Shown piece after piece: positions 1 through 64,000 of a stretch of DNA of 64,000 nt. This DNA comes from Chloroflexota bacterium. GTDB lineage: Bacteria; Chloroflexota; Chloroflexia; Chloroflexales; Herpetosiphonaceae. The stretch is taken from the NCBI GenBank assembly GCA_020161265.1, contig JAIUOC010000004.1:310001-374000 (forward strand), in the 5' to 3' direction. The notes below the pieces were generated by a model. It worked only from the letters and a program-made list of their open reading frames with translations. It was not told the DNA's origin and made no database searches. Positions within the stretch are counted from its first letter, which is position 1. The number at the start of each line of letters is the position of its first letter. Position numbers and translations under genes: made by a program.

Positions 1-69
1 AACCCAAAAATCAATGCTAAGTAAGCGATTTCTGTTTACAGGTACAGCCTTTTTTTCCGAAATCGTCAT
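1..69 (-). CDS. 5' end of a gene running off the left edge
   Basis: On the minus strand an ATG at 69-67 opens a frame that stays open for 23 codons to the window edge. It is preceded by a GAGGAG ribosome-binding site 4-5 nt upstream. The visible N-terminus begins MTISEKKAVPVNRN and ends in a segment reading RLLSIDFWV. The start lies 33 nt after the radA stop on the same strand, so it is probably co-transcribed with radA. The RLLSIDxxx segment resembles the start of DUF1624/DUF5009-type membrane acyltransferases, but 23 residues are too few to assign a function. Confidence 0.55.
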   Translation of the reverse strand, partial: MTISEKKAVPVNRNRLLSIDFWV

Positions 70-102
70 AAATCTCCTCGTGAGCACATCCACAATTCAC
101 GC

Positions 103-1530
103 TTAATCATCATGGTCGTTTGTTGGCTTGGCCGTTGGCGGCTCACCAGGTGATGGTCGCGGCGCACCAATTAAAGCAGCTCGCACTGCTTCAATCAATG
201 AACGAATGCCAGTAACCTGAAACGCATCGATCTGCGGTAAGGCATCGATCTGCGGCACAATTGCGTTATGGAAACCCAACTTGGCGGCTTCGTTCAAACG
301 CCGATCAAGCTGGCTTACCGAACGTAACTCGCCCGAAAGCCCAATTTCGCCAATTAAAACGGTATTTGGTTCAACTCGCTGGTTACGAAATGATGAAGTA
401 ATTGCCGTGGCCACCGCTAAATCGATCGCTGGCTCGGTCACTTTCAAACCGCCTACCACATTAACATAAATATCCTGATTGAACAATGGCACACCAACCC
501 GTTTTGAGAGCACTGCAATGATCATCGCCAAGCGGTTTTGATCAAAGCCATTAGCGGTTCGGCGTGGTTGAGCATTGGCAGTATGGCTAGTCAGGGCTTG
601 CACTTCCAATAGCAAAGGACGTGTGCCTTCTAGCATCACGGCTACCGCTGAGCCAGGCGAATTGGTGCTACGCTCGGCCAAGAAAATCTGCGATGGATTG
701 GTCACTTCGACCATCCCACCTTGATTCATCTCGAAAACCCCAACTTCATTGGTTGAGCCAAAGCGATTTTTGACGCTGCGCAACAAGCGATATTGATGAA
801 ACCGTTCGCCCTCAAGGTACAACACCACATCAACAATATGCTCAAGCACCCGTGGCCCAGCAATCGCGCCTTCTTTGGTCACATGGCCAACCAGCATAAT
901 TGAGATATTGTGTTGTTTCGCGACCCGTTGCAGCCGCAACGCCCCCTCGCGCACCTGCGAAACGCTGCCTGCCGCCGAGGTCACACTCTCACTATACACG
1001 GTCTGAATTGAATCGACGATCACCAAAACTGGCTTCATGCGTTCAATCGTCGCAATCGCCGTATCAAGGCTGGTTTCGGCCAAAATATATAAACGCTGCG
1101 CCGATAAGCCCAAACGGGTGGCGCGGAGCTTAATCTGCTGCTGCGATTCTTCCGCTGAGATATACAACACATCGCCAGCAGTTTCCGCCAAAGCAGCACT
1201 TTGTTCGAGCAAGAGCGTCGATTTACCAATCCCAGGATCGCCGCCAATCAGCACCAACGAGCCTGGCACAATTCCGCCACCAAGCACGCGAGCAAATTCG
1301 CTGCCACGAACTGGCAAGCGTTGAACATCGCCAAGTTGAATATCGGGCAAGCGCAATGGCTCGCTCACTCCTATAGGTGAACGAGTACTACCGCCTGTCG
1401 TACCTACTGATTTTGCGATAACCTGTTCAACCAAGCTATCCCACGAACCACATTCGGTACAACGACCCATCCAACGGGGAAACTGCGCATCACATTGTTG
1501 GCAGACGAAAATTGTACGTTGTTTGGCCAT
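103..1530 (-). CDS. radA: DNA repair protein RadA
   Basis: RadA (Sms) is a RecA-like ATPase that drives branch migration of recombination intermediates. The 475-residue protein has the expected order of parts. An N-terminal C4 zinc finger uses C10, C13, C24 and C27. The Walker A motif GGDPGIGKST lies at 96-105, the RadA-specific KNRFG motif at 254-258, and a Lon-protease-like C-terminal domain follows. The frame could start 33 codons earlier, but the ATG at 1530 begins right at the conserved MAKxRTxFVC sequence and lies about 30 nt below a TATAAT box, so I chose it. The protein ends in a short acidic tail. Identification is firm. Confidence 0.97.
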   Translation of the reverse strand: MAKQRTIFVCQQCDAQFPRWMGRCTECGSWDSLVEQVIAKSVGTTGGSTRSPIGVSEPLRLPDIQLGDVQRLPVRGSEFARVLGGGIVPGSLVLIGGDPGIGKSTLLLEQSAALAETAGDVLYISAEESQQQIKLRATRLGLSAQRLYILAETSLDTAIATIERMKPVLVIVDSIQTVYSESVTSAAGSVSQVREGALRLQRVAKQHNISIMLVGHVTKEGAIAGPRVLEHIVDVVLYLEGERFHQYRLLRSVKNRFGSTNEVGVFEMNQGGMVEVTNPSQIFLAERSTNSPGSAVAVMLEGTRPLLLEVQALTSHTANAQPRRTANGFDQNRLAMIIAVLSKRVGVPLFNQDIYVNVVGGLKVTEPAIDLAVATAITSSFRNQRVEPNTVLIGEIGLSGELRSVSQLDRRLNEAAKLGFHNAIVPQIDALPQIDAFQVTGIRSLIEAVRAALIGAPRPSPGEPPTAKPTNDHDD

Positions 1531-1566
1531 GAAGTTCCATATTCCTTGCTTGCCGCATCTCGTTAA

Positions 1567-1572
1567 ATTATA
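1567..1572 (-). promoter_or_regulatory. -10 box of the radA promoter
   Basis: A perfect TATAAT on the minus strand sits 37 nt before the radA ATG. No good -35 hexamer is present at 16-18 nt, so recognition may depend on other contacts. The box also argues against the longer radA start at 1629, which would lie upstream of the promoter. Confidence 0.5.
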
Positions 1573-1700
1573 GCACAGCCGCTTGGTTGAATGCACCAAC
1601 TTCGTGCTATACTTGGCGCAAATTGCCAAGCTTAATCTTACCCTTTTTGGCCTTAGTCTGCCCTAGAATGCATTGCAATGTCCCCCATATGGGCAGGATC

Positions 1701-1788
1701 ATCGATGGCCTAAAGTGGTGCTTTTGGGTTATCGCAATGGCTTAAATAATTTTTTACAATAGCGAGTGAGGGTTATCGCTGGCTTAAA
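1701..1788 (+). repeat. Three imperfect direct repeats in the radA-lipA intergenic region
   Basis: The 327-nt gap between the radA and lipA starts holds three related direct copies: ATCGATGGCCTAAA at 1701-1714, ATCGCAATGGCTTAAA at 1731-1746 and ATCGCTGGCTTAAA at 1775-1788. A TACAAT sequence at 1755-1760 lies between the second and third copies and could be a lipA -10 box, although no clear -35 is visible. The arrangement would suit a regulator binding upstream of lipA. That is inference only. Confidence 0.4.
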
Positions 1789-1857
1789 GGCAAGCTGGTG
1801 CCACATTCGTCTGCCGTCACTTGCAATGCTGCATGTGCTGCTTAACGTGAGGTTGGT

Positions 1858-2778
1858 ATGCCATCAACACCGCATCGTCAGCGTAAACCAGAGTGGTTAC
1901 GCAAACCCGTGCTTTCACCAGAGTTGCGTAATGTCCGTCAATTACTGCGTGATCTAAATCTGAATACTGTGTGTGAAGAAGCATCGTGCCCCAACATTGC
2001 CGAATGCTTTGGCCATGGCACTGCTACATTTATGATCGGCGGCGATCGTTGTACCCGGCGTTGCCATTATTGCGATGTCACGACTGGCAAGCCTTTCCCG
2101 CTTGACCCACGCGAGCCAAGCAATGTGGCGGAAGCCGCTGCTCGCTTGGGCTTAAAGTATGTGGTAGTTACGGCGGTGGCTCGCGATGATGTCAAGGATG
2201 GCGGCGCTCGCCACTTTGCCCGCACCATCAGCGCAATTCGGCAACGTTTACCCGAGGCCGAAGTTGAGGTCTTGATTCCCGATTTCAAAGGCGAGGCCGA
2301 AGCGCTCAAAACGGTATTGGATGCCGAACCACATGTGCTCAATCACAATATCGAAACTGTTCGTAGCGTGTTTAAGAGTGTGCGGCCCCAAGGCGATTAT
2401 GATCGCTCGCTCGAATTATTAGCTCGTAGTCGTGAGTTTGCCCCGCAGATCACAACCAAATCGGGGTTTATGGTGGGTTTAGGCGAAACAACCGACGAAA
2501 TCTACCAAACCATGGATGATCTCAAGCAGGTTGGGGTTGAACTGGTCACGATTGGTCAATATTTACAACCATCACTGAACCATGTAGCAGTGAGCGAATA
2601 TATTCCACCCGAGCGTTATGGCTTGTATCGCGACCATGGCCAGCAATTGGGCTTTCGAGCGACCTTTGCTGGACCATTTATTCGATCATCATTCCACGCT
2701 GGGGAGTTACAGCACCATCAACCAAGCAGCGACGTGGCTAGCCCAGTGCAAGAATGGATCGCACTCGAACCACGTTAG
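1858..2778 (+). CDS. lipA: Lipoyl synthase
   Basis: LipA is a radical SAM enzyme that inserts two sulfurs into octanoyl groups on lipoyl domains of 2-oxoacid dehydrogenases and the glycine cleavage H protein. The 306-residue protein shows both cluster motifs. The auxiliary 4Fe-4S site is C39-x4-C44-x5-C50 and the radical SAM site is C65-x3-C69-x2-C72. Length and motif spacing are normal for the family. The ATG follows a GAGG ribosome-binding site. No lipB is adjacent. The TPR/zinc-ribbon gene starts 22 nt downstream on the same strand and may be co-transcribed. Confidence 0.97.
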   Translation: MPSTPHRQRKPEWLRKPVLSPELRNVRQLLRDLNLNTVCEEASCPNIAECFGHGTATFMIGGDRCTRRCHYCDVTTGKPFPLDPREPSNVAEAAARLGLKYVVVTAVARDDVKDGGARHFARTISAIRQRLPEAEVEVLIPDFKGEAEALKTVLDAEPHVLNHNIETVRSVFKSVRPQGDYDRSLELLARSREFAPQITTKSGFMVGLGETTDEIYQTMDDLKQVGVELVTIGQYLQPSLNHVAVSEYIPPERYGLYRDHGQQLGFRATFAGPFIRSSFHAGELQHHQPSSDVASPVQEWIALEPR

Positions 2779-2800
2779 ATTATAGATAGAAGGAGTTCCT

Positions 2801-3481
2801 ATGTCGTCCGTGCATGAAACGCATTTATTGGCTGAAGGTATTACTGCCGCCAAAGCAGGCCAACGTGCAGCAGCCCGTGATTTCCTGACCCAAGTGATTG
2901 CGCTGAATGCACGGAACGAACTGGCGTGGCTCTGGATGAGTGCGATTGTCGATACGCCTGAACAACGCCGCGATTGCCTTGTACGGGTTTTGTTGATCAA
3001 CCCAAGCAACGAAGCCGCGCAACGCGGCATCGCGGCCCTTGAAGTGCAAAACAAACCAGCCCCGTCAATGCCTGAGCCAACCCCAATTGTGGCGATCGCC
3101 GCTGCCAGCAGCAACCTAATTCAATGTCCATTTTGCCAAGCGAATACCGATAGTAGCAAGCTCGATTGCCAAGTTTGTGGCGAAAATATCATCCTCACCT
3201 GCCCCTCATGTGATAGTACAATAAACTTATGGGAAACCACTCGCTGCCCATGCGGCGAAGGGTTACGTCACTACATTTTCTTTCCTGATGGCATCGATCA
3301 CGAAGGGCTGGGCCAGCGCTATGCCTTGATGGAGCGCTGGGAGCCTGCCGCTCGCCAATGGGATCGAGCGCTCAAAGATGGCTCGCATGTGGTGATGTTG
3401 CACCGAAAATTGGCTCAAGCCTACGATAAGATTGGTCGCAACCAAGAGGCCGAGTTTCACCGCCAGGTGGCTCAATCCTAA
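2801..3481 (+). CDS. TPR-like protein with double zinc ribbon (paralogue 1)
   Basis: I do not recognise this 226-residue protein as a named family. Residues 8-82 form a helical, TPR-like N-terminal unit (AAKAGQRAAARDFLTQVI and following). A short Pro-rich linker leads to eight cysteines in two ribbons: C109, C112, C123, C126 and C134, C137, C149, C151. The last 60 residues again look like a TPR pair. The next gene repeats the same layout, so the two arose by tandem duplication. The start has a strong AAGGAG site. There is no signal peptide or membrane segment, so it is probably cytoplasmic. A scaffold role would fit but is a guess. Confidence 0.75.
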   Translation: MSSVHETHLLAEGITAAKAGQRAAARDFLTQVIALNARNELAWLWMSAIVDTPEQRRDCLVRVLLINPSNEAAQRGIAALEVQNKPAPSMPEPTPIVAIAAASSNLIQCPFCQANTDSSKLDCQVCGENIILTCPSCDSTINLWETTRCPCGEGLRHYIFFPDGIDHEGLGQRYALMERWEPAARQWDRALKDGSHVVMLHRKLAQAYDKIGRNQEAEFHRQVAQS

Positions 3482-3583
3482 TTCCTTAGCCAATCTTTAT
3501 TTGCATCAAGCCAAATCTATGTCACAATCGGTGTATCCTTAAAAATAGCCAATGAATGTCTTTATTAGCGATGGATTACCGTT

Positions 3584-4468
3584 ATGACAATCGATGATGA
3601 ACTTGCCAAGGGCATCGCCGCTGTGCGAGCAGGCCAGCGTGAGCTAGCTCGCCAGCATCTCCAAAAAGTACTCCTTACCGATTCAAAAAACGAGTCCGCT
3701 TGGCTTTGGCTCAGTGGAGTCGTCGAAACTCGCACCCAAAAGCGCGACTGCTTGCAACTTGTGCTTTCGATCAATCCCGATAATACTGCGGCGCGACGCG
3801 GGCTGGAAGAATTAGCCCAAAGCGAGGCTGCCGATTTTCTCTCGACGTTTGAGCCACATAAACCGCCACTAGCACCACCAGCGCCGCCACCAGTCGCTCC
3901 AACCCCAGCGCCAGCAGCACCTGCCAGCAGCATGGCTAGTTTCGAAGAGCCACCTGCAGCCATGTTTGAGCCAGTACCAATCGAGCTTGATCAGCCAATG
4001 GCTGGTTTTGGTTTTGCCCCAATGGTCGCTGAAGTAGTGTCTGAGCCAGCTCCAGTGCTTGGTAATATGCCAACGAATGTGCCCAAGCCGCCGCAAAATC
4101 TCGAAGCGCCCTGCGCATTTTGTGGCACACCCACCCAAAGCACTGGTGAATGTAGCACTTGTGGCACTGAGCAAACCTTCGATTGCCCCAATTGTGGGCA
4201 TGTGCTCGATGTGCGCGAAAACTGGATCTGCGAGTGTGGCCATTCCTTCGAGAATTTTCTTACACCTGAACGCAAGCTTGATCGCGAACGGCTTGCTCAG
4301 ATGTATAGCGACCGCGATTTTCCAGCTGCTGCGGTTAAACAATGGAAGGCAGCCTTACCAACCAGCCGTCGCCCGCAACAATTACATGCAGCAATTGGGC
4401 GGGTTTATGATAATCTAGGCTTATATGAGCAAGCTGAAATGCACTATAGGTTATCAAAACAAAAATGA
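3584..4468 (+). CDS. TPR-like protein with double zinc ribbon (paralogue 2)
   Basis: This 294-residue protein is a paralogue of the gene just upstream. Its TPR-like N-terminus (residues 5-80) aligns closely with that protein. A much longer Pro/Ala-rich linker spans about 84-175. The two zinc ribbons keep the same spacing: C177, C180, C190, C193 and C201, C204, C216, C218. A TPR-like C-terminus follows. The ribosome-binding site is weak. The stop codon overlaps the rsmG start as ATGA, so translation of the two is probably coupled. Function is unknown. The pairing with rsmG may reflect a ribosome-linked role or simply operon placement. Confidence 0.75.
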   Translation: MTIDDELAKGIAAVRAGQRELARQHLQKVLLTDSKNESAWLWLSGVVETRTQKRDCLQLVLSINPDNTAARRGLEELAQSEAADFLSTFEPHKPPLAPPAPPPVAPTPAPAAPASSMASFEEPPAAMFEPVPIELDQPMAGFGFAPMVAEVVSEPAPVLGNMPTNVPKPPQNLEAPCAFCGTPTQSTGECSTCGTEQTFDCPNCGHVLDVRENWICECGHSFENFLTPERKLDRERLAQMYSDRDFPAAAVKQWKAALPTSRRPQQLHAAIGRVYDNLGLYEQAEMHYRLSKQK

Positions 4469-5175
4469 TCGATCGTGAACTATTACAAACCACCTTGGCT
4501 GAGTGGCAACTAACCCTTAGCACCAGCCAAATCGACCGCTTGGAGCACTACGTGGCGTTGCTGACGCAATGGAGTGAGCGCATGAATTTGGTTGCGCCCT
4601 CGACCTTGCCCGAAGCAACCCGCCGCCACCTGTTAGATTCGCTTTCGCTAGCGACGACCTGCGAGCAAGCTCCCGCCAGTTTGGCCGATATTGGCTCAGG
4701 TGCGGGCTTGCCAGGTATTCCTTTAGCGATTTTATGGCCCGAAACCGAAGTTTTGCTGATCGAATCGATTGGCAAGAAGGCCGAATTTTTGCGCCATGTG
4801 GCCCAAGAATTACAGCTTGAGCGGGTCTTGGTTGAGGTCGAACGGGCTGAGGTTGTGGGCCGCGAACGGCGCTGGCGTGAACATTTTGCGCTGGTTACCG
4901 CTCGGGCTGTTGCCAATTTGGCAACCCTCGCCGAGTATTGTTTACCCTTGTGCCAAGTTGGTGGCATGTGGCTTGCACCCAAAGGTTTTGAAATTGAGCC
5001 AGAAGTGCAAGATGCTGAGCAGGCCATAACCATTCTTGGAGGTCAATTACGGGCGGTCTATAACGTCACCATTCCAGCTGAACCTGTCCGTTCACTTGTT
5101 GTCGTAGACAAAGTAGCTTCAACCCCATTGACCTATCCACGCACGGTTGGCACACCATCCAAAAAGCCTTTGTAA
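4465..5175 (+). CDS. rsmG: 16S rRNA (guanine527-N7)-methyltransferase RsmG
   Basis: RsmG methylates N7 of G527 in the 530 loop of 16S rRNA using SAM. The 236-residue protein has the family SAM-binding motif DIGSGAGLPG at 75-84, followed by the IESIGKKAEFL stretch typical of RsmG and a VTARAVA motif further on. Length is normal. It starts inside the stop codon of the upstream zinc-ribbon gene (ATGA overlap). The last 20 residues are a basic tail ending in KKPL. Confidence 0.95.
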   Translation: MIDRELLQTTLAEWQLTLSTSQIDRLEHYVALLTQWSERMNLVAPSTLPEATRRHLLDSLSLATTCEQAPASLADIGSGAGLPGIPLAILWPETEVLLIESIGKKAEFLRHVAQELQLERVLVEVERAEVVGRERRWREHFALVTARAVANLATLAEYCLPLCQVGGMWLAPKGFEIEPEVQDAEQAITILGGQLRAVYNVTIPAEPVRSLVVVDKVASTPLTYPRTVGTPSKKPL

Positions 5176-5201
5176 CTTTTTGGATAAGCGCTTCGTACCA
5201 C

Positions 5202-5231
5202 TTGAGAACCGCCAGCGCGGTGTGCTAGAAT
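5202..5231 (+). promoter_or_regulatory. Promoter of the pspA-like gene
   Basis: TTGAGA (5202-5207) and TAGAAT (5226-5231) are separated by 18 nt. This is a good vegetative-type promoter, about 43 nt before the ATG at 5274. It suggests that pspA is transcribed separately from rsmG. Confidence 0.6.
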
Positions 5232-5273
5232 GAAGTTCACACAGTCTTTGTGTTTAGCTAAGGAGGAATTCCT

Positions 5274-5936
5274 ATGTCGTTGTTGAGCCGTGTTCGCGAC
5301 CTGGTTAGCGCTAATCTCAATGCGATGTTGGATAAGGCCGAAGACCCTGAAAAAATGGTCAACGAGTACATGCGGCAATTGCAAGAACAACTGTACGAAG
5401 CCAAAACCGCTGTTGCATCCGCCATGGCCGATGAAACCAAATTGCACAACAAAATGGTGACATTCCAAACCGAAGCTGATCAATGGCAATCCAAGGCTGA
5501 AGCTGCGGTTCGCGCAAGTGACGATGAATTGGCCAAAGCTGCCTTAGGCCGCAAAGCCAATGCTCAAAAAATGGCTGATACCTATCGCCAACAATACGAA
5601 CAACAAGACGAACAAGTTGAGCAGCTGCAAAAAGCCTTGGTCAGTCTTGAATCACGCTTGTCGGAAGCCAAAGCCAAGAAAGAATTGATTATCGCTAAGA
5701 AGAATCGCGCCGAAACCCAAGAAGCGATTCAACGCACGGTTCAAGGCTTGGGCAACCTCAATGCGATGGATAAATTATCCCAAATGGAAGAACGGGTCGA
5801 TGATCGCTTGGCTCAAGCCGATGCTATGTCGAAGCTTGAAGGTGGTTCGCTCGAAGCTCGCTTTGCTGACCTCGAACGCGATACCGCTGTCGAAGATGAA
5901 TTGGCCGCTCTGAAAGCAAAAATGGGTAAACAATAG
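5274..5936 (+). CDS. pspA: PspA/IM30 (Vipp1) family protein
   Basis: PspA/IM30 proteins are peripheral membrane coats of the ESCRT-III superfamily that protect stressed membranes. The 220-residue protein has the family N-terminus (an amphipathic helix, then RDLVSANLNAMLDKAEDPEK) followed by almost continuous coiled coil to about residue 160. A short helical C-terminus ends in AALKAKMGKQ. The start has a very strong AAGGAGGA site. No PspF or PspC homologue is nearby, as is usual outside proteobacteria. It has its own promoter and a strong terminator and so looks monocistronic. Confidence 0.93.
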   Translation: MSLLSRVRDLVSANLNAMLDKAEDPEKMVNEYMRQLQEQLYEAKTAVASAMADETKLHNKMVTFQTEADQWQSKAEAAVRASDDELAKAALGRKANAQKMADTYRQQYEQQDEQVEQLQKALVSLESRLSEAKAKKELIIAKKNRAETQEAIQRTVQGLGNLNAMDKLSQMEERVDDRLAQADAMSKLEGGSLEARFADLERDTAVEDELAALKAKMGKQ

Positions 5937-5946
5937 TTTTGAAATT

Positions 5947-5978
5947 GCGGGTGTTGGTTTGCGCCAACACCCGCTTTT
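5947..5978 (+). terminator. Rho-independent terminator after pspA
   Basis: A perfect 11-bp stem (GCGGGTGTTGG at 5947-5957, CCAACACCCGC at 5964-5974) with a 6-nt loop is followed by TTTT. It sits 11 nt after the pspA stop and before the convergent LysE gene, so it may serve both strands. Confidence 0.88.
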
Positions 5979-5988
5979 GATTTAAGCC

Positions 5989-6582
5989 TCATCCCAACAA
6001 GACTGCAAGCGCAAAGCCTAAAATAATTAAGCCAGAAATTCGATTGATCCAAACGCTATAGGCTTGTACTCGCTCCCGCAATAAGCTCACGCTACCACTC
6101 AACAGCAACCACCATAAAGCCGAACCCGTGGTCACGCCTACCACCAACCACACACTATCCCAGCCATAGGCCGTAATTCCCAAACCAGCAAAGACCGTCG
6201 CAAACGATAAAATCGTCAAGGGATTGGTCAAGGTCAAGAAGAGCGTCGAGGCATACATCGCCCATAAATTATCAGCTTTGGCATTTGCTGCTTCGGTCGC
6301 CGGACGACTCAGTATGGTCTTGATCGCCAAATACCCGAGAAATAGGCCGCTAATAATCCGCAATCCCAGCAACCAGCCCGAATCTTGGTCAAGCTTGTTG
6401 AGGGCTGCCGCCAAACCAAACGCCGCCAACATGCCATACAACCCATCGGCAGTTGCCGCTCCCAAACCTGATAAAAAACCCGCCAACCGTCCATGAATTA
6501 AGCTGCGTCGAATGCACAACACACCAATCGGCCCGACTGGTGCGGCAATCGAAAACCCCAAAATAAGCCCTTTCAGCAACAT
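5989..6582 (-). CDS. LysE/RhtB family amino-acid exporter
   Basis: The 197-residue protein has the LysE superfamily hallmarks: about six hydrophobic segments and the N-terminal motif APVGPIGVLCIRRSL, matching the family GPxxxxxxxxxL signature. These inner-membrane transporters export amino acids or small metabolites. The substrate cannot be read from sequence. The start follows a GAGGG site. It converges with pspA and diverges from uppS, so it is probably transcribed alone. Confidence 0.88.
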   Translation of the reverse strand: MLLKGLILGFSIAAPVGPIGVLCIRRSLIHGRLAGFLSGLGAATADGLYGMLAAFGLAAALNKLDQDSGWLLGLRIISGLFLGYLAIKTILSRPATEAANAKADNLWAMYASTLFLTLTNPLTILSFATVFAGLGITAYGWDSVWLVVGVTTGSALWWLLLSGSVSLLRERVQAYSVWINRISGLIILGFALAVLLG

Positions 6583-6725
6583 CGCAATGCCCTCGCTTGC
6601 CTAAAATCGTCGATCAAGACTAGTTTCGCATAAATTGCACGCGAGTGCTTGCAACAATGGTAGTATATTCGCTACCCTACAACGAATGCTAGACAAACGC
6701 TTAAATTGATGAGGTCTTTAGATCT

Positions 6726-7460
6726 ATGACCGTACAACAACTTGAAACTACTGTCGCACCTCGACATGTCGCAATAATAATGGATGGCAATGGCCGTTGG
6801 GCACAAGGCCGTGGACTCCCCCGTCTGGCAGGGCATCATGCTGGAACTGGTAATATCAAACGAATCGTGCGTGAGGCTATCGCACTGGGCATTCCCTATC
6901 TCACGATTTATGCCTTTTCAACCGAGAATTGGAAACGCCCATCGTGGGAAGTGCGCGGATTAATGCGCATTATGGCCGAATACCTTGATCGCGAGTTGCG
7001 CGAGTTGCACGCTGAAGGGGTGCGCTTGCACTTGCTGGGCACGCTCGATGGGGTCGATTCGGCACTCGCCAAGAAGATTCAAAATGCCATTACCATGACT
7101 GCCAATAATACCGCCTTGACGCTCTCGGTAGCCTTCAACTATGGTGGTCGCGCCGATATCGTCAATGCAGTGCGCGAAATCGTGGCCAAGGGGATCAATC
7201 CTGAGGAGATTAGCGATGAGATGATCGCTGGGCACTTGTATACATCAGGCATTCCCGACCCCGATTTGATTGTGCGCACCAGCGGCGAGCAACGCCTCAG
7301 CAACTTTTTGATTTGGCAGGCTGCCTATAGCGAATATTATATGACCCCGCTGTTGTGGCCCGATTTTGGCCCCGACCAGTTTCGCGAGGCTGTCAGCAAT
7401 TTTGGCAATCGCGAACGCCGTTACGGTGGACGCATCGGCGAAGGCGAAATGGCTAAATAA
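6726..7460 (+). CDS. uppS: Isoprenyl transferase (undecaprenyl diphosphate synthase family)
   Basis: UppS condenses isopentenyl diphosphate onto farnesyl diphosphate in cis to make the C55 lipid carrier for peptidoglycan. The 244-residue protein carries all conserved regions: IIMDGNGRWA with catalytic D20, the LTIYAFSTENW motif, NYGGRADI and DLIVRTSGEQRLSNFLIWQ. Length is typical. A GAGGT site precedes the ATG. No cdsA or dxr follows, so the common uppS-cdsA pairing is absent here. Confidence 0.96.
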   Translation: MTVQQLETTVAPRHVAIIMDGNGRWAQGRGLPRLAGHHAGTGNIKRIVREAIALGIPYLTIYAFSTENWKRPSWEVRGLMRIMAEYLDRELRELHAEGVRLHLLGTLDGVDSALAKKIQNAITMTANNTALTLSVAFNYGGRADIVNAVREIVAKGINPEEISDEMIAGHLYTSGIPDPDLIVRTSGEQRLSNFLIWQAAYSEYYMTPLLWPDFGPDQFREAVSNFGNRERRYGGRIGEGEMAK

Positions 7461-7520
7461 AACCCTTGAGAGAAGAGTTTGGCTCAAGCCATTCAGCAAC
7501 GTCAATCAACATTTGTGAAC

Positions 7521-7551
7521 ACCCCAAGCGGCTTGCTGGTTGGCTTGGGGT
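7521..7551 (+). terminator. Probable terminator after uppS
   Basis: A 9-bp inverted repeat (ACCCCAAGC at 7521-7529, GCTTGGGGT at 7543-7551) lies 60 nt after the uppS stop and is followed by TAGTTTAGG. The U-tract is poor, so this is a likely but not certain terminator. The rest of the gap to 7740 holds two CATCCCCCAT-like words (about 7576 and 7598) and no gene that I can support. Confidence 0.5.
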
Positions 7552-7740
7552 TAGTTTAGGCTTGCCTAGAGCTATATCCCCCATCACTTTGCAGCGGCAT
7601 CCCCCATTGTCGGCCCGCGAATCATACCAAAGTCTCTTGTCGGAACATGATATGATAGCAGTAGCATGGTTGTTAAGTAACCTATTGCACTTTCTTAGCT
7701 TTACGCACTGGCTATTTCACTATCCCAAGAGGTTTTTCCG

Positions 7741-8028
7741 ATGCATATGCGATTGCCTGCTGCCCATACCCAACTTTTGCGTCAACTCAAGGATGAGCGC
7801 AGCAAACTGCAAGATCTTGTGTGGGAACTCGATGATCTTGAACATGCTGTCGCCGATTTAGAACAACACGTATGCGATACGCCCGATCCGAGCAAGCATC
7901 AGGAGTTGGAGCAACTTCGCCAACGCCACGATCACATCGAGGATGCGGTGCTCTATCAAATGATGTATATCGACCGCTTACAAGAACGCTATGACCTTTT
8001 GCCCTACTCAGCGATTCCCGCTGCCTGA
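7741..8028 (+). CDS. Small coiled-coil protein
   Basis: This 95-residue protein is charged and almost entirely helical, with heptad-like spacing through LRQLKDERSKLQDLVWELDD and a second helix around 50-85. It has no membrane segment or cysteine pair beyond one Cys. An AGAGG site lies 7 nt before the ATG. I recognise no family. It converges with the large membrane protein gene, only 37 nt away. Confidence 0.6.
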   Translation: MHMRLPAAHTQLLRQLKDERSKLQDLVWELDDLEHAVADLEQHVCDTPDPSKHQELEQLRQRHDHIEDAVLYQMMYIDRLQERYDLLPYSAIPAA

Positions 8029-8065
8029 GCCTCATCGATGGGGCTAGGCTTGGCGCTAGCCCCAA

Positions 8066-9964
8066 CTATCTCCGCAAATAAATCGCCACGCTCGCATTTT
8101 CATAGACCAGCTCAAATTCAGCTGAATTAGCTAATTTGGCTTGATTGAAGATTTTGCCATTGGTGGTGGCATAGGCGTAATCATAGTTATGTTCACGCAT
8201 CCACTGAGCCAATTCAGCAGCAGTTTTTTCGTTGGCATTGCGCAACCAACTGGTTTCAGCCTCAACCGCCGCAATATACTCAGCTGTGCCTTGGTTGTAG
8301 ACAACTGGCGGTGTGCTCACTTGCAAGCCAGCATAGGGCAAAATCCACCAGCCACCATCGCTGCCACGGGCCACGTTATACAACCAACCTTCGGTATTAA
8401 TCGCAAACCGCGCATTTTTGGGAATCCGTTGCACAATCCAATTCAGGGCAGTTAAATCATCAGCTTTGGCGATAATCGTACCATCATTAATCACGCTATG
8501 CATTTTGGTAGCCGAAATCAGCACGGTTATTGCCAAAATTGCGGTGCGAATCGCCCGCCAACCTCGGGCTACTCCCTGTTTGAGATGTTTGCTCAAGCCT
8601 TGGTCCAATGAAGCAACCCCAAAGCCAAACCACAAACTAATCGGCAGAAAAATTGCCAAAGCCACAATGTTGTTGTTGAAAAACGAAAGATAGGGCAAGC
8701 CAATCACCACCGGATTGGCAAATAACATCACCAGGCCAGCCCATAAAAAGCTGATCAGCACCAAACGCCAGTGTTGAAAGAAGCCAAACCAAGCAGCCAA
8801 CAAACCTACTAAAAAGAGCACAAGGTTATTCCACGTCCAATATAAGCCTTTCGCAGCTTCGTAGGTATTGTAGCCACCACCAACCAATTGTTTGGGTGTG
8901 CCACTGCCAGCAGGCTGAATTTCACGAATCAATAAGGCCAGCCAGGGCGACATCAACAAAATCGCCATGCCAACTGCTGCCGCTTGCTTGCCCAAGATTT
9001 GCCAGCGTTGCTCAGTCCAAACATCGCGGCCCAACCAAACCGCGACACACCATAACAACGCAAAGCCAGCCGCCACAAAGTGAGTTGGCAGTAGCCCACC
9101 AACCACGAGCGTTAGCAAAATCAGGCCTTTGCGATCAGGTCGATCAAGCGCAACCCACGCCAACAGCAGCACCACCGGAACCATCGCCAAGCCCGAAAGC
9201 AAGGTGTAACGGCCCCAACTCAGGTAATAAGCGGGCATAATCGAGATAAAGCCCGTCATGGTGGCGGCGGCTAGGCCAGCAATCGGGCTTTTGGTTAGAC
9301 CAATCGTGGCGCTGCCAACCGAAATCACCACCAACACCCCCAAGAATTGACCATACCACAGCATAAATTGGGGAATGCTCATGCCACTCAGATTGTAGAT
9401 CGTGGCTGCCGTGGCGTGAAAGCCCCAGTGATAGCCAAAATTATCAACTGGCATGTAGGGGCGCAACGAGTAGGGCACTTGGCCGCTTTCAGCAATCACT
9501 CGCATAATCGTGGCATGGTGCAGCGAATCGACCCACGGTGGAAAAGCCACGTTGCGAATATGGCTCATTCTGGTGCTAATCGCGAAGGTCACAATTAATA
9601 ACGCCAACCCAAGAATTGGCACTGGCGCTGGCAAGGTCCAAGGCCGTTCGCCCTCACGCCATAAACGCCAAACAACCCCGCCAACCAAGCCAAAGGCAAT
9701 CAAGGAGATCATGCCAGTGCTCAGGGCTAAACCAAGCGTGGTCAGCCATAAGTAGCCCAACGGCCAAACTGCCAAGCTCAGTCCAATCCACAGGCTGGGT
9801 CGCACCAATGGCGCTAAATTCAAATCCAGCCAGCGCTCGAGCAAGTAGCCTGGAGCTAGCGCACAAACTAGCGCTGCAAACCAAAAACGGCTGTTTGGCA
9901 GAATTAAGATTAATATTGCTAGCCCAAGCAGGCCACCCAGCCCAATCATTCGTTGACGATTCAT
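8066..9964 (-). CDS. Polytopic membrane protein, GT-C glycosyltransferase-like
   Basis: The 632-residue protein has about 12-13 hydrophobic helices followed by a soluble C-terminal domain of about 130 residues. After the early helices, the first large loop contains PPWVDSLHHATIM, an Asp-containing loop of the sort seen in GT-C family lipid-linked sugar transferases. The C-terminal segment contains ALNWIVQRIPKNARFAINTE, typical of large bacterial GT-C-like proteins. A role in transferring sugars outside the membrane is inference. The ATG at 9964 was chosen because the upstream GTG lies inside the AGGGTG ribosome-binding site. Confidence 0.7.
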   Translation of the reverse strand: MNRQRMIGLGGLLGLAILILILPNSRFWFAALVCALAPGYLLERWLDLNLAPLVRPSLWIGLSLAVWPLGYLWLTTLGLALSTGMISLIAFGLVGGVVWRLWREGERPWTLPAPVPILGLALLIVTFAISTRMSHIRNVAFPPWVDSLHHATIMRVIAESGQVPYSLRPYMPVDNFGYHWGFHATAATIYNLSGMSIPQFMLWYGQFLGVLVVISVGSATIGLTKSPIAGLAAATMTGFISIMPAYYLSWGRYTLLSGLAMVPVVLLLAWVALDRPDRKGLILLTLVVGGLLPTHFVAAGFALLWCVAVWLGRDVWTEQRWQILGKQAAAVGMAILLMSPWLALLIREIQPAGSGTPKQLVGGGYNTYEAAKGLYWTWNNLVLFLVGLLAAWFGFFQHWRLVLISFLWAGLVMLFANPVVIGLPYLSFFNNNIVALAIFLPISLWFGFGVASLDQGLSKHLKQGVARGWRAIRTAILAITVLISATKMHSVINDGTIIAKADDLTALNWIVQRIPKNARFAINTEGWLYNVARGSDGGWWILPYAGLQVSTPPVVYNQGTAEYIAAVEAETSWLRNANEKTAAELAQWMREHNYDYAYATTNGKIFNQAKLANSAEFELVYENASVAIYLRR

Positions 9965-10065
9965 AGACAGCACCCTACAATTTGTGGTTCATGGCAAATG
10001 GTACACGAAAAACGCCACTGGTAAAACAGTAGCGTTCAAGCCAAAAGTCATGATTTTACGGTTGT

Positions 10066-11436
10066 TTAGCGATGGACTTCGGCGCGTTGTTCAGCTAATT
10101 GCAATTGCCAATTTTGTACGCGCAACCGTTGCACCAACGAGCGAGCCAGATTTTGCATCAGCTTCAGGCCCAGCGAGGCATCATCTTCAAACAAGGCAAA
10201 CAGATAACGGCTATCGATCGAAAGCACGGTCGCTCCCGACTTGCCAGCGCGTAAATCGGCGGTGCGTCGGCCACCTTTGCCCTGAATCAAGGCCATTTCG
10301 CCAGCAATTTGGCCCGCCATCAGCACATTAACCCGCCGCGATTCTTCAATCCCAAGCTCATTGCTGATTCGCACCAAAACATCAACTTGGCCATCTTGCA
10401 CAATAAATAATTCATCGCCGCTTGAATCTTCCAGCGCCAGCACATCTTGCGGGGCAAAATGATGTTGATGGCACAAACCTGCCACCCGCAAGCGTTGCGA
10501 TTCACTTAAATCTTGGCCTAACTCAGTATTCGAGAGGAACTGGGCAATTTCGCCAACATCAAGATCACGCTGCTGTTGTACTTGATCATTTGGCAGGCTC
10601 GGCAAAATTGGCAAGCCCAAAAATGAGGCAATATAGCGCATCGTAGTTTCATATTGCTCAAAATGCGGCCAATGCCCAGCATTTGGAATCAAGCGCAAAT
10701 CAGCTTGCGGCCATTCGTCAGCTACCGCGCCAGCATCACGCAACGGCACAGTATTATCCTCAGCGCCCCAAATCACTTGAGCTGGCGGCTGAATTTGCTT
10801 GAGTTTGCCACGCAAATCGCCCATTTTCATGGCTTCGTAGCAGGCAGCGCGAACTCTGCCTTGGCCTGGTCGCCGTGCATCGGCGCGAATTCGATCATAA
10901 TCTTGCTGCGAGATTGCGGCCCGTTCAGCGAAGAGGATCGGCTTCATCAATTGATTGATATAGCTTAAAGGCGTATTTTCGAGATAACTCAAAATTTTGC
11001 CGCCCAATCGCGTGCGTTCGAGCAAAATATGCGGAGCCACAAACAAATTGATAAAGGTTGATAGTCGCCCGCTGACCACTGGATTGAGCAAAATCAAACG
11101 TTCGACCAGCATTGGGTGGCGCAGGGCTAAAGTCATGGCAATTTGGCCGCCCATCGAGTGACCAAGCACAACCACTGGTCGATCGCTCGCTTCCTCGATC
11201 AATTTGGCCATCAAATCGGCATACCAATCGATCGTAATTGGGTGTTTCGGTGCAGGCGACCGCCCATAGCCAGGCAAATCGACCGCCATATACGAATAGC
11301 GCGTGCCCAAAGCTTGCAGCAGCGGAGTCCAGGTAAACCACGAACTCGACCAGCCATGAATTAATAAGGCGACGGGGGCATTACGGCGATTATCGCGGAT
11401 ATGCAGTTCCTGTCCGTCGATGACATAGGTTGACAT
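10066..11436 (-). CDS. Alpha/beta-hydrolase fused to a cyclic-nucleotide-binding domain
   Basis: Residues 1-275 are an alpha/beta-hydrolase. The oxyanion region is LIHGWSSSW (25-33), the nucleophile elbow GHSMGG has Ser94, an Asp lies in WGAEDNTVPL near 227, and the His lies in NAGHWPHFEQ near 256. Residues about 300-440 form a cNMP-binding (CRP/PKA-type) domain with a phosphate-binding cassette reading GEMALIQGKGGRRTA, including the conserved Glu and Arg. There is no DNA-binding domain. cAMP or cGMP may switch the hydrolase. The substrate is unknown. A GAGGG site precedes the ATG. Confidence 0.85.
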   Translation of the reverse strand: MSTYVIDGQELHIRDNRRNAPVALLIHGWSSSWFTWTPLLQALGTRYSYMAVDLPGYGRSPAPKHPITIDWYADLMAKLIEEASDRPVVVLGHSMGGQIAMTLALRHPMLVERLILLNPVVSGRLSTFINLFVAPHILLERTRLGGKILSYLENTPLSYINQLMKPILFAERAAISQQDYDRIRADARRPGQGRVRAACYEAMKMGDLRGKLKQIQPPAQVIWGAEDNTVPLRDAGAVADEWPQADLRLIPNAGHWPHFEQYETTMRYIASFLGLPILPSLPNDQVQQQRDLDVGEIAQFLSNTELGQDLSESQRLRVAGLCHQHHFAPQDVLALEDSSGDELFIVQDGQVDVLVRISNELGIEESRRVNVLMAGQIAGEMALIQGKGGRRTADLRAGKSGATVLSIDSRYLFALFEDDASLGLKLMQNLARSLVQRLRVQNWQLQLAEQRAEVHR

Positions 11437-11514
11437 GCACTACCCTCATTGCAGGAACAATTACATAATTGGGCTATTGTAGCATATTGGGGCAAGTGGC
11501 TTCCCTAGATACGA

Positions 11515-11725
11515 GGCTAGTTAGTAGGAGCGAGGGAGCAGTTATCAGTTATCAGGGGCCAGTAATCACACAACTATGAAGAATACGAAGGAGCAAGGGA
11601 TCGGTTATTGGGGGTCGGGGATCGGGCGACGAGCAATCACAGAGATGATGAAGGGTCAAGGGTTTCGTGAGCACGCAACCACGAAGAACGCGAAGAGCAC
11701 GAAGGGGAAGATAAAGATCAGAATA
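11515..11725. repeat. Composite intergenic repeat, copy 1
   Basis: The 443-nt gap between the hydrolase and ferredoxin genes contains degenerate GATC/GGGG-type text (GTTATCAGGGGCCAG, GGGGTCGGGGATCGGG) followed by a tract of CACGAAGA/GCGAAGAG/CACGAAGG units at about 11679-11708. The same modules recur at other sites in this window. No gene is supported here. Confidence 0.7.
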
Positions 11726-11765
11726 GCTTGAATATAGACTAAAAAGCCTGATTTTACCGTCTTTA

Positions 11766-11780
11766 TTAGAATCATTCTCA
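11766..11780. promoter_or_regulatory. Fur-like 7-1-7 palindrome upstream of the ferredoxin gene
   Basis: TTAGAATCATTCTCA is a 7-1-7 inverted repeat (TTAGAAT, C, ATTCTCA) with one mismatch between its arms, and it extends by one more pair. It matches the TGAGAATnATTCTCA form of Fur boxes known in several phyla. It lies about 100 nt before the ferredoxin ATG, with TACACT at 11821-11826 as a possible -10. Iron control of the ferredoxin gene is inferred from the site alone. Confidence 0.45.
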
Positions 11781-11879
11781 TTATGTGACTAAAGTTACAG
11801 AAGCATGGCGAGGAGCTTGCTACACTAATCTTAGAAAACAAGTATGAAGTTTACGCCTCAGCGCGAAGGAGTATCAACA

Positions 11880-12113
11880 ATGGCCTACGTAATTGCAGAA
11901 CCATGTGTCGGCACCAAAGATTCAGCCTGTGTCAAAGTTTGCCCAGTTGACTGTATCTATGAAGGTGAAGACCAATACTATATCAACCCCGACGAATGTA
12001 TTGATTGTGGCGCTTGCGAACCAGAATGCCCAGTCAGCGCAATTTTCTCAAGCGACAGCGTGCCCGAACAATGGGCCTCATACACCCAAAAGAACGTCGA
12101 TTTCTTCGGTTAG
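11880..12113 (+). CDS. fdxA: 7Fe ferredoxin (3Fe-4S/4Fe-4S)
   Basis: This is a 77-residue soluble electron carrier. The first site reads [14 protein letters not shown] (C-x7-C-x3-CP), the pattern of 7Fe ferredoxins whose first cluster is 3Fe-4S. The second reads [12 protein letters not shown] (C-x2-C-x2-C-x3-CP), a classical 4Fe-4S site. Length matches Thermus and actinobacterial FdxA types. The start was set at MAYVIAEPC because AAGGAG lies 8 nt upstream, rather than at an in-frame ATG 12 codons earlier. A Fur-like box lies upstream and a strong hairpin follows. Confidence 0.93.
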
Positions 12114-12137
12114 TTCTGAACCAAGCCAATTGACTCT

Positions 12138-12165
12138 CAGGGACACGGAAATTTCCGTGTCCCTG
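12138..12165 (+). terminator. Terminator after the ferredoxin gene
   Basis: A perfect 28-nt palindrome (CAGGGACACGGAAA and its complement, 14 bp with no separate loop) begins 25 nt after the stop codon and is followed by TTATTTATT. It is a strong rho-independent terminator candidate. Its GGGACACGGAA core resembles the hairpins at 30791 and 36209. Confidence 0.8.
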
Positions 12166-12188
12166 TTATTTATTAAATTGAGGTTGCG

Positions 12189-12890
12189 ATGCTGCGTTTT
12201 CCGGTAGTTTGTTTTGATGTTGGCTTTACCTTGCTCGATGAGCGGGTTGATGCCCACGATTTAATTGGCGAGGTGCTGCAAGAATTGGGCTTGCAGGTTG
12301 AACCCAATTTGATTCGCGATGCCCGCAAAGCGACCAATCGTTGGTATCATCAGCGCTATCATTCGCTCGATAATAACGATTGGAGTTCCGATGCCACAAT
12401 TCGCACGCTTTGGCTCGAATTCTATCAACATCTATTCGATCAAATCGATCCCTCGCTGGATCACGCAATGCTTGGAGATCGCTTGATTGCGCACTACGAG
12501 CAGCCCGAAAATTGGGTTCCCTTCAACGATGTGCGCGAAACCCTCGATAGTTTGCATGCCAAAGGCATTCGAATTGGGATTGTCTCGGATTGGGCCAGCA
12601 GTTTACGGCCAATTCTGACCTACAACAAACTGTTGCCCTACTTCGATTTTGCGGTTATTTCGGCGGATGCTGGCTATGCCAAACCCATGACCGACCTCTA
12701 TCAACTGGCGATCAAGCGCTCCGGCGTTGCCGCTGATCAGATTATTCATATTGGCGATAGTTATTATGCTGATGTGTTGGGCGCACGCGCAGTTGGCATG
12801 CAAGCGGCGTTAATCGACCGTCACAAGCGCATTCCCAAAGCCGATTGTCCAATTCTGCACGATTTACGCGATTTATTGCCGTTGGTTTAA
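12189..12890 (+). CDS. HAD-superfamily hydrolase
   Basis: The 233-residue protein has the four HAD motifs. Motif I is FDVGFTLLDE with nucleophile Asp10, motif II is IGIVSDWASS, motif III has a Lys in YAKPM, and motif IV is HIGDSYYADVLGA. In motif I the usual second Asp (DxD) is Gly, a variant seen in some HAD members including dehalogenase-like proteins, so phosphatase activity should not be assumed. The helical cap lies between motifs I and II. A GAGGTTGCG sequence precedes the ATG. The substrate is unknown. Confidence 0.88.
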   Translation: MLRFPVVCFDVGFTLLDERVDAHDLIGEVLQELGLQVEPNLIRDARKATNRWYHQRYHSLDNNDWSSDATIRTLWLEFYQHLFDQIDPSLDHAMLGDRLIAHYEQPENWVPFNDVRETLDSLHAKGIRIGIVSDWASSLRPILTYNKLLPYFDFAVISADAGYAKPMTDLYQLAIKRSGVAADQIIHIGDSYYADVLGARAVGMQAALIDRHKRIPKADCPILHDLRDLLPLV

Positions 12891-12913
12891 TGATGAAGAA
12901 TAAGGTTTTATGG

Positions 12914-13720
12914 CTAGCATAGGCGCAAACGCAGTACCAAAACTGGCGGAATTTCGCTAAAATTGGCCCATGAAAATGGGTGGGTGCTGGTTGTACCTGT
13001 CGGATAGCGCGGCTCAAGCAATCCATCAAGCACAAATCCTGCCGCAAATGCTATGCCCAGTAAGCTTGTGAGCGACCGATGAAAATTGAATTGGGCGCTT
13101 GGCTGACCAACTACCCCAACCCCTTGGTGCACAGCTGGCGTGAGATAACTGCCAATTTGTAGCCGCGAGTGAGTTTCGACCTCGCCTTGCGCATTCTCAA
13201 ATTGCTCGACAATTTTGCGACTGTGCGGGGTTTGAAAACATGGATGGACTGTCGCCAGCACAAAATGGCCTTGTGGCTTGAGCAATTTGGCTGCTGCTTG
13301 AAATAACGGCTCAATCGAGGGCAAATCCATCAGCACCATCGTCGAAACTAAAGCATCAAAACTGCTAGCACCTAAGGCCAATAATTGATCGAAATTAGTT
13401 GCATCGACAACTTGATATTCGAGGGTTGTAGAGCTTGGATACTGCTTGGCACGTTCGATTAAGCTGGTGCTAGCATCAACTGCCAGCACCGTTGCTCCCA
13501 ATTCAGCCAAATGTCGTGCGAAGAGACCGTTCCCACAACCAATGTCAAGCACACGTTGCGCCGCTTGCAACTCTAACAAACTCAGCATGGCAGGCCGCAC
13601 CAATTGCAAATGAAAACGGTTACCATCCTGACCCATTGAGTTATCCCAATGCTCAGCGTTCGTTTCCCAAACAGCATTGGATTGAGCATTTAATTCAGGC
13701 CATTCGCTATTTGCACTCAT
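12914..13720 (-). CDS. SAM-dependent methyltransferase
   Basis: This 268-residue class I methyltransferase has motif I VLDIGCGNGLFARHLAE near residue 59 and an acidic residue ending beta-2 (AVDAS). An ALVSTMVLMDLP post-motif strand and KLLKPQGHFVLATVHPCFQ follow, which fits a methyltransf_11/25-type small-molecule enzyme. The substrate cannot be read. It is followed 12 nt upstream on the same strand by the deoxyribosyltransferase-like gene, so the two may share a transcript. Confidence 0.87.
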   Translation of the reverse strand: MSANSEWPELNAQSNAVWETNAEHWDNSMGQDGNRFHLQLVRPAMLSLLELQAAQRVLDIGCGNGLFARHLAELGATVLAVDASTSLIERAKQYPSSTTLEYQVVDATNFDQLLALGASSFDALVSTMVLMDLPSIEPLFQAAAKLLKPQGHFVLATVHPCFQTPHSRKIVEQFENAQGEVETHSRLQIGSYLTPAVHQGVGVVGQPSAQFNFHRSLTSLLGIAFAAGFVLDGLLEPRYPTGTTSTHPFSWANFSEIPPVLVLRLRLC

Positions 13721-13732
13721 TGAGCAGTATTC

Positions 13733-14131
13733 CTAATATTCTTGAGGATCGATCAACTCGCTACAGCCAGGGATATCTTGCAAACGCTCGAAGCATTGGC
13801 GACCATGGGCTTTGGCCAGTTCAAGCATCTGATCAGCGCCTGCTGAAGGGCCACCAACCCGCAACACCGCATCGCAACGAATCACCAAGCGCTCAGCAAT
13901 TGGGTGAAAAATCGCATTAAAGATCTCATCACCAATCCGTTTAGAGCCAGCCAAATCAACCATTGGTAGCGCCAGCCACTCGCCAAGCACTGGCAAATGT
14001 CCAGCGTTGAACAACGGTAACACATATGATTCCATCAAATGAACATTGGCCGCAATTTTAGCTGGATCGTCGCCAGTGCCAGAACGATAGGGCCCAGCAA
14101 TTAAAATCATCAACGCAGCGTGATCAGCCAT
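13733..14131 (-). CDS. Nucleoside 2-deoxyribosyltransferase-like (DUF4406-like) protein
   Basis: The 132-residue protein starts with LMILIAGPYRSG, the beta-strand and loop typical of nucleoside 2-deoxyribosyltransferase-like and DUF4406 proteins. A conserved-looking acidic segment follows, and VLRVGGPSAGADQMLELAKA resembles the substrate-binding part of that fold. The fold call is reasonable; the activity is not shown. The start at 14131 was chosen because GGAGG lies 8 nt upstream, while the earlier in-frame TTG overlaps that site. Confidence 0.65.
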   Translation of the reverse strand: MADHAALMILIAGPYRSGTGDDPAKIAANVHLMESYVLPLFNAGHLPVLGEWLALPMVDLAGSKRIGDEIFNAIFHPIAERLVIRCDAVLRVGGPSAGADQMLELAKAHGRQCFERLQDIPGCSELIDPQEY

Positions 14132-14179
14132 TAGAGCAACCTCCAAACAAAATCCTCGTTACTCTAGCATAGCTGTCAA

Positions 14180-14722
14180 CTACAGGGCATTTGGCCATGG
14201 CCCAGCTGCTTGGCTTGGTAACTCAACTACTTCGGTTTTTTGATCATAGAGCTTAAAACCACGGGCTTGGTAGTTGGCTAAGGCAGTTGGGCCATCGAGC
14301 GTGCAAGTATGCAGCCAAACCCGCGAGCTGGTTAATTGCCAAGCCTGCTGAATAACCTTGGTAAGTAAAAGCCCGCCCAAGCCTTGGCCATACCATTGCG
14401 GCAACAAGCCAAAATAGCCAATTTGGGCTGAGCCGTCGGCCGCTTGCACCAACTCGCAATAGCCAATCGGAATACCTTGATATGTGCCGAGCCATGTTTG
14501 AATTGTAGGCTGGCTCAAGTAATCGAGCCATTGTTGATACGACCAGCCGAGCCGATCAAGCCAATACCACTGAGCACCCACCGCCGTATATAAAAAGCGA
14601 TTGAGTTCAGGGCTAATCCGCTGAACTTGGGCAAAACCAAAAGCTGGCTCATGGCGTAAACTTGGCTTAAGCTCGCTGGCTGATAACATCTCAAGGTAGG
14701 TTGTTGTCACTTCGCGCTGCAT
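14180..14722 (-). CDS. GNAT-family N-acetyltransferase
   Basis: The 180-residue protein has the GNAT core. IGYCELVQ and IGYFGLLPQWYGQGLGGLLL supply beta-4 and the pyrophosphate-binding loop (Q/RxxGxG/A form QGLGG), followed by TCTLDGPTALANYQARGFK, a typical motif B. The acetyl acceptor is unknown. I place the start at 14722 because GAGGA lies 5 nt upstream. Earlier in-frame ATGs lie inside the preceding gene and lack a site. Confidence 0.88.
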   Translation of the reverse strand: MQREVTTTYLEMLSASELKPSLRHEPAFGFAQVQRISPELNRFLYTAVGAQWYWLDRLGWSYQQWLDYLSQPTIQTWLGTYQGIPIGYCELVQAADGSAQIGYFGLLPQWYGQGLGGLLLTKVIQQAWQLTSSRVWLHTCTLDGPTALANYQARGFKLYDQKTEVVELPSQAAGPWPNAL

Positions 14723-14730
14723 GGACTTCC

Positions 14731-15300
14731 TCATCGAACTAGTGCTTGAAGGATTATCGAAGCAAACCATAGAAAAAACCAACCCAAAAAAATTACCGTG
14801 GCATAGAGGTAAATTCGTGCTTTAATACTCGCCGCAGTATGTTTGATGTTGCCCTTGGTCACAGTAACCTCAAATGGCAATAAACGAGCCAAGTTGGAAT
14901 AATACTCTAACCCAAACTGATAGAGCGCCTGCTGTTCATAGGTAAATTGCAATACACTCCCACGAATTAAACCTACCCGAACATTGATTAATTGAGCAGC
15001 ATTAATTGACTGACCCTCAATCAAAAATGGCTCAGTTTGCTCAATTCCACTAGCGGCACCATGCATAGCTGCAAATTTCTTGATTGGATAGATCCATAGG
15101 CCTGTAGCCGTAACAAACACAACCGCTCGTAACGACTCGACCCAGTTTGTTCCACGTACTAATTCTGTTGGTTGATCAAGTGGTTTTTTAATTATTTTGG
15201 CAATTAACGTTATTTGTGGTTGCAATTCAGGATGATCAGCAGCAAATTGCTGACTCATCGCTTTCACATTATAAATCGATCGATTAAACCAGCGGCGCAT
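14731..15300 (-). CDS. Membrane-anchored protein of unknown family
   Basis: This 189-residue protein has a soluble N-terminal part of about 150 residues with two short hydrophobic strands. It ends in a strong hydrophobic segment (YLYATVIFLGWFFLWFASII), which makes it a probable tail-anchored membrane protein. It is more AT-rich than its neighbours. The acetyltransferase gene follows directly, 8 nt away, so they are probably co-transcribed. I recognise no family. Confidence 0.6.
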   Translation of the reverse strand: MRRWFNRSIYNVKAMSQQFAADHPELQPQITLIAKIIKKPLDQPTELVRGTNWVESLRAVVFVTATGLWIYPIKKFAAMHGAASGIEQTEPFLIEGQSINAAQLINVRVGLIRGSVLQFTYEQQALYQFGLEYYSNLARLLPFEVTVTKGNIKHTAASIKARIYLYATVIFLGWFFLWFASIILQALVR

Positions 15301-15398
15301 ACGATTGATCCTCTCTCGCTAAAATCATTCGTTCGGCAGATCTTATTGTAACTCAACGCAAGTATGCTGAGGATTAATTATACCGAATGAGGTAAGCC

Positions 15399-15836
15399 AT
15401 GCCAACCACTGAATTTTGCCTTGAATGCGGCGCTCCATCGGTTGAAGGCTTCAACTGTTGGGAGCAATTAGGGGCGTTAATCGCCTGGGAATATAACGAC
15501 CCAGCCTTGCATGCCCAGCACTTTTTGGTTGTCGCCAGCTACAATTTGCAACACCCGGCTCAATTTACCGAGGCAGCGATTGAACAACTGCGCAGCGCAT
15601 TCAACGATTATCTTGATCATGGGGTTAGTGCCGCAACATTACGGCAACGAGTTGCCAAAACCTATGCAGGCGCGACGCGGGTGCTGCGGCCTGAAGCTGA
15701 ACGCCGACCGCAATTACGCCGCTGGACGATGACCATTGCTGATGTCTATCTGCCTGAACAACCAGCAGGAGCCGTCGAGCGCTTATTGCGTTGGGCCAGA
15801 GTTATTCAGGCGAATCAAGCGGTGGCGCAGGCTTGA
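15399..15836 (+). CDS. DUF5946 family protein
   Basis: The 145-residue protein begins with a CLECGAP knuckle, then EYNDPALHAQHFLVVASYNLQ, closely matching the DUF5946 pattern in which a zinc knuckle precedes a helical domain with an AxHHLxVxxYxLQHP-like stretch. Function is unknown. A GAGGTAA site precedes the ATG. The gene's 3' end overlaps the convergent comF gene by 35 nt. Confidence 0.75.
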   Translation: MPTTEFCLECGAPSVEGFNCWEQLGALIAWEYNDPALHAQHFLVVASYNLQHPAQFTEAAIEQLRSAFNDYLDHGVSAATLRQRVAKTYAGATRVLRPEAERRPQLRRWTMTIADVYLPEQPAGAVERLLRWARVIQANQAVAQA

Positions 15837-16473
15837 TAATCGCTTTGGCTAGCGCTAGCCCTTCAACCACCGTACTACCAGCAGCAATTAATGCACTAGC
15901 ACAAGCTTCAAAGGTTGAGCCAGTGGTAAGCACATCGTCGATCAGCAATACATGGCTTGGGGCAGGCTGTTGACCACGCCATTCAAAAGCTCCGGCGACA
16001 TTGCTGGCACGAGCTTGCGCTTGCTGACCAACTTGATGCTCGGTGGCACGCACCCGTTGCAAATCGGTGCTCAGTGGCAATTGCCAAGCTTTGGCCAAAT
16101 TACGCGCCAATAATTCAGCTTGATTATAGCCACGTTCACGTTTGCGCACGCCATGCAATGGCACAGGCATCAACACAACATCGTTCCAAGCACAAAAATC
16201 AAACAACAATGGAGCCAAAATTTGGGCTAAGGGATGGGCATTTTGATATTTAAAAGCATGGATTGCCGCGCGTAGACTGCCTTGAAACGGATAAATACCC
16301 AAAGCACGTTCAAGTGGTGAATCGGCGGCTAAAGGTTGCGGTCGTTGGGGTGGAGTCAGCGGAATACATTCGGCGAAGCAAGCGGGGCAAAATTGCGTGC
16401 CAGCCTTGCCACAGCTATAGCAGCGTGGCGGGTAAACGAGATCAAGCAAGCTATTCCATAAACGGTTGATCAT
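15802..16473 (-). CDS. comF: ComF-family phosphoribosyltransferase-like protein
   Basis: ComF proteins are phosphoribosyltransferase-fold proteins, involved in DNA uptake in competent bacteria and in less clear roles elsewhere. The 223-residue protein has the N-terminal zinc finger C18-x2-C21-x7-C29-x2-C32, a family RERGYNQAELLA segment and the PRPP-binding loop VLLIDDVLTTGST. Length is standard. It is separated from the upstream anti-sigma gene by a terminator. No other competence genes are in this window. Confidence 0.93.
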   Translation of the reverse strand: MINRLWNSLLDLVYPPRCYSCGKAGTQFCPACFAECIPLTPPQRPQPLAADSPLERALGIYPFQGSLRAAIHAFKYQNAHPLAQILAPLLFDFCAWNDVVLMPVPLHGVRKRERGYNQAELLARNLAKAWQLPLSTDLQRVRATEHQVGQQAQARASNVAGAFEWRGQQPAPSHVLLIDDVLTTGSTFEACASALIAAGSTVVEGLALAKAIIKPAPPLDSPE

Positions 16474-16489
16474 CGTAGCCCCAAATCAA

Positions 16490-16515
16490 ACCCGCAAGCC
16501 AGTTGACTTGCGGGT
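16490..16515 (-). terminator. Terminator after the sigma/anti-sigma pair
   Basis: A perfect 9-bp stem (ACCCGCAAG at 16490-16498, CTTGCGGGT at 16507-16515) with an 8-nt loop lies 8 nt beyond the anti-sigma stop on the minus strand and is followed in that direction by TTTGATTTGG. It separates the pair from comF. Confidence 0.75.
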
Positions 16516-16522
16516 GACGCTT

Positions 16523-17059
16523 TTAGGCGGTTTGTCGATTATTGGGTAGAGGCATGCGTTCCCAAACTTGCCAAATCAGCAGCAACAGAATCATCCATTG
16601 CAATGGTTGGCGCACGGCAATCATTGCCGCCACAAACGAGCGCGATGATGGAATATGCCGATAGAGCCAATCGATAGCAACCCCAGGCCACGTGCTAGCA
16701 GTCGCCAGCCAATCGCCAACCCCAACCGTGTTTGCCAAGAGATACACCCCGTAGATCACCAAACCAAGCGCCAAGATGCTGGCAAAGCCACTGAGGCCAA
16801 CGAAGGCGCGGCGTTGCAACTTCCAGTGCTTGCTGCGCACCAACATTGGTGGCATCAAACCTGGCACTAAGGCCAAAAGTTTAGCAGTCAGATCATCGGG
16901 AACACTAGTAATCATCGCTGAGCGCACGACGGTATCGAAGGCTTCAGCGCGGCGAGCACGTTGAGCACAGCTTTCACATTCAGCAAGATGGTCTGTAAGT
17001 TGTGGATCAAGCGCTTCTTCACGCAGATCATAGTTGGTACGATGTTCACAACGCTTCAT
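16523..17059 (-). CDS. Anti-sigma factor with zinc-finger (ZAS) domain
   Basis: The 178-residue protein has an H-x3-C-x2-C motif (H24, C28, C31) in the anti-sigma zinc-finger context LTDHLAECESC, then a membrane helix at about 87-112 and a second hydrophobic segment at about 152-166. Such proteins hold a cognate ECF sigma factor at the membrane until a signal releases it. The sigma gene lies 8 nt upstream on the same strand, which is strong context for the pairing. The signal is unknown. Confidence 0.88.
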   Translation of the reverse strand: MKRCEHRTNYDLREEALDPQLTDHLAECESCAQRARRAEAFDTVVRSAMITSVPDDLTAKLLALVPGLMPPMLVRSKHWKLQRRAFVGLSGFASILALGLVIYGVYLLANTVGVGDWLATASTWPGVAIDWLYRHIPSSRSFVAAMIAVRQPLQWMILLLLIWQVWERMPLPNNRQTA

Positions 17060-17067
17060 GACACACC

Positions 17068-17733
17068 TCAGCGCCAGCCTAGGGCAAATGCAAAGCGACC
17101 GCGGTTTGGCCGTTCATCGGTAACAGGTTCACGTTTGGCGGGCAAAATTGCTTCCGATTGATTGGCACCTAAGAGCAAGGCAAGCCGCTCTTTACCACGG
17201 CGAATATAGCTTTTGACCGTATTCAGCGGTACTTCCAAAATTTCAGCAATATCATTGTACCGCAAATCGTCAAAATAGTAGAGCGTTAATGCTAAACGAT
17301 AATGATCTTCCAGTTTATCCAAGGCTTGGGTTACTTCGGCCCGCAACTCGTGGTTGGTTGCCACTTCTTGAGGGTCGGCCCAACGGTTATCATCGGCAAT
17401 GCTCGATAATGGATCAACGGTTTCACCATCGTCATCGGTCATTGGTGGCATCTCCGGAGCACGGCGGCCACGTTTGCGCAGCTCATCACGCCCAAGGTTG
17501 ATCACCAAACGATAGAGCCACGTGGTAAAACGACTTTCGCCATTATACTGGCCAATCACCCGTAACAGCTTGATACAAGCATCTTGGGTTAGGTCAGCGG
17601 CATCTTCGGGCTGGCGCATCACGCTCATGGCGATGTTGTAAATATAATGTTGTTGGCTAACAATCAATGCTCCCATTGCTTCGGGGTCATTGCGTTGAGC
17701 GCGATATAAAATTTCTGTAGTTGGTTCGGCCAC
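17068..17733 (-). CDS. ECF RNA polymerase sigma factor
   Basis: The 221-residue sigma-70-family protein has region 2 (LTQDACIKLLRVIGQYNGES through RFTTWLYRLVIN) and region 4 (YNDIAEILEVPLNTVKSYIRRGK), with no region 1.1 or 3. It is an extracytoplasmic-function sigma factor. A GTG at 17733 with AAGGAG 9 nt upstream (VAEPTTEILYRAQ) is a better start than the ATG 19 codons earlier. The C-terminus has a 30-residue basic extension. The adjacent zinc-finger membrane protein is its likely anti-sigma factor. Confidence 0.93.
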   Translation of the reverse strand: MAEPTTEILYRAQRNDPEAMGALIVSQQHYIYNIAMSVMRQPEDAADLTQDACIKLLRVIGQYNGESRFTTWLYRLVINLGRDELRKRGRRAPEMPPMTDDDGETVDPLSSIADDNRWADPQEVATNHELRAEVTQALDKLEDHYRLALTLYYFDDLRYNDIAEILEVPLNTVKSYIRRGKERLALLLGANQSEAILPAKREPVTDERPNRGRFAFALGWR

Positions 17734-17900
17734 AGTATACAACTCCTTGCCATCAGCGTGGCTTCTGTTGCTTGAGACGCTGACCCGCAAAAAATAGTTG
17801 CAGCAATTCGCAGCGATTAATCACGATTATGCCAAAATTGCTCAATTTGCAAAATGATCTTTCGATCTGTCGCCACTAGTCCTTTAGGACGATCAAGCCA

Positions 17901-17936
17901 AACTGCCCCACTCTGAGCCTTCAGAGCAGGGCAGTT
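17901..17936. terminator. Stem-loop between the toroid-protein and sigma-factor genes
   Basis: AACTGCCC (17901-17908) pairs with GGGCAGTT (17929-17936), and CTCTGA (17911-17916) pairs with TCAGAG (17921-17926), with a 2x2 internal loop and a 4-nt apex. It lies 21 nt beyond the stop of the 17957 gene on the minus strand. No U-tract follows, so termination is only probable. Confidence 0.45.
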
Positions 17937-17956
17937 GTTGATTAAATCAATCAAAT

Positions 17957-18766
17957 TTAGCGTAAGCCGAAGCGCCGCACAATCCGCACAATCCAGGCTG
18001 TTAGCAAAGGATCGGGTAGACCATCTTCGTTCAGCCACGCGCCACTTGGTTGTTGCAAATTGCGTAGCAAATTAATTGCCTGCGTCACGGCGCGGGTCAT
18101 CCGGGGAATCCGTGCAATGCCCGCTGCATTTAGCATCACTGCGAGGCTTGGCGCATCCCAATCAGTCGAAAGCAAATCGCCTAAGCCGCCCAACATGCGC
18201 TTGACTGGCCGACTTTCGCGGTGACCCAACAAAACCGCTGCCAACATAGCCCAACCAGTTGCCTCAACTCGAAAGCCTGGCAATAAGCCGTTATTGGCAA
18301 TTTGGCCCAGCAACCAAGTATTGGCTTTATCTGCCGCCACATTGACTTCGGGGTTATCCAACAAGGCTAGGCTGGCCGAACAAACAGCGGTCGTGTAGAT
18401 CAGCGCGGCATCCGACTCGCTATCCATCCACAAGGGCGGGCTATAGATCGCTAAATTGCTGTTTTCGCGCCACCAGCCACGCGGCGATTGAGCATCGAGA
18501 ATAAAGCGGCTGGCCACAGCTACTGCCGGATGATCGCTAGCCTCAAGTTCGACAAAATGGCGAATAATGTTGCAGCTATCGTTGAGGGTGCTCGGACGGC
18601 CAGTCACGCCATTCAGCGGAAAACCACCATCGTCGTTTTGCAAAGCGGCTAATTGATCAAGCAGTTCGTCATCTGCTGGAGTTGCCTCAAGCATGTGAGT
18701 TATTTTGGCTTGGGCTAAAACATTGCCCGATTGTTCAATCCATTGAATTGCTTCTGGAATACGCAT
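17957..18766 (-). CDS. Prenyltransferase/terpene-cyclase-like alpha-toroid protein
   Basis: The 269-residue protein contains repeats typical of the alpha/alpha-toroid superfamily: LAALQNDDGGFPLNG, DAQSPRGWWREN and LRNLQQPSGAWLNEDG, each a QxxxGxW-like turn after a helix. It has no signal peptide and no DXDD or CGEQ catalytic motif that I can see, so an enzymatic role is not supported. It lies downstream of the alpha-2-macroglobulin-like gene, a family with a related toroid domain, 44 nt away on the same strand. Confidence 0.65.
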   Translation of the reverse strand: MRIPEAIQWIEQSGNVLAQAKITHMLEATPADDELLDQLAALQNDDGGFPLNGVTGRPSTLNDSCNIIRHFVELEASDHPAVAVASRFILDAQSPRGWWRENSNLAIYSPPLWMDSESDAALIYTTAVCSASLALLDNPEVNVAADKANTWLLGQIANNGLLPGFRVEATGWAMLAAVLLGHRESRPVKRMLGGLGDLLSTDWDAPSLAVMLNAAGIARIPRMTRAVTQAINLLRNLQQPSGAWLNEDGLPDPLLTAWIVRIVRRFGLR

Positions 18767-18810
18767 TGATGTGCCTTAATTCTGAAAATAAAGATATGTC
18801 TATTGTACCA

Positions 18811-21800
18811 TCAGCGAATTAGCACTGGCGGCACGGTTTGTTTAAGCTCAACAATCTGGCCGCCACTGGTTAATTGGGGCGCTGGCCAAGCAAATTGGCC
18901 CTTGTGGCGAGCTACGCCCAATAGTTGAATGGGGTAAATGCCAGCCCGAACATTGGCGGCACTGAATTGACCATCATGCCAATTCAAGCCTGTGGCGGAA
19001 CCAAGCTGCCACTCCACACCACTCGGCGCAGCCAAGCGTAGTTGTAATAATGACAGATCTTGTTCAAGCACCAAATAGCCTTGCCACAGCCATTGCTCAC
19101 CATAACCCAATTGATCTGCGCTGCTGGAATGGAGCAAGTGGGCTTGTGCCGCTGGGTTTTGCCAGCTAGCTTGACTCGCCAACAAGATTGGGCCATTCGG
19201 CTCGATCTGCACGTTAAGTTGGTTGGTAATTGGCAACGTTAGGCTGCTGGCTTGATCATAATCACTCAAGGCTGCGCCATTCAAGCCCAAACGATAATCC
19301 CCACGAGTTGGAAAATCTTGTTGGGTTAGCTGAAATACCGCTACGCTACTTGGCAAATCTTCCCATGCCGTGCCATTCCAGCCCTCGGCGATCAGCTTGA
19401 GCACTTGGGCACGTAAGGCTGAACTTGGCTGGCTGCGCTCAAAAATCAAGCCGATCAGCGCCGCTTGGCGGGTGCGGCTCATCCAAGCACTTGGCTCTAG
19501 GGGTTGAACCAACAGCTGGCGCACTTCAGGCAAGTATTGATCAGCCTGAGGTGAATCGAGCAGCACCAAGGCATAAATCAAGCGCAAGCGTTGAGCCGTG
19601 GTTAATTGGCGATTTTTGAGTAAGCTGGTAATTTGAGTCTCAACTGTTTTGCCGCTGTGCGCCAAGGCCAACAGCATTTCGCTGCGCAAATCGGGATCAA
19701 GTGGACTAACCAAGGCTAACCAACGAGCGGCTTGAGCTTCGAGTTGGCGCAGCTGGGGCGAACGTTGCTCGGTCGCAATCAGTTGCACAATCAAGGCAGT
19801 CAATTGCAAATCGCCCGCCTGCGCATCCCAACTCCAGCTGCCATTGGTAAGTTGCTGCTTGGCCAATAATTCAATCTCGGCCTGAGCAGGCTGAGCTGCA
19901 TAACGGGCTAGCGCAATTCGCCCAGCCAACGTCAGGGGATCATCGCCCTGCAATTGGCTGGGTAAGGCTTGGCTGGCTTGGGCTAAACTGGCAATCGCAA
20001 TATTAATCGAGGCCGCTTGGTTGGCCGTCGGCACTTGCCAAGTAATATCGGTCGCTTCGGTCAACAAACGGCTTTGTTGCAAACGCACTTGGCTTGGTGG
20101 CTGAATCGTCAGGGCTTTGGTGATAATTTGGGTTTGTTGATTAACTTCAATGGTTGCGGTAAGTGTGGTCGTGCCAAGGTTGGTGGCAACCAAGGCTTGA
20201 GTTGTAGTATAAATTCGACCACTATTGCCAGTGGTTGGCTCGGCCAAGGCCGCAAGATAGGCCGAATCAACATTTAAGCGTATGTTGGGAATACCGCCAC
20301 GGGTTGCTAGCAAATTCAAGCGAGCGGTCACGCTCAGTTGATCGCCCACAATCAAGCGTTCAGGCAACAGCATTTGGGCATCGATCAAGGGATTTGCTGC
20401 ATACAACGTCGTGGCTTCGGCGCTATTCAAGCCATCGCTGGCTAAGGCCTGAATGCGCCAACCCTCGCCAAATCCCTGTAAATCGAGCACTGCTTGGCCA
20501 TTGCTGGCTGTGCGGACAAGCCGCTGTTGGCTAGCTGACGTTTGGATTGACTGAAAACTCAAGCCAACCATGCTGGCAACAGGCCGACCAGCGCGTTGGG
20601 TTGCCAGCACCAATTGCGAGCCGCTGACAACCATCGTCAAATCGAGCGGCGCAACCGCTTGGAAGGGAATTTGGCTGCTGCTACTGATTAATTGTTCAGC
20701 ATCAAGCCAAGCTAAAGCCACCTCTAATTGCTGAGTACTGCTCAGACTGGGCGTAATTGCGATGCGCTGACCAGCTGACCAAGGTTGAATTTGCTGGCGA
20801 ATGCTGCTACCTTCAAACCAACTGACCAAAACACTGGTGGCCGCTAGATTGGTCAGCGGCGCAAGGGCAAGTTCAGTCGTTTCGACCAAGCTACTTTGGC
20901 TCCGACCAATTAATTGATCGCTCCTTGCCCCCAGCACCCACAACGGCACTTCCACGCTGGCAGCATCTGGGCTACTGGCGCGAATCAGCCACAGGCCCGC
21001 CCGCAAACCATTGGTGCGCCAAACGACCTCGCCAGCAGCATTGGTACGTAAACTTTGGGTGCTACTAATTGTGCCTTGAACTTCGATTTGCAAAGCGCGA
21101 TTGGCCAACGCCATACCCTGTTGATCGCGCAGTTGGAAGCTGATCGTGGCAGGCTGATTGGAATTGAGCAACTGTTGCTCGGCCTTGGCAGCCAATAGCG
21201 CAGGATAGCGAATTTGGCTGGGATGGTAGCTAACTTGCTCACCAAGCTGAATTTCGAGCACATAATCGCCCAACAAAACTTGGCTTTGTTGATAATCGAA
21301 CTGGGCAATTCCAGCGGCGTTGCTTTGCCAACTACCAGCAGTAACTTGGCGATTACGCTGATCGAGCAAGCGCCACAGGCCATGTTGGTTCGGTAGGTTG
21401 GTGTTAATTTCGGCTGGCACAATTGTATTGGTCACTTGCAATTCGGGCAAAACTACGCGATAGGCCAAATCGGGCTGATTGACTACAAAATTTTGGCTAG
21501 CAATCACTTGGTTGGCATAGCGCAGCCGCACTTGATACAAACCAGGTTGAACATCGGCGGCAAGTTGCACGTTGGTTGTCCAGAGGCTTTGGCTTAGCAC
21601 CAAGGTTTGTTCGGGCGCAATCGCTTGGCCACTGGGATCAAGCACTGCCAAGGTTAGGGTTGGCGTAGTCACCTCATCCGCAGCAAACTCACTACTGCCG
21701 ATAATCGTCAGTTGTTGGGTAGCTTGGTAATTTTGGCGGTCAAGCAGCAATTGGCTGCTCAAACTTGGCGCTTGACGTTGTGGTCGAATAATCGTTTCAG

Positions 21801-23586
21801 CGACAATCGGCGCTTGCGGCTCGCCGCCAAGCAACACCAAACGCCCGCTACTGCCCTGAATTGAGCTTTGCCAAAGCCCTTGCTGATCGCTCTGGCCTGT
21901 GGCAAGTTGATTTGCACCCGCCAAAATGCTCAAATTTGTGGCGGCAACTGGTTGGCGATTAGCCAGATCAACAATCCATGCTTGAGCTTGTTCGGGGGTC
22001 GCCAATAATTGTGCTCGATAGGGTGTCCAAATCAACACATGTTGCACAAGCTCGGCATTGGGAGCTTGCACTTGCAGCAATAACGCCGCTTGAGTTGGGG
22101 TAATGCTAATCGTTCGTTCAGGGCCAGCGGCAATTTGCCATTGCTGTTGCGGCTGTAAATTGTAGCGCTGAGGATTGAGCGGGGTTTGTGGTTGTTGCAA
22201 AGCCGCCGCCAAAACCGCCCGATCAACCGCATACAAACTCGCAGTGAGTCGGCTATTTTCGCGCCCGCTCAGCCGCAACTCGACGGTAGTTTCCGGCAAC
22301 AACAACGAATAAGCCGCACCCTCAATTTGCAATGGCTGCACTTGGGTTTGGGTGCGAAAGGTCAGTGGGGCAGAGCCAGCCAAGGTCAGTGTGTAAACCG
22401 TGCTTGGTTGCCATGCAGCGCTAATCAAGGCCTGCTGATTATTGATGTTAATCGCCACGTTCGCAACTTCAGGCTCGATAAACAATTGCTCGGTAAGTTG
22501 CTGGCGCTCAGGCGCTTGGTTGAACAGCAAGCGCAGCGGATCATCGACGGCCAAACTGCCGCCACGGCCTGGCACTGAGCCAATTAATTGCAAGTTGGAC
22601 TGAATTTGCCAAACGTGGGTGATCGGCTGGCTAAGTTGTAGGCTGGTAGTCAGCGTTTGAGCTGGCCAAGCAGCCTCAGGTAAGGCTTGAATGATGGTTT
22701 GTGGTTGTGGATCAGGCTGATATTGCACCTGCCAGGTTGCGCTCACAGCGGGAGTAAATTGAATCCGCTCGATCAATTGTTGGGTTGCGGTTTGATCAAT
22801 CAAACCCTCAAAAGCCCATTCCAAGGCTTGATCAGCCTGAAGGATTTGGGTCGTTGGCGGAGCAATCAGGCTTGGCTCGCTCACCTGCACTTGCCATTCG
22901 GTGGTCTGAACCGGAATGCCCAGCAGATCGTTGAGATTTTGCAGCTTGAGTTGATATTGCTGACCAATTTGCCATTGCGCCTGCACCAAAACGCTGCGAT
23001 CATCTAGCCAACGCACTTGGCTAGTGGCATTTGGCTCGATGCTTAATTCGGCTAAGCCACGTTCGGTTTGGCTGGCATAATCGATCATCGCCCGATTGAA
23101 ACGCAACAAAATTGGGGTATTGGGGGCAATAATCGCATTGGGTAGCGGTGAGCGAAACACTAACAGCGGGGCAGGAGCGGCGGCAAATTGGGTTGTCACG
23201 GTCGTTGCCAGGGTTTGGCGCAACATCGATTGAGCAGTTGGGCGTAATTGCACCGTCACGGTTGTGCCTGGTGTCCAGCCAAATTCAGGCTGCCAACGGG
23301 CACGGGCACGGCCTTCCCAATGCCAACGTCCACGCACCGGCGGCGTAATCACCAAAGCATCCTCGACGCTCGAGCGATCCATCGGCAGATTGAAATTAAA
23401 TTCCAAGGCCGTGGCTGGCGGCAATTCGCGGCTACCAGCCAACGGCGTTAAGCGCAAAACGCTTGGTTGTGGAACCCAGCCAGCGATACTCGCCACGATT
23501 ACGCCAAGCAGCGCCGTGCCCAACAAACTAATTGTTGTTAGAAGCCAACGCCACCACCATCGTGCTAGTTTTTCGAGCAATCGCAT
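18811..23586 (-). CDS. Alpha-2-macroglobulin-like exported protein, no thioester, no cysteine
   Basis: This 1591-residue protein has a membrane anchor near residues 13-37, then a bacterial Ig-like domain (SbsA type, about 42-135) and many beta-rich segments in the style of macroglobulin domains. A helical toroid-like part spans about 1230-1420 (QQLTNGSWSWDAQAG), and a beta-rich C-terminus follows. Bacterial alpha-2-macroglobulins trap proteases, usually with a CGEQ thioester. No such motif and no cysteine at all is present, so trapping would have to be non-covalent. It is Gln- and Leu-rich. The start has an AAGGTGAG site and lies 16 nt after moaE. Confidence 0.72.
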   Translation of the reverse strand: MRLLEKLARWWWRWLLTTISLLGTALLGVIVASIAGWVPQPSVLRLTPLAGSRELPPATALEFNFNLPMDRSSVEDALVITPPVRGRWHWEGRARARWQPEFGWTPGTTVTVQLRPTAQSMLRQTLATTVTTQFAAAPAPLLVFRSPLPNAIIAPNTPILLRFNRAMIDYASQTERGLAELSIEPNATSQVRWLDDRSVLVQAQWQIGQQYQLKLQNLNDLLGIPVQTTEWQVQVSEPSLIAPPTTQILQADQALEWAFEGLIDQTATQQLIERIQFTPAVSATWQVQYQPDPQPQTIIQALPEAAWPAQTLTTSLQLSQPITHVWQIQSNLQLIGSVPGRGGSLAVDDPLRLLFNQAPERQQLTEQLFIEPEVANVAININNQQALISAAWQPSTVYTLTLAGSAPLTFRTQTQVQPLQIEGAAYSLLLPETTVELRLSGRENSRLTASLYAVDRAVLAAALQQPQTPLNPQRYNLQPQQQWQIAAGPERTISITPTQAALLLQVQAPNAELVQHVLIWTPYRAQLLATPEQAQAWIVDLANRQPVAATNLSILAGANQLATGQSDQQGLWQSSIQGSSGRLVLLGGEPQAPIVAETIIRPQRQAPSLSSQLLLDRQNYQATQQLTIIGSSEFAADEVTTPTLTLAVLDPSGQAIAPEQTLVLSQSLWTTNVQLAADVQPGLYQVRLRYANQVIASQNFVVNQPDLAYRVVLPELQVTNTIVPAEINTNLPNQHGLWRLLDQRNRQVTAGSWQSNAAGIAQFDYQQSQVLLGDYVLEIQLGEQVSYHPSQIRYPALLAAKAEQQLLNSNQPATISFQLRDQQGMALANRALQIEVQGTISSTQSLRTNAAGEVVWRTNGLRAGLWLIRASSPDAASVEVPLWVLGARSDQLIGRSQSSLVETTELALAPLTNLAATSVLVSWFEGSSIRQQIQPWSAGQRIAITPSLSSTQQLEVALAWLDAEQLISSSSQIPFQAVAPLDLTMVVSGSQLVLATQRAGRPVASMVGLSFQSIQTSASQQRLVRTASNGQAVLDLQGFGEGWRIQALASDGLNSAEATTLYAANPLIDAQMLLPERLIVGDQLSVTARLNLLATRGGIPNIRLNVDSAYLAALAEPTTGNSGRIYTTTQALVATNLGTTTLTATIEVNQQTQIITKALTIQPPSQVRLQQSRLLTEATDITWQVPTANQAASINIAIASLAQASQALPSQLQGDDPLTLAGRIALARYAAQPAQAEIELLAKQQLTNGSWSWDAQAGDLQLTALIVQLIATEQRSPQLRQLEAQAARWLALVSPLDPDLRSEMLLALAHSGKTVETQITSLLKNRQLTTAQRLRLIYALVLLDSPQADQYLPEVRQLLVQPLEPSAWMSRTRQAALIGLIFERSQPSSALRAQVLKLIAEGWNGTAWEDLPSSVAVFQLTQQDFPTRGDYRLGLNGAALSDYDQASSLTLPITNQLNVQIEPNGPILLASQASWQNPAAQAHLLHSSSADQLGYGEQWLWQGYLVLEQDLSLLQLRLAAPSGVEWQLGSATGLNWHDGQFSAANVRAGIYPIQLLGVARHKGQFAWPAPQLTSGGQIVELKQTVPPVLIR

Positions 23587-23602
23587 AGCTCACCTTAGTG
23601 CT

Positions 23603-24019
23603 TCAACGCTGACCCACCCATTCTTGCGAACCATCGGCCCAGTGCTCACATTTCCAAATTGGCACAACCACCTTGATTTGATCCATCAGCCAGGCCACCG
23701 CAGCAAATGCCGCGCCACGATGAGCCGAGCCAATGGCAATCAGCACAGCCGTTTCGCCAATCTGCAACACGCCAACCCGATGGTGAATCGCCACCTTGCC
23801 AATGCCAAATTGGGATTGGGCTTGCTGCGCCAACAAGACTAGTTGCTGCTCAGCCATCTCGGGATAGGCTTCGTATTCCAAAAAGGCCGTAGCTCGCCCA
23901 CCAAAGTTATTGCGAGCTACGCCTTCAAACAGCACAATCGCCCCATGGCCAGGGTCGCTGACCAACTGGCGCAACGGCTCGGGCTGCAAAACTGCCTCGG
24001 TTACCAAAAATGCTTGCAC
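23603..24019 (-). CDS. moaE: Molybdopterin synthase catalytic subunit MoaE
   Basis: MoaE forms molybdopterin from cyclic pyranopterin with sulfur carried by MoaD. The protein (138 residues from this start) shows the family sequence GAIVLFEGVARNNFGGRATA, LEYEAYPEMAE, VAIHHRVGVLQIGETAVLIA and AHRGAAFAA, with the catalytic Lys in WLMDQIKVVVPIWK. A GTG at 24019 follows GGGGG at 5 nt. A GTG at 24031, overlapping moaD by 11 nt, is the alternative. It is coupled to moaD. No other moa genes are in the window. Confidence 0.93.
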   Translation of the reverse strand: MQAFLVTEAVLQPEPLRQLVSDPGHGAIVLFEGVARNNFGGRATAFLEYEAYPEMAEQQLVLLAQQAQSQFGIGKVAIHHRVGVLQIGETAVLIAIGSAHRGAAFAAVAWLMDQIKVVVPIWKCEHWADGSQEWVGQR

Positions 24020-24020
24020 C

Positions 24021-24260
24021 TTAGCCCCCACTCACTGGCGGAATCAAGGCCAGTTCGTCGTTGGGCTGAAGCGTCGCCTCAAGCGTTACATATTGGCGAT
24101 TGATCGCATACGCTAAGCCAGTTAAAGGCAATTTGGGATGCAGTTCAGCTAATTGCGCCAGCGCCGTGCCGACCGTCGCGGTCTCAGCCACATCCAAGCT
24201 CAGGCTGGATTGATTGAGTGCTTCGCGCAAGCCAGCAAATAAACGAATGCTAATGATCAT
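24021..24260 (-). CDS. moaD: Molybdopterin synthase sulfur carrier subunit MoaD
   Basis: This 79-residue ubiquitin-fold protein begins with [15 protein letters not shown] and ends in PPVSGG. The terminal Gly-Gly is the thiocarboxylation site needed for sulfur transfer to MoaE. Its start overlaps the hisF stop as ATGA, so translation is coupled to histidine-gene translation, an unusual neighbour for molybdenum cofactor genes. Confidence 0.93.
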
Positions 24261-25048
24261 ACAGTCCTCGGCGTGCGGCGCATTGGAATGCCTTGATCTG
24301 CCAAATATTCTTTGACGGCTTCGACCGTGTAGGTGCCAAAGTGAAAGATCGAGGCGGCCAACACGGCATCGGCTTTGCCTTCGTGCAATGCAGCGAGCAA
24401 ATGTTCGGGCTTGCCAGCACCACCAGAGGCAATCACGGGCACGCCAACTTGTTCGCTAATCGCCGATAATAATTCGTTATCGTAGCCAGCACCAGTGCCA
24501 TCGGCATCCATGCTGTTGATCACCAACTCGCCAGCGCCCAAATCGACCACGCGTTTGGCCCATTCAATTGCATCCAAGCCGGTTGGTCGTGGATCGCGCC
24601 CCGTATGCGTGAAAACATTCCATTGGCTGGGTTGGCCTGGCTCGTTGATTCGACGCGCATCCATCGAAAGCACGATACACTGCGAGCCGAAACGCTTGGC
24701 TCCATCCTCGATCAATTGCGGGTTGAGCACCGCAGCGGTATTGATCGAAACTTTATCCGCACCAGCTCGCAACATTCGATACATATCATCGACCGTGCGA
24801 ATGCCGCCGCCCACCGTTAGCGGAATAAAGACCTGCCGCGCCACATTCTCAACCACTTCGACCATAATATTGCGCTCATCGGATGAAGCGGTAATATCGT
24901 AAAACACCAATTCATCAGCGCCCGATTCGTTGTAGAAGGCCGCTAATTGCACAGGGTCGCCAGCATCGCGATGGTTGAGAAAGCTGATGCCCTTGACCAC
25001 GCGCCCAGCCTTCACATCCAAACAAGGAATAATTCGCCGTGTCAGCAT
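24257..25048 (-). CDS. hisF: Imidazole glycerol phosphate synthase cyclase subunit HisF
   Basis: HisF closes the imidazole ring, using ammonia delivered from HisH, to give IGP and AICAR. The 263-residue TIM barrel has catalytic D11 ([13 protein letters not shown]) and D130 (SMDARR), plus the phosphate-binding VGGGIRT and ASGGAG loops. Length is standard. It starts 2 nt after the coiled-coil gene and overlaps moaD. hisH and hisA lie upstream in the same direction. The other his genes are not in the window. Confidence 0.97.
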
Positions 25049-25050
25049 GC

Positions 25051-26148
25051 TTAGATCTCGCTTCCACGTTCCAAAATTTCGCTTTGGGCAATTTGTAAAC
25101 GGCCTTGAATTGCCGCCAACATATCGCTCAATGCCTGAACTTCACGCCGCTCAAAATCTTGCATACGGCTCAAGTTGGAGATTTGGGCATCTTCGAGGCG
25201 GTTTTGGGTGCGGCTGAGCTTCGATTCATACTCATGACACCAGGTATCAATCCGCTCCAACGAACCCATAATTTGGCGCAAATGGCTTTCATCAGCACTG
25301 CGCAACTCATCAAGTTGCTCGTTATGTTGACCGCGTAATTCTTCCAAGCGTTCTTGGTTCATCAAGAAGCGCTCGGTACTGACCCGCTCGATCCGCTTGA
25401 TTTCGGCAATCATATCGGGCAGTTGGGCCCGCACAACCTCAATTTGCTCGGGCAATGGTTCGATTTGAACTTCCAAGCCTTTTTGCAAATCCTCAAGCCG
25501 CTCGAAGCGCGAACGCAACTCGCGAATACCTTCGCCAATGTCGATCACCATTTGTTGAGTTTCGACGGCTTGGCGACGCATTTGTTGCTTTTCAATCTGC
25601 ACATCTTCGCTGAGTTTGCGCATATCTTGCACAGTTTCAGCATCAGCGGCGCGAAGGTGTTCAATCTGACCGCCTAGCGAACGATAATGCTCGGTTTGCT
25701 CACGCATCCGCGCCTCAAAATCGCTCATGCGCTGTTCCATCAATTCAATTCGGGCAAACCAGCTTTGTGATGTTTGTAAATCTTGTTTGCGATGCTCTTG
25801 CTGTTGCGCCAACGAAAGCTGAATATCGCGAATTGGCTTGACGCTATCGTCCATGCGCACGGTGCTGTTGGCAATTTCCTTGCGCAAGGTAGTTAATTCG
25901 CGACGATAGCTTTCCAAGGTTTGGGCTTGCTCTTGGGCTTGGCGCTCGATCATGCCTTGTAGTTGCGCCACGACCGCCTCAGATTTGCGTGATTGCTCGG
26001 TTGACCACGCGTATTTGCCGTTTACGTCTTTGATTTGACGACGCAATTCATCGATTTGATTCTGTAGATAGAGCAATTGCGATTGCTCTTGGGCGCGTAA
26101 ACGCTCCTCTTCATAACGAGCAGTAATATCTTGTTTCGATGACGACAC
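25051..26148 (-). CDS. Long coiled-coil protein inside the his gene cluster
   Basis: The 365-residue protein is almost wholly coiled coil (for example [17 protein letters not shown] and [10 protein letters not shown]-type heptads), with no membrane segment, cysteine cluster or enzymatic motif. It starts with GTG 2 nt after the hisA stop. The GGAGG ribosome-binding site lies within the last codons of hisA, and hisF starts 2 nt after its own stop. Its expression is therefore tied to HisA and HisF. Whether it organises the His enzymes or merely shares the transcript cannot be read. I recognise no family. Confidence 0.8.
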
Positions 26149-26150
26149 GT

Positions 26151-26873
26151 TTAGCCTCCGTGTTCAATCGTTTGAATTGCCGAGGCCAGATCGATATGGC
26201 CTGTATAAAGTGCCGTGCCGATAATTGCCCCACTAATGCCCAGTTCAGCCAAACGCGCCAAATGTTCAACGCGGGCAATCCCGCCAGAAGCGATAATCGC
26301 TGGACCATTGGGAGTTACCAAGGCGGCAGTTTGAGCATAATTTGGTTCGCTCAAGGTGCCATCACGGCTAATATCAGTATAGATGATCCGCGCAACTCCG
26401 AGTTGGCCCATTTGTTCAGCCAGTTCGGTTGCACGTTGGCGGCTGCTGGCCAACCAGCCTTCGGTCGCCACGACCCCATTGCGAGCATCAATGCCAATCG
26501 TAATCGCCTTACCATATTGGCGCACCAATTCGGCTACCAATTCAGGGTTGCGCACCGCCACTGTGCCCAAAATCACATCGCTCACGCCAAGTTCAAAAGC
26601 GGCGGCAACACTGGCTGCATCGCGCAAGCCACCACCAAGTTGCACAGGAACACTGACCGCTTTGGTAATCGCGGCAATCGTGCTGGTTTGGGTTGGGCGA
26701 CCAGCTTTGGCTCCATCAAGATCAACAATGTGAATACGGGCAGCGCCTGCTGCTTCCCACTGCTGGGCGACCGCCACCGGATCATCGCCATAGACAGTTG
26801 TTTGTTCAAAATCACCTTGCACCAGCCGTACACAACGGCCATCGCGCAAATCGATTGCTGGTATAAGTTGCAT
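26151..26873 (-). CDS. hisA: ProFAR isomerase HisA
   Basis: HisA converts ProFAR to PRFAR by an Amadori rearrangement, the step before HisF/HisH. The 240-residue TIM barrel has catalytic D8 ([12 protein letters not shown]) and D130 ([11 protein letters not shown]), VQLGGGLRD and [13 protein letters not shown] phosphate loops. Length is standard. The ATG follows GGAG at 4 nt. Its last codons (HGG-stop) double as the ribosome-binding site of the coiled-coil gene. Confidence 0.97.
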
Positions 26874-26879
26874 GGTTCT

Positions 26880-26996
26880 CCTAAAAGTAGGGGCTAGGGG
26901 TCGGGGACGAGGGATCAGTTACCCCTGCCATATGTATTTTCTCAATAATTAATCATCGTTATTTTAGCTGCTATTCTGATCCCTGACCCCTACCAA
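26880..26996. repeat. Composite intergenic repeat, copy 2, running into hisH
   Basis: The hisH-hisA gap contains GTAGGGGCTAGGGGTCGGGG and related text at 26886-26920. A second block (TGATCCCTGACCCCTACC, 26978-26995) lies inside the 3' end of hisH and encodes its last residues and part of its stop context. It belongs to the GATC/GGGG module of the window-wide repeat family. Confidence 0.65.
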
Positions 26997-27594
26997 CTGC
27001 GCCCTTTACCCAATTCCCCAGCAATTTTAGCCCCCATTGGCCGCTTTTTTCGGGGTGAAACTGGACGGCAGTAATATTATCGCGGGCAATCGCTGCCGGA
27101 AAATTCAGGCCATACTCGGTACGGCCAGTAACCAAAGCTGCATCGTCAGTTGCTAAATAATAGGAATGCACAAAATAAAATTCAGCTCCGTTGGGAATCC
27201 CATTCCACAAGGCACTGCCATCATGCTGCACACCATTCCAGCCAATTTGTGGCACTTTCAAGCCTTGATCGAAGCGGCGAATCGTGCCTGGCACTAAACC
27301 AAGGCATTCGTGCAAGCCAAATTCTTCGCTTTGCTCGGCCAACACTTGCATACCTACACAAATGCCCAAAAATGGCGTTCCGCGAGCAATCACCTCGCGA
27401 ATTGCTGAATCCATGCCCATTTCACGCAACGAGCGCATGGTATCGGCGGTTGCGCCAACTCCAGGCAAAACGACAGCCTGCGCCGCCCGCACTGCCGCTG
27501 GATCAGTCACCACTTCGATCGGGGCTTGAACATATTCCAAGGCTCGCACCGCATTGGGCAAGTTGCCAGCTCCATAATTGATCACTGCAATCAT
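26971..27594 (-). CDS. hisH: Imidazole glycerol phosphate synthase glutaminase subunit HisH
   Basis: HisH hydrolyses glutamine and channels ammonia to HisF. The 207-residue class I amidotransferase has the nucleophile Cys in [12 protein letters not shown] and the His/Glu pair in VQFHPEKSG. It starts with [11 protein letters not shown], the usual HisH N-terminus, after an AAGGAC site. The last residues, GRGQGSE and stop, are encoded by repeat DNA (GGTAGGGGTCAGGGATCAG), so the natural end has probably been replaced after the typical LLGNWVKG end. Confidence 0.96.
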
Positions 27595-27604
27595 AAGTGT
27601 CCTT

Positions 27605-27775
27605 GTATGTATTCGAGGGGCCAGAAGTCAGGGGCGAGGGGTCAGTTTTTAATCTCTTGAATAATGGATGCTCGCCATATTGTATGGAGCGTTTGCTATA
27701 CCGAAAACTCCAAGCCTGACCCCTGACAACTAGCCCCCGATCCCTATGCTCTATGCTCTATGTTCTTCGTCCTTC
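27605..27775. repeat. Composite intergenic repeat, copy 3
   Basis: The 179-nt gap upstream of hisH is largely repeat: GAGGGGCCAGAAGTCAGGGG, CTGACCCCTGACAACTAGCC and a CTATGCTCTATGCTCTATG run with TTCTTCGTCCTTCATCCC at its end. The last block forms the HDAC stop codon. I see no gene in it. Confidence 0.65.
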
Positions 27776-28811
27776 ATCCCTTCAAAAGCGGATGTTCGCG
27801 GCGGAGATGCTCGATCAGCCAGGTAACATCGGGTTCTGGGGTATGACTGACTTCTTGATTGAAAATCGGGGCAGGCTGACCAGAAACCCATGTTTGCAGC
27901 GTTGCAGTGAGGCTTTGAGCGAGGGCTTCGAGGTTGTAACCACCCTCAAGCAAGCCCACCAAGCGTCCGTCGCAGCACTCGGCGGCTAAATTATACACGA
28001 TCGACGATAGCTGGGCATAACCGCCAGTTGAGAGCGCCAGATTCCCCAATGGGTCGTAAATATGCGCATCGTAGCCCGCCGAGATAATCAATAACTCAGG
28101 CTTGAAGCGCCGAATAGCTGGGGCAATCGTTTGTTCAAACACCAGATGAAAGCCCATATCGCCAGTCAATGGGCGTAATGGTAGGTTGAGGGTCGTGCCC
28201 AAGCCAGCTTTCGCGCCCATCTCCTTCCAATGGCCAGAGTTAGGCCAAAGCGGCCAGCCATGGGTCGAGATGTAGAGCACATCGGGGTTTTGATAGAAAA
28301 TATCTTGGGTTCCGTTGCCATGATGTACGTCCCAATCCAAAATTGCCACTCGTTTGAGGCCATATTCACGTTGAGCAAAGGCTGCAGCAATTGCCGCATT
28401 ATTGAACAAGCAAAATCCCATAGCTTGGTCGGCGGTCGCATGATGGCCTGGTGGGCGAACCAAAGCAAAACTATTGGCATGCCGACCACTGAGCACTGCA
28501 TCAGTCGCGACAATCGCGCCGCCAGCAGCTAGTTGGGCAATCTCGACCGAATCTGGCAAAATATAGGTCTCAGCATCAGCCCAATCGCCAAATTGGGCCA
28601 TCCGTTGCAGCGTTGGCAGATGACTGGGCACATGCACCGCTTCGATTTCAGCAGCAGTTGCATGGCGTGGTGCAAGCGAGGTTAAATGTTGTTGCAATTC
28701 ATAATCAGCCGCTAGCATGGCATGAATCGCCCGTAGCCGATTGGCATTTTCGGGGTGCTCAGGCTGATCGTGGTCAAGATAATGATCGTGTGAAATGAGA
28801 GCGAGGCTCAT
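27774..28811 (-). CDS. Histone-deacetylase-family (AcuC/APAH-like) amidohydrolase
   Basis: These zinc enzymes remove acetyl groups from lysines, acetylpolyamines or similar amides. The 345-residue protein has the complete active site: RPPGHHATAD with the His pair, ILDWDVHHGNGTQ with zinc ligands Asp and His, SAGYDAHIYDPLG with the second Asp ligand, and LLEGGYN with the transition-state Tyr. The ATG at 28811 has GAGGAG upstream. An in-frame extension of 34 codons lacks one. The stop codon lies in repeat DNA. The target substrate is unknown. Confidence 0.93.
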   Translation of the reverse strand: MSLALISHDHYLDHDQPEHPENANRLRAIHAMLAADYELQQHLTSLAPRHATAAEIEAVHVPSHLPTLQRMAQFGDWADAETYILPDSVEIAQLAAGGAIVATDAVLSGRHANSFALVRPPGHHATADQAMGFCLFNNAAIAAAFAQREYGLKRVAILDWDVHHGNGTQDIFYQNPDVLYISTHGWPLWPNSGHWKEMGAKAGLGTTLNLPLRPLTGDMGFHLVFEQTIAPAIRRFKPELLIISAGYDAHIYDPLGNLALSTGGYAQLSSIVYNLAAECCDGRLVGLLEGGYNLEALAQSLTATLQTWVSGQPAPIFNQEVSHTPEPDVTWLIEHLRREHPLLKG

Positions 28812-28975
28812 ACGCGAAAGCTCCTCAGCGAACAATACTAGGCCTAGCTTAATCGAGGGCTGGCAAGCCTGCAACCAACCAACGATGGAATTTTCAAATG
28901 ACGCTTGAGCCAAAATACAACGTTACCCAACCAACATCCGTCCTAAGACCGATCATGGGTAGCAAAATTCTTTGT

Positions 28976-29025
28976 TACAATTAATGTTCTGCACCAGCCG
29001 CCCCCCAGTTTTGGGTTTGGGCGGC
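28976..29025 (+). promoter_or_regulatory. -10 box and leader hairpin of the Hsp70-like gene
   Basis: TACAAT at 28976-28981 is a probable -10 box with no clear -35. It is followed by a GC-rich hairpin (GCCGCCC at 28997-29003, GGGCGGC at 29019-29025) that would lie near the 5' end of the transcript, 44 nt before the start codon. The hairpin could stabilise the leader or act in regulation. Confidence 0.4.
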
Positions 29026-29069
29026 ATTTCGCCGTGCGACTCATCCAGCTTAATTTAGGAGGCATTGCA

Positions 29070-30416
29070 ATGCGGGTAGGCTTAGATTTCGGAACAACTA
29101 ATACGACCGCAGCAATTTACGACGGCGCAAACGTAAGCTTGGTTCCGCTAGACTCCGTAGCGGCAAATCCCAATGTGTTACGCACCGCCTTATTTATCAC
29201 GCCCGAAGGTCAGCAACGGATTGGCCGCGCGGCAATTAATGCCTTTACTGAGGGCAACGTTGGCCGCGAAATTGTCTACGAGCGACGCTATCTTGGCACA
29301 GTTACCAACACCTATGCAGGGGTTGGCACGATCACGCAGGCCGTCGAAGGCTTGGTCGATAGCAATCCACCAGGCCGTTTGTTTCAATCGATCAAAACCA
29401 TGCTGCGCGATCCATCCTACATCAAAACCAATGTATTTGGCCAAGAAACCACCCTCGAAGAATTAATCGCCAAAATCCTACGGGCAATTCGCCGCGAGAT
29501 CGAACGCTTCACTGGCGAGAAAATTAGCGCGATTACAGTTGGGCGGCCTGTGCACTATGCCAGCACACTCGAAGGCGATGCGTTGGCGATTCGCCGGATG
29601 CGTGAGGCATGCGAATTGGCCGATTTGCCGAATGTGAGTTTTATGCCGGAGCCTGTTGCGGCAGCCCATGCCTTTGCAGCCAGCCAACGCGAACGCCGCA
29701 ATATTATCGTATTCGACTTTGGCGGCGGGACGCTCGACGTAACCGTGATGTCAATCGATGGAGCCAAGCGCCAAGTGCTAGCGACCGATGGCGTGCCAAT
29801 TGGCGGCGATGTGCTCGATAGCAAAATCGTTACGGGAGCCTTGCGCCAATATTTTGGTGATGGCGCAAAGCTTGGCCCCCGCAAATTGCCCTTGCCCGCT
29901 GCCTTGATGGAGCACCTCGACAATTGGCAAAATATTCTCGAAATGCACACACCCAAAATGCTCGACATCATCGAAGAATCAGTGCGAACCAGTGATAAGC
30001 CCAAAGAACTCAAAGCCTTGCGCTCATTAGTCCGCGAGAATTATGGGTTGGTGCTGTATGAGCATGCCGAAGAGGCTAAACGGCGGCTTTCCAGCGAACG
30101 CCAAGTTGAAATTAGTATGCATGTTAAAGATATTGATTTTGATCATTTGCTGCCCCGCTTTGAATTTGAGCGCCTCGTTGGCCCCGAAGCTCGTGCGATT
30201 GGCGATTGTGTTGATCGCACGGTTCGTGCGGCTGGCCTGAGTCACGAGCAAATTGATGTAGTGTTGCGCACCGGCGGCTCCTCGCGGATTCCGCGTTTTA
30301 TCAAATTATTAGCTGATCGCTTTACCGAGGATCGGCTGCGCGAACAAGATCCCTTTACCAGCGTCGGGGCTGGCTTAGCCGTCGCTGCCTACGAAGGCTT
30401 GGGCGAAGCTAGTTAA
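29070..30416 (+). CDS. Short Hsp70-family (YegD-like) protein
   Basis: The 448-residue protein is an actin/Hsp70-fold ATPase with phosphate-1 (VGLDFGTTNTT), phosphate-2 (IVFDFGGGTLDVTVM) and adenosine (LRTGGSSRIPRF) motifs. It stops after the nucleotide-binding domain plus an inserted helical segment. The substrate-binding domain of DnaK is absent, as in YegD proteins, so a classical DnaK cycle is not expected. The start at 29070 follows TTAGGAGG. The earlier in-frame ATG has no site. A leader hairpin lies upstream. Confidence 0.87.
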   Translation: MRVGLDFGTTNTTAAIYDGANVSLVPLDSVAANPNVLRTALFITPEGQQRIGRAAINAFTEGNVGREIVYERRYLGTVTNTYAGVGTITQAVEGLVDSNPPGRLFQSIKTMLRDPSYIKTNVFGQETTLEELIAKILRAIRREIERFTGEKISAITVGRPVHYASTLEGDALAIRRMREACELADLPNVSFMPEPVAAAHAFAASQRERRNIIVFDFGGGTLDVTVMSIDGAKRQVLATDGVPIGGDVLDSKIVTGALRQYFGDGAKLGPRKLPLPAALMEHLDNWQNILEMHTPKMLDIIEESVRTSDKPKELKALRSLVRENYGLVLYEHAEEAKRRLSSERQVEISMHVKDIDFDHLLPRFEFERLVGPEARAIGDCVDRTVRAAGLSHEQIDVVLRTGGSSRIPRFIKLLADRFTEDRLREQDPFTSVGAGLAVAAYEGLGEAS

Positions 30417-30508
30417 ATGGTGGTGGTTGCTCAAGGCTTGGGATCAAAACTGCCAAGCCTTGGAAATCTCAGCTATAATGCAACTAGCTTTAGTCGGGAG
30501 TATGCGTG

Positions 30509-30805
30509 ATGGTCAAACAAAAAATCTTATCCACCTTCAGCAATATCACCAGAGTTCGCGCCCAAGTCGAGGATTATCGCCAAAAATTTCAAGATTTGCG
30601 GCCATGGTGGCCTGTGTTGATTCCGTTTTTGTTGTGGCGGGGCAAACGCGCCTATGACCAAGAGATGAAAAACGTTGGCATCAAATTAGGCGAGGCGGCG
30701 TTGCAAAAGGCTCAAGAACAGCACAAACTGCAAGAACAACAAGCCAAATTGATCGAAACCCAAGAGAAGATCAATCAACGCAGCAACAAAAAGGGACGGA
30801 AATAA
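30509..30805 (+). CDS. Small helical protein with one hydrophobic segment
   Basis: This 98-residue protein has a short hydrophobic stretch (WWPVLIPFLLW, about 32-42) followed by a charged, Gln/Lys-rich coiled coil, so it may sit on the membrane with its C-terminus inside. A TATAAT box at 30474-30479 and GGGAG 8 nt before the ATG support the call. A GTG one codon earlier is possible. The stop codon falls in the loop of the terminator at 30791. I recognise no family. Confidence 0.6.
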   Translation: MVKQKILSTFSNITRVRAQVEDYRQKFQDLRPWWPVLIPFLLWRGKRAYDQEMKNVGIKLGEAALQKAQEQHKLQEQQAKLIETQEKINQRSNKKGRK

Positions 30806-30816
30806 TTCCGTCCCTT
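30791..30816. terminator. Bidirectional terminator, stop codon in the loop
   Basis: A perfect 11-bp stem (AAGGGACGGAA at 30791-30801, TTCCGTCCCTT at 30806-30816) with a 4-nt loop ATAA. On the minus strand a TTTTTG tract follows, which serves lexA. On the plus strand GGGTTTATC follows. The TAA of the upstream small gene (30803-30805) lies in the loop, so the last codons of that gene form the stem. Confidence 0.8.
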
Positions 30817-30841
30817 GGGTTTATCAAGTGAAATTGAGATT

Positions 30842-31486
30842 TTAGCCGAGGTTACGAATCACCCCAACCACGCGGCCTTGCACTTCCACATTGGTTGATG
30901 GATAGAACATTGCATCCATGGTAACGTTGGCGGGTTGCAATCGCACGCGGTCGCCTTCCCAATAGATGCGTTTCAAGGTAACTTCGTTTTCATCGCGAAT
31001 ACGGGCTGCGACCATCTCGCCATTTTCAGCGGTTGCCTGATAGCGCAACAAGACAATATCGCCATCGGCAATCAAGGCATCGACCATTGAATAGCCTTTG
31101 ACCCGCAAGGCATAAACATCGCCCAGTTTATCGCTACCAACAATTTCTTCGGGCACTAACACCGAATCGTCGGAGTTGGCCGAATCGTTGGGAACTGGAA
31201 TGGGCTGACCAGCGGCAATTACGCCGAGCACTGGCACACGTTGGCCACCAAGCACGGTTGGCAACGGTTGCTCAGCATTGATCAATTCGATAGCTCGCGA
31301 GATATTACCTTCGCGGCGGATATGGCCTTTGCTTTCGAGGGCGCGTAAGTTATAAGCAACCACTGAGGTTGATGAAATACTTAACTCGCGTTGAATATCG
31401 CGAATCGCCGGAGCATAGCCATTTGTGCGAATAAATTGCTTGATGTAATCATAGATCCGTTGTTGGCGTTGCGATAATCCGCTCAT
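30842..31486 (-). CDS. lexA: LexA repressor
   Basis: LexA represses the SOS genes and cleaves itself when RecA is activated. The 214-residue protein has a winged-helix N-terminus (STSVVAYNLRALESKGHIRR), the self-cleavage site Ala92-Gly93 in VIAAGQPIPV, and catalytic Ser133 (GYSM) with Lys172 (VTLKRI). Length and spacing are standard. A GGAAGG site precedes the ATG. Its promoter has a perfect -35/-10 pair with a LexA-like half-site pattern in the spacer, which fits self-repression. Confidence 0.96.
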   Translation of the reverse strand: MSGLSQRQQRIYDYIKQFIRTNGYAPAIRDIQRELSISSTSVVAYNLRALESKGHIRREGNISRAIELINAEQPLPTVLGGQRVPVLGVIAAGQPIPVPNDSANSDDSVLVPEEIVGSDKLGDVYALRVKGYSMVDALIADGDIVLLRYQATAENGEMVAARIRDENEVTLKRIYWEGDRVRLQPANVTMDAMFYPSTNVEVQGRVVGVIRNLG

Positions 31487-31558
31487 TGAAGCGCCTTCCT
31501 TTCAGGGCCGACGAGGCTGTGGGTATTCAGCCATACACGAATAGACGTTCTAGTCTTT

Positions 31559-31587
31559 ATTATAGAAAAATACATATGTTCTGTCAA
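31559..31587 (-). promoter_or_regulatory. Consensus promoter of lexA with candidate operator
   Basis: On the minus strand TTGACA (31587-31582) and TATAAT (31564-31559) are separated by exactly 17 nt, a perfect vegetative promoter. The spacer and flank contain AGAACATATGTATT (31582-31569), close to the Gram-positive SOS box GAAC-N4-GTTC in its left half. Further GTTCT words (AGAAC on the coding side) lie at 31547-31551 and 31595-31599. A second palindrome, AGAC-N6-GTCT, is at 31543-31556. Which of these LexA binds cannot be decided by eye. Confidence 0.75.
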
Positions 31588-31701
31588 CTAGGATGTTCTA
31601 CTTTTTACAAATTAAGGGATGATATTCGCTATTTTAGGGTTAAATCTTAATGTATATTTATAGAATTCATAAATCCTATGGTGCTACTTCGAAGGATGGC
31701 T

Positions 31702-32376
31702 ATGAGTAAAGACAAACTTACAATGATTACAGGAAGCTTTTTAAATACTTTTTGGGGGATTGGGGCTGAGCATGCGCTCTATCATAAAGATGGAAATTGG
31801 TATCATCAACTTAAGAAATTTCCTGGTGTGCTTTTTGATGCCCATGGGTATATTCTCTTTGAAACAAATGAGGAATTTTTTAATTCGCCATTTCTTCGTA
31901 TACGCAAAGATGTTAGAGTACCTCAAGGTATTTTGTCTATCCCTCAATATATTAAGTTAAGTAAAAATTTACCAATTGAAACTATTAGCCGCATTAAAGT
32001 TAACAATAAGCCAGCAGGAAATCGGTTAACGCGCAGAACAATTAATACTATTGATCGTATTCAGCGAGATACCAAGGTTAGTTCGTGGGTAAAATATGTT
32101 TATAACTATGCTTGCCAAATCTGTGGCATTAGACTCCAAATTGGTCAAGATAAATTTTATGCTGAATGTCATCATATTCGGCCATTAGGTGGAGTTCATC
32201 AAGGCGAAGATATTGTAGAAAATGTATTATGTGTTTGCCCTAATCACCATGCTTTATTAGATTATGGAGCAATCAGAATCGATTTTTCTACATTACGCTC
32301 CCATCCAAATCATCTAATCGATCCTGAAAGTATCGATTATCATAACAATAATCTATTCAATACTCAAATTACGTAA
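31702..32376 (+). CDS. HNH endonuclease-domain protein (AT-rich gene)
   Basis: The 224-residue protein ends in an HNH domain. A C-x2-C pair (YACQICG), the ECHHIRPLGG core and a C-x2-HH pair (VCPNHHALLDYG) give the zinc-supported beta-beta-alpha fold. The N-terminal 130 residues are unrecognised and resemble the DNA- or partner-recognition part of HNH restriction-like enzymes. The gene is clearly more AT-rich than both neighbours, with ATT/AAT-rich codons, which suggests recent acquisition. The ATG at 31702 has AAGGA 5 nt upstream. Candidate roles are orphan restriction or defence nuclease. Confidence 0.82.
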   Translation: MSKDKLTMITGSFLNTFWGIGAEHALYHKDGNWYHQLKKFPGVLFDAHGYILFETNEEFFNSPFLRIRKDVRVPQGILSIPQYIKLSKNLPIETISRIKVNNKPAGNRLTRRTINTIDRIQRDTKVSSWVKYVYNYACQICGIRLQIGQDKFYAECHHIRPLGGVHQGEDIVENVLCVCPNHHALLDYGAIRIDFSTLRSHPNHLIDPESIDYHNNNLFNTQIT

Positions 32377-32395
32377 ATTTATAGTAAAGGCAATT

Positions 32396-32911
32396 ATGGA
32401 ATTACCAAGCTTTATTTTCCCATTATTAAAACGCTTTCGCTTACCACCACGCTTGCACTGGCTTGCTGCCAATCTGATCAACCCGCACTTTTTGCTGGGT
32501 GTGGCGGGTATTATCACCGACGAGCAGGGGCATTTATTATTGTTCCATCACACCTATCGTCGCTCGCATCCGTGGGGCATGCCTGGCGGCTGGATGAGCA
32601 AAGGTGAATCACCACTCGAAACCCTCGAACGCGAAGTACACGAAGAATCGGGATTGCAAGTCCGTGCTGAACGCTTGGCATTAATTGGCGTTACTCGCGA
32701 TCGCCCCAAATTTGAGTTTGTGGTATGTGGCAAGCTGGTTGGTGGCACATTCCAAGCCTCGCGTGAGGTTGATCAAATGGGCTGGTTTGCGCCTGATCAA
32801 TACCCAGCTTTAGCCCCATTCCATCAGCATATTTTGCAGCAATGGCGCGACCAACCCAACCACGAAGTCGGTTGGTACGAAGCTCCATGGATTATCGCCC
32901 ACCCGCGCTAG
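32396..32911 (+). CDS. NUDIX hydrolase
   Basis: Nudix enzymes hydrolyse nucleoside diphosphates linked to another group. The 171-residue protein has a perfect Nudix box from Gly65 (GGWMSKGE, then LEREVHEESGL), matching Gx5Ex7REVxEExGU with the metal-binding Glu residues present. The box is preceded by a GIITDEQGHLLLFHH strand typical of the fold. The substrate is not predictable. It follows the HNH gene by 19 nt. Confidence 0.92.
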   Translation: MELPSFIFPLLKRFRLPPRLHWLAANLINPHFLLGVAGIITDEQGHLLLFHHTYRRSHPWGMPGGWMSKGESPLETLEREVHEESGLQVRAERLALIGVTRDRPKFEFVVCGKLVGGTFQASREVDQMGWFAPDQYPALAPFHQHILQQWRDQPNHEVGWYEAPWIIAHPR

Positions 32912-32952
32912 CCCCAGACAGCCACTAAACTATTGAGCTTGAGGAGCATAGA

Positions 32953-33861
32953 ATGGAGCAATCGATTGTTGTTTTTGGCGATCTTAATCTCGATACCAGT
33001 GTTTCGATTGGGCAATTTCCACTGCATGGAGGCGATACGCTGTTCAGCTTCGATGGCATTAGCGATGCGATTGGCGGAGCAGCAGCCAATGTTGCGGTTG
33101 GCTTAACTGCGCTTGGGCATCAGGTTCATTTTGGCAGTGTGGTTGGTCAAGATCGCATGGCCGAGCTAGTGCTGCAACTAACACAAGCCAAAGGTTTAGC
33201 CACCACCCACATTCGCCCCGATTGGCAAACAACCTCGCGCACAGTCGTATTAATTGATGCTGCTGGGAATCGCCAGTGCATCAACGACCCCAAAGCGGTG
33301 CATCGTTATCGTTACCCCGAAGCGGCATTACCCGCGCTATTTGAACAAAGCCAATGGGTCTATTGCTCAACTCAAAATTGGTGTCGTTACGTTGCCCAAG
33401 CCGCTCGCGACGCAGGCAGCACAGTCATTGTCGATGTACAAGCATTGGTTGATATTGATGAATATCATCGTGATTTTTTGCAAGCTGCTTCGATTGTTAT
33501 CCTTAGCACCGAGCAACTGGCCATGCATAGCCATGAATTTATGCGCCGCCTATGGCAACAATTTGAGATTGACATCGTGGTAGCAACCCATGGCAATCAT
33601 GGCGCAACCCTCGGCGTGCGAGCAACCAACACAATCGAGTATCAACCAGCCTTTGAGCTTGGGTCAGTAGTGGACAAGACGGGGGCAGGCGATGCGTTTT
33701 GTGCTGGCTTTATTGCCGGTTTGGCCAGCAATTTAACTCCACGCCAAGCTCTGAGTTTTGGGCAATATGTAGCTGCTAGCAAAATCGCAATCAAAGGCTC
33801 AACCAATGGCTTTCCGGAGCGAACCCATGTGTTGCAAGCATTAGCGCAATTGTCAACATAA
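32953..33861 (+). CDS. PfkB-family carbohydrate/nucleoside kinase
   Basis: This 302-residue ribokinase-fold enzyme has an N-terminal GGDTLF/GGAAANVAVGLTALG sugar-binding region and the C-terminal VDKTGAGDAFCAGFIAG signature with its catalytic Asp and anion hole. The phosphorylated substrate is unknown. The start follows GAGGAG. It is one of three PfkB proteins in this window and precedes an acetylglutamate-kinase-like gene. Confidence 0.9.
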   Translation: MEQSIVVFGDLNLDTSVSIGQFPLHGGDTLFSFDGISDAIGGAAANVAVGLTALGHQVHFGSVVGQDRMAELVLQLTQAKGLATTHIRPDWQTTSRTVVLIDAAGNRQCINDPKAVHRYRYPEAALPALFEQSQWVYCSTQNWCRYVAQAARDAGSTVIVDVQALVDIDEYHRDFLQAASIVILSTEQLAMHSHEFMRRLWQQFEIDIVVATHGNHGATLGVRATNTIEYQPAFELGSVVDKTGAGDAFCAGFIAGLASNLTPRQALSFGQYVAASKIAIKGSTNGFPERTHVLQALAQLST

Positions 33862-33947
33862 ACTGTCACCGCTTCGTCATCTTTAATCCTATTGTTTGCT
33901 AGCCCCCCTCGTTACAATTAAGCACAACACAGATGGGGACAACAGCA

Positions 33948-34634
33948 ATGACGCACGTAATCAAAATTAGCGGCTACGAAGTGGATCACGCTGATTCACT
34001 GCAAACATTAATTAGCGCCTTAAGCAGCATCGACGATCAAGTGGTTTTAATTCATGGTGGTGGCAGCATTTTGCCGCGCGTCTTAAATGCTATTGGTGGC
34101 ACGAATCATCCGGCGGCGGCTGAAATTGCGGCAATGGCGTTGCGTGGCGGGATCAATCCGCGTTTGGTTGCCGCGCTAACCCAACATCATTTGCAGGCAA
34201 TCGGCTTATGTGGCTCGGATTTAGAATTGATGTATTTGCTGCCCAAAAGCGATGAGCCAATCGTGCGCTTTGAAGTGTTGCACTATCTGCTAGAGCAGGC
34301 TTGGTTGCCAGTTTTAGCTCCGCTGGCGATGGAAAGTGCCACAGGCGCGGTGAAATTGCTCAACGCCGACACGGCAGCTCAAATGATCGCTTCGGCACTT
34401 TCAGCTGATCAATTAACCTATATTGTGCAAACGCCAGGGGTTTATGCCAGTGGGCGGCGGATTAGTGGCATTTCAGGGCGACAATGTGAGCGCTACATCA
34501 AACAAGGTGCATTCGATGCCACCTATACCTCGGTTGTCAAAGCAGCCTCATTGGCCGCTCCGCATGTTGGGAGGGTGCGCATCACCGATCTCAATGGCTT
34601 TTTGGATGGGGTTGAAACCGTCGTTGTAGCCTAG
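33948..34634 (+). CDS. argB: Acetylglutamate-kinase-like amino-acid kinase
   Basis: The protein is 228 residues from the ATG at 33948 (an ATG at 33933 is possible). It has the amino-acid kinase hallmarks VIKISGYEV and LIHGGGS near the N-terminus, an AIGLCGSDL segment like the N-acetylglutamate binding region, and KLLNADTAAQMIASAL followed by IVQTPGVYA. It is shorter than typical ArgB (260-300 residues), so arginine biosynthesis is likely but a related kinase such as LysZ-type cannot be excluded. Its 3' end abuts repeat DNA. Confidence 0.78.
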   Translation: MTHVIKISGYEVDHADSLQTLISALSSIDDQVVLIHGGGSILPRVLNAIGGTNHPAAAEIAAMALRGGINPRLVAALTQHHLQAIGLCGSDLELMYLLPKSDEPIVRFEVLHYLLEQAWLPVLAPLAMESATGAVKLLNADTAAQMIASALSADQLTYIVQTPGVYASGRRISGISGRQCERYIKQGAFDATYTSVVKAASLAAPHVGRVRITDLNGFLDGVETVVVA

Positions 34635-34635
34635 G

Positions 34636-34806
34636 GCGAGGGGTAGGGGCCAGAATAACCGAAACCGCGAAGAACATGAGGCTTACTTTTTGATCCACGA
34701 AGGACACGAAGGGCACGAAGATTTGGCTATTGGCTATCGAAATTATTGCAAGCCTACAAAACGTTGCGCTAGCACAGTGCCTTCATCCCTCATCCCTCAT
34801 CCCTCA
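34636..34806. repeat. Composite intergenic repeat, copy 4
   Basis: Immediately after the argB-like stop comes GGGCGAGGGGTAGGGGCCAG, then ACCGCGAAGAACATGAGG. TTGATCCACGAAGGACACGA runs from 34690, followed by TTTGGCTATTGGCTATCGAA. A run of CATCCCT units (about 34783-34806) closes it. The block from 34690 to 34731 recurs almost exactly at 39723. Confidence 0.75.
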
Positions 34807-34820
34807 TATTTTCTCGATAG

Positions 34821-36191
<1,371 letters not shown>

Positions 36192-36208
36192 TCGATACTG
36201 ACCATTCA

Positions 36209-36230
36209 GGACACGCAACGGCGCGTGTCC
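36209..36230 (+). terminator. Terminator after enolase
   Basis: An 8-bp stem (GGACACGC at 36209-36216, GCGTGTCC at 36223-36230) with a 6-nt loop lies 17 nt after the stop and is followed by GCTTGCTATTTT. The arms share the GGACACG word with the ferredoxin terminator. Confidence 0.75.
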
Positions 36231-36255
36231 GCTTGCTATTTTAGGGGGAGCAAGC

Positions 36256-36630
36256 ATGGCCGATGATCGCAAAGCACTTGGGCGTTGGGGCGAGCAATAC
36301 GCGGCTGCGTATCTGCAACAATTAGGCTATCAACTGATTGCCAGTGGTTGGCATTGTCGTTGGGGCGAGATCGATCTGATCGCCTATGATCAAACAACCT
36401 TGGTGATTATTGAAGTACGCACGCGCCGAGGCACAGCCCATGGCAGCGCCGCCGAATCATTAACCCTCAAAAAACGCCAACGTTTAGCGCGGTTGCTGCA
36501 AGCCTACCTCCAAGCCCTCGATGCCAACCAAACCCCATGGCTCGGCGATTATCGCATCGATGCCATTGCGATTACGCTCTCCCGTGGCCAACCCCAACTT
36601 GAACATTTTCAAGCAATTTCAATTGAATAA
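36256..36630 (+). CDS. yraN: YraN/UPF0102 family protein
   Basis: This 124-residue protein has the endonuclease-like fold of UPF0102. LGRWGEQYAAAYLQQLGY opens it, followed by GEIDLIAYD with an acidic residue and IIEVRTRRG matching the family EVKxR-type active site with Arg in place of Lys. YraN proteins are predicted nucleases of unclear cellular role. The start follows a GGGGGAG sequence. It is followed 21 nt later by the ridA gene on the same strand. Confidence 0.92.
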   Translation: MADDRKALGRWGEQYAAAYLQQLGYQLIASGWHCRWGEIDLIAYDQTTLVIIEVRTRRGTAHGSAAESLTLKKRQRLARLLQAYLQALDANQTPWLGDYRIDAIAITLSRGQPQLEHFQAISIE

Positions 36631-36651
36631 GCAGCTATCAAGGAGTTTTCA

Positions 36652-37032
36652 ATGACCCGTGAAGTTATCAGCACGCCCAACGCTCCTGCCGCCATCGGCC
36701 CATACTCACAAGCAATCGCCATTGATGGATTATTGTTCTGCTCAGGCCAAATTCCGCTTGACCCAGCAACTGGCCAAGTGATCGAGGGCGACGTAACCGC
36801 CCAAACCCGCCGCGTGATGGAAAACATTCGGGCAGTGCTAACGGCAGCCAACACCAGCTTTGAAAAAGTGGTCAAAACTACGATTTTCTTGGCTGATATG
36901 AACGACTTTGCCGCCGTTAATGCCGTATATGGCGAATACTTCCCTGAAAACCCACCAGCTCGCTCGACCGTGCAAGTGGCGCGTTTACCCCGCGATGTGC
37001 AAGTTGAAGTCGAAGTGATTGTGTTGCGCTAG
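36652..37032 (+). CDS. ridA: RidA (Rid/YjgF) family deaminase
   Basis: RidA hydrolyses reactive enamine/imine intermediates from PLP-dependent dehydratases. The 126-residue trimer-forming protein has PAAIGPYSQAI, LLFCSGQIPLDP, FEKVVKTTIFLADM and ARSTVQVARLP, which includes the substrate-binding Arg. Length is standard, and AAGGAG precedes the ATG. A shared terminator separates it from the convergent PfkB-like gene. Confidence 0.95.
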   Translation: MTREVISTPNAPAAIGPYSQAIAIDGLLFCSGQIPLDPATGQVIEGDVTAQTRRVMENIRAVLTAANTSFEKVVKTTIFLADMNDFAAVNAVYGEYFPENPPARSTVQVARLPRDVQVEVEVIVLR

Positions 37033-37049
37033 ATTAAGCCTGTACTTAA

Positions 37050-37076
37050 CCCGCTCTTGGTTTGTTCAAGAGCGGG
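37050..37076. terminator. Bidirectional terminator between ridA and a convergent kinase gene
   Basis: A perfect 10-bp stem (CCCGCTCTTG at 37050-37059, CAAGAGCGGG at 37067-37076) with a 7-nt loop sits 17 nt after the ridA stop and 2 nt before the convergent gene's stop. The U-tract is poor on both sides. Confidence 0.65.
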
Positions 37077-37078
37077 AG

Positions 37079-37867
37079 TTATTTGGCACTAGTCAAGTGA
37101 CCACTAATGTGCAAGGCGGCTTGTTGGCAAGCCCAATCGGCAGCTTGCAAAGCCGAATCGCCCTGTTGAATGCGCCAAAACCAAGCCGCTGCCCATACAT
37201 CGCCAGCCCCAGTTGGGTCGCTCACTTGCACCGGATAAGCTGCGACATGCTGGGCTTCAGCATTAACCCAAATCGTTGCGCCGCGTGAGCCTTGGGTCAT
37301 TGCGACCAAACCACAGTGTTGCGCCCAACCAGCAACGAGCTGCACATCGCCAGCAACATCCTCATCACTCACCACCAAAGCATCAATTTGAGCTAGCTCA
37401 GTTGGAGTTGGTTGCCAACGTTTTGGTTGGATTCGGCCTGAACTATCCCAATGCCTGAGCCAACCCTGAGCCGTCAAGCCAATCAAGGCCCGCGGAAAAA
37501 GCTTGCGCGGCGGAATTGTAGTTAATTCTTGAGCCAAGGGCGCAAGATGCACTAAGCTGGCTTGTTGCCAATGCGGCGCAAGATTCGCCCAATCCAATTG
37601 GGTTGGCGCGGCATGCAGCCACTGCGTGCGAGCATCACCCTGATAGCGATTTTCAAAGGTGGCAGTCGCTCGACTAGGCAAGCGCACAAGTGTACTGGTA
37701 CTCGGCAAATCAAATTTGATCTTGGCGTGGGCTGGGGTGATGATCGTGGTTGCAACCCCCCAAGCGGCTAATGCTCGCGCTGCAAATGTGCCAGTGCCAC
37801 CTTGCTGCCAGCCAATTGATGTACGATCGCGAGTTAATGCCCCGATCAACAGATACTCAAGGCTCAT
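37079..37867 (-). CDS. PfkB/ribokinase-like protein, divergent
   Basis: This 262-residue ribokinase-fold protein is shorter than usual. The C-terminal signature is intact (VSDPTGAGDVWAAAWFW, with catalytic Asp), and a VAMTQGSRGATIWVN ATP-site strand precedes it. The N-terminal sugar-binding GGxxxN region is weak (QQGGTGTFAARALAAWG), so substrate choice is unclear and altered function is possible. Its start overlaps the stop of the unknown gene upstream by 4 nt (ATGA). Confidence 0.78.
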   Translation of the reverse strand: MSLEYLLIGALTRDRTSIGWQQGGTGTFAARALAAWGVATTIITPAHAKIKFDLPSTSTLVRLPSRATATFENRYQGDARTQWLHAAPTQLDWANLAPHWQQASLVHLAPLAQELTTIPPRKLFPRALIGLTAQGWLRHWDSSGRIQPKRWQPTPTELAQIDALVVSDEDVAGDVQLVAGWAQHCGLVAMTQGSRGATIWVNAEAQHVAAYPVQVSDPTGAGDVWAAAWFWRIQQGDSALQAADWACQQAALHISGHLTSAK

Positions 37868-38361
37868 GGAGTCTGCTCCAACGGCAAGTGAATGGTATGC
37901 TGTGGGCTGCCGCGCATAAACACAAACGGGTCGAGATAGGCGCGGTAGGTAATATTGAAGACATATTTGGTGTAGGTGGCCTCACGTTCCAAGCCAAAAC
38001 GGGTTTTATAACTCAACTGGCCCCATTCGCCAATCGCCAACTGCATCAAACTGGTTGAAATTGTTTGTTCAGGCAAGCGCAACAGCACCTCAAGCTGCGG
38101 AATTGGATTCAAACGCAAGCCCAAACCATTATGGTACAAATGGCGCAAATCGCTATAGGTGCGCAAATTGGCCCGGGTTGGGCGGGTATAGGCATTCGTT
38201 TCATCGAATTCGGCGTGATGCAACACAGCGCCTTGGACAAAACCATTGGGGGGAAGCGGCATAACACTTAAACGTTCAGGTGTGCCTTGACACAACTGCG
38301 GCGGACGTTGGCCGAGGGGCACTGTCCAACGCGTTTTGATAAGTTGAACAACAACAAGCAT
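37864..38361 (-). CDS. Unrecognised 165-residue protein coupled to a PfkB-like gene
   Basis: I recognise no family. The protein is soluble, without membrane segments, and has a mix of predicted strands. A Phe/Tyr-rich C-terminal part contains GQLSYKTRFGLEREATYTKY. The stop codon overlaps the start of the PfkB-like gene (ATGA), so the two are translated together and may function together. The rplL terminator isolates this pair from ribosomal genes upstream. Confidence 0.6.
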   Translation of the reverse strand: MLVVVQLIKTRWTVPLGQRPPQLCQGTPERLSVMPLPPNGFVQGAVLHHAEFDETNAYTRPTRANLRTYSDLRHLYHNGLGLRLNPIPQLEVLLRLPEQTISTSLMQLAIGEWGQLSYKTRFGLEREATYTKYVFNITYRAYLDPFVFMRGSPQHTIHLPLEQTP

Positions 38362-38442
38362 GGCAACTCACAACTGAAAAAAAGCCTTCTCCTCAGTTTA
38401 ATCCAATTTTGGCAGAATGGCGGGCGACACACCTGAAATTAA

Positions 38443-38482
38443 CAAAAAAACCGACGTTTGAGGGCTAAACCCCAAACGTCGG
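38443..38482 (-). terminator. Terminator of the rplJ-rplL operon
   Basis: On the minus strand, CCGACGTTTG (38482-38473) pairs with CAAACGTCGG (38460-38451) and is followed immediately by seven T. It is a strong rho-independent terminator 20 nt beyond the rplL stop. Confidence 0.93.
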
Positions 38483-38501
38483 CTGGAAGCCAAGTAAAAA
38501 C

Positions 38502-38894
38502 TTACTTGATTTCGATTTCTGCACCAGCAGCGGCCAAAGCAGCCTTGGCAGCTTCGGCTTCTTCTTTGCTGACACCTTCTTTGACTGGTTTTGGAGCGCC
38601 TTCAACCAAATCTTTGGCTTCTTTCAAGCCCAAGCCAGCGACAACTTCGCGAACGGCTTTGATGATCGCGATTTTCTTGTCGGCTGGAGCGCCCTTCAAG
38701 ATAACGGTGAATTCGGTTTGTTCTTCAGCAGCAGCGGCTGGAGCATCGCCAGCAGCAGCAACGCCAGCAACCATTACTGGAGCAGCAGCTGAAACACCGA
38801 ATACTTCTTCCATTTCCTTCGCCAATTCAGCAGCTTCAACCAAGGTCAAGCCTTTGAGTTCTTCCAACAATGCAGTTACTTTTTCTGAAGCCAT
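38502..38894 (-). CDS. rplL: Ribosomal protein bL12 (L7/L12)
   Basis: This is the 130-residue stalk protein that recruits translation GTPases. It has an N-terminal dimerisation helix region ([20 protein letters not shown]), a long Ala-rich hinge and the C-terminal domain ([20 protein letters not shown] and [16 protein letters not shown]). The ATG at 38894 was preferred to one six codons earlier. It lies 85 nt after rplJ on the same transcript, the usual order. Confidence 0.98.
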
Positions 38895-38979
38895 GAGTGT
38901 AATTGCCTCCAAAGCAATAAAATAGGGATTTCAAAGTTGATTTGGCGAAAAGGCTAGGCGATTCGCCGAACGAATGCGA

Positions 38980-39504
38980 TTAGCCTTCAGCACCTTTTTG
39001 TGCGTGTGCGCCGAGGATGTAGGCAATATTGCGCATAACACCCTTCAAGCCACCGACAATTCGGCTTGCTGGAGCATTGATACCGCCCAAGATCTTGGCC
39101 AAGCTTTCGTCGCGGGTTGGCATTTTGGCCACCCGTTCGACATCTGCGCCAGTGATTTTTGAGGTACCGACGATCCCGCCTTTGACCTTAATATCTTTCT
39201 TCGATGCTTTGAAGAAATCATCAATTGCCTTGGCCACACCTGGAATATCATCGTATGAAAATGCCAGTGCGGTTGGGCCACCCAAGAATTCTTCAATTTC
39301 AGTTTTACCTGCTTCGCGTGCTGCCAAGCGGGTCAAGGTGTTCTTTGCAATAATCACCTCGCCGCCTTTTTCACGAACCTTCTTGCGAAGTTCGTTCAAT
39401 TCGGCAACTGTCAAGCCGCGATAGTCGGCAACTAAAAGCATTTGAGCGCGGTTTAGGCGTTCGGTTAATTCGGCAACGGTTGCAACCTTAGCTTGTGTTG
39501 GCAT
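38980..39504 (-). CDS. rplJ: Ribosomal protein uL10
   Basis: This is the 174-residue stalk base protein that binds 23S rRNA and anchors L7/L12 dimers. It has [20 protein letters not shown], the [18 protein letters not shown] segment and [13 protein letters not shown], and ends with a short helical tail. The ATG at 39504 has a near-perfect AAAGGAGGT site 7 nt upstream. A GTG three codons earlier lies inside that site. An L10 leader RNA precedes it. Confidence 0.97.
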
Positions 39505-39531
39505 TCCGTTCACCTCCTTTCACAGGCAAAT

Positions 39532-39680
39532 AAAAAAGCCCTGAGTGTAACGACACGCAGAGGCAGTAGCACACAAATGTGTGGAAGATTGCAATAATCT
39601 ATCAGCTACCTCGGCGGGCGATGCTTGGCATCATTAAGCGTGAACGCACCTGCTGTCTACGGTGGTATTTCTTGTACCGA
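39532..39680 (-). ncRNA. L10 leader RNA with terminator-like hairpin
   Basis: The rplJ leader matches the conserved L10-leader elements. CCGTAGACAGCAGGTGCG (minus strand of 39645-39662) and GCCCGCCGAGGTAGC (39605-39619) form the L10/L12-binding region that mimics the stalk site on 23S rRNA. A terminal hairpin from about 39538-39564 is followed by TTTTTT (39532-39537) just before the ribosome-binding site. It allows L10 to repress its own operon, and the final hairpin could also act as an attenuator. Confidence 0.88.
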
Positions 39681-39686
39681 AGCGAG

Positions 39687-39715
39687 ATTATAGCAGGCTT
39701 TGCAGGTTTCGTCAA
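39687..39715 (-). promoter_or_regulatory. Strong promoter of rplJ-rplL
   Basis: TTGACG (39715-39710) and TATAAT (39692-39687) are separated by exactly 17 nt. This is a near-consensus promoter, as expected for ribosomal protein genes. Transcription should start about 39680, giving the L10 leader as 5' UTR. Confidence 0.9.
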
Positions 39716-39719
39716 AACG

Positions 39720-39928
39720 TTGTTGATCCACGAAGGACACGAAGGGGCACGAAGATTTGGCTATTGGATTGAGAGATCCTTGGAAATTCCAAAAAATGTT
39801 CCGCTAGCCTAGAGCCTAGTGCCATCCCTCTCTGCGATTAGAAGCCCAATCCCCGACCCCTAGCCCCTGACCCCCATTTTGCCTTTTGACTTCTGCCTTT
39901 TGACTTTTGATTTACCTTTGACGCGCTA
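39720..39928. repeat. Composite intergenic repeat, copy 5
   Basis: The 300-nt stretch between the L10 promoter and the aminotransferase gene holds TTGATCCACGAAGGACACGA at 39723, then GGCTATTGGATTGAGAG. CCCCGACCCCTAGCCCCTGA follows at about 39852, and the segment ends in TTTTGACTTCTGCCTTTTGA (about 39887-39906). It adjoins the strong rplJ promoter. No gene is supported. Confidence 0.75.
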
Positions 39929-40023
39929 GAATGGCTCGGATAGAATGGGTAGTAATACCTATCACTGTGCCAACGGTGGGTATTTTGGCAATGTCGCCTA
40001 TCAACCTGTTTAAGGAGTTCCCC

Positions 40024-41349
40024 GTGACTGATCTGCTGACGACGATTCCTGGCCCCCGCGCAACTGCCCTAGTTGATCGCGATACGGCGGTAATGGCCCC
40101 ATGTAGTGGGCGGGTCTATCCTTTTGTGATGGATCGTGGCCTTGGTTGTGAAGTGTGGGATGTTGATGGTAATCGCTATCTCGATTTGAATGCGGGGATT
40201 GCGGTGGTTTCAACTGGTCATAGCCACCCGCGGCTGGTGCAAGCTCTGCAAGATCAGGTATCCAAGTTTATTCATATGGCTGGGACGGATTTTTATAATG
40301 AGCCAATGGTTAAGGCTGCCGAAAAAATCACGTCGTTGATGCCTGGCTCTGGCGAGTGGCAAGTATTTTTCGCCAATAGCGGCACCGAATCAGTTGAAGC
40401 AGCAATCAAATTGGCGCGATATTACACCAAACGCCAAAATGTAATCGGCTTCTATAGCTCGTTCCATGGCCGCTCATATGGTAGTTTATCGATCACCGCC
40501 TCGAAGCCTTACCAACGCAAAGGCTTTTTCCCCTTGATGCCTGGTGTATTCCACGCCTTCTATCCCAACCCCTATCGCACACCTTGGGGCGTTGAGCCAG
40601 AGCGCGTTGCCGAAATCTGCTTGGATTTTATCGAAAAGACCTTGTTTACCACCACCACCCCTGCCGACGATGTAGCGGCAATTATCGCCGAGCCAATTCA
40701 AGGTGAAGGCGGCTATGTTGTGCCAGCTCCAGGCTTCTGGCAAGGCTTGCGCGACCTCTGCGATCGCCATGGCATTTTGTTGATCGCCGACGAAGTGCAA
40801 AGCGGCGTTGGCCGAACGGGCAAGATGTGGGCAGTTGAATACGAAGGCATCGTGCCCGACATCATCACCAGCGCCAAAGGCATTGGCTCAGGCGTGCCAG
40901 TTGGCGCGATGGTTGCTCGCAAAGAAATTAGCAGCGTTTGGAAACCAGGCGCACACGGCAATACTTATGGTGGCAACGCTTTGGCCATGCGAGCCGTCTA
41001 CGAAACCTTGTGCCTCGCCGAAGAAGAATTGATGGCTAACGCCAACGAGGTTGGTGGCTACTTCAAACAACGGCTGCACGAACTCGAAGATCGCTACGAA
41101 TGTATCGGCGATGTACGGGGCCGTGGTTTGATGATCGGCATGGAATTCATCAAAGATAACGTCAACAAAGATCCCCATGGCGATCTATCCAACGCCGTGA
41201 TGGAAGAATCGTTCCGCCGTGGCATGTTGCTGCTGACCTGTGGCAAATCGACCATTCGCTTCTGCCCGCCATTGGTGCTGACCAAAGACCAAGTTGATGA
41301 AGGCATCAATTTGTTGAACGACACCTTGCAAGCGCTGGGCGCAAAATAA
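40024..41349 (+). CDS. Class III aminotransferase (4-aminobutyrate/acetylornithine-like)
   Basis: This 441-residue PLP-dependent aminotransferase has the class III sequence features DLNAGIAVVSTGHSHP, FANSGTESVEAAIKLAR, SSFHGRSYGSLS, AIIAEPIQGEGGY, IADEVQSGVGRTGKM and a Lys in TSAKGIGSGVPVGA. It is closest in style to 4-aminobutyrate aminotransferases, but acetylornithine or another omega-amino substrate is possible. A GTG at 40024 with AAGGAG 6 nt upstream is a better start than an ATG 31 codons earlier. A terminator follows. Confidence 0.9.
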   Translation: MTDLLTTIPGPRATALVDRDTAVMAPCSGRVYPFVMDRGLGCEVWDVDGNRYLDLNAGIAVVSTGHSHPRLVQALQDQVSKFIHMAGTDFYNEPMVKAAEKITSLMPGSGEWQVFFANSGTESVEAAIKLARYYTKRQNVIGFYSSFHGRSYGSLSITASKPYQRKGFFPLMPGVFHAFYPNPYRTPWGVEPERVAEICLDFIEKTLFTTTTPADDVAAIIAEPIQGEGGYVVPAPGFWQGLRDLCDRHGILLIADEVQSGVGRTGKMWAVEYEGIVPDIITSAKGIGSGVPVGAMVARKEISSVWKPGAHGNTYGGNALAMRAVYETLCLAEEELMANANEVGGYFKQRLHELEDRYECIGDVRGRGLMIGMEFIKDNVNKDPHGDLSNAVMEESFRRGMLLLTCGKSTIRFCPPLVLTKDQVDEGINLLNDTLQALGAK

Positions 41350-41365
41350 GCCCTAATTTTTACCC

Positions 41366-41398
41366 ACCCCTTGTCTCATTGCAGGCAAGGGGTCTTTT
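41366..41398 (+). terminator. Terminator after the aminotransferase gene
   Basis: An 8-bp stem (ACCCCTTG at 41366-41373, CAAGGGGT at 41386-41393) with a 12-nt loop is followed by CTTTTTAT, 17 nt after the stop. Confidence 0.85.
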
Positions 41399-41404
41399 TA
41401 TAGA

Positions 41405-41525
41405 TGAAAAGATGGCTATTGGCACGAGGCGGCGATTGGAAGATCAATTTGTGCAATTCGTGTAATTCGTGGCTAAAAAATAGTGCTTCGTGCGCTTCGT
41501 GTCCTTCGTGGATCATTTTGTGGAA
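41405..41525. repeat. Composite intergenic repeat, copy 6
   Basis: GGCGATTGGAAGATCAATTT at 41430 continues to AATTCGTGTAATTCGTGGC and then TGCGCTTCGTGTCCTTCGTG with GATCA. This block is the reverse complement of part of the copy at 53461-53511, with a short internal deletion. The stretch lies between the aminotransferase terminator and the next gene. Confidence 0.75.
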
Positions 41526-41641
41526 ACTCTCGCCCCCTCGCCGACGATAAACACCGCACAACAACACTTTGGTGTCTGATTGCATCTAACCCTTTTTTGT
41601 ATGCTCAACCGCAGAAATCTAGCCTCTAGTTGGAGTACGCG

Positions 41642-42301
41642 ATGCATAGCACACAAAAATGGGGTGGCATTGCCGCCTTGATCAACGGGTTTGCCTATAT
41701 TATCGGCATTGGCATGGTCTTCACCCTTTTAGCCCCCTTCCTCGAAGCCAGCCAAGCTGAAAAGATCACCTTTTTGATCGAACATCAAAACTTGATGGCT
41801 CTGTGGTATCTGATTATTTATTTGGTCGCCGGAGTTTGGATGGTTCCGCTGGCAATCGCCCTGCATCATCGGCTGCAGCAAGCAAATTCGCTGTTGATCC
41901 AGGTAACCACAGCAATGGGCATCATTTGGGCGACCACGATTCTTTCCAGTGGTATGTTGTTGGTCAACAATATCAAAATTATTGCCGAGCTTCAGCAGCA
42001 GAACCCCGAGCAAACCCTCGCTGTTTCGACGGCAATTTCGGCGGTGGCCAGCGGGCTGGGTGGAGCAATCGAATTACCTGGCGGCGTTTGGGTCAGCTTA
42101 ATCAGTATTGCAGCCTTGCAAACCAAACGCCTACCCAAAGCGCTCAATTATCTTGGCTTACTGATTGGCGCATCGGGCATTGCAATGACAATTCCAGCGA
42201 TCGCCGCAGTCGGCACGCTCTTCGGTATCGGCATGATCGGCTGGTTTTTGTGGGTTGGAGTAGTTTTAGTTAGAACAAAGAACATAGAGCATAGAACATA
42301 G
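41642..42301 (+). CDS. Six-helix membrane protein, DUF4386-like
   Basis: The 219-residue protein has about six hydrophobic helices and no signature motif. It resembles DUF4386-type small membrane proteins in length and helix layout, but I am not sure. The ATG at 41642 has TTGGAG 6 nt upstream. The last residues, TKNIEHRT and stop, are encoded by repeat DNA (AACAAAGAACATAGAGCATA), so the natural C-terminus probably ended earlier, near WVGVVLVR. Confidence 0.65.
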   Translation: MHSTQKWGGIAALINGFAYIIGIGMVFTLLAPFLEASQAEKITFLIEHQNLMALWYLIIYLVAGVWMVPLAIALHHRLQQANSLLIQVTTAMGIIWATTILSSGMLLVNNIKIIAELQQQNPEQTLAVSTAISAVASGLGGAIELPGGVWVSLISIAALQTKRLPKALNYLGLLIGASGIAMTIPAIAAVGTLFGIGMIGWFLWVGVVLVRTKNIEHRT

Positions 42302-42489
42302 GGATCAGGCATCGGGGATCAGGCGATAGGGCAGCGCAGCATAATCTGTAACTAAAATAACGCTTCCTGCGCTTCGTGTCCTTCGTGGATCATATTTGTA
42401 ACGTAGAGAACACATGGCTCTGGGCTATCGGAACGTTTTGTAGAACTGGAATAATTCCGATAGCCAAAAGTCTCTAGCCTATAGCCTCA
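42284..42489. repeat. Composite intergenic repeat, copy 7, with hairpin module
   Basis: The segment starts inside the preceding gene (AACAAAGAACATAGAGCATA), then GGGATCAGGCATCGGGGATC and CTGCGCTTCGTGTCCTTCGT with GGATCAT. An 11-bp inverted repeat (GGCTATCGGAA at 42423-42433, TTCCGATAGCC at 42455-42465) and TCTCTAGCCTATAGCCTCA close it. The final TCA is the stop codon of the STAND gene on the minus strand. Confidence 0.8.
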
Positions 42490-44658
42490 AACCAATTTAC
42501 TGCGCACAAGCTCAAGCCACTCTCGGGTTGCCTGGGTAGTTGAGTGATTTTTACCCAAAACCTTTTCACGCTCGATTAAGACCTGTTTGAACAATGCCTC
42601 AGCTTCACGATAACGATCTTGATTAGAGAGTGCGCAGGCCAAATTATATTTACTTGTTAAGCTATCAGGATGCAACATGCCTAGCGTTTGCTCACGGATC
42701 ATGAGTACCTCGCGATAGATTTGTTCAGCCTCAGCATGGTTACCTTGGTATCCCAACGCCCAAGCCAAGCCATGTTTCGTGGCTAATGTGTCAGGGTGGT
42801 TAGCTCCAAGCAGTAATTCACGCAGCACTAAGACTTTACGATAAAGTTGCTCAGCCTCATGATAACGATCTTGATGGCCGATTGCCCAAGCCAAAGAATG
42901 TTCAGTGGCTAAAGTATCGGGATGATTGCGACCAAACGTTTGCTCACGAACCGCCAAGATATCGCGAATCAGCAATTCAGCTTGAGCATAAGCACCTTCT
43001 TCACCAAGAATACCAGCCAAATTATGTTTAACAATGATGCTATCAGGATGGTTTTCTGCAAGCACTTGTTCATAGAGTTCTAAAATTTCACGATATAGTC
43101 GCTTAGCTTCATTATAGCTGCCTTGCTTGCCAAGAATACTGGCTAAATTGAATCTATACTTAATGATTAATGTTTCGCTAGCTTGCTGTTTCCGCCCAAG
43201 TGCCGCGCGATACAATAACTCTGCCTGAGGATATTTACCTTGGCGCTGTAAACAAAGCCCGGTTTGATAGGCCAATTGTCCATCGTAGGTTGGGCGGTGC
43301 AGCGCTTGCTGATGCGCGTATTCAAGATGGGGCAGCAACATTTCAATTTCCTGCATTGCCCATTGATCATGATAACGTTTGCTAAGCGTGATCGATGCTT
43401 GCTCAACCGCCGCATACCATTCAGGCTCATTCGCCGCATCAAGATCAATAATTACATCAGCCATCAGCGGATGTAAACGCGGTTGAGTTGGGTCATTAAA
43501 AAATCCCGCTTGGGCTAATTCCCACAGATATTCGGTTAAGCTATCATCGTCGTAGCTGCTAGCAGCTTGCAATAACTCCCACGGAATCAGCACATTCGGC
43601 GCACAATAGGCCATCATCAACAATAAACGCCGACAAGCTTGACTGGATTCATTAGGCAATAGGCGATAGCTGACTTCAACTGTATCGCGCACACTCCAAA
43701 AATGGTTAATTGAGTTTTGCTGGAGCTTGCTAGTTGGCTTGACCATCGCTTGCAAGCTGACAATCCGTTGGTTTTTCAGGGCTGCAATATACTCAGCAGC
43801 AGGCTTGCGAAAATAAAATTTTAAGCTTGAGCCAACCAAATGCAAAGCTAAAGGCAAATGCCCCACCAATTCGGCCAACTGATCAGCATCGGCATCGCTG
43901 AGATAGTTGTTGATATTCGGTTGGGTGGCTAGTTGTTGTAGCAATTGGCGGCTTTCGAGTGGTGGCAAGGTATCAAGTGTAATTAAATTTGCCCCTTGCC
44001 ATTGGCTGCGCCGACTAGTAACCAAGACTTGGCAACCACTGCTAGCCTGGGGCCGATAGGCCGCGAACAAGGCTGGATCTTCACAATTATCGAAAATCAA
44101 CAAGCGTGGAATCGGCTGATTAAATAATTCACGCACCACTTGCAGCCGCGTTTCAGGCTTAACTTCATAACGCCACTCGTCTGGTTTCAGGCTATCCCAG
44201 CAACGCTCAAGGCTGGCTTGCAGGGTTTCGTTGGTGGCGGCATACAGCCAAAATACCCCGCCAGCAAAATAATTGCCGTAGCGATGGGCAAATTCTAGGG
44301 CTAGGCTACTTTTGCCAATCCCGCCCATGCCTGTGGCAAAAGCAGTTGGCGTAATTAGGGTTGGGTCGGGGCGTAACATCGCTTGGGCCAATTGATAGAG
44401 CTGAGCTTCACGCCCCACAAAATCACTCAGCGGTTGATAGGGCATAACCGAATGTGGTGGCAATTGGCTGCGTTCAGGCAAATGATCTAAGGGCAAGAGT
44501 GCGAAGCAAGCCAAAGCGGCTGGCAAAGGGTCGGTTTGGGCTGGCAATTGCAAATATTTATTAATTTGATTGTTATTGCCCGCAACCACCGCATCAATAT
44601 TCACATCACCAAAGCCAGCATTGTTCGAGCCAAAAAAATCGCTAATGCTGTTGGTCAT
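42487..44658 (-). CDS. STAND NTPase: NB-ARC with TPR repeats
   Basis: This 723-residue protein has a short N-terminal segment (1-80) containing VVAGNNNQINKY. An NB-ARC ATPase follows with Walker A GMGGIGKSS (110-118), Walker B LLIFDNCED and sensor VLVTSRR, then a winged-helix region (to about 400) and about seven 42-residue TPRs of the type seen in kinesin light chain (YxEAExLYRxVLxxRE). No effector enzyme domain is visible. STAND proteins switch on when ligand is sensed by the repeats, so a signalling or defence role is possible. The start at 44658 avoids a longer, weaker one. The stop codon is supplied by repeat DNA. Confidence 0.85.
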   Translation of the reverse strand: MTNSISDFFGSNNAGFGDVNIDAVVAGNNNQINKYLQLPAQTDPLPAALACFALLPLDHLPERSQLPPHSVMPYQPLSDFVGREAQLYQLAQAMLRPDPTLITPTAFATGMGGIGKSSLALEFAHRYGNYFAGGVFWLYAATNETLQASLERCWDSLKPDEWRYEVKPETRLQVVRELFNQPIPRLLIFDNCEDPALFAAYRPQASSGCQVLVTSRRSQWQGANLITLDTLPPLESRQLLQQLATQPNINNYLSDADADQLAELVGHLPLALHLVGSSLKFYFRKPAAEYIAALKNQRIVSLQAMVKPTSKLQQNSINHFWSVRDTVEVSYRLLPNESSQACRRLLLMMAYCAPNVLIPWELLQAASSYDDDSLTEYLWELAQAGFFNDPTQPRLHPLMADVIIDLDAANEPEWYAAVEQASITLSKRYHDQWAMQEIEMLLPHLEYAHQQALHRPTYDGQLAYQTGLCLQRQGKYPQAELLYRAALGRKQQASETLIIKYRFNLASILGKQGSYNEAKRLYREILELYEQVLAENHPDSIIVKHNLAGILGEEGAYAQAELLIRDILAVREQTFGRNHPDTLATEHSLAWAIGHQDRYHEAEQLYRKVLVLRELLLGANHPDTLATKHGLAWALGYQGNHAEAEQIYREVLMIREQTLGMLHPDSLTSKYNLACALSNQDRYREAEALFKQVLIEREKVLGKNHSTTQATREWLELVRSKLV

Positions 44659-44689
44659 GGCAATTCCTCTGAAAGTCAAAAGACAGAGA

Positions 44690-44840
44690 ATCGTGGGCTA
44701 TTGGCGAAAGGCTCTGGGCGAACGGAACATGGTGTGGGATTGCAACCATTCCAATAGCCAAGAGTCTATAGCCTCAGCTTCCTACTCTTCGTGGATCAAG
44801 CCCGATCCTCGACCCCCAACAACTGATCCCCGAATAGTAC
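44690..44840. repeat. Composite intergenic repeat, copy 8, with hairpin module
   Basis: GGCTATTGG (44696-44704) and CCAATAGCC (44751-44759) form a 9-bp inverted repeat like that at 42423. It is followed by AGAGTCTATAGCCTCAGC, TACTCTTCGTGGATC and GACCCCCAACAACTGATCCC, matching modules of the other copies. It lies directly upstream of the STAND gene start and beside the IDH terminator. Confidence 0.75.
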
Positions 44841-44841
44841 A

Positions 44842-44871
44842 AAAGCACACTCCGCCGTTGCAGTGTGCTTT
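44842..44871 (-). terminator. Terminator after the isocitrate-dehydrogenase-like gene
   Basis: A perfect 10-bp stem (AAAGCACACT at 44842-44851, AGTGTGCTTT at 44862-44871) with a 10-nt loop lies 46 nt beyond the stop on the minus strand. The U-tract is short (TTTTG). Confidence 0.7.
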
Positions 44872-44917
44872 CTAATGCGCAAGTTGACCACAATTTCTGG
44901 CAGCGAACGGTTTAGGT

Positions 44918-45997
44918 TTAGTTACCGAGCGATGGCCAAACTTCCATTTTGGTTTTTACGCGACGAATCACTTCATCGGTGAAATCGCTGGTGGTGGTAT
45001 GGCCACCCAAATCGGCAGTCCGCACACCATCGTAAACAGCTTCCAAGGTGGCTTCGCTGATCGCGCGAGCAGCCATGTTGGCTTGAGGGGTATCAATATA
45101 ATCAAGCAAGGCCGCCGAAGCCAAAATCATTGCCATTGGATTAGCAACGTTTTTGCCTTCCAAGCTGGGAGCCGTGCCGTGGGGCGCTTCAGCCATCACA
45201 ACATTAACTTTGAAATCTTTGTCGAAGGCCAAGAGCAATGATTCTGCGCCAGCAATCGTGCCGAACATTTGCAATACCAAGTCGCTCAAGCAATCGCCAT
45301 CGCGGTTCAGGGCTGGAATCACCATTGGATCGCCAGAGTTGGTCAAGAGCAAGGCATAGGTTGCATCGATCAATTGTGGTTCGTAGCGCACATCGGCATA
45401 GCGCTTGGCGGCAGCATCCATTTCTTCTTTGAGCATGCCTTCATACACTGGGCTAACCGTGTATTTGGGGCCGCCGAAAACTTTGGCTTTCATGCGGCGA
45501 GCATGCATAAAGGCATATTCTGAAACGGCGCGGCACGTGCCACGGGTAATTTTTTCAGTGCGATAAGCAACTTCATTATCGCCTTCGCCTTCGCGCCATT
45601 CTTTGGCACCATAGGCATCGTCAACCGCCATACGAATGACCGAGATTGGCGCATACGCACCACCAACTGGGCGCACACCTGGAATCCGGCGGCCTGTTCG
45701 CACAATCACCGTACCATTGATTTGTTCGCGCAGAATCGCGTTGGGGCTACCAACATCGCCAGCTTTTTCAGGGGTAATTGTGGCCGCCTTCAAGCCAAAA
45801 CCAGCTTCCTTCATGGCTTGAGCTGCTTCCAACACAATTTGATTATTGGTTGCTCGGCGCGATTCGAGGCTCAAATCGTAGCGCTTTAGCTCTATATCAA
45901 CGCCCGTCACCGCAGGATCAAGGACGCGCAGACTTTCTTCAAGCAGTTCTTGCCCCGTTTGATCGCCCTCAAGGACAACAATCGTTGGCTTACTCAT
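44918..45997 (-). CDS. Isocitrate/isopropylmalate dehydrogenase family enzyme
   Basis: This 359-residue decarboxylating dehydrogenase has the family active site. SPNAILREQINGTVIVRTGR supplies the substrate-binding Ser/Arg set, NRDGDCLSDLVLQMFG has the metal-binding Asp, and APHGTAPSLEGKNVANPMAM is the nucleotide loop. The SxNxxLR form favours isocitrate over 3-isopropylmalate, but substrate and NAD/NADP choice are not certain. AAGGAG lies 9 nt before the ATG at 45997. It stands alone, between a repeat block and a terminator. Confidence 0.88.
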   Translation of the reverse strand: MSKPTIVVLEGDQTGQELLEESLRVLDPAVTGVDIELKRYDLSLESRRATNNQIVLEAAQAMKEAGFGLKAATITPEKAGDVGSPNAILREQINGTVIVRTGRRIPGVRPVGGAYAPISVIRMAVDDAYGAKEWREGEGDNEVAYRTEKITRGTCRAVSEYAFMHARRMKAKVFGGPKYTVSPVYEGMLKEEMDAAAKRYADVRYEPQLIDATYALLLTNSGDPMVIPALNRDGDCLSDLVLQMFGTIAGAESLLLAFDKDFKVNVVMAEAPHGTAPSLEGKNVANPMAMILASAALLDYIDTPQANMAARAISEATLEAVYDGVRTADLGGHTTTSDFTDEVIRRVKTKMEVWPSLGN

Positions 45998-46079
45998 TAA
46001 ACTTAACTCCTTAGTAGGTTTTGGTGCAAAACTTTGTTTCACCTAAGGATACAAGTCTGAGTCACTGCTGTCAAAAGCT

Positions 46080-46265
46080 GCTTACAACAAAGAACATAGA
46101 GCAAAGAACATAAAACATAGAGATCAGCCATCAGGGGCTAGTTGTCAGGATTCAGGCGTTTGGTAATCCACGATAATCACAACAATCTGTGACAATCTGT
46201 GGCTAAAAATTGAACCTTCGTGTTCTTCACGGTTGCCAACTAGCCCCTGACCGCTCGCTTACGCC
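46080..46265. repeat. Composite intergenic repeat, copy 9
   Basis: The 363-nt gap upstream of the SPFH gene begins with CAAAGAACATAGAGCAAAGA (as in copy 7), then CCATCAGGGGCTAGTTGTCA, a CACGATAATCACAACAATCT stretch and CTTCGTGTTCTTCACGG, ending in CTAGCCCCTGACCGC. Only the promoter box at 46283 lies beyond it. Confidence 0.7.
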
Positions 46266-46282
46266 TGCTTGCAAGCATCGTG

Positions 46283-46288
46283 TATAAT
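46283..46288 (+). promoter_or_regulatory. -10 box of the SPFH-PfkB-GGDEF-TPR operon
   Basis: TATAAT at 46283-46288, preceded by TG, is a probable -10 box 73 nt before the SPFH start codon. The -35 region (TTACGC, 18 nt upstream) is weak. The repeat block ends just before it. Confidence 0.45.
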
Positions 46289-46360
46289 AAGCCGCAATAG
46301 TTGTTAATAGTTTTTGAGCCTTGCTACTGGCTTGCGGCTTAACTGCATGGGAGGCCAACG

Positions 46361-47674
46361 ATGAGCCGTTTATCGCCCTCTGTCCTCGTGATTATCCTGC
46401 TGGTAAGCTGTTTATTTATTTATATTGGGCCAGCGCAAAATCAAGCAAATCAAGGTCTGGTTGGGATAATTCTGTTGTTAATTGTCCTGATTGGGCTTTT
46501 TTTGGCGTTTAGTGGCGGCTCTGTGGCCCAGCGTGAATCAGCTCGCAATATGTTGGGCACATTAACTGGCATTACTGCTGTTTCATGTGCAGCCTTGCTT
46601 GGTCAACAAGCCTTAAATGGTAATTTACTAGGTTTAATGTGCGCTCCAGTGCTCTTGGCTGGGGTCTATATGATCTTCTTGGCCATGACCGCGCGAATTG
46701 GCCAGCATGTTGAAGAAGGCGAAGTGTTGCTGATTCAACGTCGCATGGATCATCAGCACATTATTCGCCCGCCAGGCTTGCATTCGCCAATTGTGCCCGC
46801 CCTCGAAGTTGGCGTAGCCGTGATGCCAACCTACAACATCCAAACCGATGTTGAAATTGAAATGGTCGATACTGCTTCGCTGCATACTGTCGATAAAATT
46901 ATGGTTGATACCCAATCGCGAATTATTCAGCGCTTTCCTGAAGAGGGCGAAAGCATGCCCGTCGAAATGCGCTATGAAGGCTTTTTAAAATTACCCTACA
47001 ACTATCCCAACCGTGACCATATTTTTAAAGAAATTGCCGATCGGCGTAATATGGACGTGATGCAAGTGCGCATGAGTGCCGATTTTTGGATCGAAGCGAT
47101 TCAATCGCAATTACGCCGCGATGTTGAAGAAGATTTACGGGCAATTATTCACGATAATACCTTTTATAATCCTGAAAAACGCAGTTATGGTAAGCTTGCA
47201 CCGGCAGATATTTCGGCCCGCCGTGCTGAAATTGCCGCCCAATTGAAAAATCGGGTGCAAGAAAAAGTACAACAATGGGGTATTGAAGTACTCGATATTG
47301 GCATTACCCAAGTTGTGCTTAACCCCGATCGGATTAAGGCCTTCTATCGGGCGATCACGGCTGATCTGGAAATTCAAACAGCCAATCGTTTAGCTGAACA
47401 AGAAGCCAAACGCACAATCGCAATGGCCGATGCCGAAGCCTATCAACGCAAGAAATTGGCCGAAACTGAACTCGAAATTCAACGTCAACGCAGCGAAATT
47501 GATAATGCTGCCAGCTTGCAAATGCTGCAAGATTGGATGAATACGATCATTGGTGATAACCCTGACATGAAGCCCGATGATTTGAAGCGCTTGCTGACAG
47601 TGGCGCTTGATGAACACGAAAAACGTAAAGCCTATCGCGATCACAATCTGACCGAACACGAAAAATCAAGCTAG
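46361..47674 (+). CDS. Membrane SPFH/Band-7-like protein
   Basis: The 437-residue protein has about four hydrophobic helices in its first 115 residues. An SPFH-like domain follows (VEEGEVLLIQRRMDHQHIIR through about 330), with a long charged helical region after it (EAKRTIAMADAEAYQRKKLA) typical of flotillin/stomatin relatives. Such proteins scaffold membrane domains. Four N-terminal helices are more than usual, since most have one or a hairpin. GGGAGG precedes the ATG. It starts a four-gene run. Confidence 0.8.
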   Translation: MSRLSPSVLVIILLVSCLFIYIGPAQNQANQGLVGIILLLIVLIGLFLAFSGGSVAQRESARNMLGTLTGITAVSCAALLGQQALNGNLLGLMCAPVLLAGVYMIFLAMTARIGQHVEEGEVLLIQRRMDHQHIIRPPGLHSPIVPALEVGVAVMPTYNIQTDVEIEMVDTASLHTVDKIMVDTQSRIIQRFPEEGESMPVEMRYEGFLKLPYNYPNRDHIFKEIADRRNMDVMQVRMSADFWIEAIQSQLRRDVEEDLRAIIHDNTFYNPEKRSYGKLAPADISARRAEIAAQLKNRVQEKVQQWGIEVLDIGITQVVLNPDRIKAFYRAITADLEIQTANRLAEQEAKRTIAMADAEAYQRKKLAETELEIQRQRSEIDNAASLQMLQDWMNTIIGDNPDMKPDDLKRLLTVALDEHEKRKAYRDHNLTEHEKSS

Positions 47675-47690
47675 TTAGGAGTTATCTGGC

Positions 47691-48629
47691 ATGGAACATT
47701 TGGATACAGATTGGCGCGTGGTGGTTATTGGTGGCGCAGGGCTGGATATCAAAGGGCGTTTGCTGGAGCCATTGATTGAAAAAACCTCGAATCCAGGCCG
47801 TTTAACAATTAGTGTTGGCGGCGTTGCCCGTAATATTGCTGAAAATTTGGCCCGTTTGGGGGCGCAAAGCAGCCTGATTGCCGCCGTCGGCAACGACGAA
47901 TTTGGGCGCTTAATCATCCAACAAACTGAAGATGCTGGCGTTGATACCGATGCCATGATGATTTTAGAGGATCAACATTCGGCAGCCTATTTGGCGCTGC
48001 TCGATTGCAATGGCTTGTTGTATACGGCGCTTGATGATAGCCACTGTGCGCGGGCATTAACGCCCGATTACATTTACGATAATGTGCAGCTTTTACGGGC
48101 CGCTGATGCAGTTTTTATTGATGCTAATTTGGCGCGGGCAACTGCCGATGTAATTTTGCAAATTTGTGCCGAAGAAGATATTCCAGTCTGTTTCGAGCCA
48201 GTTGCCTATGGCTTAGCAGGTCGCTACCGTGATCGTTTGCGCGGCATGTATTTAATTACGCCCAACGAGCGTGAGGCTGAAGCATTAACTGGCTTGCCCG
48301 TAACTTCGCCCGCTGAGGCGACGGCTGCGGCCAAAGAATTAGTGCGGCTTGGCGTGGAAATTGCGATTATCACTTTAGCCCGTGAAGGCCTCGTATATGC
48401 CACAGCCGATGGTCATGGCCATATTCCAACCTTGGTGCGCGATGTTGTCGATGCCACCGGAGCTGGTGATGCCTTGGCTGCTGCCGTCTTATTTGGCCTG
48501 ATGAATGAGTTGACGTTGGATGAAGCTGTGCGCTTGGGAGCAAGTGCCGCCGCATTAACCGTGGCCTCGCCCGACACCGTGCGCCGCGATTTGAGCCTAG
48601 AGAGTTTGTACGCCCAGTTGTTAATCTGA
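47691..48629 (+). CDS. PfkB-family kinase (pseudouridine-kinase/ribokinase-like)
   Basis: This 312-residue ribokinase-fold protein has VIGGAGLDIKGRL at its N-terminus, SVGGVARNIAENLARLGAQ, the NERE motif in YLITPNEREAEALTG and VDATGAGDALAAAVLFG near the C-terminus. The NPNxxE-like motif and overall layout resemble pseudouridine kinase (PsuK/YeiC), which is a plausible substrate assignment. The start follows AGGAG and lies 16 nt after the SPFH gene. The response-regulator gene follows after 37 nt. Confidence 0.88.
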   Translation: MEHLDTDWRVVVIGGAGLDIKGRLLEPLIEKTSNPGRLTISVGGVARNIAENLARLGAQSSLIAAVGNDEFGRLIIQQTEDAGVDTDAMMILEDQHSAAYLALLDCNGLLYTALDDSHCARALTPDYIYDNVQLLRAADAVFIDANLARATADVILQICAEEDIPVCFEPVAYGLAGRYRDRLRGMYLITPNEREAEALTGLPVTSPAEATAAAKELVRLGVEIAIITLAREGLVYATADGHGHIPTLVRDVVDATGAGDALAAAVLFGLMNELTLDEAVRLGASAAALTVASPDTVRRDLSLESLYAQLLI

Positions 48630-48666
48630 GCCTAGTATTCTTGCTAGGTGCTGCCTTGGGAACAGT

Positions 48667-49905
48667 ATGCCTGAACGTATTCTCGTTGCTGACGATAACG
48701 AAGCCCTAAGCCAATTGCTTGAACTGATTCTAGTTGAGCATGGGTATGAGGTTACTCTTGCCAACGATGGCGGCGACCTGTTAGCCAAGGCCCAACTGCA
48801 AATTCCCGATTTGATGATTGTTGATATTTTGATGCCTCGCATCGATGGCTATGAGGCGATTCGCCAGCTGCGCAACGATACGCGGCTGGCGCATATTCCA
48901 ATTATTGTGCTCACTGCGCGTACTGCGATTGAGGACGTAGTGACGGGCTTTGAATTGGGCGCTGATGATTATATCGTCAAGCCGTTTCAAATGCCGGAAC
49001 TGCTGGCGCGAGTTCGTGCTCAATTGTTGCGGGCGACTCGCCGCCCTGTACTCAACCCATTGACGGGCTTGCCCGGCAATATTTTGATCGAAGAAGAAGT
49101 TAACCATCGCTTGCGCCAACAACAAGCCTTTGCGCTGTTGTACCTCGATTTGGATAATTTCAAAGCCTATAACGATAGCTATGGTTTTGCCCGTGGCGAT
49201 TTGGTGATCAAGCTATTGGCCACAATTTTGACCGAAATCAAGGCTGAGTACAACGATGAAGGGCTATTTATTGGCCATATTGGCGGCGATGATTTTGCCC
49301 TGATTATGGCATCGGAACATGTCAATGCCCTCTGCGAAGATTTGATTCGGCGCTTTGATCAGCGGATTTTGACCTTGTACGATCCCAATAGTAGCAACAA
49401 ACCGGTGCCGATCCAGACGCTCTCGGTTGGCGTGGTGCTGCATCGCGAAGATATGCAACAAACCTATCACGACCTGAGTCGCACCGCTGCCGAGATGAAG
49501 CGGGTTGCCAAACAACAAACTGGCAGCGTCTATGTGGTTGATCGGCGGGCGCAAAAACAGACGATCGAACAAGATCGGCGTAAACGTGGCCCAACAATTG
49601 GGGTTATTGCCCAAGATTTTGGCCTAGTCGATATCTTGAACGATTTGCTCCAGCAACAATCATTATTTGTAATCGAGGCCGATAGCGAAATTATGCCGGA
49701 TGCTTTGGTGTTAGGCTATCGCGATGTCGTGCCGCATGTACCCGAACGTTGGCAGAGCTTGCCACAAATTACGTTAAAACTCAATCAATCAAGCTATGAA
49801 CAAGGTTTTGCCCAGCTTCAAATTCAGACTGGTTTGAAGCCGACCATTCCTATTCACGAGTATCTATCGTTGGCTTTGCACTTGGTGCGGCTGGAGGCTC
49901 GATGA
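48667..49905 (+). CDS. Response regulator with GGDEF (diguanylate cyclase) domain
   Basis: This 412-residue protein has a receiver domain (1-120; D9, D10, phospho-acceptor D53, T83, K105). A GGDEF domain follows (about 133-300), with the active-site sequence GGDDF at 206-210 and the LYLDLDNFKAYND substrate motif. The inhibitory RxxD site is absent, so product feedback is unlikely. Residues 310-412 form an extra C-terminal domain starting IGVIAQDFGLVDILNDLL, which looks like a degenerate second receiver. Its stop overlaps the TPR gene. The product would be c-di-GMP. Confidence 0.88.
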   Translation: MPERILVADDNEALSQLLELILVEHGYEVTLANDGGDLLAKAQLQIPDLMIVDILMPRIDGYEAIRQLRNDTRLAHIPIIVLTARTAIEDVVTGFELGADDYIVKPFQMPELLARVRAQLLRATRRPVLNPLTGLPGNILIEEEVNHRLRQQQAFALLYLDLDNFKAYNDSYGFARGDLVIKLLATILTEIKAEYNDEGLFIGHIGGDDFALIMASEHVNALCEDLIRRFDQRILTLYDPNSSNKPVPIQTLSVGVVLHREDMQQTYHDLSRTAAEMKRVAKQQTGSVYVVDRRAQKQTIEQDRRKRGPTIGVIAQDFGLVDILNDLLQQQSLFVIEADSEIMPDALVLGYRDVVPHVPERWQSLPQITLKLNQSSYEQGFAQLQIQTGLKPTIPIHEYLSLALHLVRLEAR

Positions 49906-52900
49906 TCGGATGGATTTTTGTCATTTTGTTGTGTGGGCTATTTGGCTATAACTTGTATCGGACTGGCCATGTGCAGCGCTTGATTGCGATTCGCCAGCGC
50001 CGCCCGTCTGCCCGCTCAACTGGAGCCATTGCTCCAACCTTGCGTGCTCGCGATTTGCGCACCCAGCGCTCGTGGGCGGTCCGTATTCGCGATGAAGTTC
50101 AATCGCGCGGCAGTATGGGTGTGGTTATTTTCTTCCTGATTATCTTAATTGCTTTTTTTCTGAGTTTGAATTTATTGGGCCTTTTTGGTAGCCCAGTTGC
50201 TGAAACTGTCCACGCTAAGGTGATTCTTTCGCCATTTACGAGCAGCGCAGGCCAACCAGCCCAAGAAGGTTTTGCCGCCGCCACTACCATGGTTGAGGCT
50301 TGGCAAGTACGCGCCAATGATTTGCAATTTGCCGTGCTCAAAACTCCGATTGCCGATGCCCAAAGTGCTTGGAATTTGGCCGATCGACCTAAGTATGATC
50401 TGGTGATTTGGGGCACAATTGTCGCTGGTGGTGATGCCAATAGTGCTAGCATCGAGCCGCAATTGCTCTGGACTCCGCGCCAACCCTTGCCGCATGATCG
50501 CTCGTTAGGGTTACGCGAGCGCTTGAGTTTGCCGCTTGTATATCGTTTAGCCGACCAGCCATTTAATGCCCAAGCTGTGCTCGGTGAAATTTTGGTCGTG
50601 ATCGATCTCTATCAAATGGGCGAATACGATCAAGCGATCCAAGCGATCAATAGCTTGCTTGATCGCTATGCCGTGGATGGACCGTTACGCCCTGATTTGC
50701 TCTTAGGGATTCGTGGCTCGATTGCCGCTCTGCAAGAGCAATGGAGCTTGTCCGAGGGCGATTTTCGGCGAGCCTTAGAAACAGCTGATAAAGCCGAATA
50801 TTGGAATAACCTTGGGGTTGTCTTGCTGGAACAGGGCCGTTTTTCTGAGGCAACTCAAGCCTTCAACACCGCCCAAGAACGGCTCAAGGGCACAAATAGC
50901 GATCTCACGGCGCTACATTTGAATCGTGGTTTGTTGGCGTTGCGTGGGGTTGATCCAGCGGTATCGGTTGGTGAGTTGGCCTTAGCGGTCAAGCTCAATC
51001 CCAACGGTATCAGCAATAAATTAGCCTTGGTCGAGGCGCAATTACAAGCCAATCAATTGGCGCAGGCAATCGAAACCATCAATAATCTGAATAGCTATGC
51101 GAGTGCTGATCCATTGGTGCAATTGATGACAGCGCGAGTCCAAGTAGCTCAATTGGTCAACAATGGCGATCAGCCGCTGTGGGAATTGGAGATTGTGCCG
51201 CCATTGCCCCGCGACACCCTGACGATTGTGCGCCAACGGCTTGATAGTGCGGTTGTTACGCTTGAAACGATTTCGACCGAGCAACGCCAAATTGCCGCCC
51301 GTGATGATGCAGCAGGCTTGCCAGAATCGGGTCGGGTGCACGAAGCTCATTCGCGCCAAGCCTTTGAATTGCTCAATCAGGTGCGCTATTGGCAAGCAGT
51401 CGCAATGACCGAAGAGGGTATTTCCGCCTCGGTCGAGCAAAAAGGCCGCTTGCGCAGCATGTGGGATGATATGTTTGGTGATGATCCGCCGCTGGAATTA
51501 GCTCAAAATGTCATCGACCCACTAGCCAAAGCCCAAGACCAGAATTATCCAATTTTAGTTCAGGCGGGGCGGGTGCATCGAATTTTGGGTGCGCCGAAAA
51601 CGGCCATGGATTACTACACCAAAGCCAGCGAACTCAATGCCAATCGGCCTGAGGGCTGGTATGGCTTGGCGATCACCCGTTTTAATACCGAAGGCCCAAG
51701 CCCTGAGCGCAACCAAGCAGTGCGTGATTATTTGCAAAAAACCATTGCTGCTGCCCCAAATTTTACGCCTGGCTATATTTTGGCTGCTCGCTTAGAGGTT
51801 GGCGATAAACAATGGGCCGCCGCGTTGCCCTATCTACAATGGATTGTGGCTAATCGCCCTGATAACCTTGGCGCACGGATTACCCTAGGTACTGCTCAGC
51901 GCGAGCTTGGGGCATTGGCCGATGCTGAAGTGACGCTTTTGCCTTTGGCGAATGCAAATAACAGCCAAGCCTTAGTTGAATTAGGCAAGGTCTATGCTCA
52001 AGCAGGCCAAGATCAATCAGCCGAAGATATTTTCTTGCGGGCGTTGAATGTTGATGGCAGCAATGCTAGCGCGGCCTACGAGATTGGCCGCTTGCGCCAA
52101 AACCGTGGCGATTATGCTGGAGCTGAAAAAGCCTATCAAGTTGCAACTGAAATTAATACTAGCTATGTTGAGGCACATCTGGCCTTAGGCCAATTGTATG
52201 CGCGGTATCTCGATCAGCCGGATAATGCCGTTGCGGCCTACCAACGCGCAATCGACGCTGGCGGCGAAGATCCACGCAATTTTGAGGATATGGGCCGCGA
52301 ATTTTTGGAGATTGGGCGTTATAGCGAGGCCGCCGATGCCTTGGAACAATCGGTGCGGCTCAACCCAAATGTGCCAGAATCGCGCCATTATTTGGCCCAA
52401 GCCTACCTTGAACAAGGCCGTTTTGAAGCAGCTCGTGAACAAGAACGCGCAGCGATTGCCCGTGATGCCGATGGCGTTTACATCGAAGCGCAGCTTGGCA
52501 TAGCCGAGAGTTTTCGGCGCGAACGGCGATTTGATGAGGCAATTACGGCCTACAACGAAATTTTGGATAACGATTCGACAATTATTCCGGCGTACATTGG
52601 TTTAGGCCGCACTGCCGCCGATCGGGGCGAGTGGCAAGTGGCGATTGGCTATTATAATCAAGCCCTCGCCCGCGAACCCAATAGCACTAATGCCCATTTT
52701 TGGCTGGGCCAGGCCTTGGTTGAGCAAGGTTTCTATGAACGGGCACTTGATGAATTTAATCTGGTGCTGGCGACTGACCCGAATAATGCTGAGGCCTTGT
52801 TTGGGGCTGGCCGGGCTTATTGCAACATGGCGATTAACAGCTATGCCTATGATCCAGCGCAGGCTGCTGAATACGATGCTGAGGCGCGGCGTTTGCTTGA

Positions 52901-53387
52901 TCGAGCTTTGAATTATCGGCCAAACGATGCGCGGGCCTTGTTTGAGCGCGGTAAACTCAACGAGCGCCAAAACCAAATGGCCGCCGCGATTAGCGATTAT
53001 GGTCGGGCTGCCCAATTGGATACGCAAAATAGCGAAGCATTATATTTGCAAGGCAAACTGTATCTCAGCCAAAACAACCTACAAGCCGCCGAAGAAGCGC
53101 TCGATCAATCGGTGCGGCGCAACCAAAATGACCCAACCGCTTTGTATTGGCTTGGCCGAACCTATCGCGCCCAAAACCGTACTAATGATGCGATTAAATC
53201 GTTTGAACGAGCCTTGAGTTTGAATGGCAATTTTCATGAGGCCCGCTACTACCAAGGCCTAACTGCCGAAGAAGCCAACCAAATCGATCTAGCGCGTGAA
53301 GCCTATCGCTTGATCAGCCAACAAGCCAGCCCCGATGATCGTTGGCGCTTACAAGCCGAAGAACGTCTGCGCGATTTAGGTCAGTAG
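49902..53387 (+). CDS. Membrane-anchored TPR-repeat protein, 1161 residues
   Basis: This protein has two hydrophobic helices (about 4-17 and 70-92) that frame a basic loop. A sensor-like domain follows (about 100-190, with KYDLVIWGTIVAGGDANS) and then at least 14 TPR units in the rest, many ending in AxxxxPxN. TPR arrays mediate protein-protein contact, so it may assemble a complex at the membrane. Its ATG overlaps the stop of the diguanylate cyclase gene (ATGA), so translation is coupled. I recognise no named family. Confidence 0.82.
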   Translation: MIGWIFVILLCGLFGYNLYRTGHVQRLIAIRQRRPSARSTGAIAPTLRARDLRTQRSWAVRIRDEVQSRGSMGVVIFFLIILIAFFLSLNLLGLFGSPVAETVHAKVILSPFTSSAGQPAQEGFAAATTMVEAWQVRANDLQFAVLKTPIADAQSAWNLADRPKYDLVIWGTIVAGGDANSASIEPQLLWTPRQPLPHDRSLGLRERLSLPLVYRLADQPFNAQAVLGEILVVIDLYQMGEYDQAIQAINSLLDRYAVDGPLRPDLLLGIRGSIAALQEQWSLSEGDFRRALETADKAEYWNNLGVVLLEQGRFSEATQAFNTAQERLKGTNSDLTALHLNRGLLALRGVDPAVSVGELALAVKLNPNGISNKLALVEAQLQANQLAQAIETINNLNSYASADPLVQLMTARVQVAQLVNNGDQPLWELEIVPPLPRDTLTIVRQRLDSAVVTLETISTEQRQIAARDDAAGLPESGRVHEAHSRQAFELLNQVRYWQAVAMTEEGISASVEQKGRLRSMWDDMFGDDPPLELAQNVIDPLAKAQDQNYPILVQAGRVHRILGAPKTAMDYYTKASELNANRPEGWYGLAITRFNTEGPSPERNQAVRDYLQKTIAAAPNFTPGYILAARLEVGDKQWAAALPYLQWIVANRPDNLGARITLGTAQRELGALADAEVTLLPLANANNSQALVELGKVYAQAGQDQSAEDIFLRALNVDGSNASAAYEIGRLRQNRGDYAGAEKAYQVATEINTSYVEAHLALGQLYARYLDQPDNAVAAYQRAIDAGGEDPRNFEDMGREFLEIGRYSEAADALEQSVRLNPNVPESRHYLAQAYLEQGRFEAAREQERAAIARDADGVYIEAQLGIAESFRRERRFDEAITAYNEILDNDSTIIPAYIGLGRTAADRGEWQVAIGYYNQALAREPNSTNAHFWLGQALVEQGFYERALDEFNLVLATDPNNAEALFGAGRAYCNMAINSYAYDPAQAAEYDAEARRLLDRALNYRPNDARALFERGKLNERQNQMAAAISDYGRAAQLDTQNSEALYLQGKLYLSQNNLQAAEEALDQSVRRNQNDPTALYWLGRTYRAQNRTNDAIKSFERALSLNGNFHEARYYQGLTAEEANQIDLAREAYRLISQQASPDDRWRLQAEERLRDLGQ

Positions 53388-53389
53388 GC

Positions 53390-53725
53390 CGATCCACGAA
53401 GGACACGAAGGAATGAAACCGCGAAGCCCACGAAGGCCGCGAAGGTTTGTTTTTTTGCCACGAATTGCACGAATTTCACAAATTGATCTTCCAATAGCCA
53501 ATCGCCTATAGCCCATCTCTCTGCGCCTCTGCGTTAAAATCTTGATCCACGAAGAGCACGAAGAGCACGAAGGCCTGAAACCGCGAAGTACACGAAGGCC
53601 CGAAGGTTTGTTTTTTTGCCACAGATTTGATGGATGATCCTTCGCTATCTAGCACCTGATCCCTGGCCCCTAGCTCCTCATTCCTGTCATTTTTTGACTT
53701 TTGACTTCTGCCTTTTGATTTTCAA
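53390..53725. repeat. Composite intergenic repeat, copy 10 (longest, internally duplicated)
   Basis: The 411-nt gap after the TPR gene begins with GATCCACGAAGGACACGAAG. A block with GGTTTGTTTTTTTGCCAC occurs twice, about 160 nt apart. Between them lie CCAATAGCCAATCGCC and CTCTGCGCCTCTGCGTTAAA. It ends in CTGATCCCTGGCCCCTAGC and TTTTGACTTTTGACTTCTGC. The TATAGT at 53735-53740 may be the -10 box of the next gene. Confidence 0.8.
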
Positions 53726-53798
53726 AAAGTGTGGTATAGTAAATAACGCAGTGCGTCATCCTCGATCCGACGCAAGATCATATAAGGAGAATCCATCA

Positions 53799-54986
53799 AT
53801 GACGATGCAAGAGCACACCGCCGACCCCGCCTTGGACTTCTACCAATTTGATTTGCTGTTAACGCCTGAAGAGCGTGAAGTACGTGATCGGGTGCGTGGC
53901 TTTATGCAGCGTGAAGTTAAGCCGATCATCAACGAATATTGGGAGAAGGGCGAATTTCCGTTCGAGTTAATTCCCAAGTTAGCTGAACTCAAAGTCTGTG
54001 GCGGCACGATTCAGGGCTATGGCTGCCCAGGTTTATCGAGCGTGGCAACTGGCTTGGTTGCTGCCGAAATGGCCAAAGTTGATGGCTCAGTTTGTACCTT
54101 TTTTGGCGTAACCAGCGGCTTGGCGATGTCGAGCATCTATTATTGCGGCTCGGAAGCCCAAAAAGAACATTGGTTGCCCAAATTGGCTTCGATGGAAAAA
54201 ATTGGGGCATTTGCCCTGACCGAGCCAGATAACGGCTCAGATGCTTCGCATATTCAAACTACTGCACGGCTGGATGGCGACCACTATGTGCTCAACGGCC
54301 AAAAACGCTGGATTGGCAATGCCTCATTTGCCGATGTAATTATTGTTTGGGCACGCGATGAGGCCACCAACCAAGTGACGGGCTTCTTGGTCGAAAAAGG
54401 TACTCCAGGCTTTGAAGCAACTGTGATGCATGGCAAAATTGCCAAACGCGCCCTATGGAATGCCGAAATCAAGCTCGAAAATTGTCGAATTCCGGCCAGT
54501 AATCGCCTCGAAAAAGCGCGATCATTCAAAGATACAGCGGTTGTGTTGGCCAACACCCGTTTTGGCGTAGCATGGGAAGGCGTGGGCCACGCTCAAGCTG
54601 CCTATGAAATGGCCTTGCGCTATAGCCAAGAACGCAAACAGTTTGGCAAGCCAATCGCTGGCTACCAATTAATTCAAGAAAAATTAGTTAAAATGCTGGC
54701 AGAAGTGGTGGCGATGGAATTAACCACTTGGCGCTTGAGCGTCTTGCGTGACCAAGGCTTGATGACCGATGGTCAATCGTCACTAGCCAAGATGAACAAT
54801 TCAGCCAAAGCACGCCAAATTGTAGCCCTAGGCCGCGAAATTTTTGGTGGCAATGGCTTGTTGCTCGAAAACCATATCGCCCGCCATTTTGCCGATATGG
54901 AAGCGGTGTATACCTACGAAGGCAGCAACGAAATCAATACCCTCGTCGTTGGTCGCGAAATTACCGGCGTACCAGCCTTCGTCTAA
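53799..54986 (+). CDS. Acyl-CoA dehydrogenase, glutaryl-CoA-dehydrogenase-like
   Basis: This 395-residue FAD flavoenzyme has the acyl-CoA dehydrogenase signatures FALTEPDNGSDASHI, GQKRWIGNASFADV and YSQERKQFGKPIAGYQLIQ. The catalytic Glu lies in YTYEGSNEINTLVVGREITG, which matches the glutaryl-CoA dehydrogenase subgroup pattern. It dehydrogenates an acyl-CoA and passes electrons to ETF. Whether it decarboxylates is not certain. The ATG at 53799 follows AAGGAG. Upstream in-frame codons run into the repeat and are not used. Confidence 0.9.
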   Translation: MTMQEHTADPALDFYQFDLLLTPEEREVRDRVRGFMQREVKPIINEYWEKGEFPFELIPKLAELKVCGGTIQGYGCPGLSSVATGLVAAEMAKVDGSVCTFFGVTSGLAMSSIYYCGSEAQKEHWLPKLASMEKIGAFALTEPDNGSDASHIQTTARLDGDHYVLNGQKRWIGNASFADVIIVWARDEATNQVTGFLVEKGTPGFEATVMHGKIAKRALWNAEIKLENCRIPASNRLEKARSFKDTAVVLANTRFGVAWEGVGHAQAAYEMALRYSQERKQFGKPIAGYQLIQEKLVKMLAEVVAMELTTWRLSVLRDQGLMTDGQSSLAKMNNSAKARQIVALGREIFGGNGLLLENHIARHFADMEAVYTYEGSNEINTLVVGREITGVPAFV

Positions 54987-55011
54987 ATTACAATTGCCTT
55001 CCAAGCTTCTG

Positions 55012-55036
55012 ATCGCAGGCCAACTAGGTCTGCGAT
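55012..55036 (+). terminator. Probable terminator after the acyl-CoA dehydrogenase gene
   Basis: A 10-bp stem with one G-U pair (ATCGCAGGCC at 55012-55021, GGTCTGCGAT at 55027-55036) and a 5-nt loop lies 25 nt after the stop, followed by TGGGCTTT. The U-tract is short. Confidence 0.55.
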
Positions 55037-55117
55037 TGGGCTTTAAAGTGCATCATAGGGCCGATGTTGTAGATCATTGCCACTGCTATGCTCAAGGCTT
55101 GATACAGGAGCAAAGCA

Positions 55118-55741
55118 ATGTCAATTCAACAGGCCTATAACCAATGGGCTAGCAGCTACGATAGCGATCACAACCGCACTCGCGACCTTGATCAACAGGT
55201 GATGCAACAGCTTTTGCAAGGCCAGCGCTATCAAGCAATTTTGGAGTTGGGCTGTGGTACTGGCAAAAATACCCAGTTTTTTAGCACAATTGGCGCAGCA
55301 GTTGTGGCACTAGATTTTTCAAGCGGCATGTTGGAGCAAGCACGCAGCAAAATTAATGCTCAGCATGTGCAGTTTCAGCAAGCTGATTTAACCAAAGCAT
55401 GGCCCGTTGCCAGTGCTTATTTCGATCTAGTCGTAACCAATTTGGTGCTTGAACATTTAGCTGATCTCGATCACTTTTTTGCCCAAGCCAGCCAAGTGCT
55501 CAAGACTAATGGTCAATTATTGATCTCCGAACTACATCCATTTCGCCAATATCAAGGCTCGCAGGCGCGTTTTCAAGGCCAGCACGGCCAAATTGAAGTT
55601 CCAGCGTTTACTCATCATATCAGTGATTTTGGGCGAGCTGCCACGAAGCACGGCTTACAACTCAGCCAATTGCACGAATATTGGCATGCCGATGATGCCA
55701 ATCAAGCGCCACGCTTGCTAACGCTGAGTTGGCACAAATAA
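55118..55741 (+). CDS. SAM-dependent methyltransferase
   Basis: This 207-residue class I methyltransferase has motif I ILELGCGTGKNTQFFSTIGA, VALDFSSGMLEQARSK and VVTNLVLEHLADLDHF, followed by a KTNGQLLISELHPF post-motif strand. It belongs to the methyltransf_11-type small-molecule group with an unknown acceptor. CAGGAG precedes the ATG. It appears transcribed alone. Confidence 0.88.
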   Translation: MSIQQAYNQWASSYDSDHNRTRDLDQQVMQQLLQGQRYQAILELGCGTGKNTQFFSTIGAAVVALDFSSGMLEQARSKINAQHVQFQQADLTKAWPVASAYFDLVVTNLVLEHLADLDHFFAQASQVLKTNGQLLISELHPFRQYQGSQARFQGQHGQIEVPAFTHHISDFGRAATKHGLQLSQLHEYWHADDANQAPRLLTLSWHK

Positions 55742-55936
55742 GCGAACGCTGGCAGAGATTGTGCTAGCAATCACCATTTAATTGCAGCGCTTGCAACGTC
55801 ACTATGCGCAATCACGTAGAAGCGCCAACATACTCTCAGCAGAATCTCAGCTTGCCAAGCCAGCCCAACTATTCACAAAAGCCCTGAGATCGTCTAGACT
55901 GAGCCGACACAATGAGTTATTGTGAGGTCTTTTTAT

Positions 55937-58687
55937 ATGCAAGATCCCCAGTTGATTGGGCGCATGCTTAATCATTTCAAAATTGTCGATAAACTTGGCC
56001 AAGGCGGCATGGCCATGGTTTATCGTGCTTACCAAGAAAACCTGAATCGTACTGTGGCGCTCAAATTGTTGCCACCAGAGATGACATTTGATCAAAGCTA
56101 TATTGCGCGGTTCCAGCAAGAGGCGCGGGCCGCCGCAGGGCTTGAACATAGCCATATTGTGCCAATTTACGAAGTTGGCCAAGCTGAAGGCTTTTACTAC
56201 ATCGTCATGAAATATATTGAGGGCAATACGCTCAAGGAAAATATCGAGCAAGAAGCCCCAATGTCGGTTCATCGGGTGCTGGAGTTGCTTGAGCCAGTTG
56301 GCAAGGCGCTCGATTATGCCCACCGCAAGGGTGTCATTCACCGCGATATCAAGCCTTCGAATGTGATGCTCACGCCAGAAGGCTGGGTTTACCTGACCGA
56401 TTTTGGCTTGGCTCGTGGTGGGAGCAGCGATTCGGGCTTAACTCAAGTTGGCACAGTGATGGGCACGCCGGAATATATGTCGCCTGAGCAGGCTCAGGGC
56501 TTGACGGTTGGCGCTGCCAGCGATCTTTATGCCTTGGCGGTTATGGCTTACGAAATGCTGACCAAGCAGATGCCATTTGTCGCCAATAATGCCCAGGCTG
56601 TGCTTTTGGCGCGGGTTATTCGTGCACCACGCGCTCCCAGCGATCTGATTCCGACCATGCCATCGGCGGTCGAAGATGTTTTGATGAAGGCGTTGGCTCG
56701 CACGCCTGAGGCACGTTATCCAACGGCGGCGGCTTTTTTCGAGGCTTTGCGGCAAGCAAGCAATGGTGCACGGCCAAATGTCCCTGCGACAACACCGTTT
56801 GCCCAAAATCAGCCAGCCCAATATGCGCCAACGCCACCGAGTAGCCCACAGGTCTATCCGCCAACGCCAGTGAGCAATCAACAGCCAGTTGCGCCACATT
56901 ACCCGCCAACGCCGCTGAGCAATCAACAGCCAGTTGCGCCACATTACCCGCCAACGCCAGTGAGCAATCAGCAGGTAATGCCGAATTATCCACCGACCAA
57001 TCCCAGCAATCAACAAGTGGTGATTCATAGCCAATCGCCCTATGATGGCTATGTCGCGGCCAATACCCAAGCTACTCGGCCAGCAATCATGCCAAATGCA
57101 GCCCAGCCAGCGCAATATAACCAACAGCCAATTAGCCAACCCAGCCCAGTTGCCTATACAGGTGCTACCTCAGTTCTGCGTAACAAACAAAAATTGACGA
57201 TTTGGGTTGGTGTAGGGGTTTTGCTATTGGTAGCAGTTGTAGTTGGGGTGATTTTGGCTTCTGGCAGTGATGCCGAAGATATTATTGCGCAAGGCGATGC
57301 TGCCTTTGAACGCCGTGGCGGCTTGATCGAAGCAATCAATCTCTACAAAGAAGCAACCGCTGCTGATGATGAGAGCTTCGAGGCCCACGAAAAACTAGCC
57401 ATTACCTATCTGATGCGTGGCCAAACGCCTGATGCGGATCAAGCAATTCGTCAAGCAATTGCAATTGATGCCAACCAAGCTAGCGCTCATGCTTGGCTCA
57501 GCCAAGTGCATTCCGATAATCGTCAATTTAATGAATCTTTGGCTGAAGCCGAAGAAGCCGTGCGTTTGGATGCGAATCATCCTTTAGCCTATATGGCACG
57601 AGCTACTGCACGAGCTGATGTCGGCAACGAGCAAGGCGATGCAGATTTGCTGGCCGAAGCCTTGGCCGATGCCAATAAAGCGATTGAGCTTGCGACCAAT
57701 CGTTCGCGCTTTGAGCAAGCGATGGCCTACAGCGCCAAAGGCTATGTTCAATGGGTCACCTACCAAGATCAAACCAGCCGCGACGCTGGCGCTGGCAAAG
57801 AATTTGTCGTCGATGGCATTGATAATTTCAATCGGGCGATTGGGTTGCAAGAGCAATTGCCGTTGCTGCGTAATAATATTGGCTATTTTTATGCCGAACA
57901 AGCGCGGGTTGCCCTGCACCTCGGCGAAGATGAAACCGCAGCTCAGCGCTTTGAAAAGGCCTATCAATCATTCGATGATGCTCTAGCGCTTGACCCGAAT
58001 TATGGTTTGGCCTTTGCCGGCAAGGGTTGGACGCAAATTTACGAGCGTAAATATGAAGAAGCTCAGCAGTTTTTTGACCTAGCGCTTGAGCGTAACCAGC
58101 GTGACCCCAACGCCTTGAATGGACGAGCATTGACCAACTGGTGGCTGGGTCGTAACAACTCTAGCGACCCACAGAGCGATTATGCAGCAGCAATTCGCGA
58201 TTATGAAGCGGCGATAGCCGAAGCTCCATCGTGGCTATCAGTCTATGTCGATTTGGGCTATGTCTATCTCTACGACACCAAAGATACTGACAAAGCCATC
58301 GCAACCTTCAAAAAGGCCTTGGAACGCGATCCTGAATATCCAAATGCGATTGCTGGCTTAGCCGATACCTACTACGACACGCGCTACTACGATGAAGCGT
58401 TGAAGCTCTACGAACAAACGATTAATCTCCAGCCCGATTATGCAACGGCCTACCTCGGCAAAGCCAATATCTTGTACAATAACAAAGATTATGATGCAGC
58501 GATCGATCAATATAGTACGGCGCTCGATTATAATCCCTCGTTGAAAAATGCCTATATTGGCAAAGCCTATTGCTATCAAGCCAAAGGCGATATCGACGAG
58601 GCTCGCCAAGTTTTGCAAGATGGGTTAGAATCAGTGGCCTATGTTGATCAATCCGAATTGCAAACTATTTTGGATAAGATGAAGTAA
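55937..58687 (+). CDS. Membrane Ser/Thr kinase (PASTA-less) with TPR sensor
   Basis: This 916-residue protein has an N-terminal Hanks-type kinase domain (about 10-270) with LGQGGMAMVYRA, VALKLL, HRDIKPSNVM and DFGLA, all catalytic residues present. A Pro/Asn/Gln-rich juxtamembrane linker (about 275-410) follows with a 15-residue tandem repeat. One membrane helix (LTIWVGVGVLLLVAVVVGVI) and an extracellular TPR region of about 470 residues complete it. TPRs rather than PASTA units make the sensor, so the ligand is likely protein. GAGGT precedes the ATG. Its stop overlaps the next start (TAATG). Confidence 0.92.
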   Translation: MQDPQLIGRMLNHFKIVDKLGQGGMAMVYRAYQENLNRTVALKLLPPEMTFDQSYIARFQQEARAAAGLEHSHIVPIYEVGQAEGFYYIVMKYIEGNTLKENIEQEAPMSVHRVLELLEPVGKALDYAHRKGVIHRDIKPSNVMLTPEGWVYLTDFGLARGGSSDSGLTQVGTVMGTPEYMSPEQAQGLTVGAASDLYALAVMAYEMLTKQMPFVANNAQAVLLARVIRAPRAPSDLIPTMPSAVEDVLMKALARTPEARYPTAAAFFEALRQASNGARPNVPATTPFAQNQPAQYAPTPPSSPQVYPPTPVSNQQPVAPHYPPTPLSNQQPVAPHYPPTPVSNQQVMPNYPPTNPSNQQVVIHSQSPYDGYVAANTQATRPAIMPNAAQPAQYNQQPISQPSPVAYTGATSVLRNKQKLTIWVGVGVLLLVAVVVGVILASGSDAEDIIAQGDAAFERRGGLIEAINLYKEATAADDESFEAHEKLAITYLMRGQTPDADQAIRQAIAIDANQASAHAWLSQVHSDNRQFNESLAEAEEAVRLDANHPLAYMARATARADVGNEQGDADLLAEALADANKAIELATNRSRFEQAMAYSAKGYVQWVTYQDQTSRDAGAGKEFVVDGIDNFNRAIGLQEQLPLLRNNIGYFYAEQARVALHLGEDETAAQRFEKAYQSFDDALALDPNYGLAFAGKGWTQIYERKYEEAQQFFDLALERNQRDPNALNGRALTNWWLGRNNSSDPQSDYAAAIRDYEAAIAEAPSWLSVYVDLGYVYLYDTKDTDKAIATFKKALERDPEYPNAIAGLADTYYDTRYYDEALKLYEQTINLQPDYATAYLGKANILYNNKDYDAAIDQYSTALDYNPSLKNAYIGKAYCYQAKGDIDEARQVLQDGLESVAYVDQSELQTILDKMK
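56858..57028 (+). repeat. 45-nt tandem repeat in the kinase linker
   Basis: Three near-complete and one shorter unit encode PPTPVSNQQPVAPHY: 56858-56902, 56903-56947, 56948-56989 and 56990-57028. The first two differ at only a few bases, a sign of recent duplication. The copy number may vary between strains. Confidence 0.85.
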
Positions 58688-58968
58688 TGCGACCAATTAT
58701 TCTGGCACTTCCAGCAGTATTCATGTGCTGCGGCATCATCTGGATGGCCGCAGCCACCACCTTTTTATCCAACAAAACAGGCCGCGTGACCGACCTACGC
58801 CGTTTGTTTGGCCGAATGAGCCTGATCGTTGGGGCGGTTATTTTACTTTGGGCGGGTGTAGTAATCGCCATGGATATTGTCAAAATTGCCTATCCCTTGG
58901 TGTTTGCGGTGGTTGGGGGCTTATTGTTGTTTCAAGGCTGGGCGTTTAGCCGTTTCAAACTTTTTTAA
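58687..58968 (+). CDS. Small two-helix membrane protein
   Basis: This 93-residue protein has hydrophobic helices at about 4-22, 36-60 and 63-82, with a basic loop KTGRVTDLRRLFGRM between the first two. Its ATG overlaps the kinase-gene stop by one nucleotide (TAATG), so translation is coupled and it may be a partner of the kinase. I recognise no family. Confidence 0.65.
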   Translation: MRPIILALPAVFMCCGIIWMAAATTFLSNKTGRVTDLRRLFGRMSLIVGAVILLWAGVVIAMDIVKIAYPLVFAVVGGLLLFQGWAFSRFKLF

Positions 58969-58987
58969 CCGAATCAAGGAGCCTGCT

Positions 58988-59515
58988 ATGGCGGTTGTCC
59001 CACTGATCGAGCTTGGAAATCCGTTGTTACGCCAGCCAGCAACTCCATTTGCCGACCCAACTAGCCCCGAAGTGGCCCGCATTTTGAATGATATGCGCGA
59101 TACCTTGGCCGATATGCGCCAACGAATTGGCTATGGCCGAGGTATTGCCGCACCCCAAATTGGTGTGCTCAAACGCTTGATTTTGATCGATACCCCTGAC
59201 ACCAATTTAGTGCTAGTTAACCCGCGTTTCGAGCGCTGGAGCCGTGAGGAAGATGAGCGCTATGAATCGTGTTTTAGCTTTCCTGGCATTTGGGGGTTGG
59301 TGCAACGCCCACTTGGGGTAACCGTGGTCGCCTATACGTTGGCGGGCGAGGAACAACGGATCGAAGCGAGTGGCAGCCTCTCACGCATTATTCAGCACGA
59401 AATGGATCATCTTGATGGCTTCGTTTGGCTTGATCGTGGCCCTGATTTGCACAGCCTCTGCACCACCCAAGAATATGAAAAACGCTATATTAGCCGCGAA
59501 CGCGAATCACATTAA
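58988..59515 (+). CDS. def: Peptide deformylase
   Basis: Peptide deformylase removes the formyl group from the N-terminal Met of new proteins. The 175-residue protein has the three motifs in slightly variant form: GRGIAAPQIG, ESCFS with zinc-ligand C95, and QHEMDHLDG with ligands H137 and H141 and catalytic E138. The usual EGCLS is ESCFS and GxGLAAxQ is GRGIAAPQ, a divergent subgroup that may act on other substrates. The ATG at 58988 has AAGGAG 6 nt upstream. Confidence 0.85.
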   Translation: MAVVPLIELGNPLLRQPATPFADPTSPEVARILNDMRDTLADMRQRIGYGRGIAAPQIGVLKRLILIDTPDTNLVLVNPRFERWSREEDERYESCFSFPGIWGLVQRPLGVTVVAYTLAGEEQRIEASGSLSRIIQHEMDHLDGFVWLDRGPDLHSLCTTQEYEKRYISRERESH

Positions 59516-59854
59516 TGCGGTGAGCATAGTTTGGGCTGCTTGAGCCGCTAGTTGCGCATGGCGATCATCAATGCCATAGACCGCAATATAGATTGTAACC
59601 TCAGCCTTGGTCGTAGCATCCAAGGGTTTGGGTGGGTTGCTCCACGAATTATGCCCGTTGGCCTCAGTTCGCGAAACATAACAAACTTGATCACCTGTAT
59701 CCAACAGCAATTTGCAATGGCCCAACCACTCAGGCGCAGCGGTGCAAATGCACTCATCGGCAGCTTGTAAGGCGGCCTCAAATAGCGCTTGAATTGAGGT
59801 TGTTGGCGAAACTGCGAGTTGAGCAACAATAGTTGCCGCGCCAATTTCTAGCAT
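59507..59854 (-). CDS. Cys-containing protein of unknown family, next to a G3E GTPase
   Basis: This 115-residue protein has no membrane segment. Residues ECICTAAPEWLGHCKLL carry three of its four cysteines, and QVCYVSRTEANGHNSW the fourth. They could bind a metal, but no standard motif is complete. GAGGAG precedes the ATG. It lies 12 nt beyond the G3E GTPase gene on the same strand and overlaps the convergent def gene by 9 nt. I recognise no family. Confidence 0.6.
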   Translation of the reverse strand: MLEIGAATIVAQLAVSPTTSIQALFEAALQAADECICTAAPEWLGHCKLLLDTGDQVCYVSRTEANGHNSWSNPPKPLDATTKAEVTIYIAVYGIDDRHAQLAAQAAQTMLTALM

Positions 59855-59866
59855 GCTCTGGCTCCT

Positions 59867-60475
59867 CTAGCGCAGTGGCTCACTAAATGCCCGCACCATC
59901 AAGGTTGTGGCCGCCGGATCATCAGCGGTAAACGGAATTACTGGCACATCGGGGCGCAAACTGCGAATCTCGGCTGCGACATGCTCAAGCACGCTTGGCT
60001 CAACTAAATCGCTTTTGGGCAACACAATCACATCGGCGATGTTAATTTGGCCGCGCAATAATTGACCCAAGCCATAACTATCGTGCCACATTTTACCAAA
60101 GCGCACCGGATCGACCAAAGCAATAAAGCGCCAGTTGATCTGGCTAATCATCGGGTGTTGCAAACTGGCTTTGAGCAATTCGGGCTTAGCAATGCCGCTA
60201 GCTTCGAGCAGCAGCCAATCTGGCTCATAATGTTCGCTCAAGCGTTGCACCGTAATTTGCAAGGGCAAGGCCAAATCGCAACAAACACAGCCCGCTCGCA
60301 ACTCGCGCACGGTCATGCCCTGCGATTGCAGATAGCGCCCATCGATGCCGACGCTACCACGCTCGTTTTCGATAATCGCCACATACTCGCCACGATCGGC
60401 CAAGGCATTGGCAACCGCCAACAACAAGGTCGTCTTGCCAGTTCCTAAAAATCCGGTTAATACAGCCGCTCGCAT
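59867..60475 (-). CDS. Short G3E (CobW/COG0523-like) GTPase
   Basis: This 202-residue SIMIBI GTPase has Walker A GFLGTGKTT, the metal-binding CVCC motif (CxCC) near 67-70, LLLEASGIAKPE and LPKSDL, a variant of the NKxD guanine motif. The CobW C-terminal domain is missing, so only the GTPase domain is present. COG0523 proteins insert or traffic zinc, cobalt or nickel. The start at 60475 has GGAGG 8 nt upstream. It may act with the adjacent Cys protein on a metal target. Confidence 0.82.
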   Translation of the reverse strand: MRAAVLTGFLGTGKTTLLLAVANALADRGEYVAIIENERGSVGIDGRYLQSQGMTVRELRAGCVCCDLALPLQITVQRLSEHYEPDWLLLEASGIAKPELLKASLQHPMISQINWRFIALVDPVRFGKMWHDSYGLGQLLRGQINIADVIVLPKSDLVEPSVLEHVAAEIRSLRPDVPVIPFTADDPAATTLMVRAFSEPLR

Positions 60476-60505
60476 CGCCAAGCCCTCCGATTAATCACAT
60501 TGGTA

Positions 60506-61528
60506 TTATAGACCATGTGCTTGGCGAAATACTGCTTCGGTCTCTGCCAATAATATCTCGCGTTGTTCCAAGGGCAAGTGATATTCGCGATGCAACAAGG
60601 TATTAGCATGTAATTTAATCGACTGATCATGATCTTGGCTAAGATCACGCAAGATCGAGTAATATGCTCCGTTACGCTGGTCTTGTAACAGTTCATAACG
60701 TAGCCATTCGAAACGATGAGCATAGTCGATATTTGGTAGTTTTACTCGTTGACTCACGATGGATGCATAGGAGCTAAAATCACCGCCATGGTGCTGTAAG
60801 CTCCAGCCTTGCCAATGATGTGGTGGAAAATGGAGATTTATATCCAGTGATGGGTCCCATACATGGATTTGTTGTTGTTGCATATCAAGATGCAAACAGT
60901 CAACCAACTCCTCATACTTCACTGCCAGATCAAATTCCTGATAAATTAAATGCTGTTGCAAAACATCAAAATCTGCTAGATTACTGTAGAGCAAATCGTT
61001 TATACGGTCGTCTAAAGGAAAGAAATATACCTTATCATCATTAAATCGGATACTTAATAAAATAGAATAGCGCTCATCCAGTGAAATTAATCCAAACGTT
61101 GGTTTTTTGGCATTAGCGAAAAAAGTGGCAGCTAGTTCTTTAGGCGGGAATCGCTGGCAAAAATCGTATAGAATTCCAAGATAATCAGCAATATCATACA
61201 GTTCACGATGTGCCCATTGAATTGTCCAGCCAGGCCATCGGTAACCCATACATTCGATAAAAACTGCTTGGAACGAGAGATCCCACGAAATATACGTGCC
61301 ACCAAAGAGCAGAACAACCTTCTCGAACGGATCAATTAAGATTCCGCCTTCAGCAAACACAGGATTTGTCCATTGATCAGGCTCGCGTTGGGCTTGCAGG
61401 CGAATCAACTTGAGCGCATGCTCTGGCCCCCAAAAAACCTGAAACGGCAAGGTATTGGCGAGCCAATGATCATAGTAAAGCTCATAGCCGTTTTCGGTCA
61501 CGATAACTAAATTGGCTCGATGCCCCAT
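60506..61528 (-). CDS. Unrecognised 340-residue protein
   Basis: The protein is soluble and rich in aromatic residues. The N-terminus reads MGHRANLVIVTENGYELYYD, followed by many Trp/Phe/Tyr, and several segments look alpha/beta. No catalytic motif is clear. GGGAG lies just upstream of the ATG. The gene is more AT-rich than its neighbours, which hints at recent acquisition. I cannot place it in a family. Confidence 0.65.
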   Translation of the reverse strand: MGHRANLVIVTENGYELYYDHWLANTLPFQVFWGPEHALKLIRLQAQREPDQWTNPVFAEGGILIDPFEKVVLLFGGTYISWDLSFQAVFIECMGYRWPGWTIQWAHRELYDIADYLGILYDFCQRFPPKELAATFFANAKKPTFGLISLDERYSILLSIRFNDDKVYFFPLDDRINDLLYSNLADFDVLQQHLIYQEFDLAVKYEELVDCLHLDMQQQQIHVWDPSLDINLHFPPHHWQGWSLQHHGGDFSSYASIVSQRVKLPNIDYAHRFEWLRYELLQDQRNGAYYSILRDLSQDHDQSIKLHANTLLHREYHLPLEQREILLAETEAVFRQAHGL

Positions 61529-61560
61529 AGTGTTCTCCCTTCACTCATTGTCTTGATTTG

Positions 61561-64000
61561 TTAATGCAGCAAGCCTTCGTCGCGGGCGATGGCTACGGCT
61601 TCGGTGCGGCTGCGGGCATTCAGTTTGCCCAGCAAATTGTTGACATGGCGTTTAACTGTGCCAATAGCAATGACCAAGCGCTCGGCAATTTCAGCATTGC
61701 TATGGCCTAAAGCCAATAATTTCAGCACTTCGATTTCACGTTCGCTCAGTGGTTCGTTGAGGCTTTGGGCGGCGCTGGCGGTGCTACTTTGTTGCAGCAT
61801 TGCCGCCACAATCGCCGCGCGTTGCGCCGCATAGCTTGTGCCTTCTCGCAGCAATTGGGCCAAGCCAGCACCAGCATCAATAAATGTGCGCAAGGCTCCT
61901 TCTTGTTCGCTGATCGCCAAGGCTTGCTCTAGCTGGCTTTGGGCAGGCTTGAGATTATGTTGGGCGGCATAGGCGAGGGCCAACGTTAGCAGCCATTCAA
62001 GCCGATTGCCCCCAAATTTGAGCGTTTGTTCGAGCAATGCTTGGGCTAATTGCAAAGCTTGAGCTGGATCGTTATTGGCAATCAACCAGCGGGCGTAGGT
62101 ATTGGCCGCGCTAACCTGCTGCCATTGCCATGTCGTTTGCTGCACGGTCTGCGCCCAGCGCCGCACTGTCGCTACATCGCCCAAAATCAAGGCCATCCGC
62201 GCCTGCGAGGCTTGAACTTCGTTGATAAAGCGTCCAACATTGTTGCGCTGGGCAAAATGCAAGGCCTGCTCAATTGAGGCTTGGCTGCTGCGCCGCTCGT
62301 TGTTGGCATGCTCAACTCGCGCCCGCAAACGATAGCCATCGGTGGCAATATCCAAATAGCCATTAATTTGAGCAATGGCAATCGCTTGTTCAGCATGAAT
62401 TTGGGCTTCCTCAAGCTGATTCCATTCGTAGCAAACTTCGCCCAAGCCAACATGAATCAAGCCCAAGGCTGGCACTTGATGCCAACCACGTTCGCTGGCT
62501 AGCTCGATGCCACGCCGATAGGTCGCGGCAGCTTTGCGTAAATGGCCTTGTTGGGCCTGAATCTGGCCAAGATCGGCGATTGCCAAGAGCATAGCAAAGG
62601 TGTTGCCGCTACGCTGATTGATCGCAACTGCATCGCTAGCTGCGGCCACGGCAATGGTTAAGTTGCCAGTCAAACGCGCCGAAACCGTCAAATTGCCCAA
62701 TAAAATCCCGCGTAATACTAAATCGTCGTGTTCAACTAGTTCGAGCGCGGCCTGCGAATGCTGCATCGAATGCTCGATGTTATCGCCAAAGCGTAACAGC
62801 ACCGCCTCGATTGTGGCAATTTCGGCGTTGGCTCGCGCTTGTTCAGCTTGGGGCAAGGCTTCGAGATGGGCACGAGCCTGTTGGAGATGTTCTTCAATCC
62901 CTAAAATATCAACTGTCAATAGTTGCGACCAAGCAGCAATCAAGGCCAAATGGCTCGATTGGCTAAGCTGAATCGCTGGCAACCGCGTGAGCCAACTGCG
63001 CACGCTCAAAGCTTCGCCACGCATCAAGGCATCACGGCCAAACTGGGCAATCAAGTTGGCGGCTTGTTGATGATCGTTGGCCGCAAGGCTATAGTTGATT
63101 GCGCTGTTTAGATCGTTGTTGGCCGCATGCCAAGCGCTGGCACGTTGCAAAAATTCGGCAGGCGCTTGTGGATCAAGCTGCTGGAGCCGAAAACGCAAAA
63201 ATTCGGCAAATAAATGGTGATAGCGATACCAGCGTCGCTCATCATCGAGCGCCACCAAAAAGAGCTGAGCATCGGCCAATTGCGCCAACATCTGCGCCCC
63301 AGTGCCTGGCTGCCAATCCAGCAGTTGGTCGCATAAAGCTCCAGTCAAACGCTCGGCAATACTGGTAGCCAGCAGAAATTCAAGCGTCGCTGGATCAAGC
63401 TGATCAAGCACTTCTTCGGCCAAATAATCGAAAATATAACGATGGCTGCCGCTAAATCCGCTCAATATTTGTTGCACATTGGCGCGATCCTTGGCCGAAA
63501 GTGCGGCTAATTGAATGCCAGCGACCCAGCCCTCGGTGCGTTCAGTCAGCCAATCGATTGTGCTTTGATCAGGCAAATCGCCAAGGGTTTGCGCTAATAA
63601 TTGGGCAGTTTCAGCTGAATTGAATTGCAGCACACTGGCATCAAGCTCAGTCAAATAGCCTTTGCCGCGCCAACGACCCAAGGGCAAGGGCGGCACACTA
63701 CGGCTAGCAATAATCAGGTGGAGTTGGGCAGGCAATTGATCGATCAGCCAAGCCAAGGCACGATGCACAACCTGAGCATCAATCCAATGATAATCATCGA
63801 GCACGAGCAGCATCGGGGCAGGCTGGGCCACACTAATTTCGTTGATCAATAAGGTCAAAACCGCTTCAATCGCTGGTTGTTGTAAGCCATTCAACAGCGC
63901 CATTGCATTACGGCCAAGCATTGGCTCTAGCGTTTGCAGGGCCACAATTAAATAGCGAGCAAAGCGAATTGCATCATTATCGTTGCTATCGAGGGTGAGC
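61561..64000 (-). CDS. LuxR-family (MalT-like) transcription regulator, N-terminus cut by the window
   Basis: This large ATP-dependent regulator runs off the right edge. The frame stays open to 64000, and the visible start continues backwards as LDSNDNDAIRFARYLIVALQ, a typical segment just after the P-loop of MalT-type STAND proteins, so the Walker A motif lies outside. The visible part includes Walker B LLVLDDYHWID, the helical repeat domain and a C-terminal LuxR HTH (LSEREIEVLKLLALGHSNAE). It responds to an unknown small ligand. Confidence 0.9.
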   Translation of the reverse strand, partial: LTLDSNDNDAIRFARYLIVALQTLEPMLGRNAMALLNGLQQPAIEAVLTLLINEISVAQPAPMLLVLDDYHWIDAQVVHRALAWLIDQLPAQLHLIIASRSVPPLPLGRWRGKGYLTELDASVLQFNSAETAQLLAQTLGDLPDQSTIDWLTERTEGWVAGIQLAALSAKDRANVQQILSGFSGSHRYIFDYLAEEVLDQLDPATLEFLLATSIAERLTGALCDQLLDWQPGTGAQMLAQLADAQLFLVALDDERRWYRYHHLFAEFLRFRLQQLDPQAPAEFLQRASAWHAANNDLNSAINYSLAANDHQQAANLIAQFGRDALMRGEALSVRSWLTRLPAIQLSQSSHLALIAAWSQLLTVDILGIEEHLQQARAHLEALPQAEQARANAEIATIEAVLLRFGDNIEHSMQHSQAALELVEHDDLVLRGILLGNLTVSARLTGNLTIAVAAASDAVAINQRSGNTFAMLLAIADLGQIQAQQGHLRKAAATYRRGIELASERGWHQVPALGLIHVGLGEVCYEWNQLEEAQIHAEQAIAIAQINGYLDIATDGYRLRARVEHANNERRSSQASIEQALHFAQRNNVGRFINEVQASQARMALILGDVATVRRWAQTVQQTTWQWQQVSAANTYARWLIANNDPAQALQLAQALLEQTLKFGGNRLEWLLTLALAYAAQHNLKPAQSQLEQALAISEQEGALRTFIDAGAGLAQLLREGTSYAAQRAAIVAAMLQQSSTASAAQSLNEPLSEREIEVLKLLALGHSNAEIAERLVIAIGTVKRHVNNLLGKLNARSRTEAVAIARDEGLLH

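Follow-up and report, generated by a model that had tools for sequence, protein, structure and literature searches.

Apparent loss of both the thioester and the bait segment in a predicted membrane-anchored alpha-2-macroglobulin homologue of Herpetosiphon

The window, the whole stretch of 64,000 nucleotides analysed here from a member of the Herpetosiphonaceae, encodes a large protein that, judged from its sequence family, is a bacterial alpha-2-macroglobulin (A2M) homologue. Bacterial macroglobulins are divided into Type I, with a thioester and a bait, and Type II, with a bait only. What is new here is that the bait segment appears to have been lost in addition to the thioester. The main interest lies in this joint loss and in a shift of conservation: the best-conserved part is the N-terminal Ig stack in the lineage of the large protein and the TED in a second, longer Chloroflexota lineage. 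A lineage with neither thioester nor bait would show what use remains for the macroglobulin frame without trapping, and a single phylum would then supply the full series (both parts, bait only, neither) for testing the role of each part. The most likely role of the protein is not covalent trapping but that of a scaffold or receptor anchored at the surface. Features of the locus are collected in Table 1.

Table 1. Features of the macroglobulin locus, with positions in the window unless a locus handle precedes them
Feature	Position	Strand	Basis
Macroglobulin-like protein, 1591 aa, Cys-free	18811..23586	(-)	ORF with ATG start; profile of relatives matches YfhM
Basic N-terminal segment and TM helix (residues 1-37), membrane anchor	23476..23586	(-)	hydropathy
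About four Ig-like (Big_5) domains, residues 39-425	22312..23472	(-)	Big_5 match and repeat model
MG domains, residues 426-1000	20587..22311	(-)	sub-threshold Pfam matches and family matches
Counterpart of the bait of other macroglobulins, only 14 residues (1012-1025)	20512..20553	(-)	hmmsearch alignment, 48 proteins
A2M/CUB-like region, residues 1026-1196	19999..20511	(-)	aligned in A1; PF00207 in 16/26 members, E<=0.1
TED-like helical region without CxEQ, residues 1197-1425	19312..19998	(-)	alignment and motif
C-terminal MG-like domain, residues 1426-1591	18814..19311	(-)	profile reaches near YfhM C-terminus; bMG10 in 19/26
Alpha/alpha-toroid protein, 269 aa, squalene-hopene cyclase-related, neighbour	17957..18766	(-)	profile, hydropathy, distribution
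ECF sigma factor, neighbour	17068..17790	(-)	sigma70-ECF E=1e-31
Likely anti-sigma factor, neighbour	16523..17059	(-)	RsrA-type match E=2e-4, below cut-off; membrane helices by eye
MoaE, upstream neighbour	23603..24031	(-)	PF02391 E=7.8e-36
his cluster: hisF	24257-25048		name by eye
his cluster: hisA	26151-26873		name by eye
his cluster: hisH	26971-27594		name by eye
Glycoside-hydrolase-like gene after macroglobulin (other genomes)	L060:14545-16332; L063:13574-15379; and equivalents		

The reading frame of the large protein opens with ATG, and its single stop codon is its end. The window belongs to a Herpetosiphon genome: the copy of the large protein in H. aurantiacus DSM 785 is 95% identical, and those of H. 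giganteus, H. geysericola, and H. llansteffanensis are 79% identical. Herpetosiphon is a gliding bacterium. Hydropathy (19-residue) peaks at 2.11 at residue 16 and stays at or below 1.49 beyond residue 60. In the Ig-like stack, Pfam Big_5 matches residues 40-134 (E=5.1e-13), and a repeat model matches residues 40-137, 139-217, and 346-410. A fourth repeat at residues 245-317 is non-significant (E 0.78) and lies in register with four clear repeats of a relative (L060). The following MG domains, bMG3 (532-575), MG2 (615-701), and Big_1 (802-872), fall below the Pfam gathering scores in the large protein alone; at family level and E<=0.1, they are matched in 18, 25, and 25, respectively, of the 26 relatives that make up alignment A1, which was used as a profile.

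Because the large protein alone passes the Pfam gathering score for Big_5 and Big_10 only, the A2M assignment rests on the family profile. Relatives were found in 44 of 60 genomes, its own included, some of them weak (down to E=1.7e-4). Among the sequences of the PDB, the match of the A1 profile to E. coli YfhM (4rtd) has E=2e-61 and spans profile positions 515-1745; human C4 and A2M rank lower. Among the A1 members, Pfam matches at E<=0.1 comprise Big_5 (26/26), bMG10 (19/26), A2M (16/26), and the bait-region domain, BRD (16/26). Through the alignment of the family profile to YfhM, the MG, A2M/CUB, TED, and C-terminal MG domains are found in the order of the superfamily, behind the Big_5 stack. 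The first-pass annotation had called the protein A2M-like with a helical toroid-like region remaining, and both calls are supported by this evidence, the second as a TED-like helical region. The alignment and a DGGW-type motif agree with the toroid fold of the TED, the motif DGGWGWW being replaced by NGSWSW in the large protein. An AlphaFold2 model of residues 420-1591 from five Herpetosiphon rows has a pLDDT of 35, too poor for a fold search; it places 11 helices at residues 1188-1400, with pLDDT of only ~23-53 there.

The thioester motif CxEQ is absent from all 26 members of the lineage, and the large protein has no cysteine, so the earlier claim that it forms no thioester is borne out. PF00207 and PF07678 have no match in its own genome (each matches in 4 of 14 control genomes), and a long-lineage protein, L152, matches them with E 3.5e-23 and 4.8e-19, respectively. 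A search of the same genome for the codon pattern of YPYxCxEQ, made without a positive control, returned none.

The bait-region family PF07703 has no match in the large protein. The gap at the bait was taken as the residues between the strands before and after it in an hmmsearch alignment of 48 proteins; the counts include the flanking strands, derive from a model built on the large protein's own lineage, and ignore the short second domain rows of L151, L159, L162, and L076. Counted in this way, the gap is 14-16 residues in Herpetosiphon and 11, 22, and 26 in three other genomes of its family (f1). The six f3 members have 17, 17, 17, 18, 19, and 66 residues, and all 13 f4 members of the lineage have 36-75. 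The references are longer: 80 in E. coli YfhM, 81 in E. coli YfaS, and 72-118 in 20 long-lineage Chloroflexota proteins. Between the TED start and the DGGW motif lie 50 residues in Herpetosiphon, against 53-67 in other members of the lineage and 64-76 in YfhM, YfaS, and the long lineage. The whole lineage lacks the thioester; a short bait occurs in f1 and in all but one of the six f3 members. From the bait lengths (f4 36-75, f1 11-26, five of six f3 17-19) comes the order of losses in a tentative history, to which we give slightly less than an even chance: a protease trap became a non-trapping surface scaffold, the thioester going first and then the bait, while conservation moved to the Ig stack.

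The large protein is placed by its sequence in a Chloroflexales lineage separate from the longer lineage, part of which keeps CxEQ. A search of the phylum with A1, in which at most two candidates per genome were scored, gave matches in 161 of 251 genomes, longer proteins among them. These long proteins (e.g. L152-L155, L160) share a homologous core (371-597 bits) and a DGGWGWW-type motif with the lineage of the large protein, and the two that were scanned also have an N-terminal Big_5 stack. They differ from the large protein in their wide bait gap, in a CxEQ kept by 11 of 20 fetched open frames in a YPYxCTEQ-like setting, in having the TED as their best-conserved part, and in clear matches to the A2M, bait-region, and TED families (PF00207, PF07703, PF07678) in both proteins scanned. 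The long lineage was not found in any of the six Herpetosiphon genomes; there, a long-lineage query of which all candidates were scored returned only the N-terminal part of the large protein. One other genome of the family (G007) carries both lineages. The long-lineage macroglobulins of two f2 genomes (G021, G024) share 57-58% identity with their G007 counterpart, though these genomes belong to a different family.

A quick tree of the cores (LG+G4, 43 of the 48 proteins) splits the two Chloroflexota lineages with support of 96 and 99. Close relatives of other members (b_L067, b_L074, b_L063, b_L073, aN_L168) were omitted from it. Herpetosiphon sits on a long branch of 1.43 changes per column. 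Because the E. coli branches are long and 37 of the 43 rows are of odd composition, only this split is taken from the tree.

Conservation is distributed differently in the two lineages. In the lineage of the large protein, mean identity is 42.3% in the Ig stack, 33.3% in the TED, and 22.5% in the bait-CUB part, and in the long lineage it is 42.4% in the TED and 29.0% in the N-terminus, the two sets differing in species and having been chosen by the analyst (11 of 19 f3/f4 members against 11 of 20 long-lineage proteins). The remaining f3/f4 members were left out as close relatives. The large protein has a dN/dS of 0.112-0.130 overall in three comparisons and of 0.05-0.16 by region, so purifying selection acts along its full length. 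With dN/dS near 0.12, the gene is not decaying; a pseudogene was rejected on this value and on the freedom of its copies from internal stops.

One of the closest known systems, E. coli YfhM (ECAM, Type I; PDB 4rtd, 5a42, 4ziq), shares the order of MG, A2M/CUB, TED, and C-terminal MG domains with the large protein. Unlike YfhM, which has CxEQ and an 80-residue bait gap, the large protein lacks both, and an Ig stack precedes its MG domains. Genes for pbp1C neighbour many, but not all, Type I bacterial macroglobulins. The yfhM gene lies beside pbpC, whereas the immediate neighbours of the large gene are MoaE and the toroid protein, and pbp1C was not among the immediate neighbours scanned (MoaE, toroid protein, ECF sigma, and anti-sigma factor). 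The anchor is a shared trait: YfhM is held outside the cytoplasmic membrane, as described in PMC4498604, and the same is predicted for the large protein.

It is somewhat more probable than its competitors taken together that the protein is a membrane-anchored, outward-facing A2M homologue whose trapping parts have been lost and which is used as a surface scaffold. The MG ring and the toroid would form a rigid frame, with the Ig domains as its stalk. This frame could bind a partner, such as a wall polymer, a secreted enzyme, or a surface protein, by other means than covalent capture, and binding would proceed with no rearrangement triggered at a bait. The scaffold is favoured because the bait is gone, the families encoded beside yfaS are unmatched, and the Ig stack is the best-kept part. 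A narrow search of the open-access literature returned no paper pairing Herpetosiphon with a macroglobulin, a narrow phrase search none describing a macroglobulin that lacks the bait region, and a narrow Chloroflexi search, by titles only, none on this subject.

Absence of CxEQ need not mean absence of trapping, because the Type II protein MagD traps a protease without a thioester, as stated in PMC5764988. The large protein could accordingly be a MagD-like, non-covalent protease trap protecting the surface of a bacterium that lives among lytic enzymes, a reading that we consider unlikely. It is of the same superfamily, carries a membrane anchor, and lacks CxEQ, as do P. aeruginosa MagD, according to PMC5764988, and E. 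coli YfaS, by its open frame. Against this, Type II macroglobulins occur in multi-gene clusters and retain a bait region, the latter as given in PMC5764988, and the gap of 14 residues contrasts with the 81 of YfaS. A cleavable loop could nevertheless lie elsewhere in the large protein. In E. coli, four families have their genes next to yfaS (DUF1175, DUF2300, DUF2135, and DUF2138), and we take these to be also the mag partners; none of them has a match in the genome of the large protein, and each matches in E. coli. YfaS also sits on a different branch of the tree and does not join the lineage of the large protein, an observation weakened by the long branches.

A more specific variant of the scaffold has the macroglobulin hold or protect secreted glycosidases at the surface. 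In the sister families, the macroglobulin gene and a glycoside-hydrolase-like gene downstream on its strand form a conserved pair, seen in 17 of 24 f3/f4 loci (directly adjoining in 12, with one ORF between in 5), and an 18th such locus is found in G027. The encoded proteins are 534-690 aa long, match Glyco_hydro_cc and Cellulase in the two copies scanned, and have a signal-like N-terminus by eye. In Herpetosiphon, however, no such gene is adjacent, only distant homologues being found elsewhere (best E=1.1e-27), and adjacency is not binding. This role is less probable still than a Type II trap.

The first-pass annotation had suggested a split system of the large protein and its toroid neighbour. 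Here the small protein would dock on the large one and supply its missing toroid or thioester-domain function. Of this idea, the adjacency in Herpetosiphon and a shared toroid signature stand; distribution, hydropathy, cyclase kinship, and dN/dS oppose it, and we regard it as very improbable. The two genes lie on the same strand with a 44-base gap in the window, and they adjoin in 7 of 9 f1 genomes, namely the six of Herpetosiphon and G008, the exceptions being G006 and G007. Comparison of the toroid protein with the TED by hhalign gives a probability of 80 over 49 columns, although two toroids may share such a signature. In G008, a small-protein query matches the large protein in its TED (E 1.4e-4). 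TED_complement is weakly matched by 2 of 10 small proteins, and SCO2321_fam is found in the small protein as well as in 11 of 26 large ones.

Beyond the family, the linkage of the pair is not conserved. All six f2 genomes hold the toroid, none of them matching the large protein, whereas it is missing from all 45 f3/f4 genomes, even though the large protein has matches in 35 of these. Three of the f2 toroid holders (G018, G021, G024) match a long-lineage macroglobulin, a point in favour of the split system, so a toroid for which neither the large-protein nor the long-lineage query returned a macroglobulin is found only in G009, G012, and G015. In the six f2 genomes the toroid family sits beside other genes. 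The gene beside the macroglobulin thus differs between families, which argues against a fixed two-protein machine.

The properties of the small protein itself point the same way. By hydropathy, from which its compartment is judged, neither an export signal nor a TM helix is seen in it, whereas the large protein has an N-terminal TM helix. It has two cysteines and no CxEQ. Its nearest solved kin are squalene-hopene cyclases: its profile matches 1gsz with E=3.8e-16, and all 10 members of its family match PF13243 (SQHop_cyclase_C) at E<=0.1, the copy in the window scoring 16.8 bits where Pfam asks for 26.1. Alpha/alpha-toroid repeats are common to 1gsz and the toroid protein, the former having 631 residues and the latter 269. 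An AlphaFold2 model of the toroid protein (pLDDT 50) was too poor for a fold search. The toroid is also much more conserved than the large protein, with a dN/dS of 0.02-0.03 against 0.11-0.13, roughly fivefold apart. It is probably a separate cytosolic protein that has its fold class in common with the large one and is encoded beside it in some genomes of the family. In G006, a genome that is 75% complete, the toroid gene (L056:8753-9581) is split in two by a stop; either genuine pseudogenization or an assembly error may account for this.

Between the toroid and sigma genes lies a promoter-like site, from a scan that gives 10 sites against 5.5 expected. MoaE is also found upstream of the large gene in G007 and G008, and in the window (23603-28913, MoaE included) it lies between the macroglobulin gene and the his cluster. 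Within that cluster, positions 25051-26148 encode a coiled-coil-like protein of 365 aa with 12.6% Gln, which is also present in the other Herpetosiphon loci and in G008.

Composition had drawn attention to the large protein at the outset. The translation does contain no cysteine in 1591 residues, as the first-pass annotation reported, and cysteine is absent also from the Herpetosiphon copies found (L001-L006 and L048-L051, from six genomes, some represented twice). Background values were taken from 40 stretches of 20 kb of the same genome together with the window, with ORFs called by length and the exported class set by a hydropathy rule. Cysteine makes up 0.79% of residues in the 585 called ORFs of at least 150 aa and 0.62% in the exported class, so about 10 would be expected in the large protein under independent draws. 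Cysteine is nevertheless absent from 12 of the 73 exported ORFs that reach 300 aa and from 4 of the 15 that reach 800 aa, the large protein being counted in both; a Cys-free exported protein is therefore not rare in this genome. The relatives are Cys-poor as well, with 0-6 per open frame across all 26 members of A1. The claim that the lack of cysteine is itself notable does not survive these counts, and it was rejected as the main finding.

The very high Gln content is upheld. The large protein has 187 Gln (11.8%) and 10 Lys (0.6%), and among the 325 ORFs that are 300 aa or longer (mean Gln 5.48%, sd 1.99) it is one of two with a Gln content at least this high. Among the proteins seen, high Gln is limited to the genus, the rest of the lineage having 2.4-7.9%.

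Outside the genus, two macroglobulin-like proteins have no cysteine, L055 and L169. L169 is a 2045-aa open frame of the long lineage, from a genome of the same order, and has no CxEQ. Elsewhere in Herpetosiphon, one locus (L124, 3310-17093) holds five consecutive exported ORFs of 714-1058 aa, three of them Cys-free, with examples of 1058 and 1049 aa, and two with one cysteine. A GTWS stretch near the N-terminus is common to four of the five, and the run probably consists of tandem paralogues.
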